Source of the DNA: Halanaerobium saccharolyticum
GTDB taxonomy: Bacteria; Bacillota; Halanaerobiia; Halanaerobiales; Halanaerobiaceae
Direction of reading: 5' to 3'
Assembly (NCBI RefSeq): GCF_004362045.1
Contig: NZ_SNWX01000013.1
Coordinates: forward strand, 1-64,000
DNA length: 64,000 nt
A model generated the notes under the pieces. The model worked only from the letters and a program-made list of their open reading frames with translations. It did no database searches and was not told where the DNA came from. Shown here in pieces: positions 1 to 64,000 of this stretch (within the stretch, counting starts at the first letter, position 1; each line of letters begins with the position of its first letter). Both the position numbers and the translations under genes were made by a program.

Positions 1-36
1 GGGGGAGGGATTCCTGCATTTTATGCAGATTCCTAA
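1..36 (+). CDS. C-terminal tail of a gene cut by the window start, possibly V-type ATPase subunit I
   Basis: Frame 1 is open from the first base and encodes GGGIPAFYADS before a TAA at 34-36. The Gly-rich end resembles the C-terminus of V/A-ATPase subunit I, which often finishes in an EGGG-x-x-F pattern, and subunit I commonly precedes the K subunit in these operons. Only 11 residues are visible, so the call rests mainly on position. Frame 2 is also open across this stretch, up to a TAA just before the K start, so the reading frame itself is not certain. Confidence 0.35.
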   Translation, partial: GGGIPAFYADS

Positions 37-119
37 CCTGACAATTATGATAACTATTAATATTTTTAAAAAAACTATTAGATTTGACGTAACGAATATT
101 ATTATGGGAGGAAAATAAA

Positions 120-542
120 ATGATTTTAAGATTATCTTTATTAAGTTTATTTATTACAGTATTTATTGGAGGAATAATTATGTTTAAAAAGACTAAGAAA
201 AGATGGATTAAATACTCGGTTTTAAGTGTAAGTCTAGTTCTGCTGCTGACTTTTGTGATTTTAGGTTCCAATATTGCTCTGCCGGAAAAAGTATATGCTG
301 CCGAAACAGCTGTTAACTCTACTTCTAATAATTTAGGCCTTGGTTATCTGGCAGCCGGACTTGCAGTTGGAATTGCTTCTATTGGAGCTGGTATTGCAGT
401 TGGAATTGCTGGCTCAGCAGCTATCGGCGCCATCAGTGAAAAACCAGAAATTTTAGGTAGGGCTTTAATTATTATTGGTTTAGGTGAAGGTATAGCTATT
501 TATGGATTGATAATTTCAATTATGATTCTGGGAAGATTATAG
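120..542 (+). CDS. ntpK: V/A-type ATPase membrane rotor subunit K (proteolipid)
   Basis: This is the ion-carrying ring subunit of a V/A-type ATPase. Residues 73-105 and 112-138 form the two-helix proteolipid hairpin, Gly-rich in helix 1. The ion-binding carboxylate is Glu123 in the motif LGEGIAIYG. Residues 32-60 look like a signal peptide ending VYA before AE, so the mature protein may begin near Ala61. Two in-frame starts each have a good Shine-Dalgarno: ATG 120 (GGGAGG at 106-111) and ATG 180 (GGAGG at 168-172), giving 140 or 120 aa. The longer form adds a further hydrophobic segment before KKTKKRW. No Gln is visible in helix 1, where Na+-type rotor rings usually have one, so Na+ coupling is not supported by this sequence alone. 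The family call is firm; the start is not. Confidence 0.93.
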   Translation: MILRLSLLSLFITVFIGGIIMFKKTKKRWIKYSVLSVSLVLLLTFVILGSNIALPEKVYAAETAVNSTSNNLGLGYLAAGLAVGIASIGAGIAVGIAGSAAIGAISEKPEILGRALIIIGLGEGIAIYGLIISIMILGRL

Positions 543-552
543 GTGTCAGATT

Positions 553-864
553 ATGAAAATATACTGTATAAGTGACAATATTGATACAAATATTGGTTTA
601 AGGCTGGTTGGAATTGATGGTAAGGTAATTCATGAAAAAGAGAAAGTTATAGAAGAAATTAATAGAGTCAGGAAAGAGGAAGATATAGGAGTTCTTTTAA
701 TTACAAGGAAATTAGCAGAAATGGTACCTGATTTAATTGATGAGCTAAAACTTTCTGCAGAGCTTCCTCTGATACTTGAGATTCCAGATCGACACGTTGA
801 CCCTGAAAAAGAACCTGAATATATTACAAAATATGTTCAGGAATCAATTGGAATAAAAATTTAA
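553..864 (+). CDS. atpF: V/A-type ATPase subunit F (central stalk)
   Basis: This 103-aa protein begins MKIYCISDNIDT and has the short alpha/beta fold pattern of the V/A-ATPase F subunit. The segment around residues 45-52 (IGVLLITRK) matches the family core IxIILI-x-x-x-A. F binds the D subunit in the central rotor stalk and modulates catalysis. It starts 10 bases after the K stop with a weak AGGTG ribosome site. The order here is K-F-E-A-B-D. A C subunit gene, often near E in related operons, is not seen and may lie upstream of the window. The stop is followed at once by the tandem repeat region before subunit E. Confidence 0.9.
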   Translation: MKIYCISDNIDTNIGLRLVGIDGKVIHEKEKVIEEINRVRKEEDIGVLLITRKLAEMVPDLIDELKLSAELPLILEIPDRHVDPEKEPEYITKYVQESIGIKI

Positions 865-871
865 GAAAATT

Positions 872-989
872 CAGCGTGCCATGCTCGATGCATAAATGCA
901 GAGTTATCCTTGCGTTTATAAAAGAAAACTCAGCGTGCCATGCTCGATGCATAAATGCAGAGTTATCCTTGCGTTTATAAAAGAAAACT
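872..989 (+). repeat. Two perfect 59-bp tandem repeats in the V-ATPase intergenic region
   Basis: Positions 872-930 and 931-989 are identical over all 59 bases. Flanking partial matches (from about 865 on the left; CAGCG at 990-994 on the right) extend the periodicity. Each unit holds a small hairpin (ATGC, loop TCGAT, GCAT) and a longer stem-loop whose loop is ATCCTTGCGTTTATAAAAG plus two A. The array fills the 147 bases between the F stop and the E start. It contains no ORF and adds 118 bases to the operon mRNA. Perfect identity suggests a recent duplication. Confidence 0.97.
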
Positions 990-1004
990 CAGCGAAAGAG
1001 GTGA
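932..1004 (+). promoter_or_regulatory. Structured RNA element directly upstream of the subunit E ribosome binding site
   Basis: This is the copy nearest the E gene. Stem 1 pairs ATGC 940-943 with GCAT 949-952 around TCGAT. Stem 2 pairs TGC-A-GAGTT 956-964 with AACTC-A-GCG 986-994, with one A/A mismatch, around a 21-nt loop at 965-985. The ribosome site AGAGGTGAG follows at 997-1004. A gap-free alignment to 58325-58389 keeps the loop while the stems change in a compensatory way, so a functional RNA fold is likely. No known class is recognised. It could be a translation enhancer, a processing site or a ligand sensor. Confidence 0.75.
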
Positions 1005-1011
1005 GATATGA

Positions 1012-1623
1012 GTGGATATTGCAGAAAAAATAATGGCTATTGAAACTGAGATTATTGATGAAGTTAAGGAAAAAAATGATAGTCAAATTGAAAAGAAGAA
1101 GGAAGAATTAAAAGAAAGGTATGATGATTTTCAAAAAGAAATAAAAAATGAACAGGAAAATATATTAAATGAATATAAAAGCAGAGCTGAACAGAAAAAG
1201 GAACAAATAATATCCAGAGCTATTCTGGAAAAGAAAAATTCCAGGCGAAAAAAATTGAATGATTTAATAAATGATTTTATCGATGAACTACACAGCAAAT
1301 TAAATGATTTTACTGATCAAAAAGATTATTTTTTGTTTATTATTGATTCAATTAAAGAAGCTGCAGGAGAATTGGATGATAGTGAGTTTATTATTTTATT
1401 GAGAAACAAGGATCAAAATTTGAAAGCTGATTTAGAAGAACACCTGGAAAAAGAGATGGAGAATTATAAATTTGAAATTGAACTGATGGATAAAATTAAA
1501 ACTGGTGGTTTTATTATTAAGGCAAAAAATAGGCAGCAGTTGATTGAAAATACTTTTACTGCTCTAATTGATTCTTTCAGGGAAGAAATTGCAATAGAAT
1601 TAAAGAATAATATTCTAACATAA
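1012..1623 (+). CDS. atpE: V/A-type ATPase subunit E (peripheral stalk)
   Basis: This 203-aa protein is the E subunit of the peripheral stalk, which with G/H holds the catalytic head still against rotor torque. Residues about 15-80 are a long charged Lys/Glu-rich coiled coil. The C-terminal half ends in the family-typical segment GGFIIKAKN (about residues 163-171) followed by a short helical tail. The start is GTG at 1012, set by AGAGGTGAG at 997-1004; an ATG at 1008 is out of frame. It lies between F and A in the operon and is preceded by the repeat-derived RNA element, which may set its translation relative to its neighbours because the complex needs more E than F or D. Confidence 0.9.
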   Translation: MDIAEKIMAIETEIIDEVKEKNDSQIEKKKEELKERYDDFQKEIKNEQENILNEYKSRAEQKKEQIISRAILEKKNSRRKKLNDLINDFIDELHSKLNDFTDQKDYFLFIIDSIKEAAGELDDSEFIILLRNKDQNLKADLEEHLEKEMENYKFEIELMDKIKTGGFIIKAKNRQQLIENTFTALIDSFREEIAIELKNNILT

Positions 1624-1654
1624 AAGTAGATAAATGGATTAGGAGTTGGTGAGT

Positions 1655-3427
1655 GTGGAAAAACAGGGAAAAATAACCTTTATCAATGGTCCGGTTGTTG
1701 AAGCAGAAAATATGACCGGCTATATTATGAGAGAGCTGGTTTATGTAGGTAAACTTAAACTGGTTGGAGAAATAATAGAACTGGATGGAAATTCAGCTAC
1801 AATTCAGGTTTACGAAGAAACAAGTGGAATGAAACCCGGAGAACCAGTATTTTCTACCGGGCATCCACTTTCTGTTCAGCTGGGACCGGGAATTATAGGT
1901 AATATTTTTGATGGTATTCAGCGCCCTCTCCCTTTTTTAGAGGAAAAAGACGGTCCTTTTATCCAGAGGGGTACCAGGGTAAGTGCTTTAGATCCAGAAA
2001 AGGAATGGGAATTAAAAATACTGATTGAAGAAGGTGATTATCTTAAGTCAGGCCAGATTGTTGCAGAATTTGATGAGACTTCAGTTATTATTCATAAGAT
2101 AATGGTTCCTCCTGGAAAAGAAGGTGAAGTGATTGAGAGGGTGCCTGATGGTAGATACTCGATTGATCATGTGATTGCAAAAATAAAAGATAAAGAAGAA
2201 AATATAACCGAAATAAAACTTTATCAGGAATGGCCAATTAGAAAACCAAGGCCTTATCTAGATAGACTGGAATTAGGAGTGCCGCTGCTGACAGGTCAGC
2301 GGGTACTTGATACCTTTTTTCCAATTGCCAAAGGAGGTACAGCTGCTATCCCGGGAGGATTTGGAGCTGGTAAAACAATGACTCAACACCAGCTTGCTAA
2401 ATGGTCAGATGCAGACATAATAATTTATATTGGCTGTGGTGAAAGAGGAAATGAAATGACAGATGTTCTGGAGGAGTTTCCAGAATTAGAGGATCCTGAA
2501 ACTGGTAAATCAATGATGGAGCGAACAGTATTAATTGCAAACACCTCCAATATGCCAGTATCAGCAAGAGAAGCCAGTATTTATACCGGGATTACTCTGG
2601 GAGAATATTATCGTGATATGGGATATCATGTAGCAATTATGGCTGATTCCACTTCCCGCTGGGCAGAAGCTTTAAGAGAAATTTCAGGTCGTCTGGAAGA
2701 AATGCCGGCAGAGGAAGGATTTCCGGCTTATTTACCCACCAGACTGGCCGAGTTTTATGAAAGAGCAGGTTATGTTAAGACCCTTGGTGAAGAAAATGAA
2801 GGGTCAATCTCATTAATTGGGGCAGTATCTCCTCCAGGTGCAGATTTTTCGGAGCCTGTTACTCAAAATACTAAAAGATTTGTCCGCTGTTTCTGGGCTC
2901 TTGATAAATCACTTGCTGCTTCCCGACATTTTCCAGCAGTAAGCTGGCTCGATAGTTATAGTGAGTACTTAAATGACCTCGAGCCCTGGTATAAAGATAA
3001 TGTAAATGAAGAATGGTTTGAGCTGAGAAGCAGAGCAATGTCTTTATTAAAAGAAGAATCAAGACTGCAGGATATAGTGCAGCTGGTTGGAGAAGATGTC
3101 CTTCCTGATAATCAACGTCTGATTTTAGAAGTAGCAAAATTGATTAAAATTGGGTTTTTACAGCAGAATGCTTTTGATGATATTGATAGATATTCGGATA
3201 TAAATAAACAGTACTGGCTTTTAAAGATAATTCTTTATCTTTATGATCAGGCCCAGCCTCTGGTAAAGAAAAGTGTGCCGATCAGTCAGCTGAAAAATGA
3301 TGAGTTATTTAACAAATTATTAAGACTAAAAAATACTGTTGCTAATGATGAAATAGATAAAATAAAAGAATTTCGGCAGGAAATCGATGATTTTTATCAG
3401 CAGCTTGCTGATAGTTATCAAAAATAG
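1655..3427 (+). CDS. atpA: V/A-type ATPase catalytic subunit A
   Basis: This is the catalytic nucleotide-binding subunit, about 590 aa, the usual length. It shows the N-terminal barrel ([13 protein letters not shown]), the A-subunit-specific non-homologous insert, and the P-loop GGFGAGKT at about residues 233-240. The Walker B region contains [23 protein letters not shown], quoted here only as the [10 protein letters not shown] core. I chose GTG 1655 because AGGAG at 1641-1645 is 9 bases upstream; TTG 1646 and GTG 1649 are too close. The stop TAG ends at 3427 and B follows after 14 bases. The enzyme either makes ATP from an ion gradient or pumps ions; in a fermenter pumping is likely, but that is inference. 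Confidence 0.98.
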
Positions 3428-3441
3428 TGGGGGAGTATATA

Positions 3442-4836
3442 ATGTTAAAAAAAGAGTATACTGGACTTGCTAATATTAATGGTCCATTAATTGTAATAGA
3501 AAATGTTGATGATGTAGCATATGATGAAATGGTTGAAATCACTGCTCCAGATGGAGAAGTGAGAAAGGGTAGAGTATTACAGGTGAGTTCAAATAAAGCT
3601 GTTGTTCAGGTATTTGAAGGCAGTACCGGTTTAAATATCAACGAAAGTAGAGTTAAGTTTCTTAAAGAGCCAATGAAAGTTGCACTAAGCAAGGATATTC
3701 TGGGTAGGGTTTTTAATGGAGTTGGGGAAGCTGCTGATGATGGTGGTCAGATCTATTCTGAAAATAAATATGATATTAATTCCAAGCCAATGAATCCTTA
3801 TTCCAGGCAGTATCCACGAAATTATATTCAGACTGGAGTTTCTGCAGTGGATGGCTTAATGACCTTAATTAGAGGTCAAAAACTGCCTATTTTTTCAGGG
3901 AATGGGCTGCCTCATAATCAACTTGCAGCTCAAATAACAAGACAGGCAAAACTTGGTAAAGATGATGAAAAATTTGCAGTAGTTTTTGTGGCGATGGGCA
4001 TCAAGCATGATGAATCAAGGTATTTTATTAAGAGTTTTGAAGAAAGTGGAGTTTTACAAAATGTAGTGATGTATGTTAATTTAGCTGATGACCCTTCAGT
4101 AGAAAGAATTATTGCACCTCGAGTTGCCCTTACTGCAGCTGAATATCTTGCTTTTGAAGAAAACATGCATATTTTAGTTGTAATGACAGATATGACAAGT
4201 TATTCTGAAGCTTTAAGGGAACTCTCATCCAGGAGAGGAGAAGTCCCGGGACGAAAGGGCTATCCCGGCTATCTTTACAGTGATCTGGCAAGTCTTTACG
4301 AAAGAGCAGGGATGATTAAAGGAAGAGAAGGTTCAATAACTCAGATTCCTATCTTAACAATGCCTAATGATGATATAACCCATCCAATACCTGATTTAAC
4401 AGGGTATATAACAGAAGGTCAGATAGTTTTAAAAAGAGATTTATTTCAGCGAGACGTTTATCCCCCCATTAATATTCTGCCTTCACTTTCTCGTCTGATG
4501 AAAGATGGTGTTGGGGCTGAATACACAAGAGAAGATCATTCTGATATTTCAAGTCAGCTTTATGCTGCTTATTCTCATGTTAATGAAGTTAAGTCTTTAG
4601 CATCAGTTATAGGAGAAGACGAACTGTCAAAAATAGATCAAAAATACCTTGAATTTGGAGAGAAATTTGAAAACAAATTTCTCAAACAGGATAAATTTAA
4701 CAGTAGGGATATTGAAGAAACTCTTTCTCTGGCCTGGGATTTAATTTCTGAGCTTCCAGAACATGAATTAGATAGACTATCTGAAAAAATGATTGATAAA
4801 TATTACAGGAGGAAAGATGAAAATGGAGAAACTTAA
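3442..4836 (+). CDS. atpB: V/A-type ATPase regulatory subunit B
   Basis: This 464-aa protein is the non-catalytic nucleotide-binding subunit that alternates with A in the hexameric head. It begins [21 protein letters not shown]. The P-loop position reads FSGNGLPHN, the degenerate form normal for B subunits, and the family block [18 protein letters not shown] is present, as is [13 protein letters not shown] 3442 is chosen because GGGGGAG lies 7-8 bases upstream; the GTG at 3427 lies inside the A stop region without its own ribosome site. The 3' end overlaps the D gene by 20 bases, suggesting translational coupling. Confidence 0.98.
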
Positions 4837-5437
4837 TATATCTCCAACTAAAAGCAATCTTTTATCGGCAAAAAGTTCACTTGAGCTGGCAGAAGAAGGT
4901 TATGAACTTCTTGATAAAAAGAGAAATATCTTAATTCAAGAAATGATGGAAAGAATTGATGAAGCAAAAGAAATTCAATCTCAGATTAATCAGTATTTCT
5001 ATAATGCCTATGAAGCTCTGCAGATTGTTGATATTACTCAGGGCATAAAGACTGTAGAAGAAATAGCTGCGGGAATTGATTTAATAGATAATCTAAAAAT
5101 AAGGACTTACAGCGTAATGGGGGTCGAAATACCGGAGGTAGAAGAATTATCACAAGAAATTTCTCCTCATTACAGTTTTTACAAAACAAACCTATCTTTG
5201 GATAGAGCCTATAAAAATTTTCAAAGAGTAGTTTATTTAATTAGCAGACTTGCCGAAATAGAAACCTCTGTTTACAGACTTGCAACTTCAATTAAGAAGA
5301 CACAAAAAAGAGCCAATGCTTTAGAGAATATTTCAATCCCTCGTTATAAAAACACGATTAAGTTTATTGAAGAAAGACTGGAAGAAAAAGAAAGAGAAGA
5401 ATTCTTTAGAATGAAATTACTTAAAGAAAAATTATAA
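4817..5437 (+). CDS. atpD: V/A-type ATPase subunit D (central rotor shaft)
   Basis: This protein of about 206 aa forms the coiled-coil rotor shaft joining the membrane ring to the A/B head. The family N-terminus is clear: [21 protein letters not shown] followed by LLDKKRNIL. The C-terminal half has the matching long helix with RRANALE-like spacing ([13 protein letters not shown]) and the IPRY motif. The ribosome site AGGAGG at 4807-4812 serves ATG 4817 (4 bases) or ATG 4823 (10 bases); the two differ by only two residues. The gene overlaps the end of atpB and is the last of the operon, closed by a terminator. Confidence 0.96.
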
Positions 5438-5442
5438 ACAAA

Positions 5443-5479
5443 ACCTCTCTCGACTGGCAGTCACGAGAGAGGTCTATTT
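5443..5479. terminator. Bidirectional rho-independent terminator between atpD and the MATE gene
   Basis: ACCTCTCTCG at 5443-5452 pairs perfectly with CGAGAGAGGT at 5464-5473 (10 bp), followed by CTATTTTTT on the + strand. On the - strand the T-run is shorter. It separates the convergent ATPase operon and MATE gene. Confidence 0.92.
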
Positions 5480-5480
5480 T

Positions 5481-6854
5481 TTAAAACTCTTCAGTTTCTG
5501 CAAAGAACTTTATTTCTGCCCATTCCATTTTAACAAATCTTCTAATCACGATTAAAGCTACAATTAAAAATGAAATTATCTCGGCAATCCAGACTCCTGC
5601 TACTCCATAGTCGGAAACAACTATTAAGTAATAGGAGAGGGGAATGAAAATAACCCAGAGTCTGATGATAGTAATGTACATGGCTCCTTTTGTATCTCCG
5701 GCTCCTCTTAATGCTCCAACCATAATTATTACAAAGGCTAAAAAAGCTTGGTTTAAAGCTACAATTCTTAAGATGGGTGCCGAATAATTAATAACTTCTG
5801 CTTCAGTTGTAAAAATTCTGAGGGCAAAAACCGGAAAAATAAGATAAACCAGGGCAAGTCCGGTTCCGATTACTGCTCCCATTACTGCAGCTGTTAAACC
5901 ACTTTTTAATGATTCATCTGCTCGATCTTCTCCCAGATGCTTGCCGACAATCGTAGTGGCCGCAATCGCAATACCTATTGCCGGCATAAATGATAATGAT
6001 TCAATGTTCAGCAGGATTCTAAATGAGGCTTCTGCAGTAGTATCCAGTTTAGAAATAAAGATTCCATTAAGAAAAAAAGCTACCTGCATAAATAACTGTT
6101 CAATCCCGGCTGCATAACTTAAATTGATTAAGGGTTTAAAGATCTTGCTGCTGATTTTCATCCAGCTGGGATGGAGTTTTAAAATTCCTTTACTGCTGGC
6201 AAATAAACCTAAATAGAGAGCCGCTGCGACAAAGCGGGCAAAAGCAGTTGAAATCGCTGCTCCTGCAATACCTAATTCCGGAAAAATCCAGAAACCGGTA
6301 ATTAGAAGATAGTTACCAATAATATTTAATATGTTAGCAATTCCTGTAACATACATTGGAGTTTTTGTATCTCCAGCCCCTCTTAGTGAGGCAGCAGAGG
6401 CAAAGGAAATAAACATAAAAACCTGACCGATAGCAATATATTTCAAATATGTGGTTCCATAAGATTTAACAACAGCTGTAATATCAAAAATATTTAAGAT
6501 TTGATCGGCAAAAAAGAAAGTAAATAAAGTAACTATAATCCCTAAAATTAGATTTAAAGTTAAATTTTCATTCATTATTTTATTCATTCTTTTTTTGTTA
6601 CCCTCACCATAGCTGCGGGATACCATGGCAGTTGCACCTGCATTAAAAGCAGAAAAAACAAAAATCAAAGTAAAAATAATTTGATTGGCAAAGCCAACCG
6701 CTGCCAGAGCTTCTTTCCCGACAAAACGGCTAATCATGATGGTGTCTGCCATACCTACCAGAGTATTTAGTGACATTTCCAGCATCGCCGGTAGAGCAAG
6801 CATAAAAATTGTTTTTGCTCTTCGACTGCTGTTTTTAGTTAGTGTTAATTTCAT
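5481..6854 (-). CDS. MATE-family multidrug/sodium antiporter
   Basis: This 457-aa integral membrane protein belongs to the MATE (NorM/DinF-like) exporters, which expel cationic compounds in exchange for Na+ or H+. It shows the duplicated six-helix architecture. Both halves carry the family repeat: LRGAGDTKTPMY at about residues 159-170 and LRGAGDTKGAMY near 385-396. The N-terminal block MADTIMISRFVGKEALAAVG is typical. The start ATG (6852-6854) has AAAGGATG upstream on the - strand. It stands alone, convergent with the ATPase operon and divergent from lspA. The substrate cannot be told from sequence. Confidence 0.95.
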   Translation of the reverse strand: MKLTLTKNSSRRAKTIFMLALPAMLEMSLNTLVGMADTIMISRFVGKEALAAVGFANQIIFTLIFVFSAFNAGATAMVSRSYGEGNKKRMNKIMNENLTLNLILGIIVTLFTFFFADQILNIFDITAVVKSYGTTYLKYIAIGQVFMFISFASAASLRGAGDTKTPMYVTGIANILNIIGNYLLITGFWIFPELGIAGAAISTAFARFVAAALYLGLFASSKGILKLHPSWMKISSKIFKPLINLSYAAGIEQLFMQVAFFLNGIFISKLDTTAEASFRILLNIESLSFMPAIGIAIAATTIVGKHLGEDRADESLKSGLTAAVMGAVIGTGLALVYLIFPVFALRIFTTEAEVINYSAPILRIVALNQAFLAFVIIMVGALRGAGDTKGAMYITIIRLWVIFIPLSYYLIVVSDYGVAGVWIAEIISFLIVALIVIRRFVKMEWAEIKFFAETEEF

Positions 6855-7009
6855 AATCTTTCATCCTTTATTTATGTAGTTGGATGTGAGAGGACATCAA
6901 AAATAATCATCCATCTCTTATCTTAGCATATAATATTATAATATAAAAGAGTGATTTTTAATTGTTTAAATTATTTCTATATGTTAAAATTATAGATGGA
7001 GTTGAGACT

Positions 7010-7468
7010 ATGTTGATTGTTGCTTTTTCGATAGTTATTATTTTCATTGATCAATTAAGTAAATTTTTAATTCGAAGTAATTTTCATCAATCACATCAAT
7101 TATCAATTATTGGAGATTATTTATATCTAACTTTTGTCAAAAATAGAGGAGCGGCTTTTGGGATTCTCAAGGGGCAGCGCAGTTTTTTTATTTTGATAAC
7201 AGTTTTTCTTTTAATATTTATTATTTATATTTATCAAAATGAGTTGAAGCAGACAGCTGCAGTTAAAGCAGCGATTGGTTTCTTATTAGGTGGGAGTATA
7301 GCGAACCTCATTGACCGGCTGCTGCTGCATTATGTGACCGATTTTATTGCTTTTAATCTATTTGATTTTTATCAGCTGCCGGTGGTCAATATTGCAGATA
7401 TTTTTATATTTTTTGGAGTTTTAATATTAATTTATAACCTGCTTTTTTCGGCAGATAGAGGTGTTTAA
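7010..7468 (+). CDS. lspA: Lipoprotein signal peptidase (signal peptidase II)
   Basis: LspA cleaves signal peptides from diacylated prolipoproteins at the lipobox Cys in the membrane. The 152-aa protein has four membrane segments and the expected motifs: DQLSK (Asp14), NRGAAFGI (Asn45), GGSIANLIDR with catalytic Asp102, and NIAD with catalytic Asp130. ATG 7010 is preferred because TGGAG lies 8 bases upstream; an upstream TTG at 6962 would add 16 unusual residues without a ribosome site. rluD begins on the next base after the stop. This lspA-rluD pairing is common in Firmicutes. Confidence 0.97.
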   Translation: MLIVAFSIVIIFIDQLSKFLIRSNFHQSHQLSIIGDYLYLTFVKNRGAAFGILKGQRSFFILITVFLLIFIIYIYQNELKQTAAVKAAIGFLLGGSIANLIDRLLLHYVTDFIAFNLFDFYQLPVVNIADIFIFFGVLILIYNLLFSADRGV

Positions 7469-8380
7469 ATGGAGGAGTACAGTCTAACAGTAGGAAAAAA
7501 AAATCAGGGAACGAGAATAGATAAATTTTTAGCAGCTGAGTTTGATGATTTATCCCGCTCTTATATTCAAAAATTGATTGAAAGCGGGAAAATCACTGTC
7601 AGTGAGAATACAGTTGATAAAAGTTACAAAATTGCTGCAGGAGATTTTATAAAAATAATTATTGAAGAAAAAGAAAGTGAAATTAAAGCAGTTGAGATGG
7701 AACTGGATATTGTCTATGAAGATCAGGATATAATTGTGATTAATAAAAATGCAGACCGGGTCGTTCATCCCGCTCCAGGCCATTACAACGATACCATTGT
7801 TAATGCTCTGCTGGCCCACGTGGATAATTTATCTGCAATCAATGGGGTAAAAAGACCGGGCATTGTTCACCGGCTTGACAAGGACACGTCAGGGCTTTTG
7901 ATAGTGGCTAAAAATGATAAAAGTCACAAAGAACTGGCACGACAATTTAAAAACAGAAGTGTAGAAAAGTATTATTATGCTCTGGTTGAAGGTAATCTGG
8001 CCTACGAAAAAGGAAAAATTGAGGCTCCAATTGGCAGAGATCCCAATAATCGAAAAAAAATGGCGGTTCGTAAACACCACAGTAAAAATGCTGTTAGCCG
8101 TTTTAAAATTATTGAAGAATTTAAACATCATACTTTAGTAGAAGTAAAAATCGAAACTGGAAGAACTCACCAGATCAGGGTTCACTTTTCCTATTTGGGT
8201 CATCCAGTGGTTGGAGATAAAAGATACGGATCTAAAAATCTGCTGAAAGCAGAAAGACAGCTTTTACATGCCAAAAAACTAATTATTATTCACCCCGGTA
8301 CCGGGGAGAAGATGGAGTTTGAAGCTGAGTTGAAATCTGATTTTAAGGCAGTTCTGGATAAATTAAGAAGAGATAAATAA
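7469..8380 (+). CDS. rluD: 23S rRNA pseudouridine synthase, RluD family
   Basis: This enzyme converts specific uridines in 23S rRNA to pseudouridine. It has an N-terminal S4 RNA-binding domain (residues about 14-70, with RIDKFLA) and a catalytic domain whose signature HRLDKDTSG places the nucleophile at Asp137. The second family block RTHQIRVHFSYLGHPVVGD is also present. At 303 aa it has the normal length. It starts on the base after the lspA stop, so the two are almost certainly cotranscribed and coupled. Exact target positions cannot be assigned, and the RluA/C/D subtype is inferred from the Firmicute YlyB-type context. Confidence 0.94.
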   Translation: MEEYSLTVGKKNQGTRIDKFLAAEFDDLSRSYIQKLIESGKITVSENTVDKSYKIAAGDFIKIIIEEKESEIKAVEMELDIVYEDQDIIVINKNADRVVHPAPGHYNDTIVNALLAHVDNLSAINGVKRPGIVHRLDKDTSGLLIVAKNDKSHKELARQFKNRSVEKYYYALVEGNLAYEKGKIEAPIGRDPNNRKKMAVRKHHSKNAVSRFKIIEEFKHHTLVEVKIETGRTHQIRVHFSYLGHPVVGDKRYGSKNLLKAERQLLHAKKLIIIHPGTGEKMEFEAELKSDFKAVLDKLRRDK

Positions 8381-8452
8381 AATTTTAAAGCAGGAATTTT
8401 TGGATTTTAATAGAAATTAATTTATAGAAAATAATTTCAGGAGGAGATTACC

Positions 8453-9655
8453 TTGTATAATTCAATTAAACTTAGCGAAAATGTGCACTGGGTTGGAGTC
8501 AATGATAAAGAAACTGATCTATTTGAGTCTTTGTGGCCTTTACCGGAGGGAATTTCTTATAATTCATATGTGATTAATGATGATCAGGTGGCATTAATAG
8601 ACACAGTTAAAATTAATTATACAGATACTTTTTTAGAAAAGGTTAAAGATGTGATTGGAGATAAAAAGGTCGACTACCTAATTATCAATCATATGGAACC
8701 CGACCACTCTGGCTCAATAAAATCAATGCGTGAGGCTTTCCCGGAGATGAAGATTGTAGGTAATGCTAAAACAATGAATTTTTTAGAAGGATTTTATGGG
8801 ATTACAGAAGGCACAATGGTCATTGAAGACGGAGATGAACTTAATTTAGGTTCCAGAACTCTCAAATTTTACCTTACTCCAATGGTTCACTGGCCGGAGA
8901 CTATGATGACCTTTGATCAAAAGGATAAAATTTTATTTTCTGGTGATGCTTTTGGAGGTTTTGGTTCATTAAATGGCTATTTATTTGATGATGAGGTGAA
9001 TGTTGAACATTTCGAAGAAGAAATCAGAAGATATTTTTCCAATATTATTGGTAAATATGGCCCGGTTGTTCATAGAGCTATTTCCAGACTGCGTCAGGAA
9101 ATTGATGAAGTTGGAATGGTTGCCTCTACCCACGGTCTTGTCTGGCGCAAGGATCCTGCTCATATAATTGATGAATATGATAAGTGGAGTCAGCAGCAGA
9201 CAGAAGAGGGAGTTGTAGTAGTTTATGGCTCAATGTATGGTAATACAAAAGTAATGGCAGAAGCAGTAGCTCGTTCGTTATCTGAAAATGGAATTGAGCA
9301 GATTAAATTATTTGATGTTTCCCGTAAAGATGTGTCATTTATAATTAATGATATCTGGAAATATAATGGTATTGTTTTAGGGAGCTGCACCTATAATACT
9401 AAAATCTTTCCACCAATGGAATATCTGCTTAAAAGCCTGGAAAGCAGAAATCTAAAAAAACGAGTACTTGGTATTTTTGGTTCTTACAGCTGGAGTGGTG
9501 GAGCTCTGGATAGATTAGAAGACTTTAAAGAAAAAGTTAACTGTGATCTGGTGGAGCCTGTAATCGAATCACAATTTGCACCTGGAGGAGATATTTTAGA
9601 AAAATGTTATTTACTGGGTAAAAATGTAGCAGAACAGGTAAAAGCAAATAACTAA
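8453..9655 (+). CDS. fprA: Class A flavodiiron protein (O2/NO reductase)
   Basis: This 400-aa flavodiiron protein reduces oxygen to water (or NO to N2O), protecting anaerobes. The N-terminal metallo-beta-lactamase-like domain holds the diiron ligands His80, Glu82, Asp84 (HMEPDHSG), His146, Asp165 (SGDAFG) and His227 (STHGLVWR). The flavodoxin domain starts near residue 253 with the FMN loop YGSMYGNT and ends with the FGSYSWSGG block. The start is TTG 8453, 7 bases after AGGAGGAG. It stands as a single gene followed by a large hairpin. The electron donor is not encoded nearby. Confidence 0.97.
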   Translation: MYNSIKLSENVHWVGVNDKETDLFESLWPLPEGISYNSYVINDDQVALIDTVKINYTDTFLEKVKDVIGDKKVDYLIINHMEPDHSGSIKSMREAFPEMKIVGNAKTMNFLEGFYGITEGTMVIEDGDELNLGSRTLKFYLTPMVHWPETMMTFDQKDKILFSGDAFGGFGSLNGYLFDDEVNVEHFEEEIRRYFSNIIGKYGPVVHRAISRLRQEIDEVGMVASTHGLVWRKDPAHIIDEYDKWSQQQTEEGVVVVYGSMYGNTKVMAEAVARSLSENGIEQIKLFDVSRKDVSFIINDIWKYNGIVLGSCTYNTKIFPPMEYLLKSLESRNLKKRVLGIFGSYSWSGGALDRLEDFKEKVNCDLVEPVIESQFAPGGDILEKCYLLGKNVAEQVKANN

Positions 9656-9690
9656 ATTTTATTCTGACTGAATGGCTGAATTTAATTCTT

Positions 9691-9764
9691 AATTAATCTA
9701 CTCTGTTTTGACCTTGATTTTTTCTGTTTTTCTGAAAGAATAAGTTTGACAGAGTAGATTAATT
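9691..9764 (+). terminator. Long imperfect hairpin with 16-bp arms, probable terminator of fprA
   Basis: AATTAATCTACTCTGT at 9691-9706 is the exact reverse complement of 9749-9764. The 42 bases between can extend the stem imperfectly (CTTGATTTTTTC with GAAAGAATAAG). A short T-run follows at 9763-9767. The arms are longer than most local terminators, so a small inverted-repeat element is an alternative. Confidence 0.6.
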
Positions 9765-9922
9765 TTTAAAATAATATTCAAAAAATTAAAGGAATTTAAA
9801 TAACTATTGTAGAAGTAATGAAATACAGAAATTTTTTTAAAGTGTAATGTCAGAATATTTAAATCAATTATTATGACATCCTATTCAATAAACATTAATA
9901 AAATGAAAGGTTGGTGGAAAAA

Positions 9923-11983
9923 TTGAGTAAAATTACTAGTAAAGACATTAGAAATTTTTGCTTTATATCACATGGAGGTGCGGGTAAATCAACACTGACT
10001 GAGATGCTGCTCTATAATGCAGGAGTGATTAATGAGCCGGGCAGTGTTGATCAAGGAAATACCCAATCCGATTTTAGTGCAGTGGAGAAAGAACATCATC
10101 ATTCAGTTCATAATAGTTATTTTAATTTTGAATGGCATAATAAATTATTTCATTTTATTGATACACCCGGTTATGCGGATTTCCGCAGTGAAGTAATCAG
10201 TGCCTTAAGAATGGTAGAGAGTGCGGTGCTTTTAGTTGATGCAGCAGCCGGGATTGAAGTTAATACAGGCTATGTCTGGGATCTAGCAGAGAAAAACGAT
10301 CTGGCAAAGGCCGTATTTATTAATAAAATTGATAAAGAAGATGCAGATTTTGATAATGTGGTTGATCAGCTTCGTTCTACATATGATGACAGTTTTGCAA
10401 TTGTAACTATCCCGCATTATGAGAACGGAAAATTTGAAGGGATAATTGATTTATTAGATGAAAAATTATATAAAAATGTAGACGGAAAGCCTGAGGCTTT
10501 TCCAGTACCTGATTCTGAAAAGGAAAGAGTCGAAGATTATGAATTAAAACTCACCGAAGAGATAGTTGAATTAAAGGAAGATTTGATGATTAAATATCTT
10601 GATGGTGAAAAAATAACTATTAAAGAATTAACTAAAGCTTTTGAAGAGGAGGTTGCAAGTGAACAGTTAGTTCCTGTTTTTGCAGGATCTGCCTTAGAAA
10701 ACTGTGGGGTAGCTAAATTTTTAGATGATTTAACGAAAATATTTCCTTCAGCATCTGAAGTGCATTCCGATCATTTAGTTGAATCAGGAGAAACTCTGGC
10801 ACCAGAACCGGATAGTAAATTCAGTGCTCAGGTATGTAAAACAATGGTTGATCCCTATATTGGTAAATTATCTATCTTTAGAGTCTTTTCTGGTAAATTA
10901 GAGCGAGATGATTTAGTTTATATTCCCAATATTGATGAGGAAATTAAAGTTACTAAACTTTATAAACTTAATGGAAAAGACCAGGATAATGTTGATGATT
11001 TAACTGCAGGAGAAATTGGAGCTGTAGCAAAGTTAGAGGATCTGGAGACTTCTTTTACTATGAGAGATCCAGCAGCAGATATCTATTATCATGAATTAGA
11101 ATATCCGAAGCCGATGTACAGTCGGGCAGTCTATCCGACAGAAGGAATAGATGAAGAAAAAATGGCTTCTGCTTTACATCGTTATAGTGATTCCGATCCA
11201 ACATTTAATGTTAATTATAATAAAGTGACTAAAGAATTAATTTGTGATGGAATGGGAACAATCCACTTTACTATGGTTAAAGAAGAATGTCAGCGCAAAT
11301 ATGATATTGACTTTACAACTCAGGAGCCAGATGTTGCCTATAGAGAAACTATTCAGAAAAAAGCAGATGTAGAAGAAAAGTATAAAAAACAATCCGGTGG
11401 ACGTGGTCAGTATGGACATGTAATGATGAAGGTGGAGCCGCTTCCGCGGGGTAGAGGTTTTGAATTTCAGGAAGAAATTTTTGGTGGTGCAATTCCAGGA
11501 CAGTATATACCTGGTGTAGAAAAAGGTATTATTGAAGCCAAAGCAGAAGGAGTACTGGCCGGTTATCCTGTAGTTGATTTTAAGGTCATTTTATATGATG
11601 GTTCTTATCATGATGTTGATTCTTCAGAAATGGCTTTTAAGATTGCAGCTTCTAAAGCATTTAGAAAAGCACTGGCTCAGTCCAAATGTGTTTTATTAGA
11701 GCCAATTATGACTGTTAAGGTTACGGTTCCTCAGGACTTTATGGGAGATATAATGGGTGATTTCAACTCCAGACGTGGTAGAATTGAAGGTATGGAACCT
11801 CAGGATGGAGTTCAGATTATTAAAGCTAAAGTGCCTCAGTCAGAGATGTTTAACTACGCTGTAGAACTGAAATCAATTACAGGTGGTTATGGTTCCTTTG
11901 ATATGGAATTTTCTCATTATGATAAAGTTCCAGGAGATATCAGCGAAAAAATTATAGAAGAGGTTAATAAAAAAAATTCTTAA
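9923..11983 (+). CDS. Elongation factor G-like translational GTPase (EF-G paralogue)
   Basis: This protein of about 686 aa has the five-domain EF-G layout. The P-loop reads SHGGAGKS, G3 is DTPGYAD, and G4 is NKID. The EF-G switch I motif RGITI is replaced by a His-rich HHHSVH segment, which marks the EF-G-like paralogue group rather than the main translocase FusA, normally encoded with the str ribosomal operon. Domain IV motifs SGGRGQYGHV and DGSYHDVDSSEMAF are present, so it should still bind ribosomes. The start is uncertain: TTG 9923 follows GGTGG, while GTG 9914 and TTG 9911 sit too close to AAAGG. Its job, perhaps ribosome rescue, recycling or stress translation, cannot be read from sequence. 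Confidence 0.9.
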   Translation: MSKITSKDIRNFCFISHGGAGKSTLTEMLLYNAGVINEPGSVDQGNTQSDFSAVEKEHHHSVHNSYFNFEWHNKLFHFIDTPGYADFRSEVISALRMVESAVLLVDAAAGIEVNTGYVWDLAEKNDLAKAVFINKIDKEDADFDNVVDQLRSTYDDSFAIVTIPHYENGKFEGIIDLLDEKLYKNVDGKPEAFPVPDSEKERVEDYELKLTEEIVELKEDLMIKYLDGEKITIKELTKAFEEEVASEQLVPVFAGSALENCGVAKFLDDLTKIFPSASEVHSDHLVESGETLAPEPDSKFSAQVCKTMVDPYIGKLSIFRVFSGKLERDDLVYIPNIDEEIKVTKLYKLNGKDQDNVDDLTAGEIGAVAKLEDLETSFTMRDPAADIYYHELEYPKPMYSRAVYPTEGIDEEKMASALHRYSDSDPTFNVNYNKVTKELICDGMGTIHFTMVKEECQRKYDIDFTTQEPDVAYRETIQKKADVEEKYKKQSGGRGQYGHVMMKVEPLPRGRGFEFQEEIFGGAIPGQYIPGVEKGIIEAKAEGVLAGYPVVDFKVILYDGSYHDVDSSEMAFKIAASKAFRKALAQSKCVLLEPIMTVKVTVPQDFMGDIMGDFNSRRGRIEGMEPQDGVQIIKAKVPQSEMFNYAVELKSITGGYGSFDMEFSHYDKVPGDISEKIIEEVNKKNS

Positions 11984-12009
11984 CCATAAATTTAAATAAG
12001 AAAATAATC

Positions 12010-12036
12010 AAGACCAGCTTTTATAGCTGGTCTTTT
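12010..12036 (+). terminator. Rho-independent terminator after the EF-G-like gene
   Basis: AAGACCAGC 12010-12018 pairs with GCTGGTCTT 12026-12034 around TTTTATA, followed by further T residues. Confidence 0.93.
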
Positions 12037-12075
12037 TTCAGTTTATATTATATAATAATTGCTGGAGGCAGAGAT

Positions 12076-13581
12076 ATGGAATTTTTATTAATCATTTTAT
12101 CATCATTATTATTTACAATACCATACTATTTTCCCGCCTTATTTTTCTTGAGCTGGTTTGCTTTTATACCTTTAATTTATTTGATTAGAGATTATGATTA
12201 CAATCATTCTTTTATAATTGCTTTACTGGTAGGTTTTTTTAACTCTGTTTTTTCTCTTTACTGGCTTTATCAACCCCTGAGTTCAGTCCTTAAAATGCCA
12301 TCTTCTTTTAATTTATTTATTTTATTTCTATATTTTTTACTTTCAGCTTTACCGCTTGCTGTCTGGGCTTTGGTTAATAAATTTTTGCAGCCGGAACATT
12401 CGTATAGCCCTTTTATTGCTGCAATCAGCTGGACAGTACTAGAATATCTGCGCTTTGAGTTTTTAAATTTCAATCCCTTTAATTATTTAGCCTATACACA
12501 GAGTTCTTTTGCTTTAATTGTTCAGTATGCTTCCTATGGTGGAATTTTTATTGTCTCCTTTATTGCAGTTTTAATTGCTTCTTATTTTGTTAAAATTCAT
12601 TTGGATCCGGACTGGAAGAAGGCTCTGCCGCTGCTTGTGCTTTTTATAATTTTAGCAGCTGTCCCAATTTTTATAGAGTCCGATGATGAGGCGGCACTAA
12701 GGAGGCAGTCAGTTGATCTGCTGGTATCCAATTCTGGTCAAAAAGATAATGTTTTTGAAAAAATAGAAACAGAGATTGACAATCTATCAGTCCTGGTTGA
12801 AAATAGTGAGAGTAAATTTATTTTTACACCCGAAAAAAGTCTCAGTTTTGATTTGATTAGAAATAATTATTATAGAGATCAGCTTTTTTCTCAGCTGGAA
12901 AACAGTGAACAAAATTTCTATTTGCAGTTAGGTGCTCGGGCAGCAGCAGATAAGAATTATAATTCTGAAATTTTTAATTCGTTGTTCTTATTATCAGAAG
13001 AAATGGAAGTTATTAATCGCAGTAATCAACAGAGAAATATTCTGGCAGGATTCAACTTTCCTTATTTTAGTAAAATAACTGATTTGCTGGCAGATTATTT
13101 AAATTTCAGCCTCAAGCAAACTGAATTCCCTGATTCGGCAGCTTCAATTAAGGTAGAAGAGATCCAGTATATCAATCTTTTTGCAGAAGAAATATTTGTT
13201 CCCCTTGTTTCAAGAGATAAAAATTATGTTCAGGAACCGCACCTAATTGTTCATTCAGCAGCAGAAGATATAATTGACTCGCCAGTTTATAGCAATTTTA
13301 GTTTTGCAGCAGCAGTCTATAGGGCTGCAGAGACTAATACGGATTTAATCAGAACAATTAGAGGTGGCTATAGTGGTTATATAAATCAGCGGGGAAAGAT
13401 AGTTAAAAAACTTAGAATAAAAAACAGCAGGGAAACTGTTAATCTTGTTTTACAAAATAAAGAGAGTTATTATCAGAAACATCCAGCAAGAATAATAAAT
13501 ATTATAATTGCTGTCTTTTTGATTATTTCCTTAATTAAAATGATTATTATAGTTAAAAATGAATGGAGCAGCAGAAATTAA
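12076..13581 (+). CDS. Apolipoprotein N-acyltransferase-like membrane protein, catalytic residues not conserved
   Basis: The 501-aa layout matches Lnt: several N-terminal membrane helices (about residues 1-200), a nitrilase-like periplasmic domain and one C-terminal helix (about 474-494). The late family block RTIRGGYSGYINQRGKI fits the Lnt pattern. Of the E-K-C triad, Glu is kept at Glu253 (FTPEKS). The Lys segment, normally Y-x-K-x-x-L-V-P-F-G-E, reads SNQQRNILAGFNF, and the C-Y-E segment reads LFAEE. No Cys occurs near that position. It is therefore an Lnt homologue that probably cannot acylate lipoproteins by the usual thioester route. It may be a pseudoenzyme. It ends inside the convergent rqcH 3' end and has its own GGAGG-like site upstream of ATG 12076. 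Confidence 0.8.
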   Translation: MEFLLIILSSLLFTIPYYFPALFFLSWFAFIPLIYLIRDYDYNHSFIIALLVGFFNSVFSLYWLYQPLSSVLKMPSSFNLFILFLYFLLSALPLAVWALVNKFLQPEHSYSPFIAAISWTVLEYLRFEFLNFNPFNYLAYTQSSFALIVQYASYGGIFIVSFIAVLIASYFVKIHLDPDWKKALPLLVLFIILAAVPIFIESDDEAALRRQSVDLLVSNSGQKDNVFEKIETEIDNLSVLVENSESKFIFTPEKSLSFDLIRNNYYRDQLFSQLENSEQNFYLQLGARAAADKNYNSEIFNSLFLLSEEMEVINRSNQQRNILAGFNFPYFSKITDLLADYLNFSLKQTEFPDSAASIKVEEIQYINLFAEEIFVPLVSRDKNYVQEPHLIVHSAAEDIIDSPVYSNFSFAAAVYRAAETNTDLIRTIRGGYSGYINQRGKIVKKLRIKNSRETVNLVLQNKESYYQKHPARIINIIIAVFLIISLIKMIIIVKNEWSSRN

Positions 13582-13599
13582 TCTGCTGCTAATTTTTTT
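13567..13599 (+). terminator. Rho-independent terminator of the Lnt-like gene, inside the rqcH coding end
   Basis: AGCAGCAG 13567-13574 pairs with CTGCTGCT 13583-13590 around eight bases, followed by AATTTTTTT. The stem spans the lnt-like stop codon, and the 3' arm plus T-run also encode the last residues of RqcH on the other strand (KKLAAD). Confidence 0.85.
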
Positions 13600-15329
13600 A
13601 ATAATGTTTTATCTGCCGGATCAATATAAATTGTTTGATATTTTTCGTAGTAGACCAGGCCGGGTTTTGCCCCTTTAGGTTTATTAACATTTTCTACTGG
13701 AGTGTAATCTATGGGTACATTTGTGGATTCTCTTGCTTTACTATAATAAGCGGCAACTGCTGCTGCTTCAGTTAATGTTTGATCAGGAACTTCTTTTTCG
13801 GTGTCTCTTTTAATTATTACATGCGAGCCGGCTATTACTTTGGTATGCAGCCAGATATCACCATCATTAGCAATTTTTTTAGTTAGTCGATCATTCTGCT
13901 TATTATTTCTACCCACCAGTATCTGGTAACCATCACTGGAAATGAATTTTCGGGGCGGTAGTTTTTTATTGCTCTTATTCCTTTTATTCTGTTTTTGTTT
14001 TTTAATATAGTTTTCTTCTTTTAATTCTTCTTTAATTTCCTCTAAGTCATCTAAAGTTTCTGCCTGTTCAATATTCATGCTGACCTGTTTTAAATATTTT
14101 TCCTCATGTCTGAGTTTAGCAATTTCTCTTTTTAAATGCTTAACACTTTTTTTCAGTTTATTGTATTTTTTAAAATACTTTTGAGCATTTTCTGAGGCTG
14201 ATTTTGAAGGATCCAGTTTGATTTCTATTTCGTTCTGGTCTTTACTGTAATAATCATTAACTACAACTTTTTTATCTCCCCGATCGATCTGGTAAATATT
14301 AGCTGTAATTAATTCGCCCATTTTTTTATACTTTTCTGCATTTTTGCTTTCCTGCAGCTGTTTTTTTAATTTTTTCTGTTTTTTAAGATTTTTATTTAAA
14401 TAAGTGTTAACCACTTTGTTTAATTCTCTGATTCCCCGCTTTAATTCTCTGTCCTTTAAAAATTCTCTGAAATAATAATCCATCATCAGATCGAGGTCCT
14501 CAAATTTTTTGATTTTCTCGGGATCTCTATGTTTGAGAATGAAAGCAGAGATATAATCAACTTCGCCTTTTTCTATTGCAAGTACTGGATTATAAATACC
14601 CTTTTTAAACTGGGCAAAAAGATTAAGCAGAGATTTAGCAATCCTATTTTTTTCTGAATCAGATAAATCATTATAATTTTCAGAGGGATCTATTCCGGCT
14701 CTAAAGACTATCTCGCGAGCTGAGTAGGGACCAATTCCTCTGAAGTTATACATTACGGCCCTAAATGCTGCCTGAGAAAAATCTTCCTCAATAATCTGTC
14801 TAAATTCATCTTTGGTGTTTAGTTCAAGCGGATTTAATTTATCCTGGCCAGGTGGGTTTTGATATTTGATTCCAGGATACAACTGCCGCTCAGAATTTTG
14901 CTTTTCTGTAATTCTTTTCATGGCATCAAGTACCATTTCATTATCATCTAAAAGAATTACATTACTGTATTTACCCATAAGTTCGGCAATTAAACTGAAT
15001 TTTTTACCTCTTTTTTCAATATCAATTCTAATCATTCTTTCAAATTTAGGCTGTACTATCTGCTGAATATAAGAATTCTTCAGATATTTGCGGAGCATCA
15101 TACAGAAGTCAGGGGGATAAGAGGGAAAGTCAAAATCTAATTCAGTTAAATTCATTCTTGCTCCCTGAGGATCAGTAGAAATTAAAAGTTCTAAGTTTTG
15201 ATTATTATTTCTTAAACGGATAATTAAATATTTTTTGTCTATTTGATAAGCCTTTTCGATCCGGGCACCTGTTATTTTTTCTTTTAAATTATCTTTTAGT
15301 GCAGATAACATAATTCCATCAAAGGCCAT
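13578..15329 (-). CDS. rqcH: Ribosome quality control protein RqcH (NFACT/FbpA family)
   Basis: RqcH binds stalled 50S-peptidyl-tRNA complexes and directs C-terminal alanine tailing for degradation. The 583-aa protein has an N-terminal NFACT-N domain beginning MAFDGIMLSALKD, a helix-hairpin-helix region with GIGPYSAREI, a Lys-rich coiled-coil middle (about residues 290-425) and a C-terminal NFACT-R domain with GRNNKQND and the segment GDIWLH followed by GSHVII. The ATG at 15327-15329 is preferred because GGAGTG lies 8 bases upstream and MAFDG is the canonical N-terminus. The stop codon overlaps the convergent lnt-like stop by a few bases. Older annotation as fibronectin-binding protein refers to the same family. 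Confidence 0.96.
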   Translation of the reverse strand: MAFDGIMLSALKDNLKEKITGARIEKAYQIDKKYLIIRLRNNNQNLELLISTDPQGARMNLTELDFDFPSYPPDFCMMLRKYLKNSYIQQIVQPKFERMIRIDIEKRGKKFSLIAELMGKYSNVILLDDNEMVLDAMKRITEKQNSERQLYPGIKYQNPPGQDKLNPLELNTKDEFRQIIEEDFSQAAFRAVMYNFRGIGPYSAREIVFRAGIDPSENYNDLSDSEKNRIAKSLLNLFAQFKKGIYNPVLAIEKGEVDYISAFILKHRDPEKIKKFEDLDLMMDYYFREFLKDRELKRGIRELNKVVNTYLNKNLKKQKKLKKQLQESKNAEKYKKMGELITANIYQIDRGDKKVVVNDYYSKDQNEIEIKLDPSKSASENAQKYFKKYNKLKKSVKHLKREIAKLRHEEKYLKQVSMNIEQAETLDDLEEIKEELKEENYIKKQKQNKRNKSNKKLPPRKFISSDGYQILVGRNNKQNDRLTKKIANDGDIWLHTKVIAGSHVIIKRDTEKEVPDQTLTEAAAVAAYYSKARESTNVPIDYTPVENVNKPKGAKPGLVYYEKYQTIYIDPADKTLLKKLAAD

Positions 15330-15362
15330 ATAGATCACTCCATTCTTTAATATATTTCTTTA

Positions 15363-15391
15363 AGTATAAAAGAAACTCAGCTAAGAGTCAA
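15363..15391 (-). promoter_or_regulatory. Sigma-A-type promoter of rqcH
   Basis: Reading the - strand, TTGACT (15391-15386), a 17-base spacer and TATACT (15368-15363) lie about 35 bases before the rqcH start. Confidence 0.8.
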
Positions 15392-15431
15392 TTGATTAAA
15401 CCTTTGTTCGGACCGAGAACTCGTTCAACCC

Positions 15432-15460
15432 TTGTCAAAAAAGTAATGCTGTGGTATCAT
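15432..15460 (+). promoter_or_regulatory. Sigma-A-type promoter of remA-gmk-rpoZ-coaBC
   Basis: TTGTCA 15432-15437, 17-base spacer, TATCAT 15455-15460, about 60 bases before remA and divergent from the rqcH promoter. Confidence 0.75.
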
Positions 15461-15519
15461 TAATAAAGATAAGAGGCGAAATTATTTTAGCTAAATAAGT
15501 TTTTGGGAGGTATAAATAA

Positions 15520-15765
15520 ATGGATGTTAATTTAATTAATATTGGTTTTGGTAATATTATTGCAGCAAACAGGGTGATCGCAGTAGTAAGTCCAGAATCA
15601 GCACCTATAAAAAGAATTATTCAGGAAGCACGTGAACGAGGAATGTTAATAGATGCTACCTATGGACGTCGTACAAGAGCAGTTATTATTACAGACAGTG
15701 ATCATGTGGTATTATCTGCAATTCAACCGGAGACTGTCGCCCATCGTTTGGAAGACGATAAATAA
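15520..15765 (+). CDS. remA: RemA family DNA-binding regulator (DUF370)
   Basis: This 81-aa protein matches RemA/YlzA, a small DNA-binding regulator that forms rings and activates biofilm and osmoprotection genes in Bacillus subtilis. The conserved start LINIGFGN-x-I, the central block [15 protein letters not shown] and the segment [12 protein letters not shown] are all visible. It heads the remA-gmk-rpoZ-coaBC cluster, the same order as in B. subtilis. It is preceded by a good promoter and GGGAGG at about 15503-15508. Whether it regulates osmoprotection here is inference from the B. subtilis work. Confidence 0.95.
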
Positions 15766-15782
15766 ACTGGAGGTATAAATAA

Positions 15783-16358
15783 ATGACAAAAGGTTTACTA
15801 TTTGTATTATCCGGGCCATCAGGTGTGGGCAAAAATACAGTGCTGGACGAATTATTTAAAAATTTTGATGGAGTTTCTTATTCTGTTTCTGCTACTACCA
15901 GAGATAGAAGAGAAGGGGAAATTGAGGGAGAGGATTATTTCTTTATTACTGAAAAAGAATTTAAAGAAATTAATGCAGATGATGGCTTTATAGAAAGTGC
16001 AGTTGTACATGGTCATTATTATGGAACTCCTAAAAAATTTGTTGATAAGAAACTAGAAGAGGGAGAAGATATAATTTTAGAAATTGACACCCAGGGTGCC
16101 AAACAGGTACGAGAAAAGTATCCAGAAGCAGTTTATATTTTTTTATTACCCCCATCTTTAGAAGAGTTAGAAAATCGACTTGATAAAAGAGGGTCAGAAA
16201 GTGACAAAAGCAAAAATATTCGTTTAAAAAATGCTCGTCAGGAACTTAAAGAGGTACATAATTATGATTATGAAGTTATTAATGATAATCTAGCTGATAC
16301 AGTTAAGGAAATTAAAAAAATCATCATTAAAGAACAAAAAAGGAGAGATTTGCAATGA
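15783..16358 (+). CDS. gmk: Guanylate kinase
   Basis: Gmk phosphorylates GMP to GDP with ATP. The P-loop GPSGVGKNT is at residues 10-18. The GMP-binding motifs follow: TTRDRREGEIEGEDYFF, and HGHYYGTP near residue 75. The length, 191 aa, is normal. It starts 17 bases after remA with GGAGG and overlaps rpoZ by four bases (ATGA), so the two are translationally coupled. Confidence 0.98.
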   Translation: MTKGLLFVLSGPSGVGKNTVLDELFKNFDGVSYSVSATTRDRREGEIEGEDYFFITEKEFKEINADDGFIESAVVHGHYYGTPKKFVDKKLEEGEDIILEIDTQGAKQVREKYPEAVYIFLLPPSLEELENRLDKRGSESDKSKNIRLKNARQELKEVHNYDYEVINDNLADTVKEIKKIIIKEQKRRDLQ

Positions 16359-16564
16359 TTACTGAGCCTTCTGCAGAACAATTAATAGATAAAGCAGATA
16401 GTTTATATACGGTTATTATTTTGGCATCAAAGAGAGCCAGACACCTTAATGAAGGCGGTCTAGAACTTATGGAAAATTACCGCAGTCATAAGTTAGTTTC
16501 CAGAAGTTTAGAAGAAATTGAAAAAGATAAGCTTACTTATGAAAAGAAAAGTGAGGATTTATAG
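16355..16564 (+). CDS. rpoZ: RNA polymerase omega subunit
   Basis: This 69-aa protein matches omega, which helps assemble RNA polymerase by holding the beta-prime subunit. The segments SLYTVIILASKRARHL (the helix with the A-x-x-R-A-R motif) and the late LVSRSLEEI are diagnostic. It starts within the gmk stop (ATGA overlap) after AGGAG at about 16341. A short AT-rich inverted repeat follows (AATGATTA 16571-16578 with TAATCATT 16592-16599) without a T-run, so coaBC is probably still in the same transcript. Confidence 0.93.
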   Translation: MITEPSAEQLIDKADSLYTVIILASKRARHLNEGGLELMENYRSHKLVSRSLEEIEKDKLTYEKKSEDL

Positions 16565-16627
16565 AATAAAAATGATTATTTGAAAATTAATTAATCATTG
16601 AAATTATATTGTAAAGGAGTAGTAAAA

Positions 16628-17806
16628 ATGTCTGCAAATATTGTTTTAGGAGTAACTGGTGGAATTGCAGCCTATAAATCTTTGCAGGTTGCAAGCAGTT
16701 TAACAAAATTAGATCATAATGTTTATACGATTATGACCGAAGCCGCAGCAGAATTTATTAAGCCAATTACATTTCATTCATTAACTCATATGCCGGTAGA
16801 GAGTAAATTATTTAGTACTACGACCAGTGAAGTTAAACATATAGGTCTGGCAGATAAAGCAGATCTTTTTTTAATAGCTCCTGCTACTGCAAATTTTATT
16901 GCGAAAGCAGCTGCCGGTATTGCAGATGATTTGTTGACAACAGTAATTTTAGCTACCCAGGCTCCAATTATGATTGCCCCTTCAATGAATGTCCATATGT
17001 TTGAGAATCCTGTAGTTCAGAGAAATATGCTGACTTTAGAAGAATTGGGATATAAAATTATTACTCCAGAAGCTGGATATTTAGCCTGTGGATATACAGG
17101 TCAGGGGCGTTTGCCTGACCCGCAGAGACTGGTAGAAGAAATAAAAAAAGAACTTTCTCAAAAAGATCTCCAGAATAAAAAAGTGCTTATTACAGCGGGT
17201 CCAACCAGAGAAGCAATAGATCCTGTTCGTTTTCTAACAAATTATTCCAGTGGGAAAATGGGTTATGCTTTAGCTAAGGCAGCTTCTTATAGAGGTGCTG
17301 ATGTAAAGTTGATTTCTGGACCAACTGAACTGGAGACACCTTTAGGTGTTGAACTAATAAAAGTGGAAAGTGCTGACGAGATGAAAAACGAGGTATTTAA
17401 AGAAGCTGAAACTGCAGATATTATAATTATGGCTGCAGCTGTTGCTGATTATCGTCCCGGGGAATACAGCACTCAGAAAATTAAAAAAGAAGATAGAGAT
17501 TTAATCATAAATCTGGAGAGAACAACTGATATATTATCTGAACTGGGGAAAAGAAAAAAGAACTCACAGTTATTAATTGGTTTTGCAGCTGAAAGCGAAA
17601 ATTTATTAGAAAACGCCCAGCAGAAGTTGAGAAAAAAACGGGCAGATTATATTATTGCCAATGATATCAGCGATAAAAATATTGCATTTGGCAGTGACAA
17701 AAATCAGGTTAGTATTTTAAGTGAAGAAAGCACTACTAAATTGCCATTACTTGAAAAAGAAAAGCTGGCCCACAAAATATTTAATTATATTTTGGATAAG
17801 AAATAA
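16628..17806 (+). CDS. coaBC: Bifunctional phosphopantothenoylcysteine decarboxylase / phosphopantothenate-cysteine ligase
   Basis: CoaBC makes 4'-phosphopantetheine for coenzyme A in two steps. The N-terminal CoaC flavoprotein half shows VTGGIAAYK, the active-site His in EVKHIGLA, the substrate motif PSMNVHM and the catalytic Cys region YLACGYTGQGRLPDP. The CoaB half begins near residue 184 with VLITAGPTREAIDPVRFLTN and includes MAAAVADYRP. ATG 16628 follows AAAGGAG by about 8 bases; an upstream TTG at 16598 lacks a site. In Bacillus priA comes next; here a peptide transporter, lgt and metK intervene. coaD lies further along at 43064. Confidence 0.98.
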   Translation: MSANIVLGVTGGIAAYKSLQVASSLTKLDHNVYTIMTEAAAEFIKPITFHSLTHMPVESKLFSTTTSEVKHIGLADKADLFLIAPATANFIAKAAAGIADDLLTTVILATQAPIMIAPSMNVHMFENPVVQRNMLTLEELGYKIITPEAGYLACGYTGQGRLPDPQRLVEEIKKELSQKDLQNKKVLITAGPTREAIDPVRFLTNYSSGKMGYALAKAASYRGADVKLISGPTELETPLGVELIKVESADEMKNEVFKEAETADIIIMAAAVADYRPGEYSTQKIKKEDRDLIINLERTTDILSELGKRKKNSQLLIGFAAESENLLENAQQKLRKKRADYIIANDISDKNIAFGSDKNQVSILSEESTTKLPLLEKEKLAHKIFNYILDKK

Positions 17807-17863
17807 AATATAAATTTAATTTACATTTATTATATTTTATTACAAAAAGTTATTAAACAAGAA

Positions 17864-17892
17864 TTGACTTAAGTTGAAAAATCAAATATAAT
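17864..17892 (+). promoter_or_regulatory. Sigma-A-type promoter of the peptide transporter operon
   Basis: TTGACT 17864-17869, 17-base spacer, TATAAT 17887-17892. The -10 is a consensus match. About 115 bases of leader separate it from dppA. Confidence 0.85.
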
Positions 17893-18014
17893 ATATATAA
17901 GCATAAAATTATTTTTGTTAATATTCTATCAATATAATAAATGGAGGTGATTATAAAAAACAAAGGGGTTAAAATTAAATAATTTCTACAAAAAAAGAGG
18001 AGGAAGAAGATAGT

Positions 18015-19577
18015 ATGAGAAAAATAACTTTAACAACTTTTATTATTTTAGCAGTAATTATGTCAGTGTTTGTAACAGGGGTAATGGCACAGGAACAGGG
18101 TGGGACCTTAGTTTTTGGTCGTGGAGGAGACTCAGTTGGGCTGGATCCAATTCAGGTTACTGATGGCGAATCATTTAAGGTAACTCAGCAGATTTATGAT
18201 ACCCTTGTTGATTATAAACCTGGCACCACAGAAGTAGAGCCAGCTCTGGCAACAGACTGGAAAGTATCGGAAGATGGTTTAACCTGGACTTTCAATTTGC
18301 GTGAAGGTGTAGAATTTCATGATGGAAATCCTTTTAATGCAGAAGCAGTAAAATGGAATTTTGATCGCTGGCGTTTAGAAGATCATCCTTATCATATTGG
18401 TGGAGAATTCACTTATTATGGTTATATGTTTAAGGGTTTTCCCGGAGTTATTCAGGAAGTTAATGTAGTAGATGAATACACAGTAGAGTTTGTTCTTTCT
18501 GAAAAACAGGCTCCTTTTTTAAACAACCTGGCTATGGTTCCTTTTGGTATTGCCAGTCCAGAAGCAGTTAAGAAATATGGAGAGAATTACTTTAAAAATC
18601 CTGTAGGAACTGGTGCTTATACTTTGGAAGAATGGCGTCAGGGAGATAGAATTATTTTAAAAGCAAATGAAAATTACTGGAGAGAAAGAGCCTATCTGGA
18701 TAAAATTGTTTTCCGTTCAATTCCTGATAACTCAGCCAGATATATGGAATTGCAGGCTGGATCAATTGACATGATGGATGGTGTAAGTCCAGAGGATGTA
18801 GAAAGTGTAAAAGATTCTGATCAATTAAAACTTTCTTTAAGACCAAGTATGAATGTTGGTTACTTTGCTATGAACTTTAAATTTGAGCCATTTGATGATG
18901 TTAGAGTCAGAAGAGCATTTAACCATGCAATTGATAAGCAGGCTATTATTGATGCTTTCTATGCAGGACTGGCAGAACCAGCAAAGAATCCAATGCCACC
19001 TTCTATCTGGGGCTATAATGAGGATATAGAACCTTATGAATATAATCCAGAAAAAGCAAAAAAATTATTAGCTGAAGCTGGATATCCAGATGGTTTTGAA
19101 TTTGATCTCTGGTATTTACCTGTTCCAAGACCCTATATACCTCAGGGTAAATTTATTGGTCAGGCTATTCAAAGTTATTTAAGCGAAATTGGTGTAACAG
19201 CTAATCTGGTTACTTATGATTGGGCTACCTATCTTGACAAAACTGAACATCAGGAAGCTCCAACATATATGTTAGGATGGACCGGTGATAATGGTGATCC
19301 AGATAACTTCTTATATGTGCTTTTAGACAAAACTAATAGTAACAATGCCTATGAAAGTGAAGAACTGCATAAAGTATTAGTTGAGGCACAAAAAACAATG
19401 GATCATGACAGAAGAGTTGAACTTTACATGGAAGCCCAGGAAATCATCCATAAAGATGCACCATGGGTACCTTTAGTTCACTCAACACCACCAATTGCTT
19501 TGAAATCAAAAGTACAAAATTATATTCCTAATCCAACCGGAACTGAAAAGTTGCACAGAGTCTGGTTAGAAGAATAA
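18015..19577 (+). CDS. dppA: ABC transporter peptide-binding protein, DppA/OppA family (SBP family 5)
   Basis: This 520-aa solute-binding protein captures di- or oligopeptides outside the cytoplasmic membrane. Residues 1-25 are a signal peptide ending VMA before QEQ, with no lipobox Cys. It would be released as a soluble protein, which fits a periplasm and so a two-membrane cell; in single-membrane Firmicutes it would normally be lipidated. Family signatures are visible: LATDWKVSEDGLTWTFNLREGVEFHDG (in two adjoining blocks) and FDDVRVRRAFNHAIDKQAI. It is followed by a 13-bp hairpin, then dppB and dppC. GAGGAGG precedes ATG 18015. Peptide is the likely ligand, but nickel or glutathione binders share the family. 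Confidence 0.93.
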   Translation: MRKITLTTFIILAVIMSVFVTGVMAQEQGGTLVFGRGGDSVGLDPIQVTDGESFKVTQQIYDTLVDYKPGTTEVEPALATDWKVSEDGLTWTFNLREGVEFHDGNPFNAEAVKWNFDRWRLEDHPYHIGGEFTYYGYMFKGFPGVIQEVNVVDEYTVEFVLSEKQAPFLNNLAMVPFGIASPEAVKKYGENYFKNPVGTGAYTLEEWRQGDRIILKANENYWRERAYLDKIVFRSIPDNSARYMELQAGSIDMMDGVSPEDVESVKDSDQLKLSLRPSMNVGYFAMNFKFEPFDDVRVRRAFNHAIDKQAIIDAFYAGLAEPAKNPMPPSIWGYNEDIEPYEYNPEKAKKLLAEAGYPDGFEFDLWYLPVPRPYIPQGKFIGQAIQSYLSEIGVTANLVTYDWATYLDKTEHQEAPTYMLGWTGDNGDPDNFLYVLLDKTNSNNAYESEELHKVLVEAQKTMDHDRRVELYMEAQEIIHKDAPWVPLVHSTPPIALKSKVQNYIPNPTGTEKLHRVWLEE

Positions 19578-19601
19578 ATTGAATATAATTTAATAATTAA
19601 A

Positions 19602-19634
19602 TTAATCTGCGGCCTTTTTGAGGCCGCAGATTAA
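19602..19634 (+). promoter_or_regulatory. Intercistronic 13-bp hairpin between dppA and dppB
   Basis: TTAATCTGCGGCC 19602-19614 pairs perfectly with GGCCGCAGATTAA 19622-19634 around TTTTTGA. No T-run follows, so it is not a standard terminator. It most likely stabilises the abundant dppA message or attenuates read-through into the permease genes. Confidence 0.8.
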
Positions 19635-19661
19635 CTTTGAATAGGAGGGTATAATGAGGAA

Positions 19662-20666
19662 ATGATTAACTATATTATTAAAAGATTACTTGCTTTGATT
19701 CCAATATTGATTGGAGTTGCAGTTATTGTTTTTCTAATTGTCCATTTAATTCCTGGAGATCCTGCTCAAACAATGCTCGGGGAACGAGCTACAACTGAGG
19801 CTTTACAGAGATTAAGAGAACAGATGGGGCTTAATGATCCTCTACCAGTACAATTCTGGCGCTATGTTAAAGATCTTTTGAGAGGTGATTTAGGAAGGTC
19901 TATAATGAGTAATAATCCAGTGAGTTCAGAATTAGCCCAGAGATTTCCCGCAACCCTGGAGTTATCATTTTTTGCAATGATGTTTGCAGTTTTGGTAGGG
20001 GTGCCAGCAGGAATATTTGCTTCTATTAATCAAAATTCCTGGTTTGATAACTTGAGTATGTTGATAGCCTTGATAGGAGTTTCAATGCCTATTTTTTGGC
20101 TGGGATTAATGTTTATCTGGCTTTTTGCTGTTGAATTAGGCTGGTTTCCGCCTTCATCAAGAATCGGTGTAGGTCTTAACTTTACTCCGATTACAAATCT
20201 ATACGTGCTTGATAGTATTCTGCAGTTGAATTTTAATGCTTTAAAGAATGTTTTACATCACCTCGTCTTACCAGCAGTTGCTCTGGGAACAATTCCGATG
20301 GCCATAATAGCACGGATGACCCGCTCATCAATGCTGGAAGTATTAAAAAAAGATTTTATTAGAACTGCCTATGCTAAAGGACTAATGAAAAAAATTGTTA
20401 TATTTAAACACGCTCTAAAAAATGCAATGGTTCCAATTATTACAGTTGTTGGACTTCAATTTGGAGTTTTACTCGGGGGAGCTGTAATGACCGAAACTAT
20501 TTTTTCCTGGCCTGGACTTGGTAAATTTCTTGTTGATGCAATATATGCCAGAGATTTTCCAATAGTACAGGGAGGAATCTTATTTTTTGCAGGTGTTTTT
20601 GTTATAGTAAATTTAATTGTTGATTTATCATATGCTTTAGTAGATCCACGGATTCAGTATGAGTAG
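19662..20666 (+). CDS. dppB: Peptide ABC transporter permease, DppB type
   Basis: This 334-aa permease has the DppB/OppB pattern: an N-terminal helix (IIKRLLALIPILIGVAVIVFL-type, beginning at residue 5), a conserved HLIPGDPAQTMLGERAT block, and the coupling motif RTAYAKGLMKKIVIFKHALKNA that contacts the ATPase. The 3' TGA-coupled minigene ATG AGG AAA TGA at 19654 overlaps the ATG 19662 start; the AGGAGGG site at 19644-19650 sits 3 bases from the first and 11 from the second. Start choice rests on the family N-terminus MINYIIKRLL. It forms the channel with DppC. Confidence 0.95.
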   Translation: MINYIIKRLLALIPILIGVAVIVFLIVHLIPGDPAQTMLGERATTEALQRLREQMGLNDPLPVQFWRYVKDLLRGDLGRSIMSNNPVSSELAQRFPATLELSFFAMMFAVLVGVPAGIFASINQNSWFDNLSMLIALIGVSMPIFWLGLMFIWLFAVELGWFPPSSRIGVGLNFTPITNLYVLDSILQLNFNALKNVLHHLVLPAVALGTIPMAIIARMTRSSMLEVLKKDFIRTAYAKGLMKKIVIFKHALKNAMVPIITVVGLQFGVLLGGAVMTETIFSWPGLGKFLVDAIYARDFPIVQGGILFFAGVFVIVNLIVDLSYALVDPRIQYE

Positions 20667-20683
20667 GAGAGGAGTGAAAGTAG

Positions 20684-21559
20684 ATGTCAGATAAAAATAA
20701 AGTAATGAAAAAGAATACAAACCCCTGGTTTGAAGCCTGGCGGAGATTGCTGCAGAGTAAAATTGGTATAGCTGGTTTAGGTATAATTGTTTTTTTAATA
20801 GTTGTGGCAGCTTTAGCACCGGTTTTGGCTCCCTATGATCCAATTAAAACTGATATTTTAGCCCGCTATCGAGCTCCATCTTCAGAACATTTATTGGGGA
20901 CAGATGGATTAGGTAGAGATATTTTAAGCAGAATTATCTATGGTTCAAGAATTTCACTGCAGGTAGGTCTGCTTTCTGTTGCGTTAGCTTTAGTATTTGG
21001 AGTTAGTTTTGGCCTGATTGCAGGTTTTTATGGTGGTAAATTGGATATGGCAATTATGAGATTTATGGATATTATGCTTGCTTTTCCAAGTATATTACTG
21101 GCGATAGGTATTGTAGCTATTTTAGGACCACAATTAAAAAATGCAATGATTGCGATTGGAATTATTAATGTTCCTAGATTTGCTCGAATTGTAAGGTCTT
21201 CGGTTTTATCAATTAAAGAAAGTGAATATATAAGTGCTGCCAGAGCCTTAGGAGCAGGTGATTTGAGAATAATTTTTAAGCATCTTTTGCCAAATGCTAT
21301 GGCTCCGTTGATCGTTCAAACAACTCTAAGTATAGCTACTGCTATTTTGGAAGCGGCAGCTTTAAGTTTCCTTGGACTTGGTGCTCAACCACCATCTCCA
21401 GAGTGGGGCGCTATGTTAAGTGATGCTCGTAGTTCTTTACAGAAAGCTCCCTGGGTAGCAACTTTTCCTGGTTTAGCAATAATCTTTGGGGTTTTAGGAT
21501 TCAATTTACTTGGTGATGGTTTAAGAGATGCGCTGGATCCCAAAATGAAGAATGTTTAA
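20684..21559 (+). CDS. dppC: Peptide ABC transporter permease, DppC type
   Basis: This 291-aa partner permease has the DppC N-terminal region with LAPVLAPYDPIKTD, the segment HLLGTDGLGRDILSRIIYGSR and the coupling loop SAARALGAGDLRIIFKHLLPNA. It begins 17 bases after dppB with AGGAG upstream of ATG 20684. The expected ATPase genes (dppD, dppF) are missing: the next gene is lgt. The transporter must use ATPases encoded outside this window. Confidence 0.95.
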   Translation: MSDKNKVMKKNTNPWFEAWRRLLQSKIGIAGLGIIVFLIVVAALAPVLAPYDPIKTDILARYRAPSSEHLLGTDGLGRDILSRIIYGSRISLQVGLLSVALALVFGVSFGLIAGFYGGKLDMAIMRFMDIMLAFPSILLAIGIVAILGPQLKNAMIAIGIINVPRFARIVRSSVLSIKESEYISAARALGAGDLRIIFKHLLPNAMAPLIVQTTLSIATAILEAAALSFLGLGAQPPSPEWGAMLSDARSSLQKAPWVATFPGLAIIFGVLGFNLLGDGLRDALDPKMKNV

Positions 21560-21575
21560 ATAATATTAAAGCAAG

Positions 21576-22358
21576 GTGATTAAAATTATTGATCCAATTT
21601 TGATACGATTTTTTTCTTTAGAGATAAGATGGTATGGCTTCTTAATTGTATTAGCCCTTCTTATCTCACTTTTTATTTTAAAGCTGCTTTTAAAAGGGGA
21701 GGAAAGATTAAATTTTGAATTTTTTCTCGACTTTATAATTATAGCTTTTCCTCTGGGAATACTTGGAGCCAGATTATATTATGTAGTTTTTAATATACAA
21801 TATTATATTAATAGACCTGCCAAAATAATGGCAGTCACTGATGGAGGTCTGGCAATCCATGGGGGGCTGCTGGTGGGAATAATAATCCTTTGTCTGCTTG
21901 CTAAAAGAAAAGAAAAAAATATTCTGCTGGCACTGGATTATTTAGCTCCTCTGACGGCTTTTTCTCAATCAATTGGTCGCTGGGGTAATTTTTTTAATCA
22001 GGAAGCTTACGGTCAAATTGTCAGTGAAAGCTATTATAGTTTATTTCCTGATTTTATTAAGAAACAGATGTATATTAGGGGAGCATACCGAGAAGCTGCC
22101 TTTTTTTATGAATCAGCAGCAGATTTTATGTTATTTGTTTTTTTACTATTTTATCTGGGTTCTGATATTAAAAAAGATGGAGAAGTATTCTCTCTTTACC
22201 TGATTTTTTATTCTATATTTAGGTTTTTTATAGAAGAACAGCGAACAGATAGTTTATTTATTGCTGATTTTAAAGTTGCAAAATTGATTAGCTTAATTTT
22301 GATATTTATCGGAATTTCTTTATTCTATTATATTCGTAAAGTAAAAAATTCTGCCTGA
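21576..22358 (+). CDS. lgt: Prolipoprotein diacylglyceryl transferase
   Basis: Lgt transfers diacylglycerol from phosphatidylglycerol to the lipobox Cys, the first step before LspA. The 260-aa membrane protein carries IRWYGFLIV, GARLYYV, GGLAIHGGLL and the signature SIGRWGNFFNQEAYG. The usual N-terminus, M-I-D-P, aligns with ATT at 21588. The only classical start, GTG 21576, overlaps the Shine-Dalgarno-like AAGGTGAT (21574-21580) and has no site of its own. A non-canonical AUU start at 21585 or 21588 is possible; I give the GTG coordinate. It follows dppC by 16 bases. Confidence 0.93.
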   Translation: MIKIIDPILIRFFSLEIRWYGFLIVLALLISLFILKLLLKGEERLNFEFFLDFIIIAFPLGILGARLYYVVFNIQYYINRPAKIMAVTDGGLAIHGGLLVGIIILCLLAKRKEKNILLALDYLAPLTAFSQSIGRWGNFFNQEAYGQIVSESYYSLFPDFIKKQMYIRGAYREAAFFYESAADFMLFVFLLFYLGSDIKKDGEVFSLYLIFYSIFRFFIEEQRTDSLFIADFKVAKLISLILIFIGISLFYYIRKVKNSA

Positions 22359-22367
22359 ATGACTAAA

Positions 22368-22396
22368 TTGACAGCATAAACTTTATATGCTAAACT
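22368..22396 (+). promoter_or_regulatory. Sigma-A-type promoter of metK
   Basis: TTGACA 22368-22373, 17-base spacer, TAAACT 22391-22396. The remaining leader of about 70 bases is too short for an S-box riboswitch. Confidence 0.7.
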
Positions 22397-22465
22397 AAAT
22401 TTATTGACTGTGATTTCTAATATAAAACTTAAAGAATTGAATACGAATAGATGAAAGGTGATAAT

Positions 22466-23650
22466 ATGACACGGAAATATTTGTTTAGCTCAGAGTCTGT
22501 AACCGAGGGTCATCCTGATAAAGTTGCTGACCAGATCTCTGATGCTGTCCTGGATGCAATTTTAGAAAAAGATCCGGATGCAAGAGTTGCCTGTGAGACA
22601 CTGGTTACAACAGGTTTGATTTTGATTGCAGGAGAAATAACTACCTCCTGTTATGTGGACTTAAAGAAGATTGCCCGTCAGACAGTAAAAGAAATCGGCT
22701 ACACAAGAGCTAAATATGGTTTTGATGGAGAAACCTGTGCTGTTTTAACAGCTATTGATGAACAGTCAGGTGATATTGCTCTGGGAGTAGATCATTCTCT
22801 TGAGGAAAAAGAAGGTAAATCTGATTCAGATCTTGGAGCTGGAGATCAGGGCTTAATGTTTGGTTATGCTTCTAATGAAACTGAAGAGTTAATGCCTCTG
22901 CCAATTATGCTGGCCCATAAGCTGGCACGCAGGCTGGCTGAAGTCAGGAAAAATGGACCTTTAAAATATTTGAGACCTGATGGTAAAACTCAGGTTACTG
23001 TAGCTTATGAAGATAATAAACCAGTAGCTGTAGATAAAGTTTTAATTTCTTCTCAACATAGTTCAAAAATAAGTCAGGAACAGATAAAAAAGGATATTAC
23101 AAAACATGTTATTAAAGAAATTATTGATGCTGATTTATTAAAAGAAGATACTGAGATTTTAGTTAATCCTACAGGAAGATTTGTTATTGGAGGTCCCAAT
23201 GGTGATGCAGGATTAACTGGTAGAAAGATTATTGTTGATACATATGGTGGAACAGCTCATCATGGTGGAGGAGCGTTTTCGGGAAAAGATTCAACTAAAG
23301 TTGATCGTTCTGCTTCTTATGCCGCCCGCTATATTGCAAAAAATATAGTAGCTGCAGAATTAGCAGAAAGATGTGAGGTTCAGATTGCATATGCAATTGG
23401 AGTAGCAAAACCTCTGTCTGTAATGGTTGATACCTTTGGTACTGCAAAGATTTCTGAAAATAAACTAGAACATATTATAAAAGAAGAATTTGATTTAAGA
23501 CCGGCACAGATAATTAAAAATTTAAATTTAAGAAATCCAATTTATAAACAGGTAGCTGCTTATGGTCATTTTGGACGCCATGATTTAGATCTACCATGGG
23601 AAAAAATTGATAGAGTGGATAATTTGAGGAATAAAGCTGATTTAAAATAA
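22466..23650 (+). CDS. metK: S-adenosylmethionine synthetase
   Basis: MetK makes S-adenosylmethionine from methionine and ATP; the methylases RsmB, RsmD, RlmN and other SAM users in this window depend on it. The 394-aa protein carries the signature motifs [15 protein letters not shown] near the N-terminus, [12 protein letters not shown] mid-protein and [16 protein letters not shown] in the C-terminal half. ATG 22466 follows AAAGGTGAT; the upstream ATG 22451 would add five residues without a site. It is a single-gene unit with its own promoter and a downstream terminator. Confidence 0.98.
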
Positions 23651-23678
23651 AGTAAAGATCATAATTATTGCTTAAGCT

Positions 23679-23705
23679 GCCGGAGGTTTTTACCTTCGGC
23701 TTTTT
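23679..23705 (+). terminator. Rho-independent terminator of metK
   Basis: GCCGGAGGT 23679-23687 pairs with ACCTTCGGC 23692-23700 (one G-U pair), followed by TTTTT. Confidence 0.93.
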
Positions 23706-23775
23706 ATAATTTACGAAAAATGAAAAAATTTACTTTTATAATATTTATTTTGCTTAACTTAAGAAGGGAAAAATA

Positions 23776-26016
23776 ATGAAGGATATAGTAAAGGTTGTGG
23801 TTGATTTACCTTTAAAAACAATAAATAAAGAATTTGATTATCTTTTACCAGAGAGCTTAAAATCAGAGATAGAAGTGGGGCAGCTTGTCAGAGTTCCTTT
23901 TGGCCGCAGAAAATTGTCTGCTTTTGTGACGGGATTTAAGACTAAATCAGATATAAAAAATTCAAAATTAAAGAAAATTGATTCTCTCTTATATAAACAG
24001 AGTTTTTTTGGGGATGAATTATTAAAAGTTTTTTACTGGACAGCCGCTTATTATCATGCCTATCTGGCCCAGGTTATAAAAAAAGCTTTACCACCTGGGA
24101 TTACTGATCAAAAAATTAGTAAAAAAGAGGTGGAATTTCTTAAGTTAAACCCAGAAATTACTAATTATAAAAATGAGCTTAATAAATTAAAAAAAAGAGC
24201 ACCAAAACAATATTTAATTCTAAAATATTTATTAGAAAATAGTGAAGAAAAACACAAATTCAAGACGGTTGTCGATTCTGCAGAAACTTCTCGTCAGACT
24301 GTTTACCGTTTAATAGACAAAGATTTAATAAATATATATACTGATATTAAGGAAAGAATTCCAGAAGTAAGTATTAATTTTAAAAAAGAACATGAATTTA
24401 ATTTTCAGCTCAAGCAGGAAGAAAAAAAACTTTTAGATCAATTCGTAGATAATGTTTCGGAAGACAATATTTCAGCAAATAATTCATATCTTTTGACTAC
24501 AGAAAATAGTCAGAGGAGATATAACTTTATTATCAAACTGCTGGAAAAATTGCTGGCAGAAGAGAAAAATATTATACTTTTAATTCCAGAAATTGAAAAG
24601 GATAAGGTATTTCTGGGACAAGTAAATAATCAGTTTGGGGATGAGATAGCCTTTATCCACAGTCAATTATCCAGAGGTGAACGTTTTGATCAGTGGCAGC
24701 AGATAAAAAAGGGTAAAGTTAAAGTTGCTGTAGGTGCCCGGTCGGCTATTTTTGCTCCTTTTTCTGAGCTTAATGCTGTAATTATTATGGAAGAAAATAA
24801 TGATAGTTATAAGGGTCAGGAACATCCTTTATATCATGCCAGACAGATTGCCGTTAAGCGTTTAAAAAAGAACAATTCTCTTCTGCTTTTAGAATCACCA
24901 TTTCCCTCTCTGGAAAGTCAATACCATGCTTCTGCTGGCGAATATCAGCAGCTCAAATTAAGCTCTGAAAAAAGTAGGCTGCAGACGAAAATTATTGACA
25001 TGAAAAAAGAAGTAGAAAAAGGTAATCTCGGTGATTTAAGCCAGGATTTAAAAGCAGAGATTAAACTTCAACTTAAAAAAAATAATAAAATCATTTTATT
25101 TTTAAACCGGCGTGGTTCTGCAAATTATCTAATCTGTAGAAAATGTGGTCATGTGCTTAAATGTGATAACTGTAATATTTCTTTAAATTATCACAGAGAA
25201 GAGCATCAGCTGCGCTGTCATTACTGTGGTTTAAAAAAAGAAGTGCCTGATCAGTGTCCGGAATGTGGAAGTCGTTTTATTTCCCGGGCCGGGGTTGGAA
25301 CCGAAAAAATTATTGAACAATTAAAGGTTCTATATCAGGACCTTAAAATTGCCAGAGTTGATAGTGATTTAAAGGAAAAGGAAGTAAAAAAGAGATTGAA
25401 TGATTTTAAAAAAGGGAAAATCGATATTTTAGTTGGAACTTCAATTTTGATAAGAAATCAGTTTTATGATCAGCTTAAATTTTTAGCTGTTATTTCTGCA
25501 GATACAGCTTTAAATAGTTCCGATTTTAGAGCTGCAGAAGAAAATTATTCTCTATTGATGGATTTAAAATCTCTGCTTATAAATAAGTCGGAGAGTAAAT
25601 TCTGGCTGCAGAGTTATGATCCTGATCATTACAGCATTCAGTCTGCCCTGGATCCTGATAAATATTCTTTTTATCAGGAGGAAATTAAAATCAGAAGGCA
25701 GAGGAATTACCCACCTTTTTGCAGGCTTCTAAATATCATAATTAGTGCAGAAGATGAGGAAAAGGCAGCAGCTAAAAGTAAAAAATTATCAATTTTTTTG
25801 GATGGTTATAGAGAAAAGTATCTGGAGAAATTAGGGGCATCACCTGCAGTTTTAAGTAAAATTAGAAATAAATATCGCTGGCAGTTGATTTTAAAATTTA
25901 ATTCGATGCGTAATCGCGAATATATTATTCAATTAATAGAAAAAAAGTTTATCGAGAAAAATGATAATGATTCAGTTGAAATTCGTATTGATGTAGATCC
26001 CTATCAAATGTTATAA
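23776..26016 (+). CDS. priA: PriA-family primosomal protein with degenerate helicase motifs
   Basis: Position before def-fmt, the N-terminal DNA-binding domain (VVVDLPLKTINKEFDYLLP) and the zinc region identify PriA, the replication restart helicase. All eight zinc cysteines are present: 454, 457, 463, 466, 481, 484, 494 and 497. The ATPase is degenerate. The Walker A GVTGSGKT region reads LTTENSQRR (240-248). Walker B DEEH reads MEEN (338-341). Motif III GSATPS reads LESPFPS (372-378). The GTQM...KGHDF block reads GTSILIRNQFYD. The GRAGR arginine motif is missing near 597-602. Neighbouring scaffold blocks such as VGARSAIFAPF are kept, and the 746-aa frame is intact, so this is not random decay. 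It probably loads the primosome without unwinding DNA. That function is inference. Confidence 0.9.
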   Translation: MKDIVKVVVDLPLKTINKEFDYLLPESLKSEIEVGQLVRVPFGRRKLSAFVTGFKTKSDIKNSKLKKIDSLLYKQSFFGDELLKVFYWTAAYYHAYLAQVIKKALPPGITDQKISKKEVEFLKLNPEITNYKNELNKLKKRAPKQYLILKYLLENSEEKHKFKTVVDSAETSRQTVYRLIDKDLINIYTDIKERIPEVSINFKKEHEFNFQLKQEEKKLLDQFVDNVSEDNISANNSYLLTTENSQRRYNFIIKLLEKLLAEEKNIILLIPEIEKDKVFLGQVNNQFGDEIAFIHSQLSRGERFDQWQQIKKGKVKVAVGARSAIFAPFSELNAVIIMEENNDSYKGQEHPLYHARQIAVKRLKKNNSLLLLESPFPSLESQYHASAGEYQQLKLSSEKSRLQTKIIDMKKEVEKGNLGDLSQDLKAEIKLQLKKNNKIILFLNRRGSANYLICRKCGHVLKCDNCNISLNYHREEHQLRCHYCGLKKEVPDQCPECGSRFISRAGVGTEKIIEQLKVLYQDLKIARVDSDLKEKEVKKRLNDFKKGKIDILVGTSILIRNQFYDQLKFLAVISADTALNSSDFRAAEENYSLLMDLKSLLINKSESKFWLQSYDPDHYSIQSALDPDKYSFYQEEIKIRRQRNYPPFCRLLNIIISAEDEEKAAAKSKKLSIFLDGYREKYLEKLGASPAVLSKIRNKYRWQLILKFNSMRNREYIIQLIEKKFIEKNDNDSVEIRIDVDPYQML

Positions 26017-26038
26017 TATAATTTAGGAGGTAGATATC

Positions 26039-26491
26039 ATGGCTCTTTTAAAGGTCAGAGAAATTGGAGATCCTGTTTTGAGAAGTAAAGCAAAACAAAT
26101 AGATGCTGTAAGTAAAAAAACTAATGATTTAATAGATAATTTGTTTGATACAATGTATGCAGAAGATGGAGTTGGTTTAGCAGCTCCTCAGGTTGGAATT
26201 TTAAAAAGAATAGCTGTAGTAGACATCCGGGAAGAAAATAAAATTATTTTAATAAACCCCGAAATTATAGAAACAGAGGGAAAAGCAATCATGGAAGAAG
26301 GTTGTCTCAGTATTCCCGGTGAAACTGGTGATGTAATTAGAGCCGAAAAAATAAAAGTAAGAAGTTTAGATAGAGAAGGTAAGTTAATAGAGTTTGAAGC
26401 AGAAGGTTTTGAGGCCAGAGCAATTCAACATGAAATTGATCATTTAGATGGAATATTATTTGTGGATAAAATTGTAAAAATTGCGGAGTGA
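26039..26491 (+). CDS. def: Peptide deformylase
   Basis: Def removes the formyl group from nascent N-terminal methionine. The three motifs are intact: GVGLAAPQVG (residues 44-53), EEGCLSIPG with metal ligand Cys89, and QHEIDHLDG with ligands His131 and His135 and catalytic Glu132. The 150-aa length is normal. ATG 26039 follows TTAGGAGGT. It stands between priA and fmt, the conserved order, and ends 4 bases before the fmt start. Confidence 0.98.
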   Translation: MALLKVREIGDPVLRSKAKQIDAVSKKTNDLIDNLFDTMYAEDGVGLAAPQVGILKRIAVVDIREENKIILINPEIIETEGKAIMEEGCLSIPGETGDVIRAEKIKVRSLDREGKLIEFEAEGFEARAIQHEIDHLDGILFVDKIVKIAE

Positions 26492-26495
26492 TTTG

Positions 26496-27440
26496 ATGAA
26501 AATTGTATTTATGGGAACACCAGAATTTGCAGTTCCTTCACTGATGAAATTAAATAATGATCAGCAGATTGAAATTGAAGCTGTAGTTACCCAGCCTGAT
26601 CGTAAAAGTGGTAGAGGGCAGAAAGTTCATTATTCTGATATTAAAAAGAAGGCTCTTGCATTGAACTTAGAAATTCTGCAGAGTGAAAATGTAAATCAAC
26701 CAGATTTTTTGGATAAATTAAGGGCAATGCAACCTGATTTTATAGTTGTAGTAGCTTTTGGGCAGAAATTGAGCCCGGAGTTACTGGCGATTCCGAAATA
26801 TGGATGTATTAATCTCCATGCCTCTTTACTGCCTGAATACAGAGGCTCCAGTCCGATTCATAAAGCAATAATAGATGGAAAAAAAGTTACCGGAAACACT
26901 ACTATGTATATGGCTGAAGGCTGGGATGATGGAGATATTATCTATCAGCAGAAAATTGAAATCAAAGAAGACTACACTGTGGGTGATCTGCATGATAAAC
27001 TGGCAGATAAAGGTGCTGAACTGCTGCTTAGAACACTAAAAGATGTTAAGGCAGGAAAAGCACCTCGAATACCACAGAGTGATTCTGAAGCAACATTTGC
27101 CTATAAAATTGATAAATCACTGGGAGAAATCGACTGGAATCAGAATGCTGAAGATATTTATAATTTAATTAGAGGTGTTAACCCCTGGCCTGGAGCTTAT
27201 ACAAAACTTGATGAGCATAAAATTAAGATCTGGGAAAGTAAAATAATTGATGCTGAAGACAGCGATTTTGAGCCAGGAACAATTATCAAAGCAAATCAGG
27301 ATGAAGGAATACTGGTTCAGACAGCTGATGGAGTTTTATCCATAGAAAAATTACAGCTTCCAGGTGGAAAAAAGATGAATGTTCATGACTTTTTAAATGG
27401 TCATCAAATTGAAACAGGGGAAAAATTTACTAGCGCTTAA
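26496..27440 (+). CDS. fmt: Methionyl-tRNA formyltransferase
   Basis: Fmt formylates initiator Met-tRNA using 10-formyl-tetrahydrofolate and works as the counterpart of Def. The 314-aa protein begins KIVFMGTPEFAVPS, has QPDRKSGRGQK, the catalytic Asn-His-region CINLHASLLPEYRGSSPI and the Asp in GWDDGDI. The usual RGAAPI reads RGSSPI, a mild change. ATG 26496 is preferred over the upstream TTG 26481 because GGAG lies just upstream and the family N-terminus begins here. Confidence 0.97.
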   Translation: MKIVFMGTPEFAVPSLMKLNNDQQIEIEAVVTQPDRKSGRGQKVHYSDIKKKALALNLEILQSENVNQPDFLDKLRAMQPDFIVVVAFGQKLSPELLAIPKYGCINLHASLLPEYRGSSPIHKAIIDGKKVTGNTTMYMAEGWDDGDIIYQQKIEIKEDYTVGDLHDKLADKGAELLLRTLKDVKAGKAPRIPQSDSEATFAYKIDKSLGEIDWNQNAEDIYNLIRGVNPWPGAYTKLDEHKIKIWESKIIDAEDSDFEPGTIIKANQDEGILVQTADGVLSIEKLQLPGGKKMNVHDFLNGHQIETGEKFTSA

Positions 27441-27460
27441 ATAATTGAGGAGGTAAGATT

Positions 27461-28150
27461 ATGATTCCATTTTTATTTGATCCAACAATAATTATAATTA
27501 TTCCCGCACTACTGCTTGCGGGATATGCACAGTATAAGGTTAAACATACATTTAGTAAATATAATGATATTAAATTGAATTCTGATTTAACTGGTGCTGA
27601 AGCTGCCAGAAAAATCTTAGTAAATAATAATTTAGGAAATATTGAAATCAAAAAAACTGATGGCAAATTAAGTGATCATTATGATCCTTCAAATAAGACC
27701 CTTAATCTATCAACAGATGTCTATAATAATAATTCTGTTGCTGCAGTTGGTGTAGCAGCTCATGAGGTAGGACACGCTATACAGGATAAAGAAAATTACA
27801 GACCGCTTTCTTTAAGAGCCTCTTTGGTTCCTGCTGCTAATATTGGGTCCAGTTTTGGACTGCCGCTTGCAATTTTTGGTTTTTTTATTCGAGCTGATTT
27901 TTTGATTATGACCGGATTTGTGCTTTTTTCTGCAGCATTTTTGTTTCATCTGGTTACTTTACCAGTAGAATTTAATGCCAGCAATAGAGCAATTAGTAAT
28001 TTAAAAAGTACAGATTTATTAACTGAGTCAGAAATCAAGGGTGCCAAAAAAGTCTTGAAAGCAGCAGCTTTTACCTATGTAGCTACAACTCTGGTTGCTC
28101 TGGCAAATATGATTAGAATTTTACTTTTAGCAGGTATGGGTGATGATTAA
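27461..28150 (+). CDS. Membrane zinc metallopeptidase, YugP family
   Basis: This 229-aa membrane protein carries the zinc motif HEVGH (His101, Glu102, His105), preceded by DPSNKTLNLS, typical of the YugP/DUF2268-like neutral zinc metallopeptidase family. Hydrophobic segments near residues 8-22, 128-150, 150-165 and 205-222 anchor it. The third ligand is probably the Glu in LPVEFNAS. Its substrate is unknown. It lies between fmt and rsmB, an order common in Clostridia, begins after GAGGAGG, and its TAA is immediately followed by the TTG start of rsmB. Confidence 0.9.
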   Translation: MIPFLFDPTIIIIIPALLLAGYAQYKVKHTFSKYNDIKLNSDLTGAEAARKILVNNNLGNIEIKKTDGKLSDHYDPSNKTLNLSTDVYNNNSVAAVGVAAHEVGHAIQDKENYRPLSLRASLVPAANIGSSFGLPLAIFGFFIRADFLIMTGFVLFSAAFLFHLVTLPVEFNASNRAISNLKSTDLLTESEIKGAKKVLKAAAFTYVATTLVALANMIRILLLAGMGDD

Positions 28151-29500
28151 TTGAAAAACTTGAGGCTGGAAATTTTAAAAGCACTGCTCAGAGTTGAAAA
28201 AGGAAGTTATTCTAATTTGCTGCTCAATTCGAAATTGGAAAACGTTGATGATCAGAGAGATAAAAATCTTTTTACAGAAATTTTTTATGGTGTAATTAGA
28301 AATAAATTATATCTTGATTATATAATTGAACATTTTTCTAAAACTCCACTGCAGAAAATGGATGAAGAAGTATTAATGGGGCTGAGAATTGGTGTCTATC
28401 AGCTCTTTTTTCTTGATAAGATACCGGCAAGAGCAGCTATTTTTGAGAGTGTAGAAGCGGTAAAGATTTTATTACCTGCCCGCAGAAAGGGAGCTGTTTC
28501 TTTTACCAATGGTGTTTTAAGAAATATCAATCGAAACCAGGATAGGATTCAACTTCCTTCTAAAAAGGAGGATCCTGAAAAATTTTTATCCATAAAATAT
28601 TCCTATCCTATCTGGCTGGTCAGGCGTTTTTGTAAAGATTATGGTTTAGAAAAAACTGAAATGATTTTGAAGGCAGGAAATAGAAGGTCAGAGGTTATTT
28701 ATCGTCATAATTCTTTGAAAGTCAAGCGGCAAGAATTTATTGATTTGCTGGTAGAAGATCAAATAAAATATGAAAATACATTTTTAGATGCTTTTTATCG
28801 ACTTAAGGAAGTTAATAATCCTGCAGCAACCCGGGCTTTTAAAAGGGGAGCTGCTTATATCCAGGGTACATCTGCAGGACTAGCCTCTTTATTATTAGAT
28901 CCTCAGGCAGATATGAAGGTTCTTGATCTGGCTGCTGCTCCGGGTGGGAAAACTTCGCATCTGGCTGATTTAATGAACAACACTGGTCAGATTACAGCCT
29001 TAGATATCAGTCAGAACCGTTTAAATCTGGTTAAAGAAAATTTATCCAGGCTGGGAGTTGAAAATGTTATTATAAAAAAAGCGGATGCTGCTCAATATGA
29101 GGATAACAAAAAATATGATAGAATACTGGCCGATCTACCCTGTTCCGGATTGGGGCTAATTGCTTCTAAACCGGAGATTAAGTGGGAGAAAGATGAGAAA
29201 GTAATTAAAAAAATGGCTGAACTGCAGTATAATATTCTGACTAATAATCTGGATAAACTTAAAATGGGGGGAGAATTATTATATTCTACCTGTACTTTAA
29301 CCAGGGAAGAAAATCAGGATCTTATAAAAAGAATCCTGGTTGAAAATAAAGACTTTAAATTGATAGATCTTAATAAAAAATTGAAACAGGTAAGTAGTTT
29401 AAACATAGAAAACAGGAATAAGTATTTAGAACTTTTGCCGGGAGAAGTAGATTCCGAAGGCTTTTTCTATGCATTATTAAAAAAAGTGGAGAGTGATTAA
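28151..29500 (+). CDS. rsmB: 16S rRNA (cytosine-967-C5)-methyltransferase
   Basis: RsmB methylates C967 of 16S rRNA with SAM. The 449-aa protein has an N-terminal NusB-like RNA-binding domain (residues about 1-135, with IPARAAIFESVEA), a SAM-binding block DLAAAPGGKTSH, the catalytic PCSGLG, and the second cysteine in YSTCTLTREEN. The start is TTG 28151, on the base after the yugP stop, with GGGTGATGA upstream acting as the ribosome site. Confidence 0.96.
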   Translation: MKNLRLEILKALLRVEKGSYSNLLLNSKLENVDDQRDKNLFTEIFYGVIRNKLYLDYIIEHFSKTPLQKMDEEVLMGLRIGVYQLFFLDKIPARAAIFESVEAVKILLPARRKGAVSFTNGVLRNINRNQDRIQLPSKKEDPEKFLSIKYSYPIWLVRRFCKDYGLEKTEMILKAGNRRSEVIYRHNSLKVKRQEFIDLLVEDQIKYENTFLDAFYRLKEVNNPAATRAFKRGAAYIQGTSAGLASLLLDPQADMKVLDLAAAPGGKTSHLADLMNNTGQITALDISQNRLNLVKENLSRLGVENVIIKKADAAQYEDNKKYDRILADLPCSGLGLIASKPEIKWEKDEKVIKKMAELQYNILTNNLDKLKMGGELLYSTCTLTREENQDLIKRILVENKDFKLIDLNKKLKQVSSLNIENRNKYLELLPGEVDSEGFFYALLKKVESD

Positions 29501-29507
29501 ATTTACG

Positions 29508-30551
29508 ATGAAAGATTTAAAAGAATTAAATAGAAGTGAATTAATAGACGAATTAAAAGAGGCAGGTTTTCCGTCTTATAGAGGGGAACAGATATTTAAT
29601 TGGCTTTATAAGAATGGTATATCAAGTACAGAAGACATGAAAAACATTCCCAAAAAGATGCGTAACTTTCTGGATGAAAACTATAAATTGACCGATCTGG
29701 AAGAAATAAATAGAAGTGCGGCTGCTGATGGGACTGTTAAATACTTATGGCAGTTAAAGGATGGAGAAAACATTGAAGGAGTTTATCTTCCTTTCCCTGA
29801 GTCTGGTCGTCACAGTGCCTGTATTTCTACTCAGGTAGGTTGTGGTCTTGGTTGTTCTTTTTGTGCTACTGGAATTGATGGTTTAAAGAGGAATTTAACT
29901 GCTGGTGAGATTGTTGACCAGGTAATTAAAGTCCAGAAGGATATCAGTGGTTCGAATTTTGCTGAGCCAAGATTAAGTAATGTTGTGTTTATGGGTATGG
30001 GAGAGCCACTTGCTAATTTTGATAATTTAATGAAAGCAGTAGAAATTATAAATGCGGATCATGGCCTAAATATTGGAATGCGAAAAATGACTATTTCTAC
30101 AGCGGGTTTAGTACCAGAGATTAAAAAGCTGGCTGAGGTTAATGATCAGATTGGTCTTGCAGTTTCTCTCCATGCTCCTAATGATCGTCTGCGAAACAAA
30201 ATAATGCCCATCAATAAAAAATATAATTTAAACCAGCTTTTAACAGCTGTAGTCGAGTATATTGAAAAAACAGGTAGAAGGGTTACCTTCGAATATGTGT
30301 TAATGGACAGTGTTAATGATAGTCCAGAACTCTCTGTGCAGCTGGCTGAACTGCTGCGGGGAATAAACTGTCATGTAAACTTAATCCCAGCTAACCCAGT
30401 ACCTGAATTGGGTATTGAACGGCCAGTGCAAAAGGTAATAGATAGTTTTTATGGAACTTTACAGAGTAATGGGATTCAGGTTACACTGAGAAAAGAAATG
30501 GGAACTCAGATTGATGCTGCCTGTGGTCAGTTAAAAAGAAAAGAAAAATAG
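29508..30551 (+). CDS. rlmN: Dual-specificity RNA methyltransferase RlmN (radical SAM)
   Basis: RlmN methylates C2 of A2503 in 23S rRNA and A37 in some tRNAs. The cluster-binding motif CGLGCSFCAT (C-x3-C-x2-C) follows SACISTQVG. The resolving/methylated Cys lies in AACGQL near the C-terminus, and MGMGEPLANFDN is the SAM motif. The protein is about 347 aa from ATG 29508; GTG 29493 would add five residues and overlap rsmB by 8 bases. The Shine-Dalgarno signal does not separate these options clearly. Confidence 0.97.
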   Translation: MKDLKELNRSELIDELKEAGFPSYRGEQIFNWLYKNGISSTEDMKNIPKKMRNFLDENYKLTDLEEINRSAAADGTVKYLWQLKDGENIEGVYLPFPESGRHSACISTQVGCGLGCSFCATGIDGLKRNLTAGEIVDQVIKVQKDISGSNFAEPRLSNVVFMGMGEPLANFDNLMKAVEIINADHGLNIGMRKMTISTAGLVPEIKKLAEVNDQIGLAVSLHAPNDRLRNKIMPINKKYNLNQLLTAVVEYIEKTGRRVTFEYVLMDSVNDSPELSVQLAELLRGINCHVNLIPANPVPELGIERPVQKVIDSFYGTLQSNGIQVTLRKEMGTQIDAACGQLKRKEK

Positions 30552-30576
30552 AGGCTGAATTTGAAGGAGGAGAAAT

Positions 30577-31293
30577 ATGCGGTTTAAAGCTTTAAGTGAT
30601 AAAGGAAATAAACGCAGTACAAATGAAGATAACTTTTTTATCAGGGAAGAAATTAATTTTTTTATGGTTGCTGACGGTATGGGGGGGCATGCTGCAGGAG
30701 AAGTTGCAAGTCAGACGGCAGTAAATTCTGCCTCTAACTTTGATTTTGATTTATCATCTCCTCTGGAAAGTTTGGGCCAGTTAACTTATAAAATTAATCA
30801 AGAAATTATAAATAAAAGTCAGCACAATTCTGAATATACAGGAATGGGGACAACCTTTGCTGCTGCGTTAATTCAGGAAAATAAACTTTATTATGTTAAT
30901 TTAGGTGACAGCCGCATTTACTGTTATAATAGTACAGAAAAGAAAATAAGAAAAATCTCTAAGGATCATTCTCTGGTTGCTAATTTGCTTCAAAGAGGAG
31001 AGATTACCGAAGAAGAGGCTTTTAATCACCCCAAAAAAAATATTGTTACTCAGGCTTTAGGTCTGGATACGAATCTGGATTTGGATAGAGGAAAAATTAA
31101 TATTTCTAGTGATGATTATTTATTATTATGTACTGATGGATTAACAGATATGATCAGAGAAAAGAAAATTGAAGCTGTTTTTAAAGAATATCAGGAAGCT
31201 GATATAATAGCTGAGCAGCTGCTTAAAAAAGCTCTGACCAGTGGTGGCCTGGACAATGTTACTTTAATAGTTGTTGATTTAAATGAAAATTAA
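30577..31293 (+). CDS. prpC: PP2C-type serine/threonine phosphatase (PrpC)
   Basis: This 238-aa metal-dependent phosphatase reverses phosphorylation by the adjacent PknB kinase. Motifs in order: RSTNEDNFF, VADGMGGHAAGE, GMGTTFAAA, VNLGDSRIY, DHSLVANLLQRG, CTDGLTDM and GGLDNVT. All metal-binding Asp positions appear present. It lies between rlmN and pknB, as in Bacillus and Clostridia, with AAGGAGGAG before ATG 30577. Confidence 0.97.
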   Translation: MRFKALSDKGNKRSTNEDNFFIREEINFFMVADGMGGHAAGEVASQTAVNSASNFDFDLSSPLESLGQLTYKINQEIINKSQHNSEYTGMGTTFAAALIQENKLYYVNLGDSRIYCYNSTEKKIRKISKDHSLVANLLQRGEITEEEAFNHPKKNIVTQALGLDTNLDLDRGKINISSDDYLLLCTDGLTDMIREKKIEAVFKEYQEADIIAEQLLKKALTSGGLDNVTLIVVDLNEN

Positions 31294-31323
31294 TTATTGT
31301 TTAATGATAATAGAGGTGAATTT

Positions 31324-33366
31324 ATGCAGGGCAAGATTTTAAATAACCGTTATAAGATAATAAAAGAAATTGGCCGTGGTGGAATGGCAATTGTTTATTC
31401 AGCCCGAGATACTCTGTTAGAAAGAAGAGTAGCTTTAAAAATGATGCGTCCGGAATATAAATCTGATGATAAATTTATTGATAAATTCAGACAGGAAGCA
31501 AGGGCTGTAGCTAGATTATCTCATCCCAATGTTGTAAGCATTTATGATATTGTAGTTGATGAAGAAAGAATTTATCTTGTAATGGAAATAGTAGAAGGTA
31601 AAACTTTAAAGGACATAATTGAAGAAAGGTCAAAACTTTCTATAGTTGAATCCCTGGAGATAGCCAGGCAGATTGCTGCTGCTCTAACTGTGGCTCATGG
31701 TAATCAGATTGTTCACTGTGATATAAAACCTCACAATATCATTCTAACTGATGAGATGGAGGTCAAAGTAACAGATTTCGGTATTGCCAGAGCTGTCAGT
31801 AATTCAACAGTTAGAGTAACTGAAACAGTGGTCGGTAGTGCTCATTATTTTTCTCCTGAGCAGGCAAAGGGTGGAGAAATTAAAGCCTATTCTGATATTT
31901 ATTCACTGGGTGTTGTGCTCTACGAAATGACCACCGGAGAATTACCATTCGAGGGAGAAAGTCCTATTTCAGTTGCTTTAAAACATATTCAGCAGAAGCC
32001 GGTTGAGCCATCACAAGTTAATAAAAGTATTCCGGCTAAAGTTAATGATTTGATTATGAAAGCAATAGCCAAAGATCCAGCAGATCGGTTTCAGGATGCT
32101 TATGAGATGAGACAGCAGATTACTTATTGTTTAAAACAAATCAAAACTAATCCTGAAAAATCAGAAGAGAAAAATGACTTTAATGACAATGAGACCAGAG
32201 TGATAAAAAGGTCAGATATCAGCTTATTGAATGATTCTAAAAAAAATACAGGTCAGGATATTGAAAAAAATGATAGAACTGCAGAAAATAAGAGCTTTTC
32301 AGAAAACAAGATGGAAGAAAATAGTGAAAATAGCACAGATGAAAATTTTAATTCTGAAAAAAAAGAGGTAATTAGTGAAACCCCAAAAAATAAAAATGAA
32401 GATTTACTTTCAAAGTATAAAAAACCTCTCTTGCTTACAGGTGCACTAATGTTATTTTTTCTTATTCTTATTGGAGGATCATTTTTATTTTTCATTCAAT
32501 ATACAGATGTACCTGTAGTTCAGGTACCAGATATTCAGGGTAAAAGTTTAACAGAGGCTAGAGAAATGGCTTCGGAAGTAGGACTTAACCTGTCTGAGAA
32601 TGAAGAAAGAGTATTTAGTGAAGAAATTCCAGCCAATCATATTGTTAGTCAGCAGCCTGATGCTGGTGAGAGAATTAAACAGAGTCGACCTCTAAATATT
32701 ACTGTTAGTAAAGGCCCTCAGTTGATTGAAATACCTGATTTTGTTGGCAATTCTTTAAGAAAAGCTCTGATTTCACTGAAAAACTTGTCTTTAAACAGTG
32801 GTGATATCCAGTATATTTTTAGATTGTCCGAAGAACCAGGTACAGTTATCAATCAAATTCCTGCCGCCGGCGCTGAAGTTGAAAAAGGAAGTGAAGTTAC
32901 TCTTTTTGTCAGCCGCGGAGAACGAGATATTTCTGTTAGAATGCCGGACTTAACTGGTCTTACTCAATCAGAAGCTTTTAGCCTGATTAGAGAAAAGGGC
33001 TTAAATATTGGTCAGGTTAGTGTAGAAAGTTCCAATCGATTTGCTGATGGTCAGGTTATCTCTCAAAGTGTAAAGGCTGGCGAGTATTTACCTCGAGGAA
33101 TTGCTGTGGACTTTGTTATCAGCAGTGGTCCAGAATCAAATTCTGGTGAAGATTTTCATACAAATAGAATTTCTATAAATGTTACTGGGTCGGAAAGAAA
33201 AGAAGTCAGAATTGTGATTGAAGATGAGAATGGTCAGGACCTGGTTTATCAGGCAGTACATGAACCTGGAGATAATATTGTTAGAGATATCATAAGCCAG
33301 GGTCAAACAGAGGTTAGAATCTATTTTGATGATCAATTAATAAAAACAGAAAGTTTTGGGGGATGA
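31324..33366 (+). CDS. pknB: Membrane serine/threonine kinase with PASTA repeats (PknB/PrkC)
   Basis: This 680-aa kinase senses cell-wall fragments and controls growth and division. The cytoplasmic kinase domain has GRGGMAIVY, Lys39, the catalytic loop HCDIKPHN (His131, Cys132, Asp133) and DFG 151-153. The usual HRD Arg is Cys here. An acidic, Asn-rich juxtamembrane stretch (about 275-365) leads to one membrane helix near 369-392. Three PASTA repeats follow (about 398-605), each with a VPD or PD-x-x-G start, then a C-terminal domain of about 70 aa that I do not recognise. ATG 31324 follows GAGGTGA; the TTG at 31297 has no site. Confidence 0.97.
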   Translation: MQGKILNNRYKIIKEIGRGGMAIVYSARDTLLERRVALKMMRPEYKSDDKFIDKFRQEARAVARLSHPNVVSIYDIVVDEERIYLVMEIVEGKTLKDIIEERSKLSIVESLEIARQIAAALTVAHGNQIVHCDIKPHNIILTDEMEVKVTDFGIARAVSNSTVRVTETVVGSAHYFSPEQAKGGEIKAYSDIYSLGVVLYEMTTGELPFEGESPISVALKHIQQKPVEPSQVNKSIPAKVNDLIMKAIAKDPADRFQDAYEMRQQITYCLKQIKTNPEKSEEKNDFNDNETRVIKRSDISLLNDSKKNTGQDIEKNDRTAENKSFSENKMEENSENSTDENFNSEKKEVISETPKNKNEDLLSKYKKPLLLTGALMLFFLILIGGSFLFFIQYTDVPVVQVPDIQGKSLTEAREMASEVGLNLSENEERVFSEEIPANHIVSQQPDAGERIKQSRPLNITVSKGPQLIEIPDFVGNSLRKALISLKNLSLNSGDIQYIFRLSEEPGTVINQIPAAGAEVEKGSEVTLFVSRGERDISVRMPDLTGLTQSEAFSLIREKGLNIGQVSVESSNRFADGQVISQSVKAGEYLPRGIAVDFVISSGPESNSGEDFHTNRISINVTGSERKEVRIVIEDENGQDLVYQAVHEPGDNIVRDIISQGQTEVRIYFDDQLIKTESFGG

Positions 33367-33374
33367 TAGTTTAG

Positions 33375-34235
33375 ATGAGGGGTATTTTAATTAAATCAAT
33401 AGGAGGTTTTTTCTTTGTCGCTGATCAAAACAAAGAAATATATCAGTGTAGAATTAGAGGTAAGATCCGAGAAAAAATTTATCCTGGTGATTATGTAGAG
33501 TTTGATAAAAAGAATAAGATTCTAGAAGATTACTATCCTCGTAGTAATTTATTAAAAAGGCCAAAAGTTGCAAATATTGATCAGGTGGTTGTTATGCATT
33601 CAGTTAAAAATCCTGACTTTACTCCTTCTTTACTGGATCGATTTTTGCTGTTGGTTGAAAGCTCTGGTTTTGAGCCGCTAATTGTTATCAATAAAATTGA
33701 TCAGGCAGAAGCTGGTTTTAAAGATACTTTTGAAGAATATAAAAAAGCAGGCTACCAGCTTGATTTTATTAGTGTTAAAGAAAATATAAATTTAAATCAG
33801 TTATTTGACAGACTTAATAATAAAATAAATGTTTTAACTGGGCCTTCGGGAGTGGGTAAATCTTCATTTTTAAATAAAGTTATTGAAGATGCAGAACTAA
33901 AAACAGCTGCAGTTAGCAAAAAATTAAAGAAAGGAGTTCATACTACGAGAATGGTAGAGCTCATATCTTTACCTAATAAAGGATGGGTTGCAGACACTCC
34001 TGGATTTTCTTCAATATCTAAAATCAACTTAGAAATTGAGCCAGATAATTTATCCTGGTATTTTCCTGAGCTTGCAGAATATAATAATCACTGTAAATTT
34101 AATGGCTGCTCTCACCTGCATGAACCAGGCTGTCTGGTGCAGCAAAAGGTTGAAAATGGTGAAATTTCAGCCAGAAGATATCAGAGTTATCAGCAAATTT
34201 ATAATAAATTAAAGGAAAAGGAGAGAAAATATTAA
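33375..34235 (+). CDS. rsgA: Small ribosomal subunit biogenesis GTPase RsgA
   Basis: RsgA (YloQ) is a circularly permuted GTPase that checks 30S maturation. An N-terminal OB-fold precedes G4 (VINKIDQAEA) and the P-loop TGPSGVGKSSF, then G3 ADTPGFSS, the permuted order that is diagnostic. The zinc motif CKFNGCSHLHEPGC is near residues 241-254. Length is 286 aa. The TAA overlaps the rpe ATG (TAATG), so the two are coupled. Confidence 0.98.
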   Translation: MRGILIKSIGGFFFVADQNKEIYQCRIRGKIREKIYPGDYVEFDKKNKILEDYYPRSNLLKRPKVANIDQVVVMHSVKNPDFTPSLLDRFLLLVESSGFEPLIVINKIDQAEAGFKDTFEEYKKAGYQLDFISVKENINLNQLFDRLNNKINVLTGPSGVGKSSFLNKVIEDAELKTAAVSKKLKKGVHTTRMVELISLPNKGWVADTPGFSSISKINLEIEPDNLSWYFPELAEYNNHCKFNGCSHLHEPGCLVQQKVENGEISARRYQSYQQIYNKLKEKERKY

Positions 34236-34891
34236 TGAAAACAGAATTTGCACCTTCACTTCTTGCTTCAGATTTCAGTCAATTAAAAGATCAGATTCAG
34301 CTGGTTAAAGATGCTGATTATCTTCATTTAGATGTAATGGATGGGGTTTATGTTCCTAATATTACCTTTGGCCCGGGAATAATTAGTTCAATTAGAAAAC
34401 ACAGTCAACTTCCTTTTGATACTCATTTAATGATTACTAAACCTGAGAGATATATCAAGAATTTTGCAGATGCTGGTTCTGATATTTTAACAGTTCATCT
34501 AGAAGCTACCGATCATATCCATCGAGTGATTCAGCTGATCAAAGATCAGGGAATTAAAGCAGGAGTTTCTCTCAATCCAGCTACACCATTAGACAGTTTA
34601 GAATATATTCTGCCGGAATTGGATCAGGTTTTAATAATGACTGTAAATCCTGGCTTTGGAGGCCAGTCTTATATTCCCCAGATGACAGAAAAAATAGCTA
34701 AACTAAATAAAATAATTGAAACTAATAATTATGACTGTAAAATTGAGGTGGATGGGGGAATAAAAACTTACAATTTAAAAGAGATTATAGAGGCTGGAGC
34801 TGACATTATTGTTGCGGGTTCTGCAATTTTTGGTGCTGCTGATCCTATAGAATCATTAACAGAAATGAGGAGTATTGCTGCAGATGTCTAA
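34235..34891 (+). CDS. rpe: Ribulose-phosphate 3-epimerase
   Basis: Rpe interconverts ribulose-5-phosphate and xylulose-5-phosphate in the pentose phosphate pathway. The 218-aa TIM-barrel shows APSLLASDFSQL, HLDVMDGVYVPNITFGP, DTHLMI, MTVNPGFGGQSYIP and EVDGGIKTYN with the metal/catalytic residues. It starts within the rsgA stop and overlaps thiN by 8 bases, the yloQ-rpe-yloS order of Bacillus. Confidence 0.98.
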   Translation: MKTEFAPSLLASDFSQLKDQIQLVKDADYLHLDVMDGVYVPNITFGPGIISSIRKHSQLPFDTHLMITKPERYIKNFADAGSDILTVHLEATDHIHRVIQLIKDQGIKAGVSLNPATPLDSLEYILPELDQVLIMTVNPGFGGQSYIPQMTEKIAKLNKIIETNNYDCKIEVDGGIKTYNLKEIIEAGADIIVAGSAIFGAADPIESLTEMRSIAADV

Positions 34892-35540
34892 ACAGAAAGC
34901 ACTTTTAATTTTGAATGGTGAGCCGGATTTGGATAGAAATGATTTAAAGCAATTAATAAAAGAACAGGAAATAGATAAAATTATTGCAGTGGATGGAGGA
35001 GCCAATAAAGTCAGAAATGTAAATTTATTACCTGATCTTATAATTGGTGATCTGGATTCTATTACTAAAAACAACAAAGAATTTTATAATAAAAAGAGAA
35101 TAGAAATGATTAAATATCCAGTCGAAAAAGATCAGACTGATAGTGAGATTGCAGTTGATTATTGTCTAAAAAATGGTCTAAAAGAACTATATTTAACAGC
35201 TGCCCTTGGGGGAAGAATAGATCAGCAGCTTGCTAATTTAAATCTCTTAGAGTATATATATCAGTTAAATATGAAAGCCAGAATAATTTCTAAAAAAAAT
35301 GAGATTGCATTAATTGACAGCAAAAAACAGTTTATAAACAAAGAGGGATTTAGGCTTTCTTTAATTCCCCAGACTAAGGCTGTCAGGGGACTTAGTATCA
35401 AAGGCTGTAAATACAATTTAGAATCTAAAAATATTGAGCGTTCAAAAAGCAGAGGGATCAGCAATTTGATTGAGAGTGATCAGGCAGAAGTAAGCTTAGA
35501 AAATGGACTTTTAATTTATGTATTGGAGAATTTAGAGTAG
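34884..35540 (+). CDS. thiN: Thiamine pyrophosphokinase
   Basis: ThiN makes thiamine pyrophosphate from thiamine and ATP. The 218-aa protein shows DGGANKV, LPDLIIGDLDSI, the YPVEKDQTDSEIAVDY block and LGGRIDQQLANL, all family signatures. ATG 34884 lies inside the rpe end; AGGAG at 34868-34872 is 11 bases upstream. A TTG at 34875 is closer to it (2 bases) but less likely. It needs thiamine from elsewhere. Confidence 0.96.
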   Translation: MSKQKALLILNGEPDLDRNDLKQLIKEQEIDKIIAVDGGANKVRNVNLLPDLIIGDLDSITKNNKEFYNKKRIEMIKYPVEKDQTDSEIAVDYCLKNGLKELYLTAALGGRIDQQLANLNLLEYIYQLNMKARIISKKNEIALIDSKKQFINKEGFRLSLIPQTKAVRGLSIKGCKYNLESKNIERSKSRGISNLIESDQAEVSLENGLLIYVLENLE

Positions 35541-35567
35541 AGAGCAGATAAATTATGGAGGTTTATA

Positions 35568-36803
35568 ATGGATATTTATCAAAAAGCATTAAAATTACAT
35601 AGTGATTATCAGGGGAAAATCGAGGTTAAATCAAAGGTTAGGGTTAGAAATAAAGAAGAGTTAAGTCTGGCCTACTCTCCCGGGGTGGCAGAACCCTGTA
35701 GAGAAATTGAAAAAAATAAAGAAAAAATTTATAAATATACTGCCCGGGGAAATCAGGTTGCAGTTGTCTCATCTGGAACTGCAGTTTTAGGTCTGGGTGA
35801 TATTGGTCCTGAGGCAGCCCTGCCTGTAATGGAAGGGAAAGCTGTTTTATTTAAAGAATTTGCAAATGTAGATGCTTTTCCCTTATGTATCGGAACAAAA
35901 GATGTAAATGAAATTGTTAACTTTGTCAAACTGCTTGAGCCAACATTTGCCGGTATTAATTTAGAGGATATTTCAGCTCCTAAATGCTTTGAAATAGAGG
36001 CTAAATTGAAAGAAGAAACTGAAATGGCAATTTTTCATGATGATCAGCACGGAACAGCAATTGTTGTGCTGGCAGCAGTCATCAATGCTTTAAAACTTGT
36101 TAATAAAAACTTAGAGGAAATAAAAATTGTTGTTAATGGAGCAGGAGCTGCTGCTACAGCAGTCTCTAAACTGCTGCTGGATGCTGGAGCAAAAAATTTA
36201 ATTATCAATGATAAGATTGGAATTTTAAATTCCTCTAATCTGGATCAGTATGATTTTTTAAGACAGCAATTAATTAAACGAACTAATCCTGATCACTTAG
36301 AAGGTGGGATGGCTGAAGCAGTTAAGGATGCAGATCTATTTATTGGTTTATCTGTGGGTAATATCTTAAAACCAGAAATGGTAAAGGAGATGGCAGCTGA
36401 GCCGCTGGTTTTTGCAATGGCTAATCCGATCCCGGAAATTGGCCCTGAGACAGCTTCAAAGGCTGGAGCTGCAGTAATTGCAACTGGAAGATCTGATTTC
36501 CCTAATCAGATTAATAATGTGCTTGCTTTTCCAGGAGTTTTTAGAGGGGCACTTGATGTAAGAGCCTCGGAAATAAGTGAAGATATGAAAATTGCAGCTG
36601 CTGAGGCAATAGCAGACTTAGCTGCGGATAATTTATCAGCTGAGTATATTATTCCTGATCCCTTTGATCAGCGGGTTGTTCCGGCAGTTGCTTTTGCAGT
36701 TGCCAGAAGTGCTATCGATAATGACCTTGCAGAAATAAAAATTAGTGATCAGAAACTAAAAAATAAAATTAATAAAAAATTAAAGAGTTTAAATAATAAA
36801 TAA
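35568..36803 (+). CDS. Malic enzyme (NAD(P)-dependent, decarboxylating)
   Basis: This 411-aa enzyme oxidatively decarboxylates malate to pyruvate and CO2. Visible blocks: the catalytic Tyr region LSLAYSPGVAEPC, VSSGTAVLGLGDIGPEAALPVMEGK split by the Lys region, INLEDISAPKCFEIE (metal-binding Glu-Asp), FHDDQHGTAIV and the Rossmann motif VVNGAGAAATA. It is the short bacterial form without the Pta-like C-terminal domain. ATG 35568 follows TGGAGG. It may feed pyruvate to acetate production through Pta-AckA. NAD versus NADP preference is not decided. Confidence 0.95.
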   Translation: MDIYQKALKLHSDYQGKIEVKSKVRVRNKEELSLAYSPGVAEPCREIEKNKEKIYKYTARGNQVAVVSSGTAVLGLGDIGPEAALPVMEGKAVLFKEFANVDAFPLCIGTKDVNEIVNFVKLLEPTFAGINLEDISAPKCFEIEAKLKEETEMAIFHDDQHGTAIVVLAAVINALKLVNKNLEEIKIVVNGAGAAATAVSKLLLDAGAKNLIINDKIGILNSSNLDQYDFLRQQLIKRTNPDHLEGGMAEAVKDADLFIGLSVGNILKPEMVKEMAAEPLVFAMANPIPEIGPETASKAGAAVIATGRSDFPNQINNVLAFPGVFRGALDVRASEISEDMKIAAAEAIADLAADNLSAEYIIPDPFDQRVVPAVAFAVARSAIDNDLAEIKISDQKLKNKINKKLKSLNNK

Positions 36804-36821
36804 TCACCTGTAAAAAGTACT

Positions 36822-36866
36822 AAAGGGAGTAGGGCATTTTTGAAAATGCCCTACTCCCTTTGTTTA
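36822..36866. terminator. Bidirectional terminator between malic enzyme gene and rpmB
   Basis: A 19-base perfect inverted repeat: 36822-36840 (AAAGGGAGTAGGGCATTTT) pairs with 36843-36861, spaced by two bases. T-rich stretches flank both sides, suiting both convergent genes. Confidence 0.95.
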
Positions 36867-36878
36867 TCTAAATCTTAA

Positions 36879-37109
36879 TTAGTAAGCTCTTTCAACATTA
36901 CCTGATTTAAGACATTGAGTACATACCTTAATTCTTTTTGGTGATCCATCAACAATTGCTTTAACTTTTTTAAGATTGGGACGCTGAGTTCTTTTTGTAG
37001 AACTGGTGATGTTACGTCCAACTCCACCTTTTTTCTTAGCTTTACCACGTCTTTGTATGCTATTGGCAGTATTTCCACCTTTACCACAAATTTCACAGAC
37101 TCTGGACAT
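36879..37109 (-). CDS. rpmB: Ribosomal protein bL28
   Basis: This 76-aa protein is bL28 of the large subunit. It starts MSRVCEICGKG and ends with KRIKVCTQCLKSGNVER, so both Cys pairs of the zinc-binding form (CEIC, CTQC) are kept. The middle segment ANSIQRRGKAKKKGGVG is the longer version known from Thermus bL28. A ribosome site (AGGAGGTG) precedes the start on the - strand. It is transcribed away from asp23, the usual divergent arrangement next to the yloU-yloV genes of Firmicutes. Confidence 0.97.
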   Translation of the reverse strand: MSRVCEICGKGGNTANSIQRRGKAKKKGGVGRNITSSTKRTQRPNLKKVKAIVDGSPKRIKVCTQCLKSGNVERAY

Positions 37110-37168
37110 AGAAAAACACCTCCTTATTTATTACAAATCATCGGCTCATAAATCTCTATTTTACAATA

Positions 37169-37197
37169 AATAGATAGATTTGTATTGAGCGTGTCAA
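37169..37197 (-). promoter_or_regulatory. Probable promoter of rpmB
   Basis: On the - strand TTGACA (37197-37192) is followed after 17 bases by TCTATT (37174-37169). The -35 is perfect, the -10 weak. Confidence 0.5.
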
Positions 37198-37361
37198 AAT
37201 AAAATCTCCATCAGGTTATATTTTAACATAGATAAACGGTCTTTAGCAAGTTAATTAAAGTAAGTTTAGAAAAAATATAGACTTAAATATGCAGGAAAGT
37301 ATTAATTTATCTTGAAATTAATAATAAATGAGCATTTAATTAAACTCATTAAATTTATTTC

Positions 37362-37390
37362 TTGCATAGAGACTTTATATAAGATAGAAT
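37362..37390 (+). promoter_or_regulatory. Sigma-A-type promoter of the asp23-fakA-fakB-recG cluster
   Basis: TTGCAT 37362-37367, 17-base spacer, TAGAAT 37385-37390, 27 bases before the asp23 start. Confidence 0.75.
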
Positions 37391-37417
37391 AATTATGTAT
37401 GAAAAGAGGTGTAAAGA

Positions 37418-37780
37418 ATGGAAAAAGAATTAAAAAATGAACTTGGTAAGATAGTTATTGATGAAGAGGTAATAGCTAAAACAGCAGGTCTTGCTGTCAT
37501 GGAATGCTATGGTCTTGTTGGTATGTCCTCTAGAAGTATGCAGGATGGTCTTGCAGATCTTTTGGGCTGGGATAATATTAGTAAGGGTGTTGGTGTTGAT
37601 ATTAGGGAAGAGAAAGTTCATCTGGATTTAAATATTATTGTTGAATACGGAACTAATATTCATGAAGTAGCTCATAATGTTATGGAAAGAGTTCGCTATA
37701 CCCTCGAAAATAAAGTTGGAATTGAAGTTGTAACTATAGATGTTAATGTAAGGGGAGTGAGGGTTGGCGATGCCAATTAA
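37418..37780 (+). CDS. Asp23/YloU family envelope stress protein
   Basis: This 120-aa protein belongs to the Asp23/Gls24 (DUF322) family, associated with the cell envelope and alkaline or membrane stress. The family blocks GKIVIDEEVIAKTAGLA and VGVDIREEKVHLDLNIIVEYG are clear, and the end VTIDVNVRGVRV is typical. It sits directly before fakA as yloU does before yloV in Bacillus, and overlaps fakA by about 11 bases. Exact role unknown. Confidence 0.94.
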   Translation: MEKELKNELGKIVIDEEVIAKTAGLAVMECYGLVGMSSRSMQDGLADLLGWDNISKGVGVDIREEKVHLDLNIIVEYGTNIHEVAHNVMERVRYTLENKVGIEVVTIDVNVRGVRVGDAN

Positions 37781-39542
37781 TAATGAAGAAAAAATTACTA
37801 CAGTAGATGCAGAACAATTTAAAGAAATGATGTTTGCATCATTACACTGGCTAAAAGAACAGAAATCTTTTATTGATTCATTAAATGTTTTTCCTGTCCC
37901 GGATGGAGATACAGGAACAAATATGTATTTAACCTTTAAAGAGGCAGTGTTCAATCTGGAAGATAACAACGCAAAGAGTGTATCTGATCTGGCGGCAGCG
38001 CTGTCTAAGGGTGCTTTAATGGGAGCCAGGGGTAACTCAGGAGTTATTCTATCCCAGTTGATCAGAGGCTTTGCTCAGGCTCTAAAGAACAAGAAGAGAA
38101 TGAAAGCCAGAGATTTCGCTAATGCACTAAAAAAAGCTTCTGAAGTGGCTTACCATGGTGTTTTAAAACCAGTAGAGGGAACAATTTTGACTGTTTCCAG
38201 AGAAGCGGCTGAGAAAGCTGCATCAGAGGTCGAATCTGTTCAGGATCTGGTGGAGCTGCTTGAAATAACAATTGAAGCAGCGGAAGAATCTTTAGAACAT
38301 ACTCCTGAGCTGCTTGCTGCCTTAAAAGAAGCAGAAGTTGTAGATGCCGGGGGACAGGGTTATCTGACAATCCTTGAGGGAATGCTTAAAGGTTTAAAAG
38401 GAGAAAAGATAGAATATCAGGCAGCCGCTGTTGAAGGAAAAACTAAAAAGAGAGCTGAAATTGCAGCGGATATTAAATTTACCTACTGTACCCAGATATT
38501 AATTGAAATTGATACTAGAAAAAATAATCTTGAGCGGATGATTGATAAGCTTAGAAGAGATATGCAGAGTTATGGAGATTCAATTATGGTTGTTGGTAGT
38601 GATGATATAATTAAAATTCACATTCATACCAACCACCCTGGTGTTTTATTAGAATATGGTTTAAAAAAAGGTAAAGTTTTTGATATAAAAATTGATAATA
38701 TGCGTAAACAAAATCAGGAAAAAGTTAAGCTCGAAAATGAAGCTAATTTTGATCATTCTCAGTTTCATACAGATAAAAATAAAGATATTTCTGAAGATCA
38801 AAATGAAGACCAGGCTGAAGCAAAAGCAGATATTGATGAGGAAGAAAGCAGAAATGATAATCAAACAGCTGCAGAAATTACTATAGATAAAAATATAGGA
38901 ATCATTTCTGTTGCCAATGGTGAAGGAATAGTTAATATCTTAAAAGAACTGGGGGTTGACTATGTAATTAAAGGTGGCCAATCAATGAATCCTTCTACTA
39001 ATGATTTTGCAGAAGTAGTGGAAAGGATGAATACTGACCAGATTATAATTCTGCCCAATAATAAAAATATAATTTCGGCAGCAAAACAGGTTTCAGAACT
39101 TAGTCAAAAAGATATTGCAATTATTGAAACTCGTTCTATACCCCAGGCAGTTACCGCTTTAATGAGTTTTGATGATCAAGCTTCTCCAGCTGAATTGAAA
39201 GAAATAATGGAAGCTGAAATCAAATATGTAAAAACATTAGAGATAACTCAGGCTGTTAAAGATTCTAAGGTTAATGGTCTGGAAATTAAAAAAGATAATT
39301 ATATCGGTCTAAAAAATGACGATATTTTAGTAAGTAATGAAACTAAAAAAGATACAGTAATTAACTTATTAAATAAAGTTGCTGAAGATGAAGAATTAGT
39401 CACCATCTATTATGGTGAAGGAATAGATGAGGCTGAAGCTGAAGAAATTAGAGATATTATGGAAGAAAATTTTGATTTTGATGAAATCGAAATTTATCCC
39501 GGCGGTCAACCTCTTTATCCTTTTATAATTTCATTAGAATAG
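37770..39542 (+). CDS. fakA: Fatty acid kinase subunit A (YloV, DhaL-like)
   Basis: FakA phosphorylates fatty acids held by FakB, giving acyl-phosphate for PlsX/PlsY. The N-terminal DhaL domain has NVFPVPDGDTGTNMYLT, with the metal-binding Asp residues, and LMGARGNSGVILSQ. The C-terminal half carries the FakA-specific domain with NKNIISAAKQV and VTIYYGEG, ending YPGGQPLYPFIIS. An acidic, Asp/Glu/Asn-rich insert occupies about residues 325-370. ATG 37770 follows GAGGG; TTG 37764 is too close. FakB comes 11 bases later. At 590 aa it is slightly long because of the insert. Confidence 0.96.
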   Translation: MPINNEEKITTVDAEQFKEMMFASLHWLKEQKSFIDSLNVFPVPDGDTGTNMYLTFKEAVFNLEDNNAKSVSDLAAALSKGALMGARGNSGVILSQLIRGFAQALKNKKRMKARDFANALKKASEVAYHGVLKPVEGTILTVSREAAEKAASEVESVQDLVELLEITIEAAEESLEHTPELLAALKEAEVVDAGGQGYLTILEGMLKGLKGEKIEYQAAAVEGKTKKRAEIAADIKFTYCTQILIEIDTRKNNLERMIDKLRRDMQSYGDSIMVVGSDDIIKIHIHTNHPGVLLEYGLKKGKVFDIKIDNMRKQNQEKVKLENEANFDHSQFHTDKNKDISEDQNEDQAEAKADIDEEESRNDNQTAAEITIDKNIGIISVANGEGIVNILKELGVDYVIKGGQSMNPSTNDFAEVVERMNTDQIIILPNNKNIISAAKQVSELSQKDIAIIETRSIPQAVTALMSFDDQASPAELKEIMEAEIKYVKTLEITQAVKDSKVNGLEIKKDNYIGLKNDDILVSNETKKDTVINLLNKVAEDEELVTIYYGEGIDEAEAEEIRDIMEENFDFDEIEIYPGGQPLYPFIISLE

Positions 39543-39553
39543 GATGTGTTAAG

Positions 39554-40429
39554 ATGATTGCCTTAGTAACAGACAGCACCTGTGATTTACCAACAGAAAT
39601 ACTGGATAATTATCAGATAGAAATTGTTCCTTTAACTGTTCATTTTGGTGAAGATACTTATTATGATAAAGTTGATTTAAAAAATGAAAAGTTCTATCAA
39701 ATGATGGAGACTGCACCAGAGCTACCTACAACTTCACAGCCCTCAGTAGGGCTTTTTATTGATAGTTACGAAAAATTAGCTGAGAACTATGATCAAATAA
39801 TTTCTATCCATATATCTTCTGCTTTAAGTGGCACCTGTGAGTCAGCGAGACTTGCTGCTGCTCAGGTGGAAGCTGTAGAAGTTGAAATTGTAGACTCTAA
39901 ATCAACTAGTTCCGGTCTTGGTTTTATGGTTCTGTTAGCTGCAAAAATGTTGAAAGAAGATAAAGATATTGAAGAAATAAAAGAAATCCTGCTTCGGGAA
40001 AGAGAGAAGTTAACAATTTATTTTACAGTTAACGAGTTAACTTATCTGGAAAAGGGAGGTAGAATTGGAAAAGCACAGGCTTTTTTGGGCAGTATTTTTA
40101 ATTTCAATCCAATTCTGGAACTCTCTGCTGAAACAGGAGAAATTACCCCAAAAGAAAAAATACGGGGTTATAAAAAAACCAATCAGAAATTGGTTGATTT
40201 AGCTTTAGAAGCTGCTGCAGGTAGTAATAATGTTAATTTTGCTTATATTTATGGTGAAAACACTGACAACTATCAGCAGTTAAAAGGACTTTTTGAAGCA
40301 GAATTAGAAGCTCAGAACGATTTTAACTACCAGCTTTTAGAAAATAAAATTGGTACTGTTTTAAGTTCTCATACCGGGCCTCTAGTTTATGGGATTGTTG
40401 TTTATAGAGGAGAATTGTTAGGAAAATGA
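39554..40429 (+). CDS. fakB: Fatty acid-binding protein FakB (DegV family)
   Basis: This 291-aa DegV-fold protein binds a fatty acid and presents it to FakA. Motifs: TDSTCDLP, TTSQPSVG, HISSALSGTCESA, YLEKGGRIGK and SHTGPLVYG, the last containing the residues that hold the carboxylate or phosphate. Adjacent fakA makes the pairing secure. Its stop TGA overlaps the recG ATG (ATGA), so the two are coupled. Chain specificity cannot be inferred. Confidence 0.95.
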   Translation: MIALVTDSTCDLPTEILDNYQIEIVPLTVHFGEDTYYDKVDLKNEKFYQMMETAPELPTTSQPSVGLFIDSYEKLAENYDQIISIHISSALSGTCESARLAAAQVEAVEVEIVDSKSTSSGLGFMVLLAAKMLKEDKDIEEIKEILLREREKLTIYFTVNELTYLEKGGRIGKAQAFLGSIFNFNPILELSAETGEITPKEKIRGYKKTNQKLVDLALEAAAGSNNVNFAYIYGENTDNYQQLKGLFEAELEAQNDFNYQLLENKIGTVLSSHTGPLVYGIVVYRGELLGK

Positions 40430-42483
40430 AATTAAAACTTTCAGATGAAGTTCAATTTGTTAAAGGTGTTGGGCCCAAATGGGCCGAGCGCCTTTCCAAA
40501 TTGGAAATAAAAACAGTCAGGGATTTACTCTACTATTTCCCCCGAGAATATGAGGATCGCAGTCAGATAAGTCAAATAAAGTATACAGCTGTAGGGGAAC
40601 AGGCTAATTTCAAAGTTGAAGTTTTGAAAATTGACTATCAAAAAATAAGGTCTAATCTTGATCTACTCCGGGTAACATTTTCTGACGGCAGTGATGTAGT
40701 TAATGGGATCTGGTATAATCAGTCTTATCTTCGTGATCAGTTTAACGTGGGAGATAAATATATTATTAGTGGTAAGCTTAGCGAAAAAAACTGGAGAAAA
40801 TACAAAAGAAAAGAAATTAATAACCCAGTTTATGAAAAACTGGGATCTGATGCTTCAGTTTTAAATACAGGCAGAATAGTTCCTGTATATTCGCTGACTG
40901 AAGGAATAACCCTGCGTCGGCTGCGCAGGGTAGTTGCTAATGCCTTAAAGAGTTATGCCTCTTTGCTTAAAGATCAGCTGCCTGAATCAATCAGAAAAAA
41001 GAGAAATTTTCCCGGCTTAAAAACTTCCATTCTGGGAATGCATTTCCCTGAAAATGAGAAACATCAAAAAAGTTCTCGCAGAAGGCTGGCTTTTGAAGAA
41101 TTTTTTTATTTACAGCTTTATGCACTTGAAGAAAAGAAAAAATATAATGATTTAAGCGGCATTCAACATCAGTTTAAAGAAAAGGAAAGTCAGGATTTTT
41201 TAGAGGATCTTGGTTTTGAACTTACTGATGCTCAAAAACAAGTTTACTCCGAGATAAGAAAAGATATGGAATCTAAAAAAACTATGTCCAGATTATTACA
41301 GGGAGATGTTGGCTCAGGTAAAACGGTAGTAGCGGCCCTGGCACTGCTGCAGACTGTAGCTAATGGTTTTCAGGGAATATTTATGGCCCCCACAGAAATA
41401 CTGGCTGAACAGCATTTTTTGAATTTCAAAGAGCTGTTAAATGATTTTGATTATGAGATTCATTTATTAACAGGAAGTGTAAAGGCTTCTGAACGTCGAC
41501 AGATTGAGGCTGAGATTGAGAAAGGGAAAACTGATCTTATTATTGGGACACATGCACTTTTTCAGGAAAGTTTAAATTACAATAATCCTGGTTTGATTGT
41601 AATTGATGAGCAGCATCGTTTTGGGGTAGAACAGCGTCACAGTTTGAAGCAAAAAGGCGATAGTCCTGATTTATTGATTATGACAGCAACCCCAATCCCC
41701 AGATCAATGGCAATGCTGATTTATGGTGACTTAGATCTTTCTGTTATTGATGAGATGCCCCCTGGAAGAAAAAAGATTGCAACTTTCTGGCGGCGAGAAA
41801 ATAGAAGAAAGCAGATTTATGCTTTTTTAAAAGAAAAAATTGAAACTGGCAGACAGGCATATATTGTTTGTCCTTTAATTGAAAAATCAGAGGAAATGCC
41901 AGAATTGATTTCAGCAGAAGAATTATATAATGATCTGCAGTCTGGAATTTTAAGAGATTATAAGCTTGCTTTAATTCACAGTTCAATCCCTGCAGATGAG
42001 AAAAAAGAGATTATGGAGAAGTTTAGAGATGGTGAGATTGATGTGCTGGTGGCTACAACAGTAATTGAAGTCGGGGTAGATGTCAGTAATGCCAGCATTA
42101 TGATTATTGAAAATGCAGAAAGATTTGGCCTGGCTCAGCTGCACCAGTTAAGGGGCAGAGTCGGTCGAGGTCGGCATCAGTCCTACTGTATTCTAATTTC
42201 TAATCCACCAGGAGAGGATGCTTCTCATCGTCTGGAAATCATGTGTAAAAGCAATAATGGTTTTTTAATTGCGGAAGAAGATTTAAAAATGCGAGGTCCA
42301 GGAGAATTTTTTGGAACAAAACAGCATGGAATAGATGATTTAAAAGTTGCCAGTTTAATTGATGATCAAAAGCTATTAGTAGAGGCAAGAGATGAAGCAC
42401 AGAACATTGTAAAAGACGAAAACTGGCAGCAAAAATATAAAAATTTAGCTAAAATTATTTCTAAAATAGAATTAAAGATTTAA
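40426..42483 (+). CDS. recG: ATP-dependent DNA helicase RecG
   Basis: RecG regresses stalled forks and processes branched DNA. The 685-aa protein has the N-terminal wedge/OB domain, Walker A GDVGSGKT, DEQHRFGVEQR (DExH box), TATPIPRSM and the QLRGRVGRG motif VI. All helicase motifs are intact, unlike PriA earlier in the window. The start overlaps the fakB stop by four bases. Order yloU-fakA-fakB-recG resembles Bacillus. Confidence 0.98.
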   Translation: MKLKLSDEVQFVKGVGPKWAERLSKLEIKTVRDLLYYFPREYEDRSQISQIKYTAVGEQANFKVEVLKIDYQKIRSNLDLLRVTFSDGSDVVNGIWYNQSYLRDQFNVGDKYIISGKLSEKNWRKYKRKEINNPVYEKLGSDASVLNTGRIVPVYSLTEGITLRRLRRVVANALKSYASLLKDQLPESIRKKRNFPGLKTSILGMHFPENEKHQKSSRRRLAFEEFFYLQLYALEEKKKYNDLSGIQHQFKEKESQDFLEDLGFELTDAQKQVYSEIRKDMESKKTMSRLLQGDVGSGKTVVAALALLQTVANGFQGIFMAPTEILAEQHFLNFKELLNDFDYEIHLLTGSVKASERRQIEAEIEKGKTDLIIGTHALFQESLNYNNPGLIVIDEQHRFGVEQRHSLKQKGDSPDLLIMTATPIPRSMAMLIYGDLDLSVIDEMPPGRKKIATFWRRENRRKQIYAFLKEKIETGRQAYIVCPLIEKSEEMPELISAEELYNDLQSGILRDYKLALIHSSIPADEKKEIMEKFRDGEIDVLVATTVIEVGVDVSNASIMIIENAERFGLAQLHQLRGRVGRGRHQSYCILISNPPGEDASHRLEIMCKSNNGFLIAEEDLKMRGPGEFFGTKQHGIDDLKVASLIDDQKLLVEARDEAQNIVKDENWQQKYKNLAKIISKIELKI

Positions 42484-42504
42484 TATATTTGGAGGAGTTA
42501 TTTA

Positions 42505-43044
42505 ATGAGGATTATTGCCGGCAAGGCTGGTGGTTTAAAATTAAAAAGTCTAAAAGGAAGAGATGTGCGGCCAACTCTGGATCGAGTTAAAGAATCAATG
42601 TTTAATATTATTGCATTTTATTTACCGGGAGCTGAAGTTCTTGATTTATTTTCGGGTTTTGGGAGTCTTGGTATTGAAGCCTTAAGCAGAGGAGCGGTCA
42701 GGGCGGATTTTGTGGAAATAAACAGATCTCACCTTAAAATAATTGAGGAAAACTTAAAAAAGGCTAAACTTTTTGAGCAGGCTGATCTTTTTGCCCGGGA
42801 TGTTTATTTATATCTAAAAAATTGCGGTCAAAAATATGATTTGATTTTTATGGATCCACCTTACGAAAAAGAAATGACAGCTGAGGCTGTAAAGTTAATT
42901 ATTGAGAATGATTTATTAAAAGAAAATGGGTTAATTGTCAGCGAAAGATCAGGGTCCGAAAAAGCAGAAGAATTTAGTGGATTAAGTATTATTAAAAATA
43001 AACATTATGGGAATTCATTATTAACAATCTATAAACTAAACTAA
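42505..43044 (+). CDS. rsmD: 16S rRNA (guanine-966-N2)-methyltransferase
   Basis: RsmD methylates G966 of 16S rRNA. The 179-aa protein starts MRIIAGKAGG, has VRPTLDRVKESMFNII, the SAM-binding DLFSGFGSLGIEALSRGA and the catalytic MDPPYEKE. It lies 21 bases after recG and 19 before coaD, the standard rsmD-coaD pair. GGAGG precedes ATG 42505. Confidence 0.97.
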   Translation: MRIIAGKAGGLKLKSLKGRDVRPTLDRVKESMFNIIAFYLPGAEVLDLFSGFGSLGIEALSRGAVRADFVEINRSHLKIIEENLKKAKLFEQADLFARDVYLYLKNCGQKYDLIFMDPPYEKEMTAEAVKLIIENDLLKENGLIVSERSGSEKAEEFSGLSIIKNKHYGNSLLTIYKLN

Positions 43045-43063
43045 ATTATAAGGGGTAGTTAAT

Positions 43064-43558
43064 ATGAGCAAAAAAATAGTTTATCCTGGAAGTTTTGATC
43101 CGGTTACAAATGGACATCTTGATATTGTGGAGAGGGCGGCCAATATTTTTGATGAAGTAATAGTATCGGTGTTTTGCAATCCTAATAAAGAGCCTGTTTT
43201 TACAATGGAAGAGCGAGTTAAGATGCTAAAAAAAGCTACTAAAGACTTTAAAAATGTAAAAATTGATTCTTTTTCTGGTTTAACTACTAAATATGTTCAT
43301 TCTATTGGTGGGGAGGCTATCTTGCGCGGACTGAGAGCAGTTTCTGATTTTGAGGGTGAGTTTCAGATGGCTTCAATGAATAAACATTTAGATGATGAAA
43401 TTGAAACTATATTTTTAATGACAGATACTAAATATGCATTTTTAAGTTCGAGTGTGATTAAAGAAGCTGCCTACTTTGATGGTAATATTAAAGATCTAGT
43501 TCCCGATTTTGTTTATCAGATGTTGAGAAACAAATTTGTAGAAGAAAATAAGGGGTGA
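43064..43558 (+). CDS. coaD: Phosphopantetheine adenylyltransferase
   Basis: CoaD makes dephospho-CoA from phosphopantetheine and ATP, two steps after CoaBC at 16628. The 164-aa protein shows VYPGSFDPVTNGHLDIVERA with the TNGH active site, LRGLRAVSDFEGEFQMA and the late FLSSSVIKEAA. It is followed by a UbiA-family gene whose start lies in its stop region. Confidence 0.98.
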   Translation: MSKKIVYPGSFDPVTNGHLDIVERAANIFDEVIVSVFCNPNKEPVFTMEERVKMLKKATKDFKNVKIDSFSGLTTKYVHSIGGEAILRGLRAVSDFEGEFQMASMNKHLDDEIETIFLMTDTKYAFLSSSVIKEAAYFDGNIKDLVPDFVYQMLRNKFVEENKG

Positions 43559-43563
43559 AACAT

Positions 43564-44502
43564 GTGTCTTTAACTGCTTTTTTAAAACTGGTAGAGATCA
43601 GGACAAAAATAGCAAGTTTTACACCCTTTTTACTTGGTAATTTATATCTTTTATATCGATATTCAAATTTTAATTACCTTAATTGTCTACTTCTCTTTTT
43701 TTCTATTCTCTGTGTAGATATGGGGACAACTGCGGTTAATAATTATCAGGATTTTATTAGAGCTGAAAAAAAAGAGGGTTATAATTATGAAGAACACAAT
43801 GCAGTTGTCAATTATAATTTGAGTAAAAAGACTGTAAAAACTATAATTTTTATTCTTTTTTTTCTGGCGGTAGTAAGTGGTTTACTTCTTTATTTAAATA
43901 CTGATGTTATAGTATTATTGATTGGGGTAATTTCATTTATAATTGGGATTTTATATACCTCCGGGCCGGTTCCAATTTCCCGGACTCCTTTAGGAGAAAT
44001 ATTTTCCGGTTTTACAATGGGGTTTTTTATTACTTTTCTGGCGGTATATGTACATAATTTGAATTTAATAAATCTGATTTTAAAATCAGATTTATTAATC
44101 ATTGAATTAAAATTTTTAGAAATTATTAAAATATTAATTTTATCACTGCCGCTAATTTTTGGAATTGCCAATATTATGCTGGCAAATAACATCTGTGATA
44201 TTAAAGATGATTTAGAAAATAAGCGCTATACACTGCCAATTTATATTTCCCGCAGCAGCAGTCTTAAATTATTTAGATATCTCTATTATTTGTCATATTT
44301 GAGTATCATAATTGCAGTTATATTTAAGATATTACCTCTTATTTCTCTGTTTTCATTATTAAGTAGTTTTGTGGTTCAAAAAAATATTAATCAATTTGTA
44401 GAGCACCAGAACAAAAAAGATACTTTTGTTTTATCGGTTAAGAATTTTGTAATCATTAATTATGCTACGGCTTTAACTTTGCTTTTAGCAATTATATTTT
44501 AA
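43564..44502 (+). CDS. UbiA-family prenyltransferase, MenA-like
   Basis: This 312-aa protein has about eight membrane segments and two Asp-rich motifs of UbiA prenyltransferases: NNYQDFIRAEK near residue 60 and NNICDIKDDLENKRYTLP near 214. The block YTSGPVPISRTPLGEIFSG resembles MenA, which prenylates 1,4-dihydroxy-2-naphthoate for menaquinone. No other quinone gene is in the window, so the acceptor is open. GTG 43564 follows AAGGGG by 8 bases; GTG 43555 overlaps the coaD stop and has no spacing. Confidence 0.85.
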   Translation: MSLTAFLKLVEIRTKIASFTPFLLGNLYLLYRYSNFNYLNCLLLFFSILCVDMGTTAVNNYQDFIRAEKKEGYNYEEHNAVVNYNLSKKTVKTIIFILFFLAVVSGLLLYLNTDVIVLLIGVISFIIGILYTSGPVPISRTPLGEIFSGFTMGFFITFLAVYVHNLNLINLILKSDLLIIELKFLEIIKILILSLPLIFGIANIMLANNICDIKDDLENKRYTLPIYISRSSSLKLFRYLYYLSYLSIIIAVIFKILPLISLFSLLSSFVVQKNINQFVEHQNKKDTFVLSVKNFVIINYATALTLLLAIIF

Positions 44503-44541
44503 AGTATCGTTAAAAAATGATAGTCACTGAGGAGGGGTTTT

Positions 44542-44913
44542 ATGACATTATTAGGTAATATTATCTGGTTTATTTTTGGGGGTCTGATTGAAGCAATTGG
44601 ATGGTGGATTGCCGGAATTTTATGGTCGCTCACTATTATTGGTATCCCAGTTGGTAAACAGTGCTTTAAAATGGCTAAAATGCAGATTGCACCATTTGGA
44701 AAAGAGATAGTGGAAAAAAATAATTCGGCAATTGGTTTAATTGCAAATATCATCTGGATCGTTGTATTTGGCTGGGAACTGGCTGTTATTAATTTAGTTT
44801 CTGCTTTGATTTTTGGAATTACCATTATTGGTATTCCTTTTGCCAGACAGAGTCTAAAACTTGCTTATTTATCTTTAATGCCTTTTGGAAAAGATATTAG
44901 AAAAGTAAAATAA
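44542..44913 (+). CDS. YccF domain-containing membrane protein
   Basis: This 123-aa protein contains two copies of the YccF domain. Each has a helix pair ending in the motif IIGIPVG/FA-RQ (residues about 33-45 and 93-105) followed by a PFGK motif (residues about 52-55 and 115-118). About four membrane segments are visible. The family is widespread with no settled function. AGGAGGGG precedes ATG 44542. It is 39 bases after the UbiA-like gene and 16 before the TtcA-like gene. Confidence 0.9.
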   Translation: MTLLGNIIWFIFGGLIEAIGWWIAGILWSLTIIGIPVGKQCFKMAKMQIAPFGKEIVEKNNSAIGLIANIIWIVVFGWELAVINLVSALIFGITIIGIPFARQSLKLAYLSLMPFGKDIRKVK

Positions 44914-44929
44914 AGAATAAGGAGTAATT

Positions 44930-45700
44930 ATGGATTTATCTTTTGATAGTTCTATTACAGCTAAAGTTGTAAAAGCAGTGGCAGAATTTAATTTAATTAA
45001 TGAAGGTGACCGGGTGGCAGTTGGTCTTTCCGGTGGTAAAGACAGCACTTTTTTATTAATGATTTTAAAAATATTTGCAGAACATTTTAAGAATGACTTC
45101 AAGCTTCAAGCAGTACATGTGGATCCGGGTTTTGAAAATTCAACTTCTGAGGAAATCAAAAACTTATCTAAACACTTAAATATTGAATTGAAAATTATAG
45201 AAAGTAGAATTGCTGAATATATAACTGACGCAGATACAGAAAATCCATGTTCAAAATGTGCTCATTTCAGAAAGGGAGCTATTATTAATTATTTAAAAGA
45301 AAAAAATTTTAATAAGTTGGCATTTGGTCATCACTTAGATGATGCGGTGGAGACCTATTTGATGAGTATTTTTTATTCAGGTCAGTTAAAGGCACTGCAG
45401 CCAAAAAGGTATTTAAGTGAAAGTGGAATAGAAATTATTCGCCCTTTGATTTATCTAAGAGAAAAAATTATTATTGAAGAAATAGAAAAAAGAAATATTG
45501 TAATCAATAAAAGTTCCTGTCCCTTTGACGGTAATACAGCTCGAGCCCAGGTTAAAAAAGATTTTGCCCGGTATTTCAAGGATCAGCAGCTTTTTTCTAA
45601 TCTACTTTCAGCAATGAGAGAAAAAGATAACCAGGAATTATGGCCGCCAGAAGAAGATTTTCAATTTTTAAGTAAAAAAATGAAGAAATACTGGAAATAA
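44930..45700 (+). CDS. TtcA-like tRNA thiolation enzyme (PP-loop ATPase)
   Basis: This 256-aa protein belongs to the TtcA/TtuA group, which activates tRNA bases with ATP for sulfur insertion. The PP-loop SGGKDS is at residues 34-39. The three cluster cysteines fit the TtcA pattern: Cys107 and Cys110 (PCSKCA) and Cys197 (SSCPFDGNTAR). FGHHLDDAVETYLM is the family His-Asp motif. It may make 2-thiocytidine at position 32; TtcA and TtuA subtypes are hard to separate here. A PAS-EAL gene follows after 12 bases. Confidence 0.9.
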   Translation: MDLSFDSSITAKVVKAVAEFNLINEGDRVAVGLSGGKDSTFLLMILKIFAEHFKNDFKLQAVHVDPGFENSTSEEIKNLSKHLNIELKIIESRIAEYITDADTENPCSKCAHFRKGAIINYLKEKNFNKLAFGHHLDDAVETYLMSIFYSGQLKALQPKRYLSESGIEIIRPLIYLREKIIIEEIEKRNIVINKSSCPFDGNTARAQVKKDFARYFKDQQLFSNLLSAMREKDNQELWPPEEDFQFLSKKMKKYWK

Positions 45701-45712
45701 GAAGGGGATTAC

Positions 45713-47809
45713 ATGTCAGATTCAAAAAATGAAGATTTTATTGTTGAAAAATTAAAGTATACTCAAAAAAGACTCAATTCAATTTATCAAAATTCTCCGC
45801 TGGCTTTTATATCCTGGAATCGGGAAGGCGATATTATTGATCTAAACCAGGCTGCAGAAGAACTATTTGGCTGGGATAAGGAAGCCATTAAAAATAAAGA
45901 CTTTATTTCCACAATTATTGCAAAAGAGGACAGAGATGTCTGGCGCAACTGGAAAAGTGGTGAACTGAATCATCTTCCCCATGATTTTATGAGTCGGGCT
46001 TTGAAAAGCGATGGTTCTATAATTAACTGCAGCTGGAATAATGCAGTTATTGAAGAAGATGGAAGTATAGAAGAGGTTATTTCTATAGCTGCAAATTTAA
46101 ATAATGATTTAGAACGAGAACTGGAAATGATCAAACTGGTCAAAGCCATTAACGAAACTGATAACTGGATTGTAATTACCGATCAGGAGGGGGTTATTGA
46201 GTACGCCAATACCACCGTTCAGGAAATTACCGGGTATAAAAAAGAAGAAGTAATCGGAAAAGCCCCTTCTTTATTTAAATCGGATAAACATAACATTAAA
46301 TTTTATAAAGATCTCTGGCAGACAATTAAATCAGGTGAGGTTTTTAATGATGTGATCATCAACAAAAAGAAAAATGGTGATTATTTTTATTCAGAACAGA
46401 CTATAACTCCGATAAAAAATCATAATGATGAGATAATAAATTATATTTCTGTTGGTAGAGATATAACTCAAAATGAAAAGTTGAGGCGAAAAATTGAATA
46501 TATCTCTAATTATGAAGTTTTATTTGGATTACCCAATCGTAAGTCTATAAGAAATAAGATTGATAATTTAATTGAGGTTAATACAGATAGTAAAATAGCA
46601 GTTTTAGTTATTAACATTAATAAGATTAAGTATTTAAATGATATATATACTGAATCCGAAAATAATAGTACATTAATTAATCTGGCAGCTGATTTAATAA
46701 ATAAAAAAGCTGCTTCTAGTCAGAATTGTGTCAGACTTGATAAGAATAATTACATATCCTATCTGGGTGGAGATAATTTTGCTTTAATAGTTGATAAAAT
46801 TGATTTAGCTAATCAAATTTATAAAATAGCAGAAAATCTATTAAGTGCTTTTACTGATCCGATTGATTATAATTTAGAACAATTTATGCTTAATGCCAGG
46901 ATTGGAATTTCGGTTTATCCTGATGACTGTATAAGTTCTCAAAATCTATTATCAAATGCTGAAATTGCTTTAATTAATATTAAAAAAAATGATTATGCTT
47001 TTTTTGATCAGGAAATGAACCAGAAAATAAAAGAATTTACTAAGATGGAAGCAAAACTTGACCAGGCAATAAAAAATGATGAATTTATAATTTATTATCA
47101 GCCATATTATAGGGGTTCTAATAGGGACCTTTATGGAATGGAAGCTCTAATTAGATGGCAGGATCCTGAAAGGGGTATAATTTCTCCTGCTGAATTTATT
47201 CCGATTCTGGAAAATTCTAAACTGATAAAGAAAGTTGGTTTGATAGTTACTCAAAAAGTAGTAAACAGTATAAAAAAATGGTTAGATAATGGTTATGAAG
47301 TTGTTCCTGTTTCCATTAATTTATCAGCAAAACAGCTGGAGGACATTACTCATCTGCAGAATATTTACCAGATTATTGCTGAGAGTGGTATTGATCATTC
47401 TTTGATTAAGTTTGAAATAACTGAATCAAGTGCTATGGATGATGTTAATTATAGTTTAAAAGTAATGAATGATATGAAAGCAAAAGGTTTTGCGATTTCT
47501 ATTGATGATTTCGGCACCGGTTACTCGTCTTTTAGTTATCTGCAAAAATTTCCTATTGATTATCTTAAAATTGATATTTCATTTATTAGAAATATGACCT
47601 TAAGTGATGATGGAAAGAATATTGTTGAATCAATTATTAATATTGCTCATCTCTTAAAATTAAAAACAATTGCCGAAGGTGTAGAAAGAGAAATAGAAAT
47701 GCAAAAGCTGAATCAGCTGGGGAATGATTTTATTCAGGGTTACTATTTTAATCAGCCAATGTCTGAGTTTGAAATAGAAGCTTATTTACAGATGAAAATT
47801 AATGTTTAA
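45713..47809 (+). CDS. PAS-PAS-GGDEF-EAL cyclic-di-GMP signalling protein, probable phosphodiesterase
   Basis: This 698-aa cytoplasmic protein has two PAS domains (about residues 12-125 and 135-255; the second ends in GRDITQNEK), a GGDEF domain (about 262-430) and an EAL domain (about 440-690). The cyclase signature is GGDNF near residue 352, so cyclase activity is probably lost. The EAL residues look intact: EALIRW, the Asn in SINLSAKQ, ITESS, IDDFGTGYSSF, LKIDISFI and IAEGVE. A c-di-GMP hydrolase tuned by a PAS ligand (redox, oxygen or small molecule) is likely. No membrane segment is visible. Terminator follows directly. Confidence 0.94.
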   Translation: MSDSKNEDFIVEKLKYTQKRLNSIYQNSPLAFISWNREGDIIDLNQAAEELFGWDKEAIKNKDFISTIIAKEDRDVWRNWKSGELNHLPHDFMSRALKSDGSIINCSWNNAVIEEDGSIEEVISIAANLNNDLERELEMIKLVKAINETDNWIVITDQEGVIEYANTTVQEITGYKKEEVIGKAPSLFKSDKHNIKFYKDLWQTIKSGEVFNDVIINKKKNGDYFYSEQTITPIKNHNDEIINYISVGRDITQNEKLRRKIEYISNYEVLFGLPNRKSIRNKIDNLIEVNTDSKIAVLVININKIKYLNDIYTESENNSTLINLAADLINKKAASSQNCVRLDKNNYISYLGGDNFALIVDKIDLANQIYKIAENLLSAFTDPIDYNLEQFMLNARIGISVYPDDCISSQNLLSNAEIALINIKKNDYAFFDQEMNQKIKEFTKMEAKLDQAIKNDEFIIYYQPYYRGSNRDLYGMEALIRWQDPERGIISPAEFIPILENSKLIKKVGLIVTQKVVNSIKKWLDNGYEVVPVSINLSAKQLEDITHLQNIYQIIAESGIDHSLIKFEITESSAMDDVNYSLKVMNDMKAKGFAISIDDFGTGYSSFSYLQKFPIDYLKIDISFIRNMTLSDDGKNIVESIINIAHLLKLKTIAEGVEREIEMQKLNQLGNDFIQGYYFNQPMSEFEIEAYLQMKINV

Positions 47810-47815
47810 TTGCAG

Positions 47816-47850
47816 AAAGACCGCTCTCTTTAATGAAAGCGGTCTTTTAT
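47816..47850. terminator. Bidirectional terminator between the EAL gene and the NhaC-type gene
   Basis: AAAGACCGCT 47816-47825 pairs with AGCGGTCTTT 47838-47847 (10 bp) with inner pairing in the loop. It serves convergent genes. Confidence 0.9.
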
Positions 47851-47884
47851 CTTACAGTTTATTTTTTATGTTTAAGGAAATAAT

Positions 47885-49426
47885 TTAAATTACATTTTCT
47901 GCTTTTTCACCAAAGGTCTGAACAATTGCATAAAGTACAATTATTCCCAGTGGTAATAGATAAATTGCTGAAAATCCAAATCCTGCAGGTAAAAATCCAA
48001 ATAGCGCTGCTACCAGCCCCACAGTTAAAGCATAAGGCATTTGAGTGTTAACATGATCCATATGATCTACTGCAGAAGCAGTAGAAGACATAATTGTTGT
48101 ATCAGAAATTGGTGAACAGTGGTCTCCCATTACACTTGCTGTCAATACTGCTGCTATTGTTGGCAGCATAGGAATCCCAATTGAATTGGCAAGAGGAATA
48201 GCAAGTGGCATTACGATTGAAACTGTTCCCCAGGAGCTTCCAATTGTGAAAGCAATAAAAGCAGAGAAAACAAAAATCATTACAGGAACGATTTCTGGTA
48301 TAATATTACCTTCCAGAATTGAAACTAAGTAATTCGCAGTTCCTAAATCATCAGTGATGCTGCCAATTGACCAGGCTAAAACAAGTATTACACAGGCAAT
48401 AAACATTGATTTGGCACCATCAATCCAGCCGTCAACAGTTTCGCTGACATTAAGGATTCCCTTTGCAAGAGATAGAATTCCTGCAATAAAACTACCTGTG
48501 ATTGCTGCCCAGAGCAAAACAATACTGGCATCGGCATTACCAAAAGCGTCTCTAATAGAAGTGCCTGCTTCCAGACCACCTCCATTATACCAGAGACCAA
48601 TTAAGGTAACCAGAATTACTCCAATAATCGGCAAAAATGAATTTGTAAAAGTAAAACTTTTTCCTGCGGGCTGTTTAATTTCTTCCATTTCCTGAGAAAC
48701 CATCGGAGTAGAACCAGGTCGTAAAGTTTCTCCGGTTGAGCGAGCTCTTTTTTCTGCTTTTAACATTGGACCAAAGTCTTTAGCAGTGAAAATAATGATT
48801 AAAGCAAAAGCAAGAGCAAATAAGCTGTAAAAACGATAGGGTATTGTCTGGACAAAGGTTCCATAAGCACTCATTTCTAAACCTAACGAATCAAAGCCGT
48901 CTCTAATAACCCCAACCTCAAAAGCAATCCAGGTTGAAATTGGAACAATACTCGAAACTGCAGCTGCGGTTAGATCAACAATAAAAGCAAGTTTTTCTCT
49001 TGAAATTCTCATTTTATCAGTAATTGGGCGCATAGTATTACCAACAATTAAAGTATTGGCATAATCATCAAAAAAGATAAGCACTCCCATTACCCAGGCA
49101 GCAAATTGTGTTTTAACTACAGAATTTGCTTTTTCTGCAACATATTCCCCAATTGCAACTATACCACCTGATTTATTAATTATTCCAATCATACCGCCCA
49201 TAGCCAGTAAAAACAAAATAATTCCGGCATTCCAGGGATCAGCCAGTGAAGCTAAAATATAATCGTCCAGGGTTTGCATAAAAGCAAAAATAGGGTTATA
49301 AGAATTTGTAATTAATGCCCCTGCAAAAACTCCCAAAAATAATGAGAGTACAACCTGTTTGCTCCACCAGGCTAAAATAATTGCAAGCAGTGGTGGTAGT
49401 AAAGAAATGATTCCATAACTTTCCAT
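47885..49426 (-). CDS. NhaC-family transporter, probably lysine-specific (LysW-like)
   Basis: This 513-aa protein has about twelve membrane segments and the NhaC/YqkI antiporter motifs FFDDYANTLIVGN (residues about 117-129), SIVPISTWIAFE and MGDHCSPISDTT. By family alone it would be called a Na+/H+ antiporter. The leader, however, contains a lysine riboswitch, and members of this family under such switches have been assigned as lysine transporters in comparative work on lysine regulation. I therefore infer Na+- or H+-coupled lysine uptake. AGGAGGC precedes the ATG on the - strand. It is a single-gene unit. Confidence 0.88.
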   Translation of the reverse strand: MESYGIISLLPPLLAIILAWWSKQVVLSLFLGVFAGALITNSYNPIFAFMQTLDDYILASLADPWNAGIILFLLAMGGMIGIINKSGGIVAIGEYVAEKANSVVKTQFAAWVMGVLIFFDDYANTLIVGNTMRPITDKMRISREKLAFIVDLTAAAVSSIVPISTWIAFEVGVIRDGFDSLGLEMSAYGTFVQTIPYRFYSLFALAFALIIIFTAKDFGPMLKAEKRARSTGETLRPGSTPMVSQEMEEIKQPAGKSFTFTNSFLPIIGVILVTLIGLWYNGGGLEAGTSIRDAFGNADASIVLLWAAITGSFIAGILSLAKGILNVSETVDGWIDGAKSMFIACVILVLAWSIGSITDDLGTANYLVSILEGNIIPEIVPVMIFVFSAFIAFTIGSSWGTVSIVMPLAIPLANSIGIPMLPTIAAVLTASVMGDHCSPISDTTIMSSTASAVDHMDHVNTQMPYALTVGLVAALFGFLPAGFGFSAIYLLPLGIIVLYAIVQTFGEKAENVI

Positions 49427-49473
49427 AAATAAAGCCTCCTAGTTTTTTAAAATCAAATTAAATATTTAGGCAT

Positions 49474-49729
49474 AAAAAAATATCCAGCGATATGCCGGAT
49501 AAATAGCAAAAATCGCCTCATCTTTTAATATGAGATAGCACAACATAGTAAAAATTACTATGACAGTACTGTATATTTTATATACAGTCCCAGCAGAATT
49601 TTTGAACCCTTAAAAAATCCACTTCGGCAGAAAAACCTTTTATTTTAGCTTTAAGTCTGGGTTCAAACCAATTCTAAAATTACTGATTTTTTCTGCTCCT
49701 CTACCTCATCTACTAGATGAGGTATTTAT
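49474..49729 (-). promoter_or_regulatory. Lysine riboswitch (L-box) with terminator, controlling the NhaC-type gene
   Basis: On the - strand P1 pairs ATGAGGTAG (49709-49701) with CTATCTCAT (49538-49530). Between them lie GAGGAGC...ATCAGTA, CTGCCGAAGTGGAT and CTGTCATAG, which match the conserved core of Bacillus lysC-type leaders. P4 (CTGTATAT/ATATACAG) and P5 (CATAGTAA/TTACTATG) are perfect. Loops of P2 and P3 share complementary TGAACCC and GGGTTCA, the expected kissing contact. The terminator ATCCGGC (49500-49494) / GCTGGAT (49488-49482) plus T-run ends the leader. ACCTCATCT just upstream can compete with P1. Confidence 0.94.
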
Positions 49730-49822
49730 AATGACTAACATAAGCTAATCATTCCTCAATATTCAATTTCATATAAATTATAACTCAGGCTGTAATTTAT
49801 GTCAAGAAATCGCTAAAAAATT

Positions 49823-49852
49823 TTGCATTAAGTAGGGTTTATAATATATAAT
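49823..49852 (+). promoter_or_regulatory. Probable promoter of the YlbL-like gene
   Basis: TTGCAT 49823-49828, 18-base spacer, TATAAT 49847-49852, about 100 bases before the start. With the riboswitch this accounts for most of the 527-base gap at 49427-49953; I see nothing else in it. Confidence 0.6.
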
Positions 49853-49953
49853 AGTTGTGTTGACTTTTTTTAATCAAAGGTGGAAATTGCATCTTGAGCA
49901 AAATTAATCTCTAATAAACTCTATTAATAAATAATTATAGAAGGAAGATAAAT

Positions 49954-50964
49954 ATGAGAAATAAAAATCTAGAAAAAGTGTATTCTCGTTTAATTGGAAT
50001 AATTTTTATTCTGTTTGTAATAAGTCACTTTATTCCGATCCCTTATCAGGTTATGCAGCCAGGAATTGCAGCTGAATTATCACCGATGATTGAGGTAGAA
50101 GGTGGTTATAAAAATGAGGGTGAGTTTTTGCTGACTGCGGTCAGCAGCCGGAGAGCTGTGGCCTGGGATTATTTTTATATTTCGCTATTCCAGCCTGAAG
50201 ATAAAGGATTAACAGCTCTTTCTGAACAGATGCCGGAAAATATGGATATGAATGAATACATTGATTTAATGGCGCAGCTGATGGAAGAAAGCAAACTTCA
50301 GGCTCAGGCTGTTGCTTTTAAACAGGCGGGATATGAAGTTGAAGTTTCTGGAGAAGGGGCTAAAGTTGTAGAAGTTATGAAAGAAGGAAGTGCCTATAAT
50401 AAATTAAAAAAAGGTGATCTGATTATTGCAGTAGCCGACAAAAAAGTTGAGATGGCTGCAGATGCTGTTAATATCATTCGAAACAGAGAAATTGGTGATA
50501 CTGTAGAGATAACTGTTTTAAGAGATGGAGAAAAAATGACGTTTAGTTTAAAAACAGTAGAGTTAAAAGGTAATCCGGGCAACCCATCCATCGGAGTTTT
50601 AATCAGTTCCCAGGGTCTGAATTACAATTTTCCCCGGGAGGTTAAATTTAATACTAAAAATATAATTGGTCCTTCTGCCGGCAGTGTTTTCGCTATGGAA
50701 ATTTATAATCAATTAATTAAAAAAGATATTACCGGGGGAAGAAGAATAGCAGGAACAGGAACCATCAGTCTTGATGGAGAGATTGGTCGAATAGGTGGAG
50801 TGAAGTTTAAGGTAATGGCAGCAAAATCAGCTGGTGCAGATTTGTTTTTTGTACCTGAAGAAAACTATGAGACAGCAGCTAAATATGCTGGTGATTTGAA
50901 ACTGCTAAAAGTTAAGACCATTGATGGCTTGATAGAATTACTGCAGAGGGAACTTCAATCATAA
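49954..50964 (+). CDS. Membrane-anchored PDZ-Lon-like serine protease (YlbL/SepM type)
   Basis: This 336-aa protein has an N-terminal membrane anchor (residues about 10-27), a PDZ domain near 120-205 with the loop KKGDLIIAV, and a C-terminal Lon-type protease domain. The Ser-Lys dyad is visible: Ser in IIGPSAGSVFAME and Lys in GGVKFKVMAAKSAGAD. In relatives, family members cut secreted peptides or DNA-damage division inhibitors. It lies next to tmcAL, as ylbL lies next to ylbM in Bacillus, though convergent here. Confidence 0.95.
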   Translation: MRNKNLEKVYSRLIGIIFILFVISHFIPIPYQVMQPGIAAELSPMIEVEGGYKNEGEFLLTAVSSRRAVAWDYFYISLFQPEDKGLTALSEQMPENMDMNEYIDLMAQLMEESKLQAQAVAFKQAGYEVEVSGEGAKVVEVMKEGSAYNKLKKGDLIIAVADKKVEMAADAVNIIRNREIGDTVEITVLRDGEKMTFSLKTVELKGNPGNPSIGVLISSQGLNYNFPREVKFNTKNIIGPSAGSVFAMEIYNQLIKKDITGGRRIAGTGTISLDGEIGRIGGVKFKVMAAKSAGADLFFVPEENYETAAKYAGDLKLLKVKTIDGLIELLQRELQS

Positions 50965-50983
50965 AAAATATCTAGCTTTTGCT

Positions 50984-52270
50984 TTAGATTTTAATAAACT
51001 TTTGATAGAAATCTCTTTGGGCGCTACTGTGATCTGAGTTTTGATATAGTAGAGCGTAAAGATCTGAAGCCAGCAGATCAAAACTCAGAGAAAGTACAAG
51101 AGGATCTTGAGCATTCAGATTTATCTTATTTATTTTTGCAGCTGGATTGATAATAATCTCAACCTCAGATTTTTGCTGTAATCGGGAAAGTAAATATTCT
51201 TTATCCTTTTTAAGGCCGAGAACTCTCAAATAGTGGGGGGCATTGTTTTCAGCTAGATTAATTTTTTCTGCATCAAGTCCAAAATACACCTGAAGTAGTT
51301 TTCTTTTGATTCTGCTTTCAGTTAGATTTTTAGATTTAAGAGAGTCTAAAAATAAGTCAGCTTTAAATGAAGCAGCAGCTTTTTCCACAAAGCGATTTTC
51401 CAGTCCATTTTGGATACCTTTAAACTTTTTTAAATCCTGAGCTCTATAGCGTCTAAGCTGATCAACTGTTTTACTTAAAATTTTTGTTTTGTAGTCCTTT
51501 TTAACAAATCTTCCTTTTTCCATCTCTTTTTTGAGAATTTCCCAGGAACCAGCAGGCATTAATTTGTTGGCAGCAGTCAGAGCTTCTGCCTGAGTTCTGG
51601 AGTTGATTAGATTTCTAATCAGAGAAGCACTGGCATAATTTTCATTAACTTCCTGACTGTGATAATCTGTGCCAACTCTTTTGATAGTATGGGCTTTTAT
51701 AGTAGAATTCAATCTATAGATGGCTTTTAAATATTCAATACCTAAAATGTTATTTGGTGCTTTTAATATCCTTTTGATTCTGTTTTTATTATATTTTTTA
51801 AGTTCAGAATTATTCTGATAGCAGCTTAGGAGAGCTTTACGTCGGGCAGTTGGGAAATCAACACCATTAGCTAAATGCTGCTGTAATTCTTTTTTAAACT
51901 CAGAGCTTTCTTTGACTAAAGCTTCGGCTACAGCAGTAAGTATTTCAATATCTCCTGCTTCACTGCCAAAAACGATAGAGTCTACTAGATTGCTTTTTGC
52001 TAAACTCAAAACAGAATAATAGGCAAAATACTCGGCACTGCGGATATTGTAAGTTAAAGGTAATTCAAGCACCAGATCCGCGCCGCAGTTTAAAGCCTGT
52101 TCTGTTCTGGCCCATTTATCTAAAAGAGCAGCTTCTCCACGTTGAGTAAAATTTCCACTCATTATTACGATCAGATCATCATTTTGAGTAATTTTTTTAC
52201 TTTGATTTAAATGATATTGGTGACCATTATGAAAAGGGTTATATTCTACAATTAAAGCTGTTACACTCAT
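50984..52270 (-). CDS. tmcAL: tRNA(Met) cytidine acetate ligase (TmcAL, YlbM)
   Basis: TmcAL activates acetate with ATP and acetylates the wobble cytidine of elongator tRNA-Met. The 428-aa protein begins VTALIVEYNPFHNGH, where HNGH is the nucleotidyltransferase motif, then has MSGNFTQRGEAAL and VLELPLTYNIRSAEYFA. The last two-thirds match the YlbM C-terminal pattern. It runs opposite to pta-ackA, from which it is separated by 184 bases. Those enzymes govern the cell's acetate pool, its substrate. Confidence 0.95.
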   Translation of the reverse strand: MSVTALIVEYNPFHNGHQYHLNQSKKITQNDDLIVIMSGNFTQRGEAALLDKWARTEQALNCGADLVLELPLTYNIRSAEYFAYYSVLSLAKSNLVDSIVFGSEAGDIEILTAVAEALVKESSEFKKELQQHLANGVDFPTARRKALLSCYQNNSELKKYNKNRIKRILKAPNNILGIEYLKAIYRLNSTIKAHTIKRVGTDYHSQEVNENYASASLIRNLINSRTQAEALTAANKLMPAGSWEILKKEMEKGRFVKKDYKTKILSKTVDQLRRYRAQDLKKFKGIQNGLENRFVEKAAASFKADLFLDSLKSKNLTESRIKRKLLQVYFGLDAEKINLAENNAPHYLRVLGLKKDKEYLLSRLQQKSEVEIIINPAAKINKINLNAQDPLVLSLSFDLLASDLYALLYQNSDHSSAQRDFYQKFIKI

Positions 52271-52454
52271 AAGAACACCTCAAAAGTTAAATTTATTAAT
52301 TAATTAGTATTTTAAGTTAAAAGTTTTACTTTTCGAACTTCTTTCAATAAAAAAGGATTTAATAGTTTAATATAGTATTATATATATAATAGCAAAAAAT
52401 TATACAAAGAACAACTTACATATTTTTAAAACCACGGGGGAGGATATTTATAAG

Positions 52455-53453
52455 ATGGATGTACTGAAAAACTTTAAAGAAAGAGCAGCTTCTGATTTAA
52501 AGAAAATTGTTTTTGCCGAAGGTGATGATGAGAGAATAGTAAAAGCAGCAGCAGAAATTGAAGCAAAAAAAATTGCTGAGATCGTAATTTTGGGTAGTAT
52601 AAAATCTATTGAAGACTCTGCAAATGAGTATGGAGTTGATCTGGATGGGGTTGAAATTATCGACCCGGGGAATTCTGAGTACATAGCAGAATTTAGAGAT
52701 GAATTTTATGAACTAAGAAAACATAAGGGAATAAGCAAAGAAGAGGCTGAAAAAGCAATCAAAGATCCACTTTACTTTGGAACAATGATGATTTATACTA
52801 ATAAAGCTGATGGAATGGTTGCCGGGGCAGCTAATGCAACCGGTAATGTCTTGAGACCAGCTTTTCAGATTGTAAAGACTGCAGAAGGGATTTCTACGGT
52901 TTCCAGTGCTATTATTATGGTTTTGAAAGATAAATCTTTTGGTGAAGAAGGAGTAATGGTTTTTTCTGATTGTGCAGTAAATCCGGCTCCTAATTCCGAA
53001 CAGCTGGCAGAAATTGCAATCTCTACTGCCGATACAGCACACAGATTGTTGGATTTTGATCCTAAAGTTGCTATGCTTTCCTTTTCTACAATGGGCAGTG
53101 CCCGGCATGAGAATGTAGATAATGTACGGCAGGCAGTTAAAATTGCACATCAGAATGCACCTCATTTAAAAATAGATGGAGAAATGCAGGCCGATGCAGC
53201 TTTAGTAGAAAGTGTTGGTCAGAGAAAAGCTCCTGAAAGCGAAATTGCAGGATCAGCAAATGTTTTAGTTTTTCCTGATTTACAGTCAGGTAATATTGGT
53301 TATAAGCTTGTACAGAGACTTGCGGGTGCAGATGCAGTTGGACCTATTTTGCAGGGGCTGGCAGCACCGATTAATGACTTGTCCCGCGGTTGTTCAGTCG
53401 AGGATGTCATTAACTTAACAGCAATCACAGCAGTACAGGCTCAAAATAAATAA
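52455..53453 (+). CDS. pta: Phosphate acetyltransferase
   Basis: Pta converts acetyl-CoA and phosphate to acetyl phosphate. This 332-aa short form lacks the N-terminal DRTGG domains of the enterobacterial enzyme. Motifs visible: [40 protein letters not shown], and [18 protein letters not shown] near the C-terminus. GGGGGAGGA lies about 11 bases before ATG 52455. It is 19 bases upstream of ackA and cotranscribed, the route by which a fermenter makes ATP and acetate. Confidence 0.98.
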
Positions 53454-53472
53454 AATTTCTAGGAGGAAAAAA

Positions 53473-54666
53473 ATGAAAATACTTGTTATTAATAGTGGAA
53501 GCTCTTCTCTAAAGTATCAGTTATTTAATATGGAAACAGAAAGTGTACTGGCTAAAGGGTTAATTCAAAGAATTGGAATTGAAGATTCATTTTTGGAATA
53601 TGAAAACGGTAGTGGGGAAGAAATTGTAATCGAAAAAGATATTCCTACACACAAGGTGGGAATTAAATTATTATTAGAAACTTTATTATCAGAAGATCAC
53701 GGAGTACTGGAGGATATGGACGAAGTAGAAGCTATCGGCCATCGGATTGTTCATGGTGGTGAGACTTTTTCCGAGTCCACAGTTATCGATGAGGCAGCAA
53801 TTAAAAAGCTGGAGGAAGTTGCCGATTTAGCCCCTTTGCACAATCCTCCCAACATTATGGGGATTAAGGTCTGTAAAGAATTAATGCCTGACAAACCACA
53901 GGTGGGAGTATTTGATACTGCCTTCCACCAGAGTATGCCTGAGAAAGCCTATATTTATGCTCTACCATATGAATATTATAAAAAGTATGGAGTCAGAAGA
54001 TATGGTTTTCACGGTACCTCCCACGCTTATGTTGCCAAAAGAGCAGCTCAGATGATGGATCAGAACTTATCCGATCTTAAAATAATTACCTGTCACCTGG
54101 GTAATGGTGCCAGTGTAGCAGCAGTTAAAAACGGTAAATCAGTTGATACCAGTATGGGACTTACTCCTTTAGAAGGTCTGGTAATGGGAACCCGCTGTGG
54201 AGATATAGATCCTGCGATAATTCCATTTATTATGGATAAGGAAGATATTTCTGCTTCGGAGATGGATGATATCCTTAATAAAGAAAGTGGACTCTTAGGT
54301 GTTTCTGGTGTCAGCAGTGATTCCCGTGATGTTGAAGATGCAGCTGCGGAAGGCAATCATCAGGCAGAGATTGCACTTGAACTTTTCAACTATAGAGTTA
54401 AAAAGTACATTGGTGCTTATACTGCAGCAATGGGTGGAGTAGATGCAATTGTCTTTACAGCTGGTATTGGTGAAAATTCTAAAGAAACCCGCGCGGGAAT
54501 TTTAGAAGGACTTGAATATCTGGGTGTCAAGGTAGATCAAGAAGCTAACGACTGTCGCGGTAAAGAGGTATTTATTTCTACTGATGATTCTAAAGTTAAA
54601 GCAATGATAATTCCTACAAATGAGGAATTAGTTATTGCCAGAGATACAATGGAATTAGTTAAGTAG
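53473..54666 (+). CDS. ackA: Acetate kinase
   Basis: AckA transfers the phosphate of acetyl phosphate to ADP, giving ATP and acetate. The 397-aa protein carries [14 protein letters not shown] at the N-terminus, [44 protein letters not shown] and [10 protein letters not shown]. Catalytic Asp and His regions are all present. AGGAGG lies just before ATG 53473. Confidence 0.99.
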
Positions 54667-54678
54667 TTAAAATTCTTC

Positions 54679-54707
54679 TTGACAGTTAAAGCTGCTTTTT
54701 ATATAAT
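54679..54707 (+). promoter_or_regulatory. Consensus sigma-A promoter of yceD-rpmF
   Basis: TTGACA 54679-54684, 17-base spacer, TATAAT 54702-54707. Both hexamers are perfect, making it the strongest promoter match in the window. Confidence 0.93.
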
Positions 54708-54741
54708 AAAATGTGGTTATTTACAGGGGTGATCAAATAAA

Positions 54742-55218
54742 TTGTTTATAAACCTCAGTGATTTAAAAGAGATTGGAAGTAGAAAACAGGTTTCACTGGA
54801 GCTTAAATTTCATAATTTGGAATTTGTTAATCGTGAAATAGAAATAAAAGATCCAATTAAGCTTGATTTAGAGATTTTCAATACTAGTGATTCATTTGTA
54901 GTAGAAGGAAAGCTCAAAGCTAACTTGATTTTAAGCTGCAGTCGCTGTTTACAAAAGTATAGTTCTCCAATTGAATTGGATATTTCCGAAGATGTTTCAA
55001 AAAGTGAAATGGAAGATGAGGAAGAACTATATTTAGACGAGATTATTGTGGATAATATTATTCTCTCTCTGCCAATGAAGCCTCTCTGTTCTGATGATTG
55101 CAAAGGGATTTGCCCTGAATGCGGTCAGGATTTAAATGAAGGTGAATGTGATTGTGAGGTAGAGGCGTTAGATCCACGTCTTGCAAAACTGAAAGACTTT
55201 TATGATAATAATGATTAA
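54742..55218 (+). CDS. YceD family protein (DUF177), linked to ribosomal protein bL32
   Basis: This 158-aa protein is of the YceD/YlbN family, always encoded beside rpmF. In plants and bacteria relatives affect 23S rRNA accumulation. Six cysteines are visible in a probable zinc arrangement: LSCSRCLQ in the middle and CSDDCKGICPECGQDLN near the C-terminus, with a later DCDCE-like pair (ECDCE). It starts at TTG 54742 after GGGGTGATC. Transcription is driven by a consensus promoter just upstream. Confidence 0.93.
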   Translation: MFINLSDLKEIGSRKQVSLELKFHNLEFVNREIEIKDPIKLDLEIFNTSDSFVVEGKLKANLILSCSRCLQKYSSPIELDISEDVSKSEMEDEEELYLDEIIVDNIILSLPMKPLCSDDCKGICPECGQDLNEGECDCEVEALDPRLAKLKDFYDNND

Positions 55219-55236
55219 TTAAAGGAGGTGTATAGA

Positions 55237-55410
55237 ATGGCTGTACCAAAGAAACGGACTTCTAAAACACGCAAGCGTAAAAGACGTACCCATAAAAAAC
55301 TGAGTGCTCCAAACCTTGCAGAATGTTCAAACTGCCATGAAAAGATTTTACCTCATCATGTATGCCCTGAATGTGGACATTATGATGGCAAAAAGGTGAG
55401 CGGAAATTAA
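55237..55410 (+). CDS. rpmF: Ribosomal protein bL32
   Basis: This 57-aa protein begins [22 protein letters not shown], quoted in part as [10 protein letters not shown], with the family zinc ribbon CSNCHE...[12 protein letters not shown] 55237 follows AAAGGAGGTG; the upstream ATG 55228 would add three residues and lies in the ribosome site. It is the second gene of the yceD-rpmF unit and is closed by a terminator at 55425-55460. Confidence 0.97.
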
Positions 55411-55424
55411 ATTATTTAAGATAA

Positions 55425-55460
55425 ACAGAGATCTCTGCCTTAGAGATTCTCTGTTTTTTT
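55425..55460 (+). terminator. Rho-independent terminator of yceD-rpmF
   Basis: ACAGAGA 55425-55431 pairs with TCTCTGT 55448-55454, extended by TCTCT/AGAGA with one bulged T, followed by T residues. Confidence 0.9.
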
Positions 55461-55472
55461 CTTGTCCTTAAC

Positions 55473-55501
55473 TTGCAATTGACCGACGGTTGAGATATAA
55501 T
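55473..55501 (+). promoter_or_regulatory. Sigma-A-type promoter of the plsX-fabK-fabG-acpP cluster
   Basis: TTGCAA 55473-55478, 17-base spacer, TATAAT 55496-55501. I see no FapR-type operator around it. The spacer includes the palindrome ACCG-A-CGGT. Confidence 0.8.
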
Positions 55502-55558
55502 GTTTTGCAAATGATACAGATATAAATTTTCTTTTTTTGAACCCGGGAGGCGGCAATA

Positions 55559-56572
55559 TTGTATAGAATAGCTGTTGATGTTATGAGTGGAGAAAAGGAG
55601 CCTGCTGAGTTAATTACAGGTGCTTTAAAAGCTTTAGAAGAAGAAGCAGAAATAGAATTGACCCTGATTGGTGAATATGATATTATAAGCAAAGAGTTAG
55701 CAAAAACTGACTTTGATTCGAAAAGGCTTAAAATCGAAAGAGCAGATCAAATTATTACAATGGATGAATCACCAATTAAAGCTCTGCGCAAAAAGAAAAA
55801 TGCTACAGTAAATGTTGGAGCAGCTTTATTAAAAGAGTCAAAAATTGATGCTTTTATTTCTCCAGGCAATACAGGCTCAGTTATGGCAGCTGGTTTATTA
55901 AGAGTTGGTAGGATCAAAGGGGTTTCCCGACCACCAATTGCAATTCAGTTTCCTGCTGTTAATGGAAGTACTTTAGTTTTAGACAATGGAGCCAATACTG
56001 ACTGCAGTCCCGAAAATTTACTGCAGTTTGCTTTAATGGGACAGCTTTATGCAGAAAATGTAATGAAGATAAAAAACCCTAGAGTAGCTCTTTTAAATAT
56101 TGGTGAAGAAAAGAGAAAAGGTAATAATTTAACCAAAGAAAGTTATAAGGTTTTGAATGAAGATCAGAGAATTAAAAATTTCATTGGGAATGTTGAAGGA
56201 AGAGACATTTTCAGTGAACAGGTTGATGTAGTTGTAACAGATGGTTTTGTTGGTAATGTTGTTTTAAAGACAACTGAAGGAGCAGCTTCATTTTTTCTTG
56301 ATTTAATCAAAGAGAGTTTTCAAACTAATTTTAGATCAAAAATTGCTGCTTTACTCATAAAGCCATATCTAAAAAAAGTATTAAATAAAATTGATTACAG
56401 ACAGTATGGTGGAGCTCCGTTACTGGGAGTTAATGGTGTTGTAATCATCAGCCACGGCAGTTCAGATAGAACTGCTATTTATAATGCAGTTAAAGCTGCT
56501 AAAAATACTGTTCAAGAAGATATAGTATCACTAATTAAAACTGAGTTAGAAAAGAATGAGGAGTTGGAATAA
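55559..56572 (+). CDS. plsX: Phosphate acyltransferase PlsX
   Basis: PlsX makes acyl-phosphate from acyl-ACP for glycerolipid synthesis with PlsY/PlsC; FakA/FakB feeds the same pool. The 337-aa protein starts MYRIAVDVMSGEKEP, where most family members have DAMGGD-x-x-P, and has FISPGNTGSVMAAG, GANTDCSPENLLQFALMG and a late YGGAPLLGVNGVVIISHG. The motif shift at the N-terminus is unusual but the rest is canonical. The start is TTG 55559, 8 bases after GGGAGG. FabK begins on the next base after the stop. Confidence 0.95.
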   Translation: MYRIAVDVMSGEKEPAELITGALKALEEEAEIELTLIGEYDIISKELAKTDFDSKRLKIERADQIITMDESPIKALRKKKNATVNVGAALLKESKIDAFISPGNTGSVMAAGLLRVGRIKGVSRPPIAIQFPAVNGSTLVLDNGANTDCSPENLLQFALMGQLYAENVMKIKNPRVALLNIGEEKRKGNNLTKESYKVLNEDQRIKNFIGNVEGRDIFSEQVDVVVTDGFVGNVVLKTTEGAASFFLDLIKESFQTNFRSKIAALLIKPYLKKVLNKIDYRQYGGAPLLGVNGVVIISHGSSDRTAIYNAVKAAKNTVQEDIVSLIKTELEKNEELE

Positions 56573-57520
56573 ATGGCATTGAAAACAGAGCTTTGTGATT
56601 TACTGGAGATCGAAAAGCCAATTATTCAGGGAGGTATGGCCTGGGTTGCAACCGGGGAATTAGCTGCAGCAGTTTCCAGTGCAGGTGGCCTGGGTATTAT
56701 TGGAGCAGGAAATGCTCCGGCAGATGTAATTGAAAAAGAAATTGAAAAAGTTAGAGAGCTAACAGATAAACCATTTGGTTTAAATATTATGCTACTTTCT
56801 CCTTTTGCAGATGATATAATAGAACTTGCGATAGAAAAAAAGGTCCCTGTAATCACAACAGGAGCCGGGAATCCTGGCAAACATGTAAAGAGGTTTCAGG
56901 AAGTAGGCTCAAAAGTTATTCCGGTAATTCCTTCTGTAGCTTTAGCAAGAAGAATGGAAAGACTTGAGGTAGATGCGGTAATTGTGGAAGGAACAGAAGC
57001 CGGGGGTCATATTGGAGAACTAGCTACTATGGCACTGGTGCCTCAGGTTGCAGATGCCGTAGATATCCCTGTTATTGCGGCAGGTGGTGTTGCAGATGGT
57101 AGAGGTTTAGCTGCAGTTTTAGCTCTGGGAGCAAAAGGAGCTCAGATTGGGACTAGATTTGTCTGTTCTGAAGAATGTACAGCTTCAGATGCTTTTAAAA
57201 AAGCTATAATTGGAGCTCGTGATAGAGATGCAGTTGTAACAGGCCGCAGTACGGGTCATCCAGTTAGAAATCTAAAAAATAAACTGACAAAAGAGATAGA
57301 AAGACTGGAAAAAGAAGGTGCAGCTCCTGAAAAAATTGAAGAAGTAGGCTCAGGCAAGTTAAGAGATGCTGTAATTGACGGTGATGTTCAGGAAGGCAGC
57401 GTAATGGCCGGCCAGGTTTCGGGAATGATCACTGAAATTAAAAGTGTAAAGGAAATCATAGAAGAGATTGTTCTTGAAGCTGAAAATACAATTCAAAACA
57501 GCTGTGATTTACTGAAATAA
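56573..57520 (+). CDS. fabK: Enoyl-[acyl-carrier-protein] reductase II, FMN-dependent
   Basis: FabK reduces enoyl-ACP in the last step of each elongation round, using FMN and NAD(P)H. The 315-aa TIM barrel shows KPIIQGGMAWV, SSAGGLGIIGAGN, VEGTEAGGHIG with the catalytic His, and IPVIAAGGVADGRG. It belongs to the nitronate monooxygenase superfamily, but the cluster fixes it as FabK. Its start abuts the plsX stop. No fabI was seen. Confidence 0.95.
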   Translation: MALKTELCDLLEIEKPIIQGGMAWVATGELAAAVSSAGGLGIIGAGNAPADVIEKEIEKVRELTDKPFGLNIMLLSPFADDIIELAIEKKVPVITTGAGNPGKHVKRFQEVGSKVIPVIPSVALARRMERLEVDAVIVEGTEAGGHIGELATMALVPQVADAVDIPVIAAGGVADGRGLAAVLALGAKGAQIGTRFVCSEECTASDAFKKAIIGARDRDAVVTGRSTGHPVRNLKNKLTKEIERLEKEGAAPEKIEEVGSGKLRDAVIDGDVQEGSVMAGQVSGMITEIKSVKEIIEEIVLEAENTIQNSCDLLK

Positions 57521-57580
57521 TATCTATTTATAATTTTAATTTTTTTAATAATTATAATGCAGACAAAAGAGGTGTCAAAT

Positions 57581-58327
57581 TTGATAAACCTTAACGATAA
57601 AAAAATATTAATTACAGGAAGCTCCAGAGGTATCGGAGCTGAAATTGCTAAAAAAATGGCTCTTTTAGGAGCTGAAGTTACTTTAAATTATGCTAATTCT
57701 CGAACGAGAGCAGAAGAAGTAAAAAATGAAATCGAAGCAGCAGGTGGTACCGCTCATGTGGTGCAGGCTGATATAAGTGATTTTGATCAGGCAGCAGAAT
57801 TAGTTAAAACTGCTTATGCCAAAATGGGTGGTTTGAATGTTTTAGTTAATAATGCAGGTATTACCAGAGATAAACTACTTTTAAGAATGAAAGAAGAAGA
57901 TTGGGATCAGGTATTGAATATTAATTTAAAAGGTGTATTTAACTGTACTAAAAATGCAGTTAGATATTTACTCAAAGCTGAAAATGGAAAATTAATTAAT
58001 CTTTCTTCTGTAGTTGGTATTAATGGTAATGCAGGTCAGGCTAATTATTCAGCTGCAAAAGCCGGAATAGTTGGTTTTACGAAAACCATGGCCAAAGAGC
58101 TGGCCTCTAAAGGTGTCTGCTCAAATGCTATCGCACCTGGTTTTATAGATACTGAGATGACTGATGAATTAAGTGAGAATATAAAAGCAGGAGTTATTGA
58201 TCAGGTTCCTCTGGCGCGTTTTGGTAAAGCAGAAGAGGTAGCTGATTTAGCAGCATTTTTAGCTTCAGATAATGCAAATTACATAAATGGCGAAGTAATT
58301 AAAATTGATGGCGGTATGGGAGCCTAG
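57581..58327 (+). CDS. fabG: 3-oxoacyl-[acyl-carrier-protein] reductase
   Basis: FabG reduces 3-oxoacyl-ACP with NADPH. The 248-aa short-chain dehydrogenase has the cofactor loop TGSSRGIG, NNAGITRD, the Ser of LSSVVG and the YSAAKAG active-site Tyr-Lys. TTG 57581 is chosen because AAAGAGGTG ends 7 bases upstream and MINLNDKKILITG is the family-like N-terminus; an ATG at 57557 would add eight residues. fabD, which usually precedes fabG, is absent. Confidence 0.97.
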   Translation: MINLNDKKILITGSSRGIGAEIAKKMALLGAEVTLNYANSRTRAEEVKNEIEAAGGTAHVVQADISDFDQAAELVKTAYAKMGGLNVLVNNAGITRDKLLLRMKEEDWDQVLNINLKGVFNCTKNAVRYLLKAENGKLINLSSVVGINGNAGQANYSAAKAGIVGFTKTMAKELASKGVCSNAIAPGFIDTEMTDELSENIKAGVIDQVPLARFGKAEEVADLAAFLASDNANYINGEVIKIDGGMGA

Positions 58328-58397
58328 CTCGACGTACTCGATGTACAAGTGCTAAAATATCCTTGCGTTTATAAAAGAGATTTTAGTGAAAGGAGGT
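58325..58397 (+). promoter_or_regulatory. Structured RNA element directly upstream of acpP, same family as the one before atpE
   Basis: Stem 1 pairs GTAC 58334-58337 with GTAC 58343-58346 around TCGAT. Stem 2 pairs TGCTAAAAT 58350-58358 with ATTTTAGTG 58380-58388 around a 21-nt loop (58359-58379), of which 20 bases match the atpE copies. It starts at the fabG stop and ends in the acpP ribosome site AAAGGAGGTGA. Alignment with 926-1000 needs no gap until the AAAG before the ribosome site. Confidence 0.75.
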
Positions 58398-58404
58398 GAA
58401 TGGA

Positions 58405-58638
58405 GTGGATAATATCTTAGATAGAGTAATCGATATTGTAGCAGAAGAATTAGCAGTTGACAGAGATGAAGTTACTGAAGACTCTTCATTTATAGAAGAT
58501 CTTGGAGCAGATTCTTTAGATGTTGTGGAATTGGTTATGGCATTTGAAGAAGAATTTGATGTAGAAATCCCTGATGAAGATGCAGAAAACATTCGCACAG
58601 TAGAGGATGCTGTAAGTTATTTAGACGATATTCTTTAA
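58405..58638 (+). CDS. acpP: Acyl carrier protein
   Basis: ACP carries growing acyl chains on phosphopantetheine. The 77-aa acidic protein has the attachment Ser in [12 protein letters not shown] and the flanking EDSSFIEDL and [14 protein letters not shown] 58405 lies 8 bases after AAGGAGG; GTG 58396 overlaps it. The gene is preceded by the conserved RNA element and followed by a terminator. fabF, which often follows, is absent. Confidence 0.98.
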
Positions 58639-58649
58639 GCATTGATTAA

Positions 58650-58692
58650 GGATGAAGCTCCCTCTGGGGGTTTTCATCCCTTTTATTTATTT
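58650..58692 (+). terminator. Rho-independent terminator after acpP
   Basis: GGATGAA 58650-58656 pairs with TTCATCC 58673-58679, with inner CTCCC/GGGGG pairing, followed by TTTTATTTATTTT. Confidence 0.9.
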
Positions 58693-58712
58693 TAATGGAT
58701 GGTGATATATAA

Positions 58713-59426
58713 ATGGGAGAGTTGTTTAATAAAGAAAAAATTAATAAATTTGAAACCAGTCTTGATTTAGATTTTAAAGATAAAAAATTAATTCAGAGGG
58801 CTCTGACTCATAAGTCTTACCCTAATGAGAACAGACGTCTTAATTTGAAGGATAATGAACGTTTAGAGTTTCTGGGGGATTCTGTTTTAAGTCTTTCGGT
58901 TAGCACCTATATTTTTAACAAATTTTCTAATTTACCAGAGGGAGAACTGGCGAAAATGAGAGCAGTTATTGTAAGTGCTCCGATTTTAGCAGAGGTTGCC
59001 AAAAGAATTGAACTGGGACAGTTTCTCTTCCTGGGTAAGGGTGAAGAAATGACAGGTGGTAGAGAAAGGGATTCTATTTTAGCAGATACAATGGAAGCGA
59101 TTTTTGGTGCTTTATATCTTGATCAGGGTTTTACAGCAGCAGCTGATTTTATACTGGAACTCCTTAAAGTTGATATTATAAATGTGGCAGAGGGTAATCA
59201 TATCCAGGATTATAAAACTATACTGCAGGAAGTAATTCAGGAAAATGGTAATGTACGACCTGAATACGAAGTGGTTGATGAAGAAGGTCCAGATCATAAT
59301 AAGACATTTATAGTTGCTGTAAAATTAAATGAAGATAGTCTTGGTTCCGGCCAGGGATCAAGTAAAAAAGAAGCTGAACAGGAAGCAGCAAAAGTTGCTT
59401 TAGATAAATTGAATAAACTTGATTAG
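58713..59426 (+). CDS. rnc: Ribonuclease III
   Basis: RNase III cuts double-stranded RNA in rRNA precursors and messages. The 237-aa protein has the catalytic signature NERLEFLGDSVL, second metal region DTMEAIFGALYLD, and a C-terminal dsRNA-binding domain (from about 160) ending GSGQGSSKKEAEQEAAKVAL. It follows acpP, the standard Firmicute order, with GGTGAT before ATG 58713. It could process the nearby structured acpP leader, though that is speculation. Confidence 0.98.
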   Translation: MGELFNKEKINKFETSLDLDFKDKKLIQRALTHKSYPNENRRLNLKDNERLEFLGDSVLSLSVSTYIFNKFSNLPEGELAKMRAVIVSAPILAEVAKRIELGQFLFLGKGEEMTGGRERDSILADTMEAIFGALYLDQGFTAAADFILELLKVDIINVAEGNHIQDYKTILQEVIQENGNVRPEYEVVDEEGPDHNKTFIVAVKLNEDSLGSGQGSSKKEAEQEAAKVALDKLNKLD

Positions 59427-59445
59427 TTAATTGGAGGATAATAGA

Positions 59446-59802
59446 ATGTATGCAATAAGAGGAGCTATCAGTGTTAAAGCTAATACTGAAAAAGATATAA
59501 TAGAGGCTACAAAAGAAATAATGCAGAGCCTGATGCAGGAAAATGATTTAAAAAAAGAAAATCTAATCAGTATAATTACTACAACAACTGATGATTTAAC
59601 TAAAGTTTATCCTGGCAAAGCATTAAGAGAAATCGGATATAATTTAACTCCAATTTTATGTATGCAGGAAATGAAGGTTGAAATGAGTAGTCAAAAAATG
59701 ATAAGATTATTAGTACATGTAGATGGAAATAGAGATAAACGTCAGGTAAAACATCAATATTTAAGAAATGCTAAAAAATTAAGACCTGATTTAGTCGAAT
59801 AA
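59446..59802 (+). CDS. aroH: Chorismate mutase, AroH type
   Basis: AroH converts chorismate to prephenate on the way to phenylalanine and tyrosine. The 118-aa monofunctional protein shows the family start AIRGAISV with the active-site Arg, ITTTTDDLTKVYPGKALREIG, and LVHVDGNRDKRQVKHQYLRNA near the end, matching Bacillus AroH. ATG 59446 follows TTGGAGGATAATAG. Confidence 0.95.
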   Translation: MYAIRGAISVKANTEKDIIEATKEIMQSLMQENDLKKENLISIITTTTDDLTKVYPGKALREIGYNLTPILCMQEMKVEMSSQKMIRLLVHVDGNRDKRQVKHQYLRNAKKLRPDLVE

Positions 59803-59831
59803 ACAAAAATTTAAAAGGTGATGTGAAATAA

Positions 59832-60491
59832 ATGAAAAATGTAATAGCTATCGATGGCCCGGGTGGTGCAGGCAAAAGTACTATTGCAAAATTGCTGGCT
59901 GAAAGATTAAATTATATTCACCTTGATACTGGCGCAATGTATCGAGCTCTAACTCTGGCTGCTATAAAAAATAATATTGATTTTGATCAAAAAAATAAAC
60001 TAGTGAAACTGGCAAAAAGTATTGATATTACTTTTGACGAAAATGGAGAAATATTTTTGAATGGAGAAAATGTCACTGAGGAGATTAGAACAGCTGAGGT
60101 TAACAGCCATGTTTCTCAGATTGCTTTGATCAAGGGTGTAAGAGAAATTTTAGTAGAAAAACAGCAGCAGCTTGCTCAAAATAATATGGTTGTAATGGAT
60201 GGTAGAGATATTACAACAGTGGTTCTGCCTGAGGCTGAGTATAAATTCTTTTTGACTGCTTCTCTGGAAGAAAGAGCAAAACGACGATATCAGGAAATTA
60301 AATCAAAAGATAACGAAGCATATTTTGAAAAAATAAAAAAAAGCATTGCCCGGCGAGATAAATTAGACAGTGAGCGGAAACATTCACCCTTAAAAAAAGC
60401 TGAGGATGCTATCTTAGTAGATACAACTAATTTATCTATTGATCAGGTCCTTGATCAGATGATAACAATTATTGAAGGTGACTCAAAGTGA
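59832..60491 (+). CDS. cmk: Cytidylate kinase
   Basis: Cmk phosphorylates CMP and dCMP. The 219-aa protein has the P-loop GPGGAGKSTIA, LDTGAMYRAL, DGRDITTVVLP and the late LDSERKHSPLK. It starts 29 bases after aroH with AAAAGGTGA and overlaps plsC by four bases (GTGA), showing coupling. Confidence 0.98.
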   Translation: MKNVIAIDGPGGAGKSTIAKLLAERLNYIHLDTGAMYRALTLAAIKNNIDFDQKNKLVKLAKSIDITFDENGEIFLNGENVTEEIRTAEVNSHVSQIALIKGVREILVEKQQQLAQNNMVVMDGRDITTVVLPEAEYKFFLTASLEERAKRRYQEIKSKDNEAYFEKIKKSIARRDKLDSERKHSPLKKAEDAILVDTTNLSIDQVLDQMITIIEGDSK

Positions 60492-61075
60492 AAAATTTTG
60501 TTTATCAGTCAATTAGGATATTTCTTTTAGTTGTTTTTAAAATATTTTTTAGAATAAAGATTAATGGTAAAGAAAATCTGCCTGAACAGGGAGCAGTGAT
60601 TGTGATGTCAAATCATATTAGTGCTTTTGATCCTCCACTACTGGCAGCAATTTTTTCGAGACCGGTAAGATTCATGGCAAAAAAAGAACTTTTTGAAAAT
60701 CCTATTATTCGTTTTGTTCTCTTTTTAGCTGATGCTTTTCCGGTTGACCGCAGTAAAAATGATATTACTGCTGTAAAAAAGGCTCTTTCGCTACTTAAGG
60801 ACCAGGAAGTTCTGGGCTTATTTCCCGAGGGAACAAGACATCCGGAAGGTAAACTTGGTGATCCTAAAGCTGGTTCAGTTATGCTGGCTATAAAAAGTGG
60901 AGCTCCGATTTTACCAGTGGGAATTAAAAATGTAAAAAAAGACGGCAGGATCACCATTAATATCGGACAAAAATTCACTATGGAACAATTTCCAAGTAAA
61001 AGATTGAGTAAAGATGAGAGAAAAAAAGCAGCACAATTTATCAAAAGTAAAATTCGAAAAGAGATAAATAAATAA
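60488..61075 (+). CDS. plsC: 1-acyl-sn-glycerol-3-phosphate acyltransferase
   Basis: PlsC adds the second acyl chain to make phosphatidic acid. The 195-aa protein has an N-terminal hydrophobic segment, the catalytic block SNHISAFDPP and FPEGTRHPEG, then PILPVGI. Its GTG start lies in the cmk stop codon. Order cmk-plsC-ispH/rpsA is typical of Clostridia. Confidence 0.97.
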   Translation: MKNFVYQSIRIFLLVVFKIFFRIKINGKENLPEQGAVIVMSNHISAFDPPLLAAIFSRPVRFMAKKELFENPIIRFVLFLADAFPVDRSKNDITAVKKALSLLKDQEVLGLFPEGTRHPEGKLGDPKAGSVMLAIKSGAPILPVGIKNVKKDGRITINIGQKFTMEQFPSKRLSKDERKKAAQFIKSKIRKEINK

Positions 61076-61078
61076 TAA

Positions 61079-61109
61079 TGATTATTAATAATATCATTAT
61101 TTTAAGCTT
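61079..61109 (+). terminator. AT-rich hairpin, weak terminator after plsC
   Basis: AATGATTATTAATAATATCATT region: ATAATGAT arms (about 61076-61084 and 61100-61108) pair imperfectly around TATTAATA, followed by a T-rich stretch. It is weak because of low GC. Confidence 0.4.
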
Positions 61110-61236
61110 TTTATAATTTTTTTGGATTTAAAGCAGGATTTTAGAAGTTAATAGAGAAAAATGTCTAAGAGGTATCCTATATATTTTTAGGATATATTGT
61201 TACTTGTTGGTGTTGTGCTGGAAGGAGGTGAAGGTT

Positions 61237-63483
61237 CTGGAGGTTATTACAGCAGAAGAGGCTGGATTTTGTTTTGGTGTGGAAAGAGCTATTGATCTGG
61301 TTCTGGAAGCAGCCAGTGAAAATGAAGATCTGAATGTCTACACACTGGGTCCGCTGATTCATAATCCACAGGTTGTAAAGAAATTGGAAGCTAAAAATGT
61401 GAAAGTCGCCTCTTCACTTGCCGAAATTGATTCTGGAATAGTAATTATCCGTTCTCACGGAGTTGCTCCAGAAATTATAGAACAGGCAAGAGAGAAAAAT
61501 CTAAAGATTATAGATGCTACCTGTCCCTATGTAAAAAATGCTCAAAAATATGCCAGAAAACTGGTAGATGAGGGCTATCAAACTTTTATTTATGGTGATC
61601 AAGATCATCCAGAAGTTCAGGGAATTTATGGGGCAAGTGATAAAAAAGCAATTATAATTAGAGAAAAAGAGGATTTAAATTCTATTGAGCTAAAAGCTAG
61701 AGTTGGTTTTGTAGCTCAAACAACAAAATCTCCTGAGTCTTTTAGGGATATTATTAATTTAGTTATAACAGAAGTTAAAGAGTTAAAAGTTTTTAACACT
61801 ATTTGTAATACTACAGATGTACGTCAGTCTTCAGCCAAAAAATTAGCTGAGGATGTAGATATCATGTTTGTAATAGGGGGTCATAATAGTGCTAATACAA
61901 CCAGGCTTGCAGAAATTTGTGCAGCCACAAACACCCCTACTTATCATATAGAAACAGCCGCTGAAATTAATAAAGAGTGGTTGTCTGGAAAAAATAAAGT
62001 TGGAATTACAGCTGGAGCATCGACTCCAGACTGGTTAATAAGGGAGGTTATTCAGTTAATGAACGAAGAAAACAAAGATCTAAATGTTGAGTCAACTGAG
62101 AACACAGAGGAAAAAGAGGAACAAGTTTTAGAAGAGGTAGAAGAGACAGAAGAGACAGTAGAAGAGACTGAAGAGACAACAGAAGAAACTGAAAAAACTG
62201 AAGAAACTACAGAGGAAAAAGAAGCTGATAACAGTGAGGAAGCAGTAGAATCTGTCGAAGAAGAAGCAGAAGAAGATGCTGAAACTGAAGAAGAGGCTGA
62301 ATTTAAATATAGCGATAATGATATTGCTGATTTAAGCAAAGGTCAGAAAGTTACTGGTACTGTAGTTGAAATCAATGATAATGGTGTTTATGTTGATGTT
62401 AATTATAAAACAGATGGATTTATTCCATTACGCCATTTGAGTCATCGTCCTGTAGAAGACGCTCATGATATTGTGAGTATGGACGAAGAGATTGAAGTAG
62501 TTATCTTAACTTTAGAAGATGATGAAGGTAATATGATCTTGTCTAAAAAGCAGGCAGATTATGAGAAGGCGTGGGAAAAAATTGAAGAAGCATATGAAAA
62601 TGACGAAATCATAGAAGCTGAAGTTACAAAAGAAGTTAAAGGTGGTCTGGTTGTAGATGTAGGAGTCAGAGGATTTATCCCTGCTTCTCATGTTGCGATT
62701 GGCTATGTTGATGACTTAAGCGACTATGTTGGCGAAAAAATGCGCCTTAAGATCATCGAGGTTGAAAGAGATAACAATAATGTTGTTCTTTCTGCTAAAA
62801 AAGTTCTTGAAAAAGAGAGAGCAGCTGAGAAAGAAGAAACTCTAGCCTCTTTAGAAGAAGGTCAGACAGTAGAAGGTACAGTTACCAAGTTAGTTGATTT
62901 TGGTGCCTTTATTGACCTGGGTGGAATAGAAGGCCTGCTTCATATTTCAGAAATGTCATGGGGTAGGATTGAAAGCCCATCTGAAGTGCTTTCTGAAGGA
63001 GAAAAAGTTGAAGTTAAGGTTCTTGGAGTTAACAAAGAAGAGGAAAGAATTTCTCTCGGCTTAAAGCAGCTTTTACCTGATCCATGGGAAGAATTTGCTG
63101 AGAAGCACTATGAAGGAGAAGTTATTGAAGGTAAGATTACTAAACTTGTTGATTTTGGTGCCTTTATGGAAGTTGAAAAGGGCATTGAAGGTCTAATTCA
63201 TATTTCTCAGTTATCACACCGTCATGTTAAAACTGCTGATGAAGTAGTTAGTGTTGGTGATGTAAGAGAAGCAAAAATTATTAATATTGATGCTGATCAG
63301 GAAAGAGTAGGTTTAAGCTTAAAAGAGTTAGAAGAAAAGCCTGAACCTAAAAAAGAATCCAGCAGCAGTTCTCAAAGTTCAAGCAGTAGTAGTAAATCAC
63401 AGAGTAATAAAAGTGATGATAGTTCCTCAGGTGGAGCTACTATTAGAGAAATTGTTGGAGATATTTTTGACCAGGGTGAATAA
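61237..63483 (+). CDS. ispH: IspH (HMBPP reductase) fused to ribosomal protein bS1-type domains
   Basis: The N-terminal IspH domain (residues 1-280) reduces HMBPP to IPP and DMAPP. The cluster cysteines are Cys12 (GFCFGVERA), Cys96 (DATCPYV) and Cys190. After a Glu/Thr-rich linker (about 283-356) come four S1 domains near 366-435, 452-521, 540-608 and 625-694, matching bS1, then a Ser-rich tail. This fusion is known in Clostridia. Four S1 domains is fewer than the six of E. coli S1. The best start by spacing is CTG 61237, 8 bases after GGAGG at 61224-61228, giving MEVITAEEAGFC; a GTG at 61228 overlaps that site. Confidence 0.95.
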   Translation: MEVITAEEAGFCFGVERAIDLVLEAASENEDLNVYTLGPLIHNPQVVKKLEAKNVKVASSLAEIDSGIVIIRSHGVAPEIIEQAREKNLKIIDATCPYVKNAQKYARKLVDEGYQTFIYGDQDHPEVQGIYGASDKKAIIIREKEDLNSIELKARVGFVAQTTKSPESFRDIINLVITEVKELKVFNTICNTTDVRQSSAKKLAEDVDIMFVIGGHNSANTTRLAEICAATNTPTYHIETAAEINKEWLSGKNKVGITAGASTPDWLIREVIQLMNEENKDLNVESTENTEEKEEQVLEEVEETEETVEETEETTEETEKTEETTEEKEADNSEEAVESVEEEAEEDAETEEEAEFKYSDNDIADLSKGQKVTGTVVEINDNGVYVDVNYKTDGFIPLRHLSHRPVEDAHDIVSMDEEIEVVILTLEDDEGNMILSKKQADYEKAWEKIEEAYENDEIIEAEVTKEVKGGLVVDVGVRGFIPASHVAIGYVDDLSDYVGEKMRLKIIEVERDNNNVVLSAKKVLEKERAAEKEETLASLEEGQTVEGTVTKLVDFGAFIDLGGIEGLLHISEMSWGRIESPSEVLSEGEKVEVKVLGVNKEEERISLGLKQLLPDPWEEFAEKHYEGEVIEGKITKLVDFGAFMEVEKGIEGLIHISQLSHRHVKTADEVVSVGDVREAKIINIDADQERVGLSLKELEEKPEPKKESSSSSQSSSSSSKSQSNKSDDSSSGGATIREIVGDIFDQGE

Positions 63484-63494
63484 TTAAAAAAGGC

Positions 63495-63533
63495 ACCCGC
63501 TGTCCCTTAATTCTATGGGCGGCGGGTTTTTTT
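63495..63533 (+). terminator. Rho-independent terminator of the ispH-S1 gene
   Basis: ACCCGC 63495-63500 pairs with GCGGGT 63522-63527, with CCC/GGG inside, followed by TTTTTTT. Confidence 0.9.
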
Positions 63534-63550
63534 ATGCTTACTGCAGATTA

Positions 63551-63579
63551 TTGCCTAATTACAGTAAATGTGATATTAT
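63551..63579 (+). promoter_or_regulatory. Sigma-A-type promoter of the DUF512 gene
   Basis: TTGCCT 63551-63556, 17-base spacer, TATTAT 63574-63579, about 26 bases before the start. Confidence 0.65.
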
Positions 63580-63604
63580 CAAGCTTACAGGAGGTAGAAG
63601 CACT

Positions 63605-64000
63605 ATGGTTAAAATTGAAAAGGTCATCCCAAATTCTACCGCTGATAAAGCAGGATTAAAGGAAGAGTATAAGATTATTACCATTAATGGACAAAAAATA
63701 AATGATTATATAGATTATTTATATCAGATTTCTGAGCCAGTTATTGAGCTGGAAATTGAAACTAAAAATAATCAAAGAAAAAATATTGAATTACAGCGTC
63801 AGCCTGGAGAGGAATTAGGTATAGAGTTTAAAGAAATTATATTTGATGGTTTAAAACAGTGTAAAAACAACTGTATTTTTTGTTTTGTCAAACAACAGCC
63901 TCAAAACATGCGTAATAGTTTAAACCAGATGGATGATGATTATCGATTTTCTTTTTTACAGGGTAGTTTTGTGACTCTGACTAATTTAGAACAGAGAGAA
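63605..64000 (+). CDS. DUF512 radical-SAM protein, N-terminal part, runs off the window end
   Basis: From ATG 63605 (AGGAGG about 9 bases upstream) the frame is open through 64000, 132 codons. A PDZ-like region (residues about 1-70, NSTADKAGLKEEYKIITING) is followed by the radical-SAM cluster motif CKNNCIFCF (C-x3-C-x2-C) and the family block DDDYRFSFLQGSFVTLTNL. This matches the DUF512 family, which in Clostridia stands between ispH-S1 and der. Function is unknown. Confidence 0.92.
   Translation, partial: MVKIEKVIPNSTADKAGLKEEYKIITINGQKINDYIDYLYQISEPVIELEIETKNNQRKNIELQRQPGEELGIEFKEIIFDGLKQCKNNCIFCFVKQQPQNMRNSLNQMDDDYRFSFLQGSFVTLTNLEQRE

Follow-up and report, generated by a model that had tools for sequence, protein, structure and literature searches.

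Rickettsia palindromic elements (RPE) have been described between genes and inside RNA genes (tmRNA and M1 RNA), with a mobility mechanism given as unknown (PMC2229807). The same source presents the CIR element of Caulobacter as intergenic and as two stem-loops joined by a linker rather than one terminal palindrome (PMC2229807). REP elements consist of one hairpin after a GTAG-type tetranucleotide (PMC8266576). The 5S rRNA of Thermoanaerobacterales contains expansion modules of two unequal hairpins, and similar motifs are reported to occur in intergenic regions and in rRNA leaders and spacers; 5S rRNA expansion segments are also recorded for Halanaerobium (PMC7812874). IS200/IS605 elements with short hairpin inserts are reported from H. 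hydrogeniformans (PMC7290912). A term search of the open-access literature retrieved, in the portions of text that it covers, no published unit like the one described below.

The window analysed here, i.e. the whole stretch of 64,000 nt of Halanaerobium saccharolyticum DNA, includes three copies of a unit of 59–65 nt with the boundaries GACG...CAGTG, all on the forward strand. The first two (positions 875–935 and 934–994) form an exact 59-nt head-to-tail repeat in the atpF–atpE intergenic region and each gave 76.9 bits with R1, a covariance model built from a 15-sequence alignment; the tandem period is 59 nt, and the model ends of the two units overlap by 2 nt. The third copy (58328–58388) lies in the fabG–acpP intergenic region and scored 79.2 bits, with E = 1.5e-17 in the genome-wide search. 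The initial annotation had pointed to a loop common to the atpE and acpP leaders, and the 19-mer ATCCTTGCGTTTATAAAAG is indeed exact in all three copies, at 906–924, 965–983 and 58359–58377. When as many as 3 mismatches were tolerated, the window still had 3 matches, as compared with 0.04 expected, and none of 100 shuffled windows had 3 matches.

Stem-loop 1 of the second tandem unit (940–952) reads ATGC-TCGAT-GCAT and is followed by stem-loop 2 (958–992), in which the strands CAGAGTT (958–964) and AACTCAG (986–992) enclose a 21-nt loop and include one A/A mismatch. The corresponding elements of the acpP unit are GTAC-TCGAT-GTAC (58334–58346) and a second stem-loop (58352–58386) with the strands CTAAAAT (58352–58358) and ATTTTAG (58380–58386), again around a 21-nt loop. 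The base changes that had been listed for stem 2, the single A/A mismatch named in it, and the exchange in stem 1 around TCGAT are all correct on the sequence. Loop–loop pairs C945–G973 and G946–C972 (945–973) are predicted for the second tandem unit from the covarying columns given below. This unit adjoins the Shine–Dalgarno core GAGG (998–1001) of atpE (1012–1623), which encodes a V/A-type ATP synthase subunit E (PF01991, E = 6.8e-12), and the acpP unit is followed by the Shine–Dalgarno sequence AAGGAGG (58390–58396) and the acyl carrier protein gene acpP (58396–58638; PF00550, E = 1.3e-16); both genes are on the forward strand, as are both Shine–Dalgarno sequences, which were read from the sequence. 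The initial annotation placed the element immediately before the ribosome site in both leaders; the atpE leader has two units, and only the second abuts the Shine–Dalgarno sequence. The window further includes a lysine riboswitch (112.9 bits) at 49528–49711 on the reverse strand.

In related genomes, the sequence around the loop again had this two-hairpin layout, and tandem copies were frequent. In 107 copies, all 11 pairs of stems 1 and 2 change on both sides and are 97.2% paired, with a covariation score of 0.756, as compared with at most 0.114 when the pairing is slid. Both stems contribute, stem 1 (columns 9–13/20–23) with 4 of 4 pairs that change on both sides (97.3% paired in the 107 copies) and stem 2 (columns 31–39/73–81) with 7 of 7 (97.1% paired). 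An all-against-all covariation scan revealed extra pairs beyond the two stems. One, between columns 3 and 27, lengthens stem 1 and changes from U-A to C-G in 31 copies; two others join loop 1 to loop 2 (columns 15–53 and 16–52; 96.6% paired), with C-G replaced by U-A in 1 copy and G-C by A-U in 9 copies, respectively. In the full set of 16 pairs, all but one show two-sided changes (15 of 16), and the covariation score is 0.611 against at most 0.094 when slid. The strong covariation in both stems bears out the covarying fold with a near-constant loop proposed in the initial annotation and, judged from the comparison of copies, the unit is two hairpins with a loop–loop contact. A three-base pairing between GAC and the loop, proposed first, was superseded by the covarying loop–loop pairs. 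Single copies fold poorly as plain RNA (z-scores −0.7 to −1.65), and their minimum-energy RNA fold differs from the conserved fold, so the structure has to be argued from related copies. Covariation and a common loop in two leaders are not by themselves proof of a gene-specific riboregulator.

The covariance-model check for further copies was positive: R1 gave 13 matches in the own genome and found matches in 37 of 61 related genomes, with the highest counts being 47 (G019) and 30 (G025). Among 299 sampled genomes of the phylum, R1 matched in the own class alone, with no match in ~290 genomes of other classes. A pattern scan recovered copies in Halanaerobium congolense, H. saccharolyticum, H. 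kushneri, H. polyolivorans, Fuchsiella and other Halanaerobiales, and the pattern matches in other phyla lacked the fold. Two weak matches in a Hermodarchaeota assembly were rejected, being located in near-identical stretches of that assembly and unlike the unit beyond the pattern; in viral contigs, the only matches were two weak ones (21 bits), neither of them as long as a unit. As the initial annotation had supposed, no Rfam class matched at the gathering score, the best match at E ≤ 10 having 17.5 bits against a cut-off of 60. The unit is a dispersed, probably mobile non-coding repeat of a family that is probably limited to the class Halanaerobiia.

Comparison of empty and filled sites showed the clean gain of one unit, with no target-site duplication at these sites (at most 1–2 ambiguous nt). 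Two such sites are located within the right end that follows TnpB genes (PF07282/PF01385), with empty counterparts for both. At the first, the empty junction AACCTCGT-AAGTTCC (two loci) corresponds to AACCTCGT-GACGG..CAGTGM-AAGTT when filled; at the second, GCGTCAT-ACTTGCC is the empty and GCGTTAT-GACGG..CAGTGA-ACTTGCC the filled form. At acpP of three genomes (G004, G005 and G008), one unit is nested in another, giving CTAGTGCTG-TGACGCA..TTTGTG-AGTCGACC as compared with the uninterrupted CTAGTGCTG-AGTCGACC, and similar unit-in-unit nesting occurs at two other loci. Units are also found inside two terminator-like hairpins and at two small hairpin loops of a MITE-like repeat of G025. When the empty TnpB-end RNAs were folded, most insertion sites were unpaired, and one site (L197) was in a predicted stem. 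These folding models make a preference of insertion for loops likely; loops are not the sole targets, since nested copies interrupt the first strand of stem 2.

The MITE-like element of G025 (L098–L110) is ~300 nt long, repeated and partly palindromic, with two small hairpins, each of which is occupied by a unit in some copies. At five loci (L195, L197, L069, L133 and L149), the right ends that follow IS605-type TnpB genes resemble structured RNAs and are likely omega RNAs; they had no Rfam match in the loci scanned. In an IS200/IS605 derivative (PATE), the ends of the unit would match the LE and RE of an IS605 element; the comparison covered right ends, within which the units are inserts and not termini. 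A host tmRNA or group II intron had been suspected from the flanks; ARAGORN and Rfam found none, and the flanks are TnpB-type IS ends.

Both orientations are well represented, with 38 of 101 listed copies having both flanking genes in sense and 34 having both in antisense, in a list that is skewed to high-scoring matches and takes its flanking genes from simple ORF calls. In Halanaerobiaceae, sense copies lie ~110 nt upstream of 16S rRNA in several genomes, 4 nt upstream of 5S rRNA, between the T-box and the start codon of valS and thrS, and at a thi locus with a TPP riboswitch. Other sense sites in this family are at rpmB, rpsP, fliK, an EamA transporter gene, atpE and acpP, and a further one is at a gene that we take to be smg. 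Antisense sites include rpsH/rplF, ilvN/ilvC, tyrS/alaS and tRNA spacers; protein names at the rpsH/rplF, smg, ilvN/ilvC and tyrS/alaS loci were read from translations. The antisense unit between rpsH and rplF was seen at five loci (L088, L319, L339, L048 and L120), which span four Halanaerobiaceae genomes and G019 from another family, and is either very old or the result of repeated insertion at one site. The initial proposal, an element shared by two leaders and dedicated to translation or sensing, is not supported in view of this spread over many unrelated sites, sense and antisense. Copies unrelated to ribosome sites had been named in advance as evidence against such a role; many copies do lie away from ribosome sites, and many others lie directly before them.

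The acpP leader of 14 genomes has 0 to 3 units, or half a unit, and those without a unit include three Halanaerobiaceae genomes from closely related species; the atpE leader has two units, one or none, the last in one genome. Identity between units is 0.725 for the same locus across genomes and 0.642 for different loci of the same genome, the background being 0.648. Since same-locus identity exceeds same-genome identity, which equals the background, most units are old; a local burst of amplification in Halanaerobium was not supported by this comparison. Few Halanaerobium copies look recent, which counts against claiming current mobility. Between same-locus copies, the differing pairs comprise 115 with two-sided changes that preserve pairing, 2 that are G-U and 11 that are broken; such scarce intermediates suggest whole-stem replacement or templated correction, besides selection. 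Stem-loop 2 at acpP is identical over 36 nt among G000, G003 and G007, and fourfold-site identity is 54–59% for distant pairs (59% for G000 and G007). The leader of G007 (fabG–acpP; L164) has a half unit that consists of stem-loop 2 alone, its 36 nt being the same as in the window copy; since its first hairpin has been lost, this half unit was probably not inserted recently. Local constraint on acpP stem-loop 2 is likely, as judged from this conservation.

The reading that we consider probable is a dispersed, probably mobile repeat kept as a folded single strand, with Halanaerobium copies mostly old and some of them resident in leaders. In this reading, the single-stranded unit forms two neighbouring hairpins whose loops pair with each other, and the folded strand (ssDNA or RNA) would be recognised by an enzyme acting in trans. 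Insertion is clean, without target duplication; its targets are intergenic or otherwise non-coding, and hairpin loops and even other units are among them. Units also occur head to tail. The route may be an HUH- or ssDNA-recombinase-like insertion without duplication, or one at the RNA level. Most Halanaerobium copies would have been inherited with their locus, and those before acpP, atpE, rRNA and other genes would be long residents, sited so that the ribosome site stays intact. Such copies, including those at acpP and atpE, may be neutral, or may possibly have been put to use later in a regulatory role. Translation genes account for 6 of ~14 distinct sense leader loci, an apparent enrichment by raw count; a neutral repeat would not predict such recurrent sense leader copies, which argues against the mobile-repeat reading.

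The sense copies before 16S, 5S, valS, thrS, rpmB, rpsP, acpP and atpE could instead be an RNA module that acts in cis within a regulon for growth or translation. It would bind RNA polymerase, as put RNA of phage HK022 does, or else some protein or small molecule, and would affect elongation, processing or translation; the copies outside leaders would be escapees. The compact, loop–loop-paired fold is in keeping with this, as is the constancy of acpP stem-loop 2 at a divergence that has nearly saturated the fourfold sites. Such a regulon is nevertheless unlikely in view of the many antisense copies, including those at rpsH/rplF and tyrS/alaS, the units found within transposon ends, in terminators and inside one another, and the acpP genes of three genomes and the atpE gene of one that lack a unit. 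The pairing in the stems also speaks against it: of 1127 stem cells, just 13 are G-U, hardly more than the 9 that are A-C, unlike in tRNA stems from the same loci, which served as the yardstick (G-U 18, A-C 0); TPP riboswitches were dropped, having too few variable pairs. This balance, as expected if Watson–Crick pairing is kept, e.g. in folded DNA of either strand, is suggestive only, and the inference is weakened by the decay of copies, which adds mismatches of every kind. There is likewise a small chance that the unit is a class-wide folded RNA spread by insertion, either as a common cis element of rRNA-operon, ribosomal-protein, tRNA-synthetase and ACP leaders, which may be an RNA-polymerase-binding antiterminator or a growth-linked sensor, or through RNA-level insertion into abundant transcripts.

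The model first put forward, a translation-enhancing or mRNA-processing leader that boosts genes above their operon neighbours, is doubtful to a greater degree. It agrees with the unit directly before the ribosome site of acpP in most Halanaerobiaceae and of atpE in four genomes, and with the near-constant CAGTG-AAAGGAGG spacing. However, the unit also precedes the untranslated 16S and 5S rRNA as well as fliK, is antisense elsewhere, and is missing at acpP of closely related species. In E. coli, atpE encodes the F-type c subunit. The analogy drawn with the E. coli atpE leader fails, because atpE here encodes the V/A-type E stalk subunit (PF01991) and not F-type c.

No mobilising enzyme was found among the Y1 genes or the listed flanking families. 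Y1 genes are present in most of these genomes, and no correlation was found across genomes between Y1 transposase counts and unit counts: G013, G020, G026 and G032 have 5–21 units and no Y1 (PF01797) match, with losses or assembly gaps possible in these drafts, and G016, G033 and G036 have Y1 and zero units. The RAYT-sized Y1 genes at two loci (L205 and L206) have no unit closer than 1.5 kb, and TnpB was the only flanking gene family among those listed to recur at unrelated positions. A REP-like element moved by TnpA-REP (RAYT) or another Y1 transposase, to which the hairpins, intergenic sites, insertion without target duplication, units in TnpB-associated IS ends and widespread Y1 genes could point, is highly improbable given these mismatches between units and Y1 genes, the lack of a constant GTAG-like tetranucleotide at the foot, and the two hairpins with a 21-nt conserved loop.

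The dispersed folded repeat favoured here shares features with several known systems. Like RPE, it is a short non-coding repeat; each RPE is one long palindrome of 105–146 bp that has terminal inverted repeats, and RPE are often located in reading frames, whereas the unit has ~60 nt and two hairpins with loop–loop pairs and is mostly outside genes. With REP and BIME it has in common small size, intergenic sites, a folded single strand and frequent arrays. A REP is a single palindrome, perfect or imperfect, of 20–50 nt with a cognate Y1 transposase; the unit instead has two hairpins, the second with a conserved 21-nt loop, neither hairpin has a constant tetranucleotide next to it in ~100 listed copies and their flanks, and several unit-rich draft genomes have no PF01797 match. 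The two-stem-loop plan and intergenic sites recall CIR, but the CIR arms are long inverted repeats and the element has a GANTC motif, whereas the unit has stems of 4–7 bp, mutually paired loops and a period of 59 nt. The Thermoanaerobacterales module is a 46-nt insert in helix III of 5S rRNA, and R1 had no match outside its own class in the phylum-wide sample. As compared with the classical MITEs (ERIC, Correia and RUP), the unit agrees in size and copy number (<200 bp non-coding and many copies; here 59–65 nt and up to 47 per genome), but its ends are unpaired in the covariation analysis, with no terminal inverted repeats, and the empty and filled sites have no target-site duplication, usually TA in MITEs. 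Riboswitches have a consistent sense position before linked genes, whereas the unit is on both strands and at many unrelated and non-gene sites. The put RNA of phage HK022 consists of two adjacent hairpins that act in cis in leaders and bind RNA polymerase; the unit differs in being present on either strand and also inside transposon ends. It would offer a test case for the spread of folded single strands without an obvious transposase and for inserts that become parts of leaders; across one class of anaerobic halophiles, it is found in the leaders of rRNA and translation genes. Most small bacterial repeats are defined by one palindrome, whereas this unit keeps two hairpins and their loop–loop pairs despite heavy sequence change.

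Follow-up and report, generated by a model that had tools for sequence, protein, structure and literature searches.

The window, i.e. the whole stretch of DNA that was analysed, covers 64,000 nucleotides of a Halanaerobium saccharolyticum contig (NZ_SNWX01000013.1, positions 1 to 64,000). The open reading frame at 23776..26016 (forward strand, as are all features of the window given below) is priA, which starts with ATG, has no internal stops and encodes a 746-aa primosomal protein N', putatively of the pseudohelicase type; the gene order around it is metK, priA, then def and fmt. The product scores 444 bits against the TIGR00595 PriA profile (cut-off 230), matches the Pfam models of the 3'-DNA-binding domain (3'BD), the CRR zinc ribbon and PriA_C, each above its cut-off, and aligns over nearly its full length with PriAs of solved structure (4nl4, 6dgd and 8fak; phmmer E ~1e-86). 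The frame and the profile matches thus confirm the complete PriA frame before def-fmt described in the original prediction. The protein has the architecture of the PriA family (3'BD, two SF2 lobes, a cysteine-rich region within lobe 2, and the PriA C-terminal domain), and the gene is a single-copy ortholog adjoining def-fmt, as is typical of members of this family. Its closest named relatives are from H. saccharolyticum (87% identity) and H. kushneri (67%). A second intact priA, whose presence the original prediction had proposed to check, was not found with the PriA profile in this 99.9%-complete genome; apart from priA itself the profile matches, as judged by position and frame length, RecG, a protein of Mfd size and one further helicase-like protein. 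The predicted structure (pLDDT 47, from a three-row alignment) was too poor for a fold search, so the integrity of the PriA fold rests on sequence homology and selection.

Using aligned intact PriAs of the same order as the reference for each motif, we found that the motor parts of the protein have been replaced while the DNA-binding parts are kept. Former Walker A (motif I; residues 242-249, 24499..24522) reads TENSQRRY instead of GVTGSGKT, former Walker B (motif II; residues 338-341, 24787..24798) reads MEEN instead of DEEH, and former motif III (residues 373-378, 24892..24909) is degraded from GSATPS to ESPFPS. Motif V (residues 554-565, 25435..25470), GTQM..KGHD.P in the intact proteins, is GTSILIRNQFYD here, with the leading GT alone kept, and former motif VI with its arginine finger (residues 596-603, 25561..25584) has changed from QVAGRTGRG to DLKSLLIN, with one residue deleted. 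The set that marks an active SF2 helicase (Walker A, Walker B, motif III and the motif VI arginines) is therefore absent from this PriA, and since motifs I, II, III and VI and most of motif V are lost, the protein would neither bind nor hydrolyse ATP. The parts that are kept are the 3'BD (residues 6-106, 23791..24093; Pfam PF17764, 1.9e-25), the cysteine-rich region with its eight zinc cysteines (C454-C497, 25135..25266; Pfam and alignment) and the PriA C-terminal domain (residues 647-742, 25714..26001; Pfam PF18074, 2.1e-19). The alignment bears out the original prediction, according to which Walker A, Walker B, motif III and the arginine finger were gone and all eight zinc cysteines remained.

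The same losses are found in 11 full-length genes with open frames (46-100% identical), of which ten come from Halanaerobium genomes (that of the window among them) and one from a sister genus (G013); two of these assemblies are single-contig genomes. By contrast, GVTGSGKT, DEEH and GRTGR are intact in G012, which represents a third genus of the family, and in every other family of the order in the alignment; the intact PriAs of G012 and G014, for example, share the domains and cysteines of the Halanaerobium protein at 39-42% identity and have all helicase motifs. The lineage-wide loss suggested by the original prediction thus holds for a whole clade rather than one strain, but it is not fixed in the order: of the genomes compared, only those of Halanaerobium and of the one sister genus show it. 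The motif-losing PriAs form a clade with SH-aLRT support of 100 in the PriA tree, the same genomes group with support of 99 in an independent RecG tree, and one change of state suffices to account for the loss. In PriA the stem of this clade measures 0.64 changes per column and the next stem 0.45; the corresponding RecG values are 0.16 and 0.12. For intact lineages, by contrast, the two proteins give similar branch lengths; a burst of change went along with the motif loss. The sister genus G013 retains DQEH and FRSAERTFQL while Halanaerobium has lost more, which suggests that motifs I and VI were lost first and that the erosion of motif II and of the stretch ahead of motif VI continued afterwards.

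We also surveyed the phylum with the PriA profile (199 genomes from 162 genera). Among the ~150 matches listed (so that mild losses could be missed), clearly low PriA scores in near-complete genomes were seen only in this genome and G013; the other low scorers (G071 and G119) are contig-end fragments, and the genome with no PriA match (G186) is an assembly of 85% completeness. Among these matches, loss of the PriA motifs is rare in the phylum.

We note some observations on other helicases in these genomes. RecQ is patchy within the family, with no match at E 1e-60 in G010, G006, G011 and G013 as opposed to the other Halanaerobium genomes. G029, an order relative (98% complete) with an intact PriA, stands alone among the 20 genomes in having no full-length match to RecG; the best that it gives is a 1195-aa Mfd-sized frame. 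The branch of the G023 RecG (L099) is very long (1.95), and this protein is without the usual GRVGRG string; it was possibly transferred or is fast-evolving.

The replacements fall in the helicase lobes. 24 residues that are invariant in the intact PriAs are replaced in all 11 motif-losing ones, 10 in lobe 1 and 14 in lobe 2; no invariant residue is replaced throughout in the 3'BD, the linker/WH, the cysteine-rich region or the C-terminal domain. The zinc cysteines (C454, C457, C463, C466, C481, C484, C494 and C497) are invariant across all PriAs compared, with or without the motor motifs, and the GARSA-FAP, SYK...P.Y.AR and LNRRG motifs are kept in the motif-losing proteins. Conservation by region was compared at similar overall divergence (mean identity of 54% and 56% for the two sets of PriAs). 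In the intact PriAs no parts are better conserved than the lobes (66-70% identity), but the lobes reach 51-52% in the motif-losing ones, in which the 3'BD and C-terminal domain (62-63%) are conserved above them; the exception is a short stretch of lobe 2 ahead of the zinc region (65%). This pattern of retention is what would be expected if PriA was kept to bind DNA and load partners and not to act as a motor.

The gene might in principle be a decaying pseudogene or the product of assembly errors, with restart running independently of PriA; the long stem, the faster evolution relative to RecG and the many catalytic residues lost could be taken that way, and the higher substitution rate as compared to RecG indicates that part of the PriA core may be under relaxed constraint. 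We regard such decay or error as extremely improbable, since the frame is intact in all 11 genes, the zinc cysteines and DNA-binding domains are retained, and the losses are common to independent assemblies. Within the genus, dN/dS is 0.13-0.21 for the whole of priA and 0.09-0.16 for lobe 1, as compared to 0.07-0.17 for intact pairs (Nei-Gojobori estimates; the ratios are rough for those pairs in which dS approaches or exceeds 1). PriA is under strong purifying selection in the motif-losing genomes. The occurrence of the same losses in ten other genomes, together with these ratios, rules out a frameshift, a sequencing error or a pseudogene, the outcomes against which the original prediction was to be checked, and with the motifs lost in 11 of 11 genes its view of a coordinated loss of ATP hydrolysis rather than decay holds. 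Catalytic motifs lost across a clade in a protein that is conserved under selection are the mark of a pseudohelicase, and PriA here shows both.

Partners for such a protein are encoded in the genome. An operon (L115 1094-4778; G000 contig C9) encodes a DnaD-like protein (PF07261), an IstB/DnaC-type AAA+ ATPase and a replicative helicase, and the same operon is present in the sister genus (L116 749-4292; there, genes two and three were assigned by visual inspection). The AAA+ loader has 341 aa and an intact Walker A (GPIGSGKS). Its long N-terminal part matches no Pfam model and carries a CxxC...CxC cysteine cluster. The DnaI_N and DciA profiles gave no match in any of 19 Halanaerobiales genomes, with lost or intact PriA motifs, and are uninformative here; in the control genome, Deinobacterium, the DciA profile does give a match. 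In B. subtilis, restart runs via PriA-DnaD-DnaB with DnaI (PMC13220808, PMC10804225), and by analogy a similar handover from PriA to the DnaD-like protein and the AAA+ loader would be the likeliest route in Halanaerobium.

Taken together, we consider it quite probable that the sole PriA of this cell is a functional pseudohelicase, which would bind forks and load the replisome without unwinding. The non-catalytic loader scaffold of the original prediction is thereby supported as the most likely reading by the motif loss, the selection and the retained DNA-binding domains. A single conversion would have taken place, in the ancestor that Halanaerobium shares with the sister genus. Branched DNA would be recognised by the 3'BD, winged helix, zinc region and C-terminal domain, all of which are seen in the sequence, while the two lobes would stay as a folded, DNA-touching core. 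PriA would then recruit the three products of the observed operon (DnaD-like protein, AAA+ loader and replicative helicase), and restart would use forks whose lagging template is already single-stranded, or forks opened by another helicase or nuclease.

That other helicase was suggested to be RecG, with PriA binding the fork and RecG unwinding on its behalf. The recG gene of this genome (40426..42483; an intact SF2 motor by its motifs, included for context) lies ~16 kb from priA, and RecG with all motifs is found in every motif-losing genome tested. However, 8 of the 9 intact-PriA relatives tested have a full RecG as well, and the motif-losing genomes show no gain, duplication or visible change of it, so this part of the original prediction finds no specific support. 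RecG is moreover a fork-reversal enzyme, and to our knowledge it does not expose the lagging template the way PriA does. In E. coli, RecG does govern how PriA acts on D-loops, and the helicase-dead allele priA300 suppresses recG defects (PMC4752480), which speaks for this model; on balance we find it unlikely that RecG unwinds for PriA. RecQ is ruled out as a compensating helicase, being missing from 4 of the 11 motif-losing genomes and found in some intact species, and no compensating helicase was found among those examined (RecG and RecQ). It is about equally unlikely that the remodelled lobes have been re-purposed, with the ATP site turned into a new binding surface, e.g. for the loader, SSB or a signal nucleotide. 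In favour of such a surface, some of the new residues are shared by most of the genus (EENN.SYK.QEHPLY, GTSILIKNQFY and LK-LL-N) and the dN/dS of lobe 1 matches the low average of the gene, but overall conservation of the lobes is down relative to the DNA-binding domains, and former Walker A varies by species (TENSQRRY, SSHHKQRF, KKFANPDF), with no single new site evident. A pseudohelicase that serves for fork binding and loading remains the preferred reading. In a more far-reaching scenario, motor-less PriA would have arisen independently for a second time, with graded losses; the lobes would form a new contact for the DnaD-like/AAA+ loader, and restart in these anaerobes would run without PriA-driven unwinding. 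We put this scenario forward tentatively and consider it unlikely.

The original prediction knew of no description of such a loss in the PriA family, but the PriA of D. radiodurans was shown in 2015 to be a pseudohelicase, with degenerate Walker A and B motifs and neither ATPase nor unwinding activity, which binds ssDNA, forks and DnaB (Lopper et al. 2015, PMC4504706); the same degeneration is noted there for PriAs across Deinococcus-Thermus. The likeness is close: both clades have a full-length PriA with Walker A and B degenerate throughout and the DNA-binding parts kept, and the Walker A Lys that is Arg in D. radiodurans aligns with a position that is also Arg in most Halanaerobium. In Halanaerobium, however, motifs III, V and VI are lost too, with a deletion in motif VI; its PriA is known here from sequence, that of D. 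radiodurans from biochemistry. The loader sets also differ, with a DnaD-like protein and a DnaC/IstB-type ATPase but no DciA found in Halanaerobium, as opposed to the DciA match of Deinobacterium. In the order-level tree the Halanaerobium clade lies amid intact PriAs, so that its loss is apparently separate from the distant one in Deinococcus-Thermus. Actinobacterial PriAs (e.g. Mycobacterium), for which UniProt notes no detectable helicase motifs, are likewise presumed to be without helicase activity but belong to another phylum and differ in sequence; a Coriobacteriaceae PriA, the only one that we compared, has GVTGSGKT, DEEH and GRAGR intact. Primosome assembly is still possible with E. coli PriA that lacks ATPase activity (cited in PMC4504706). 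The K230R protein (priA300), which is ATPase- and helicase-dead, is such a case and leaves the cells viable. K230R is one laboratory point mutation, whereas in Halanaerobium five motifs are lost and the loss is fixed naturally. Among the literature matches listed, judged by title and opening of the abstract, none reported PriA motif loss in Halanaerobium, and all looked incidental.

The PriA of the salt-loving Halanaerobium would thus be a second, apparently independent, natural motor-less PriA after that of Deinococcus. Why bacteria keep the PriA helicase activity, which is dispensable in E. coli, is an open question, and a loss beside intact close relatives, in a genome with a Bacillus-like loader set, makes it testable by comparison. 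Annotations as 'PriA helicase' may mislead on activity, and the finding suggests that the fork-recognising structural role is the indispensable part of PriA.
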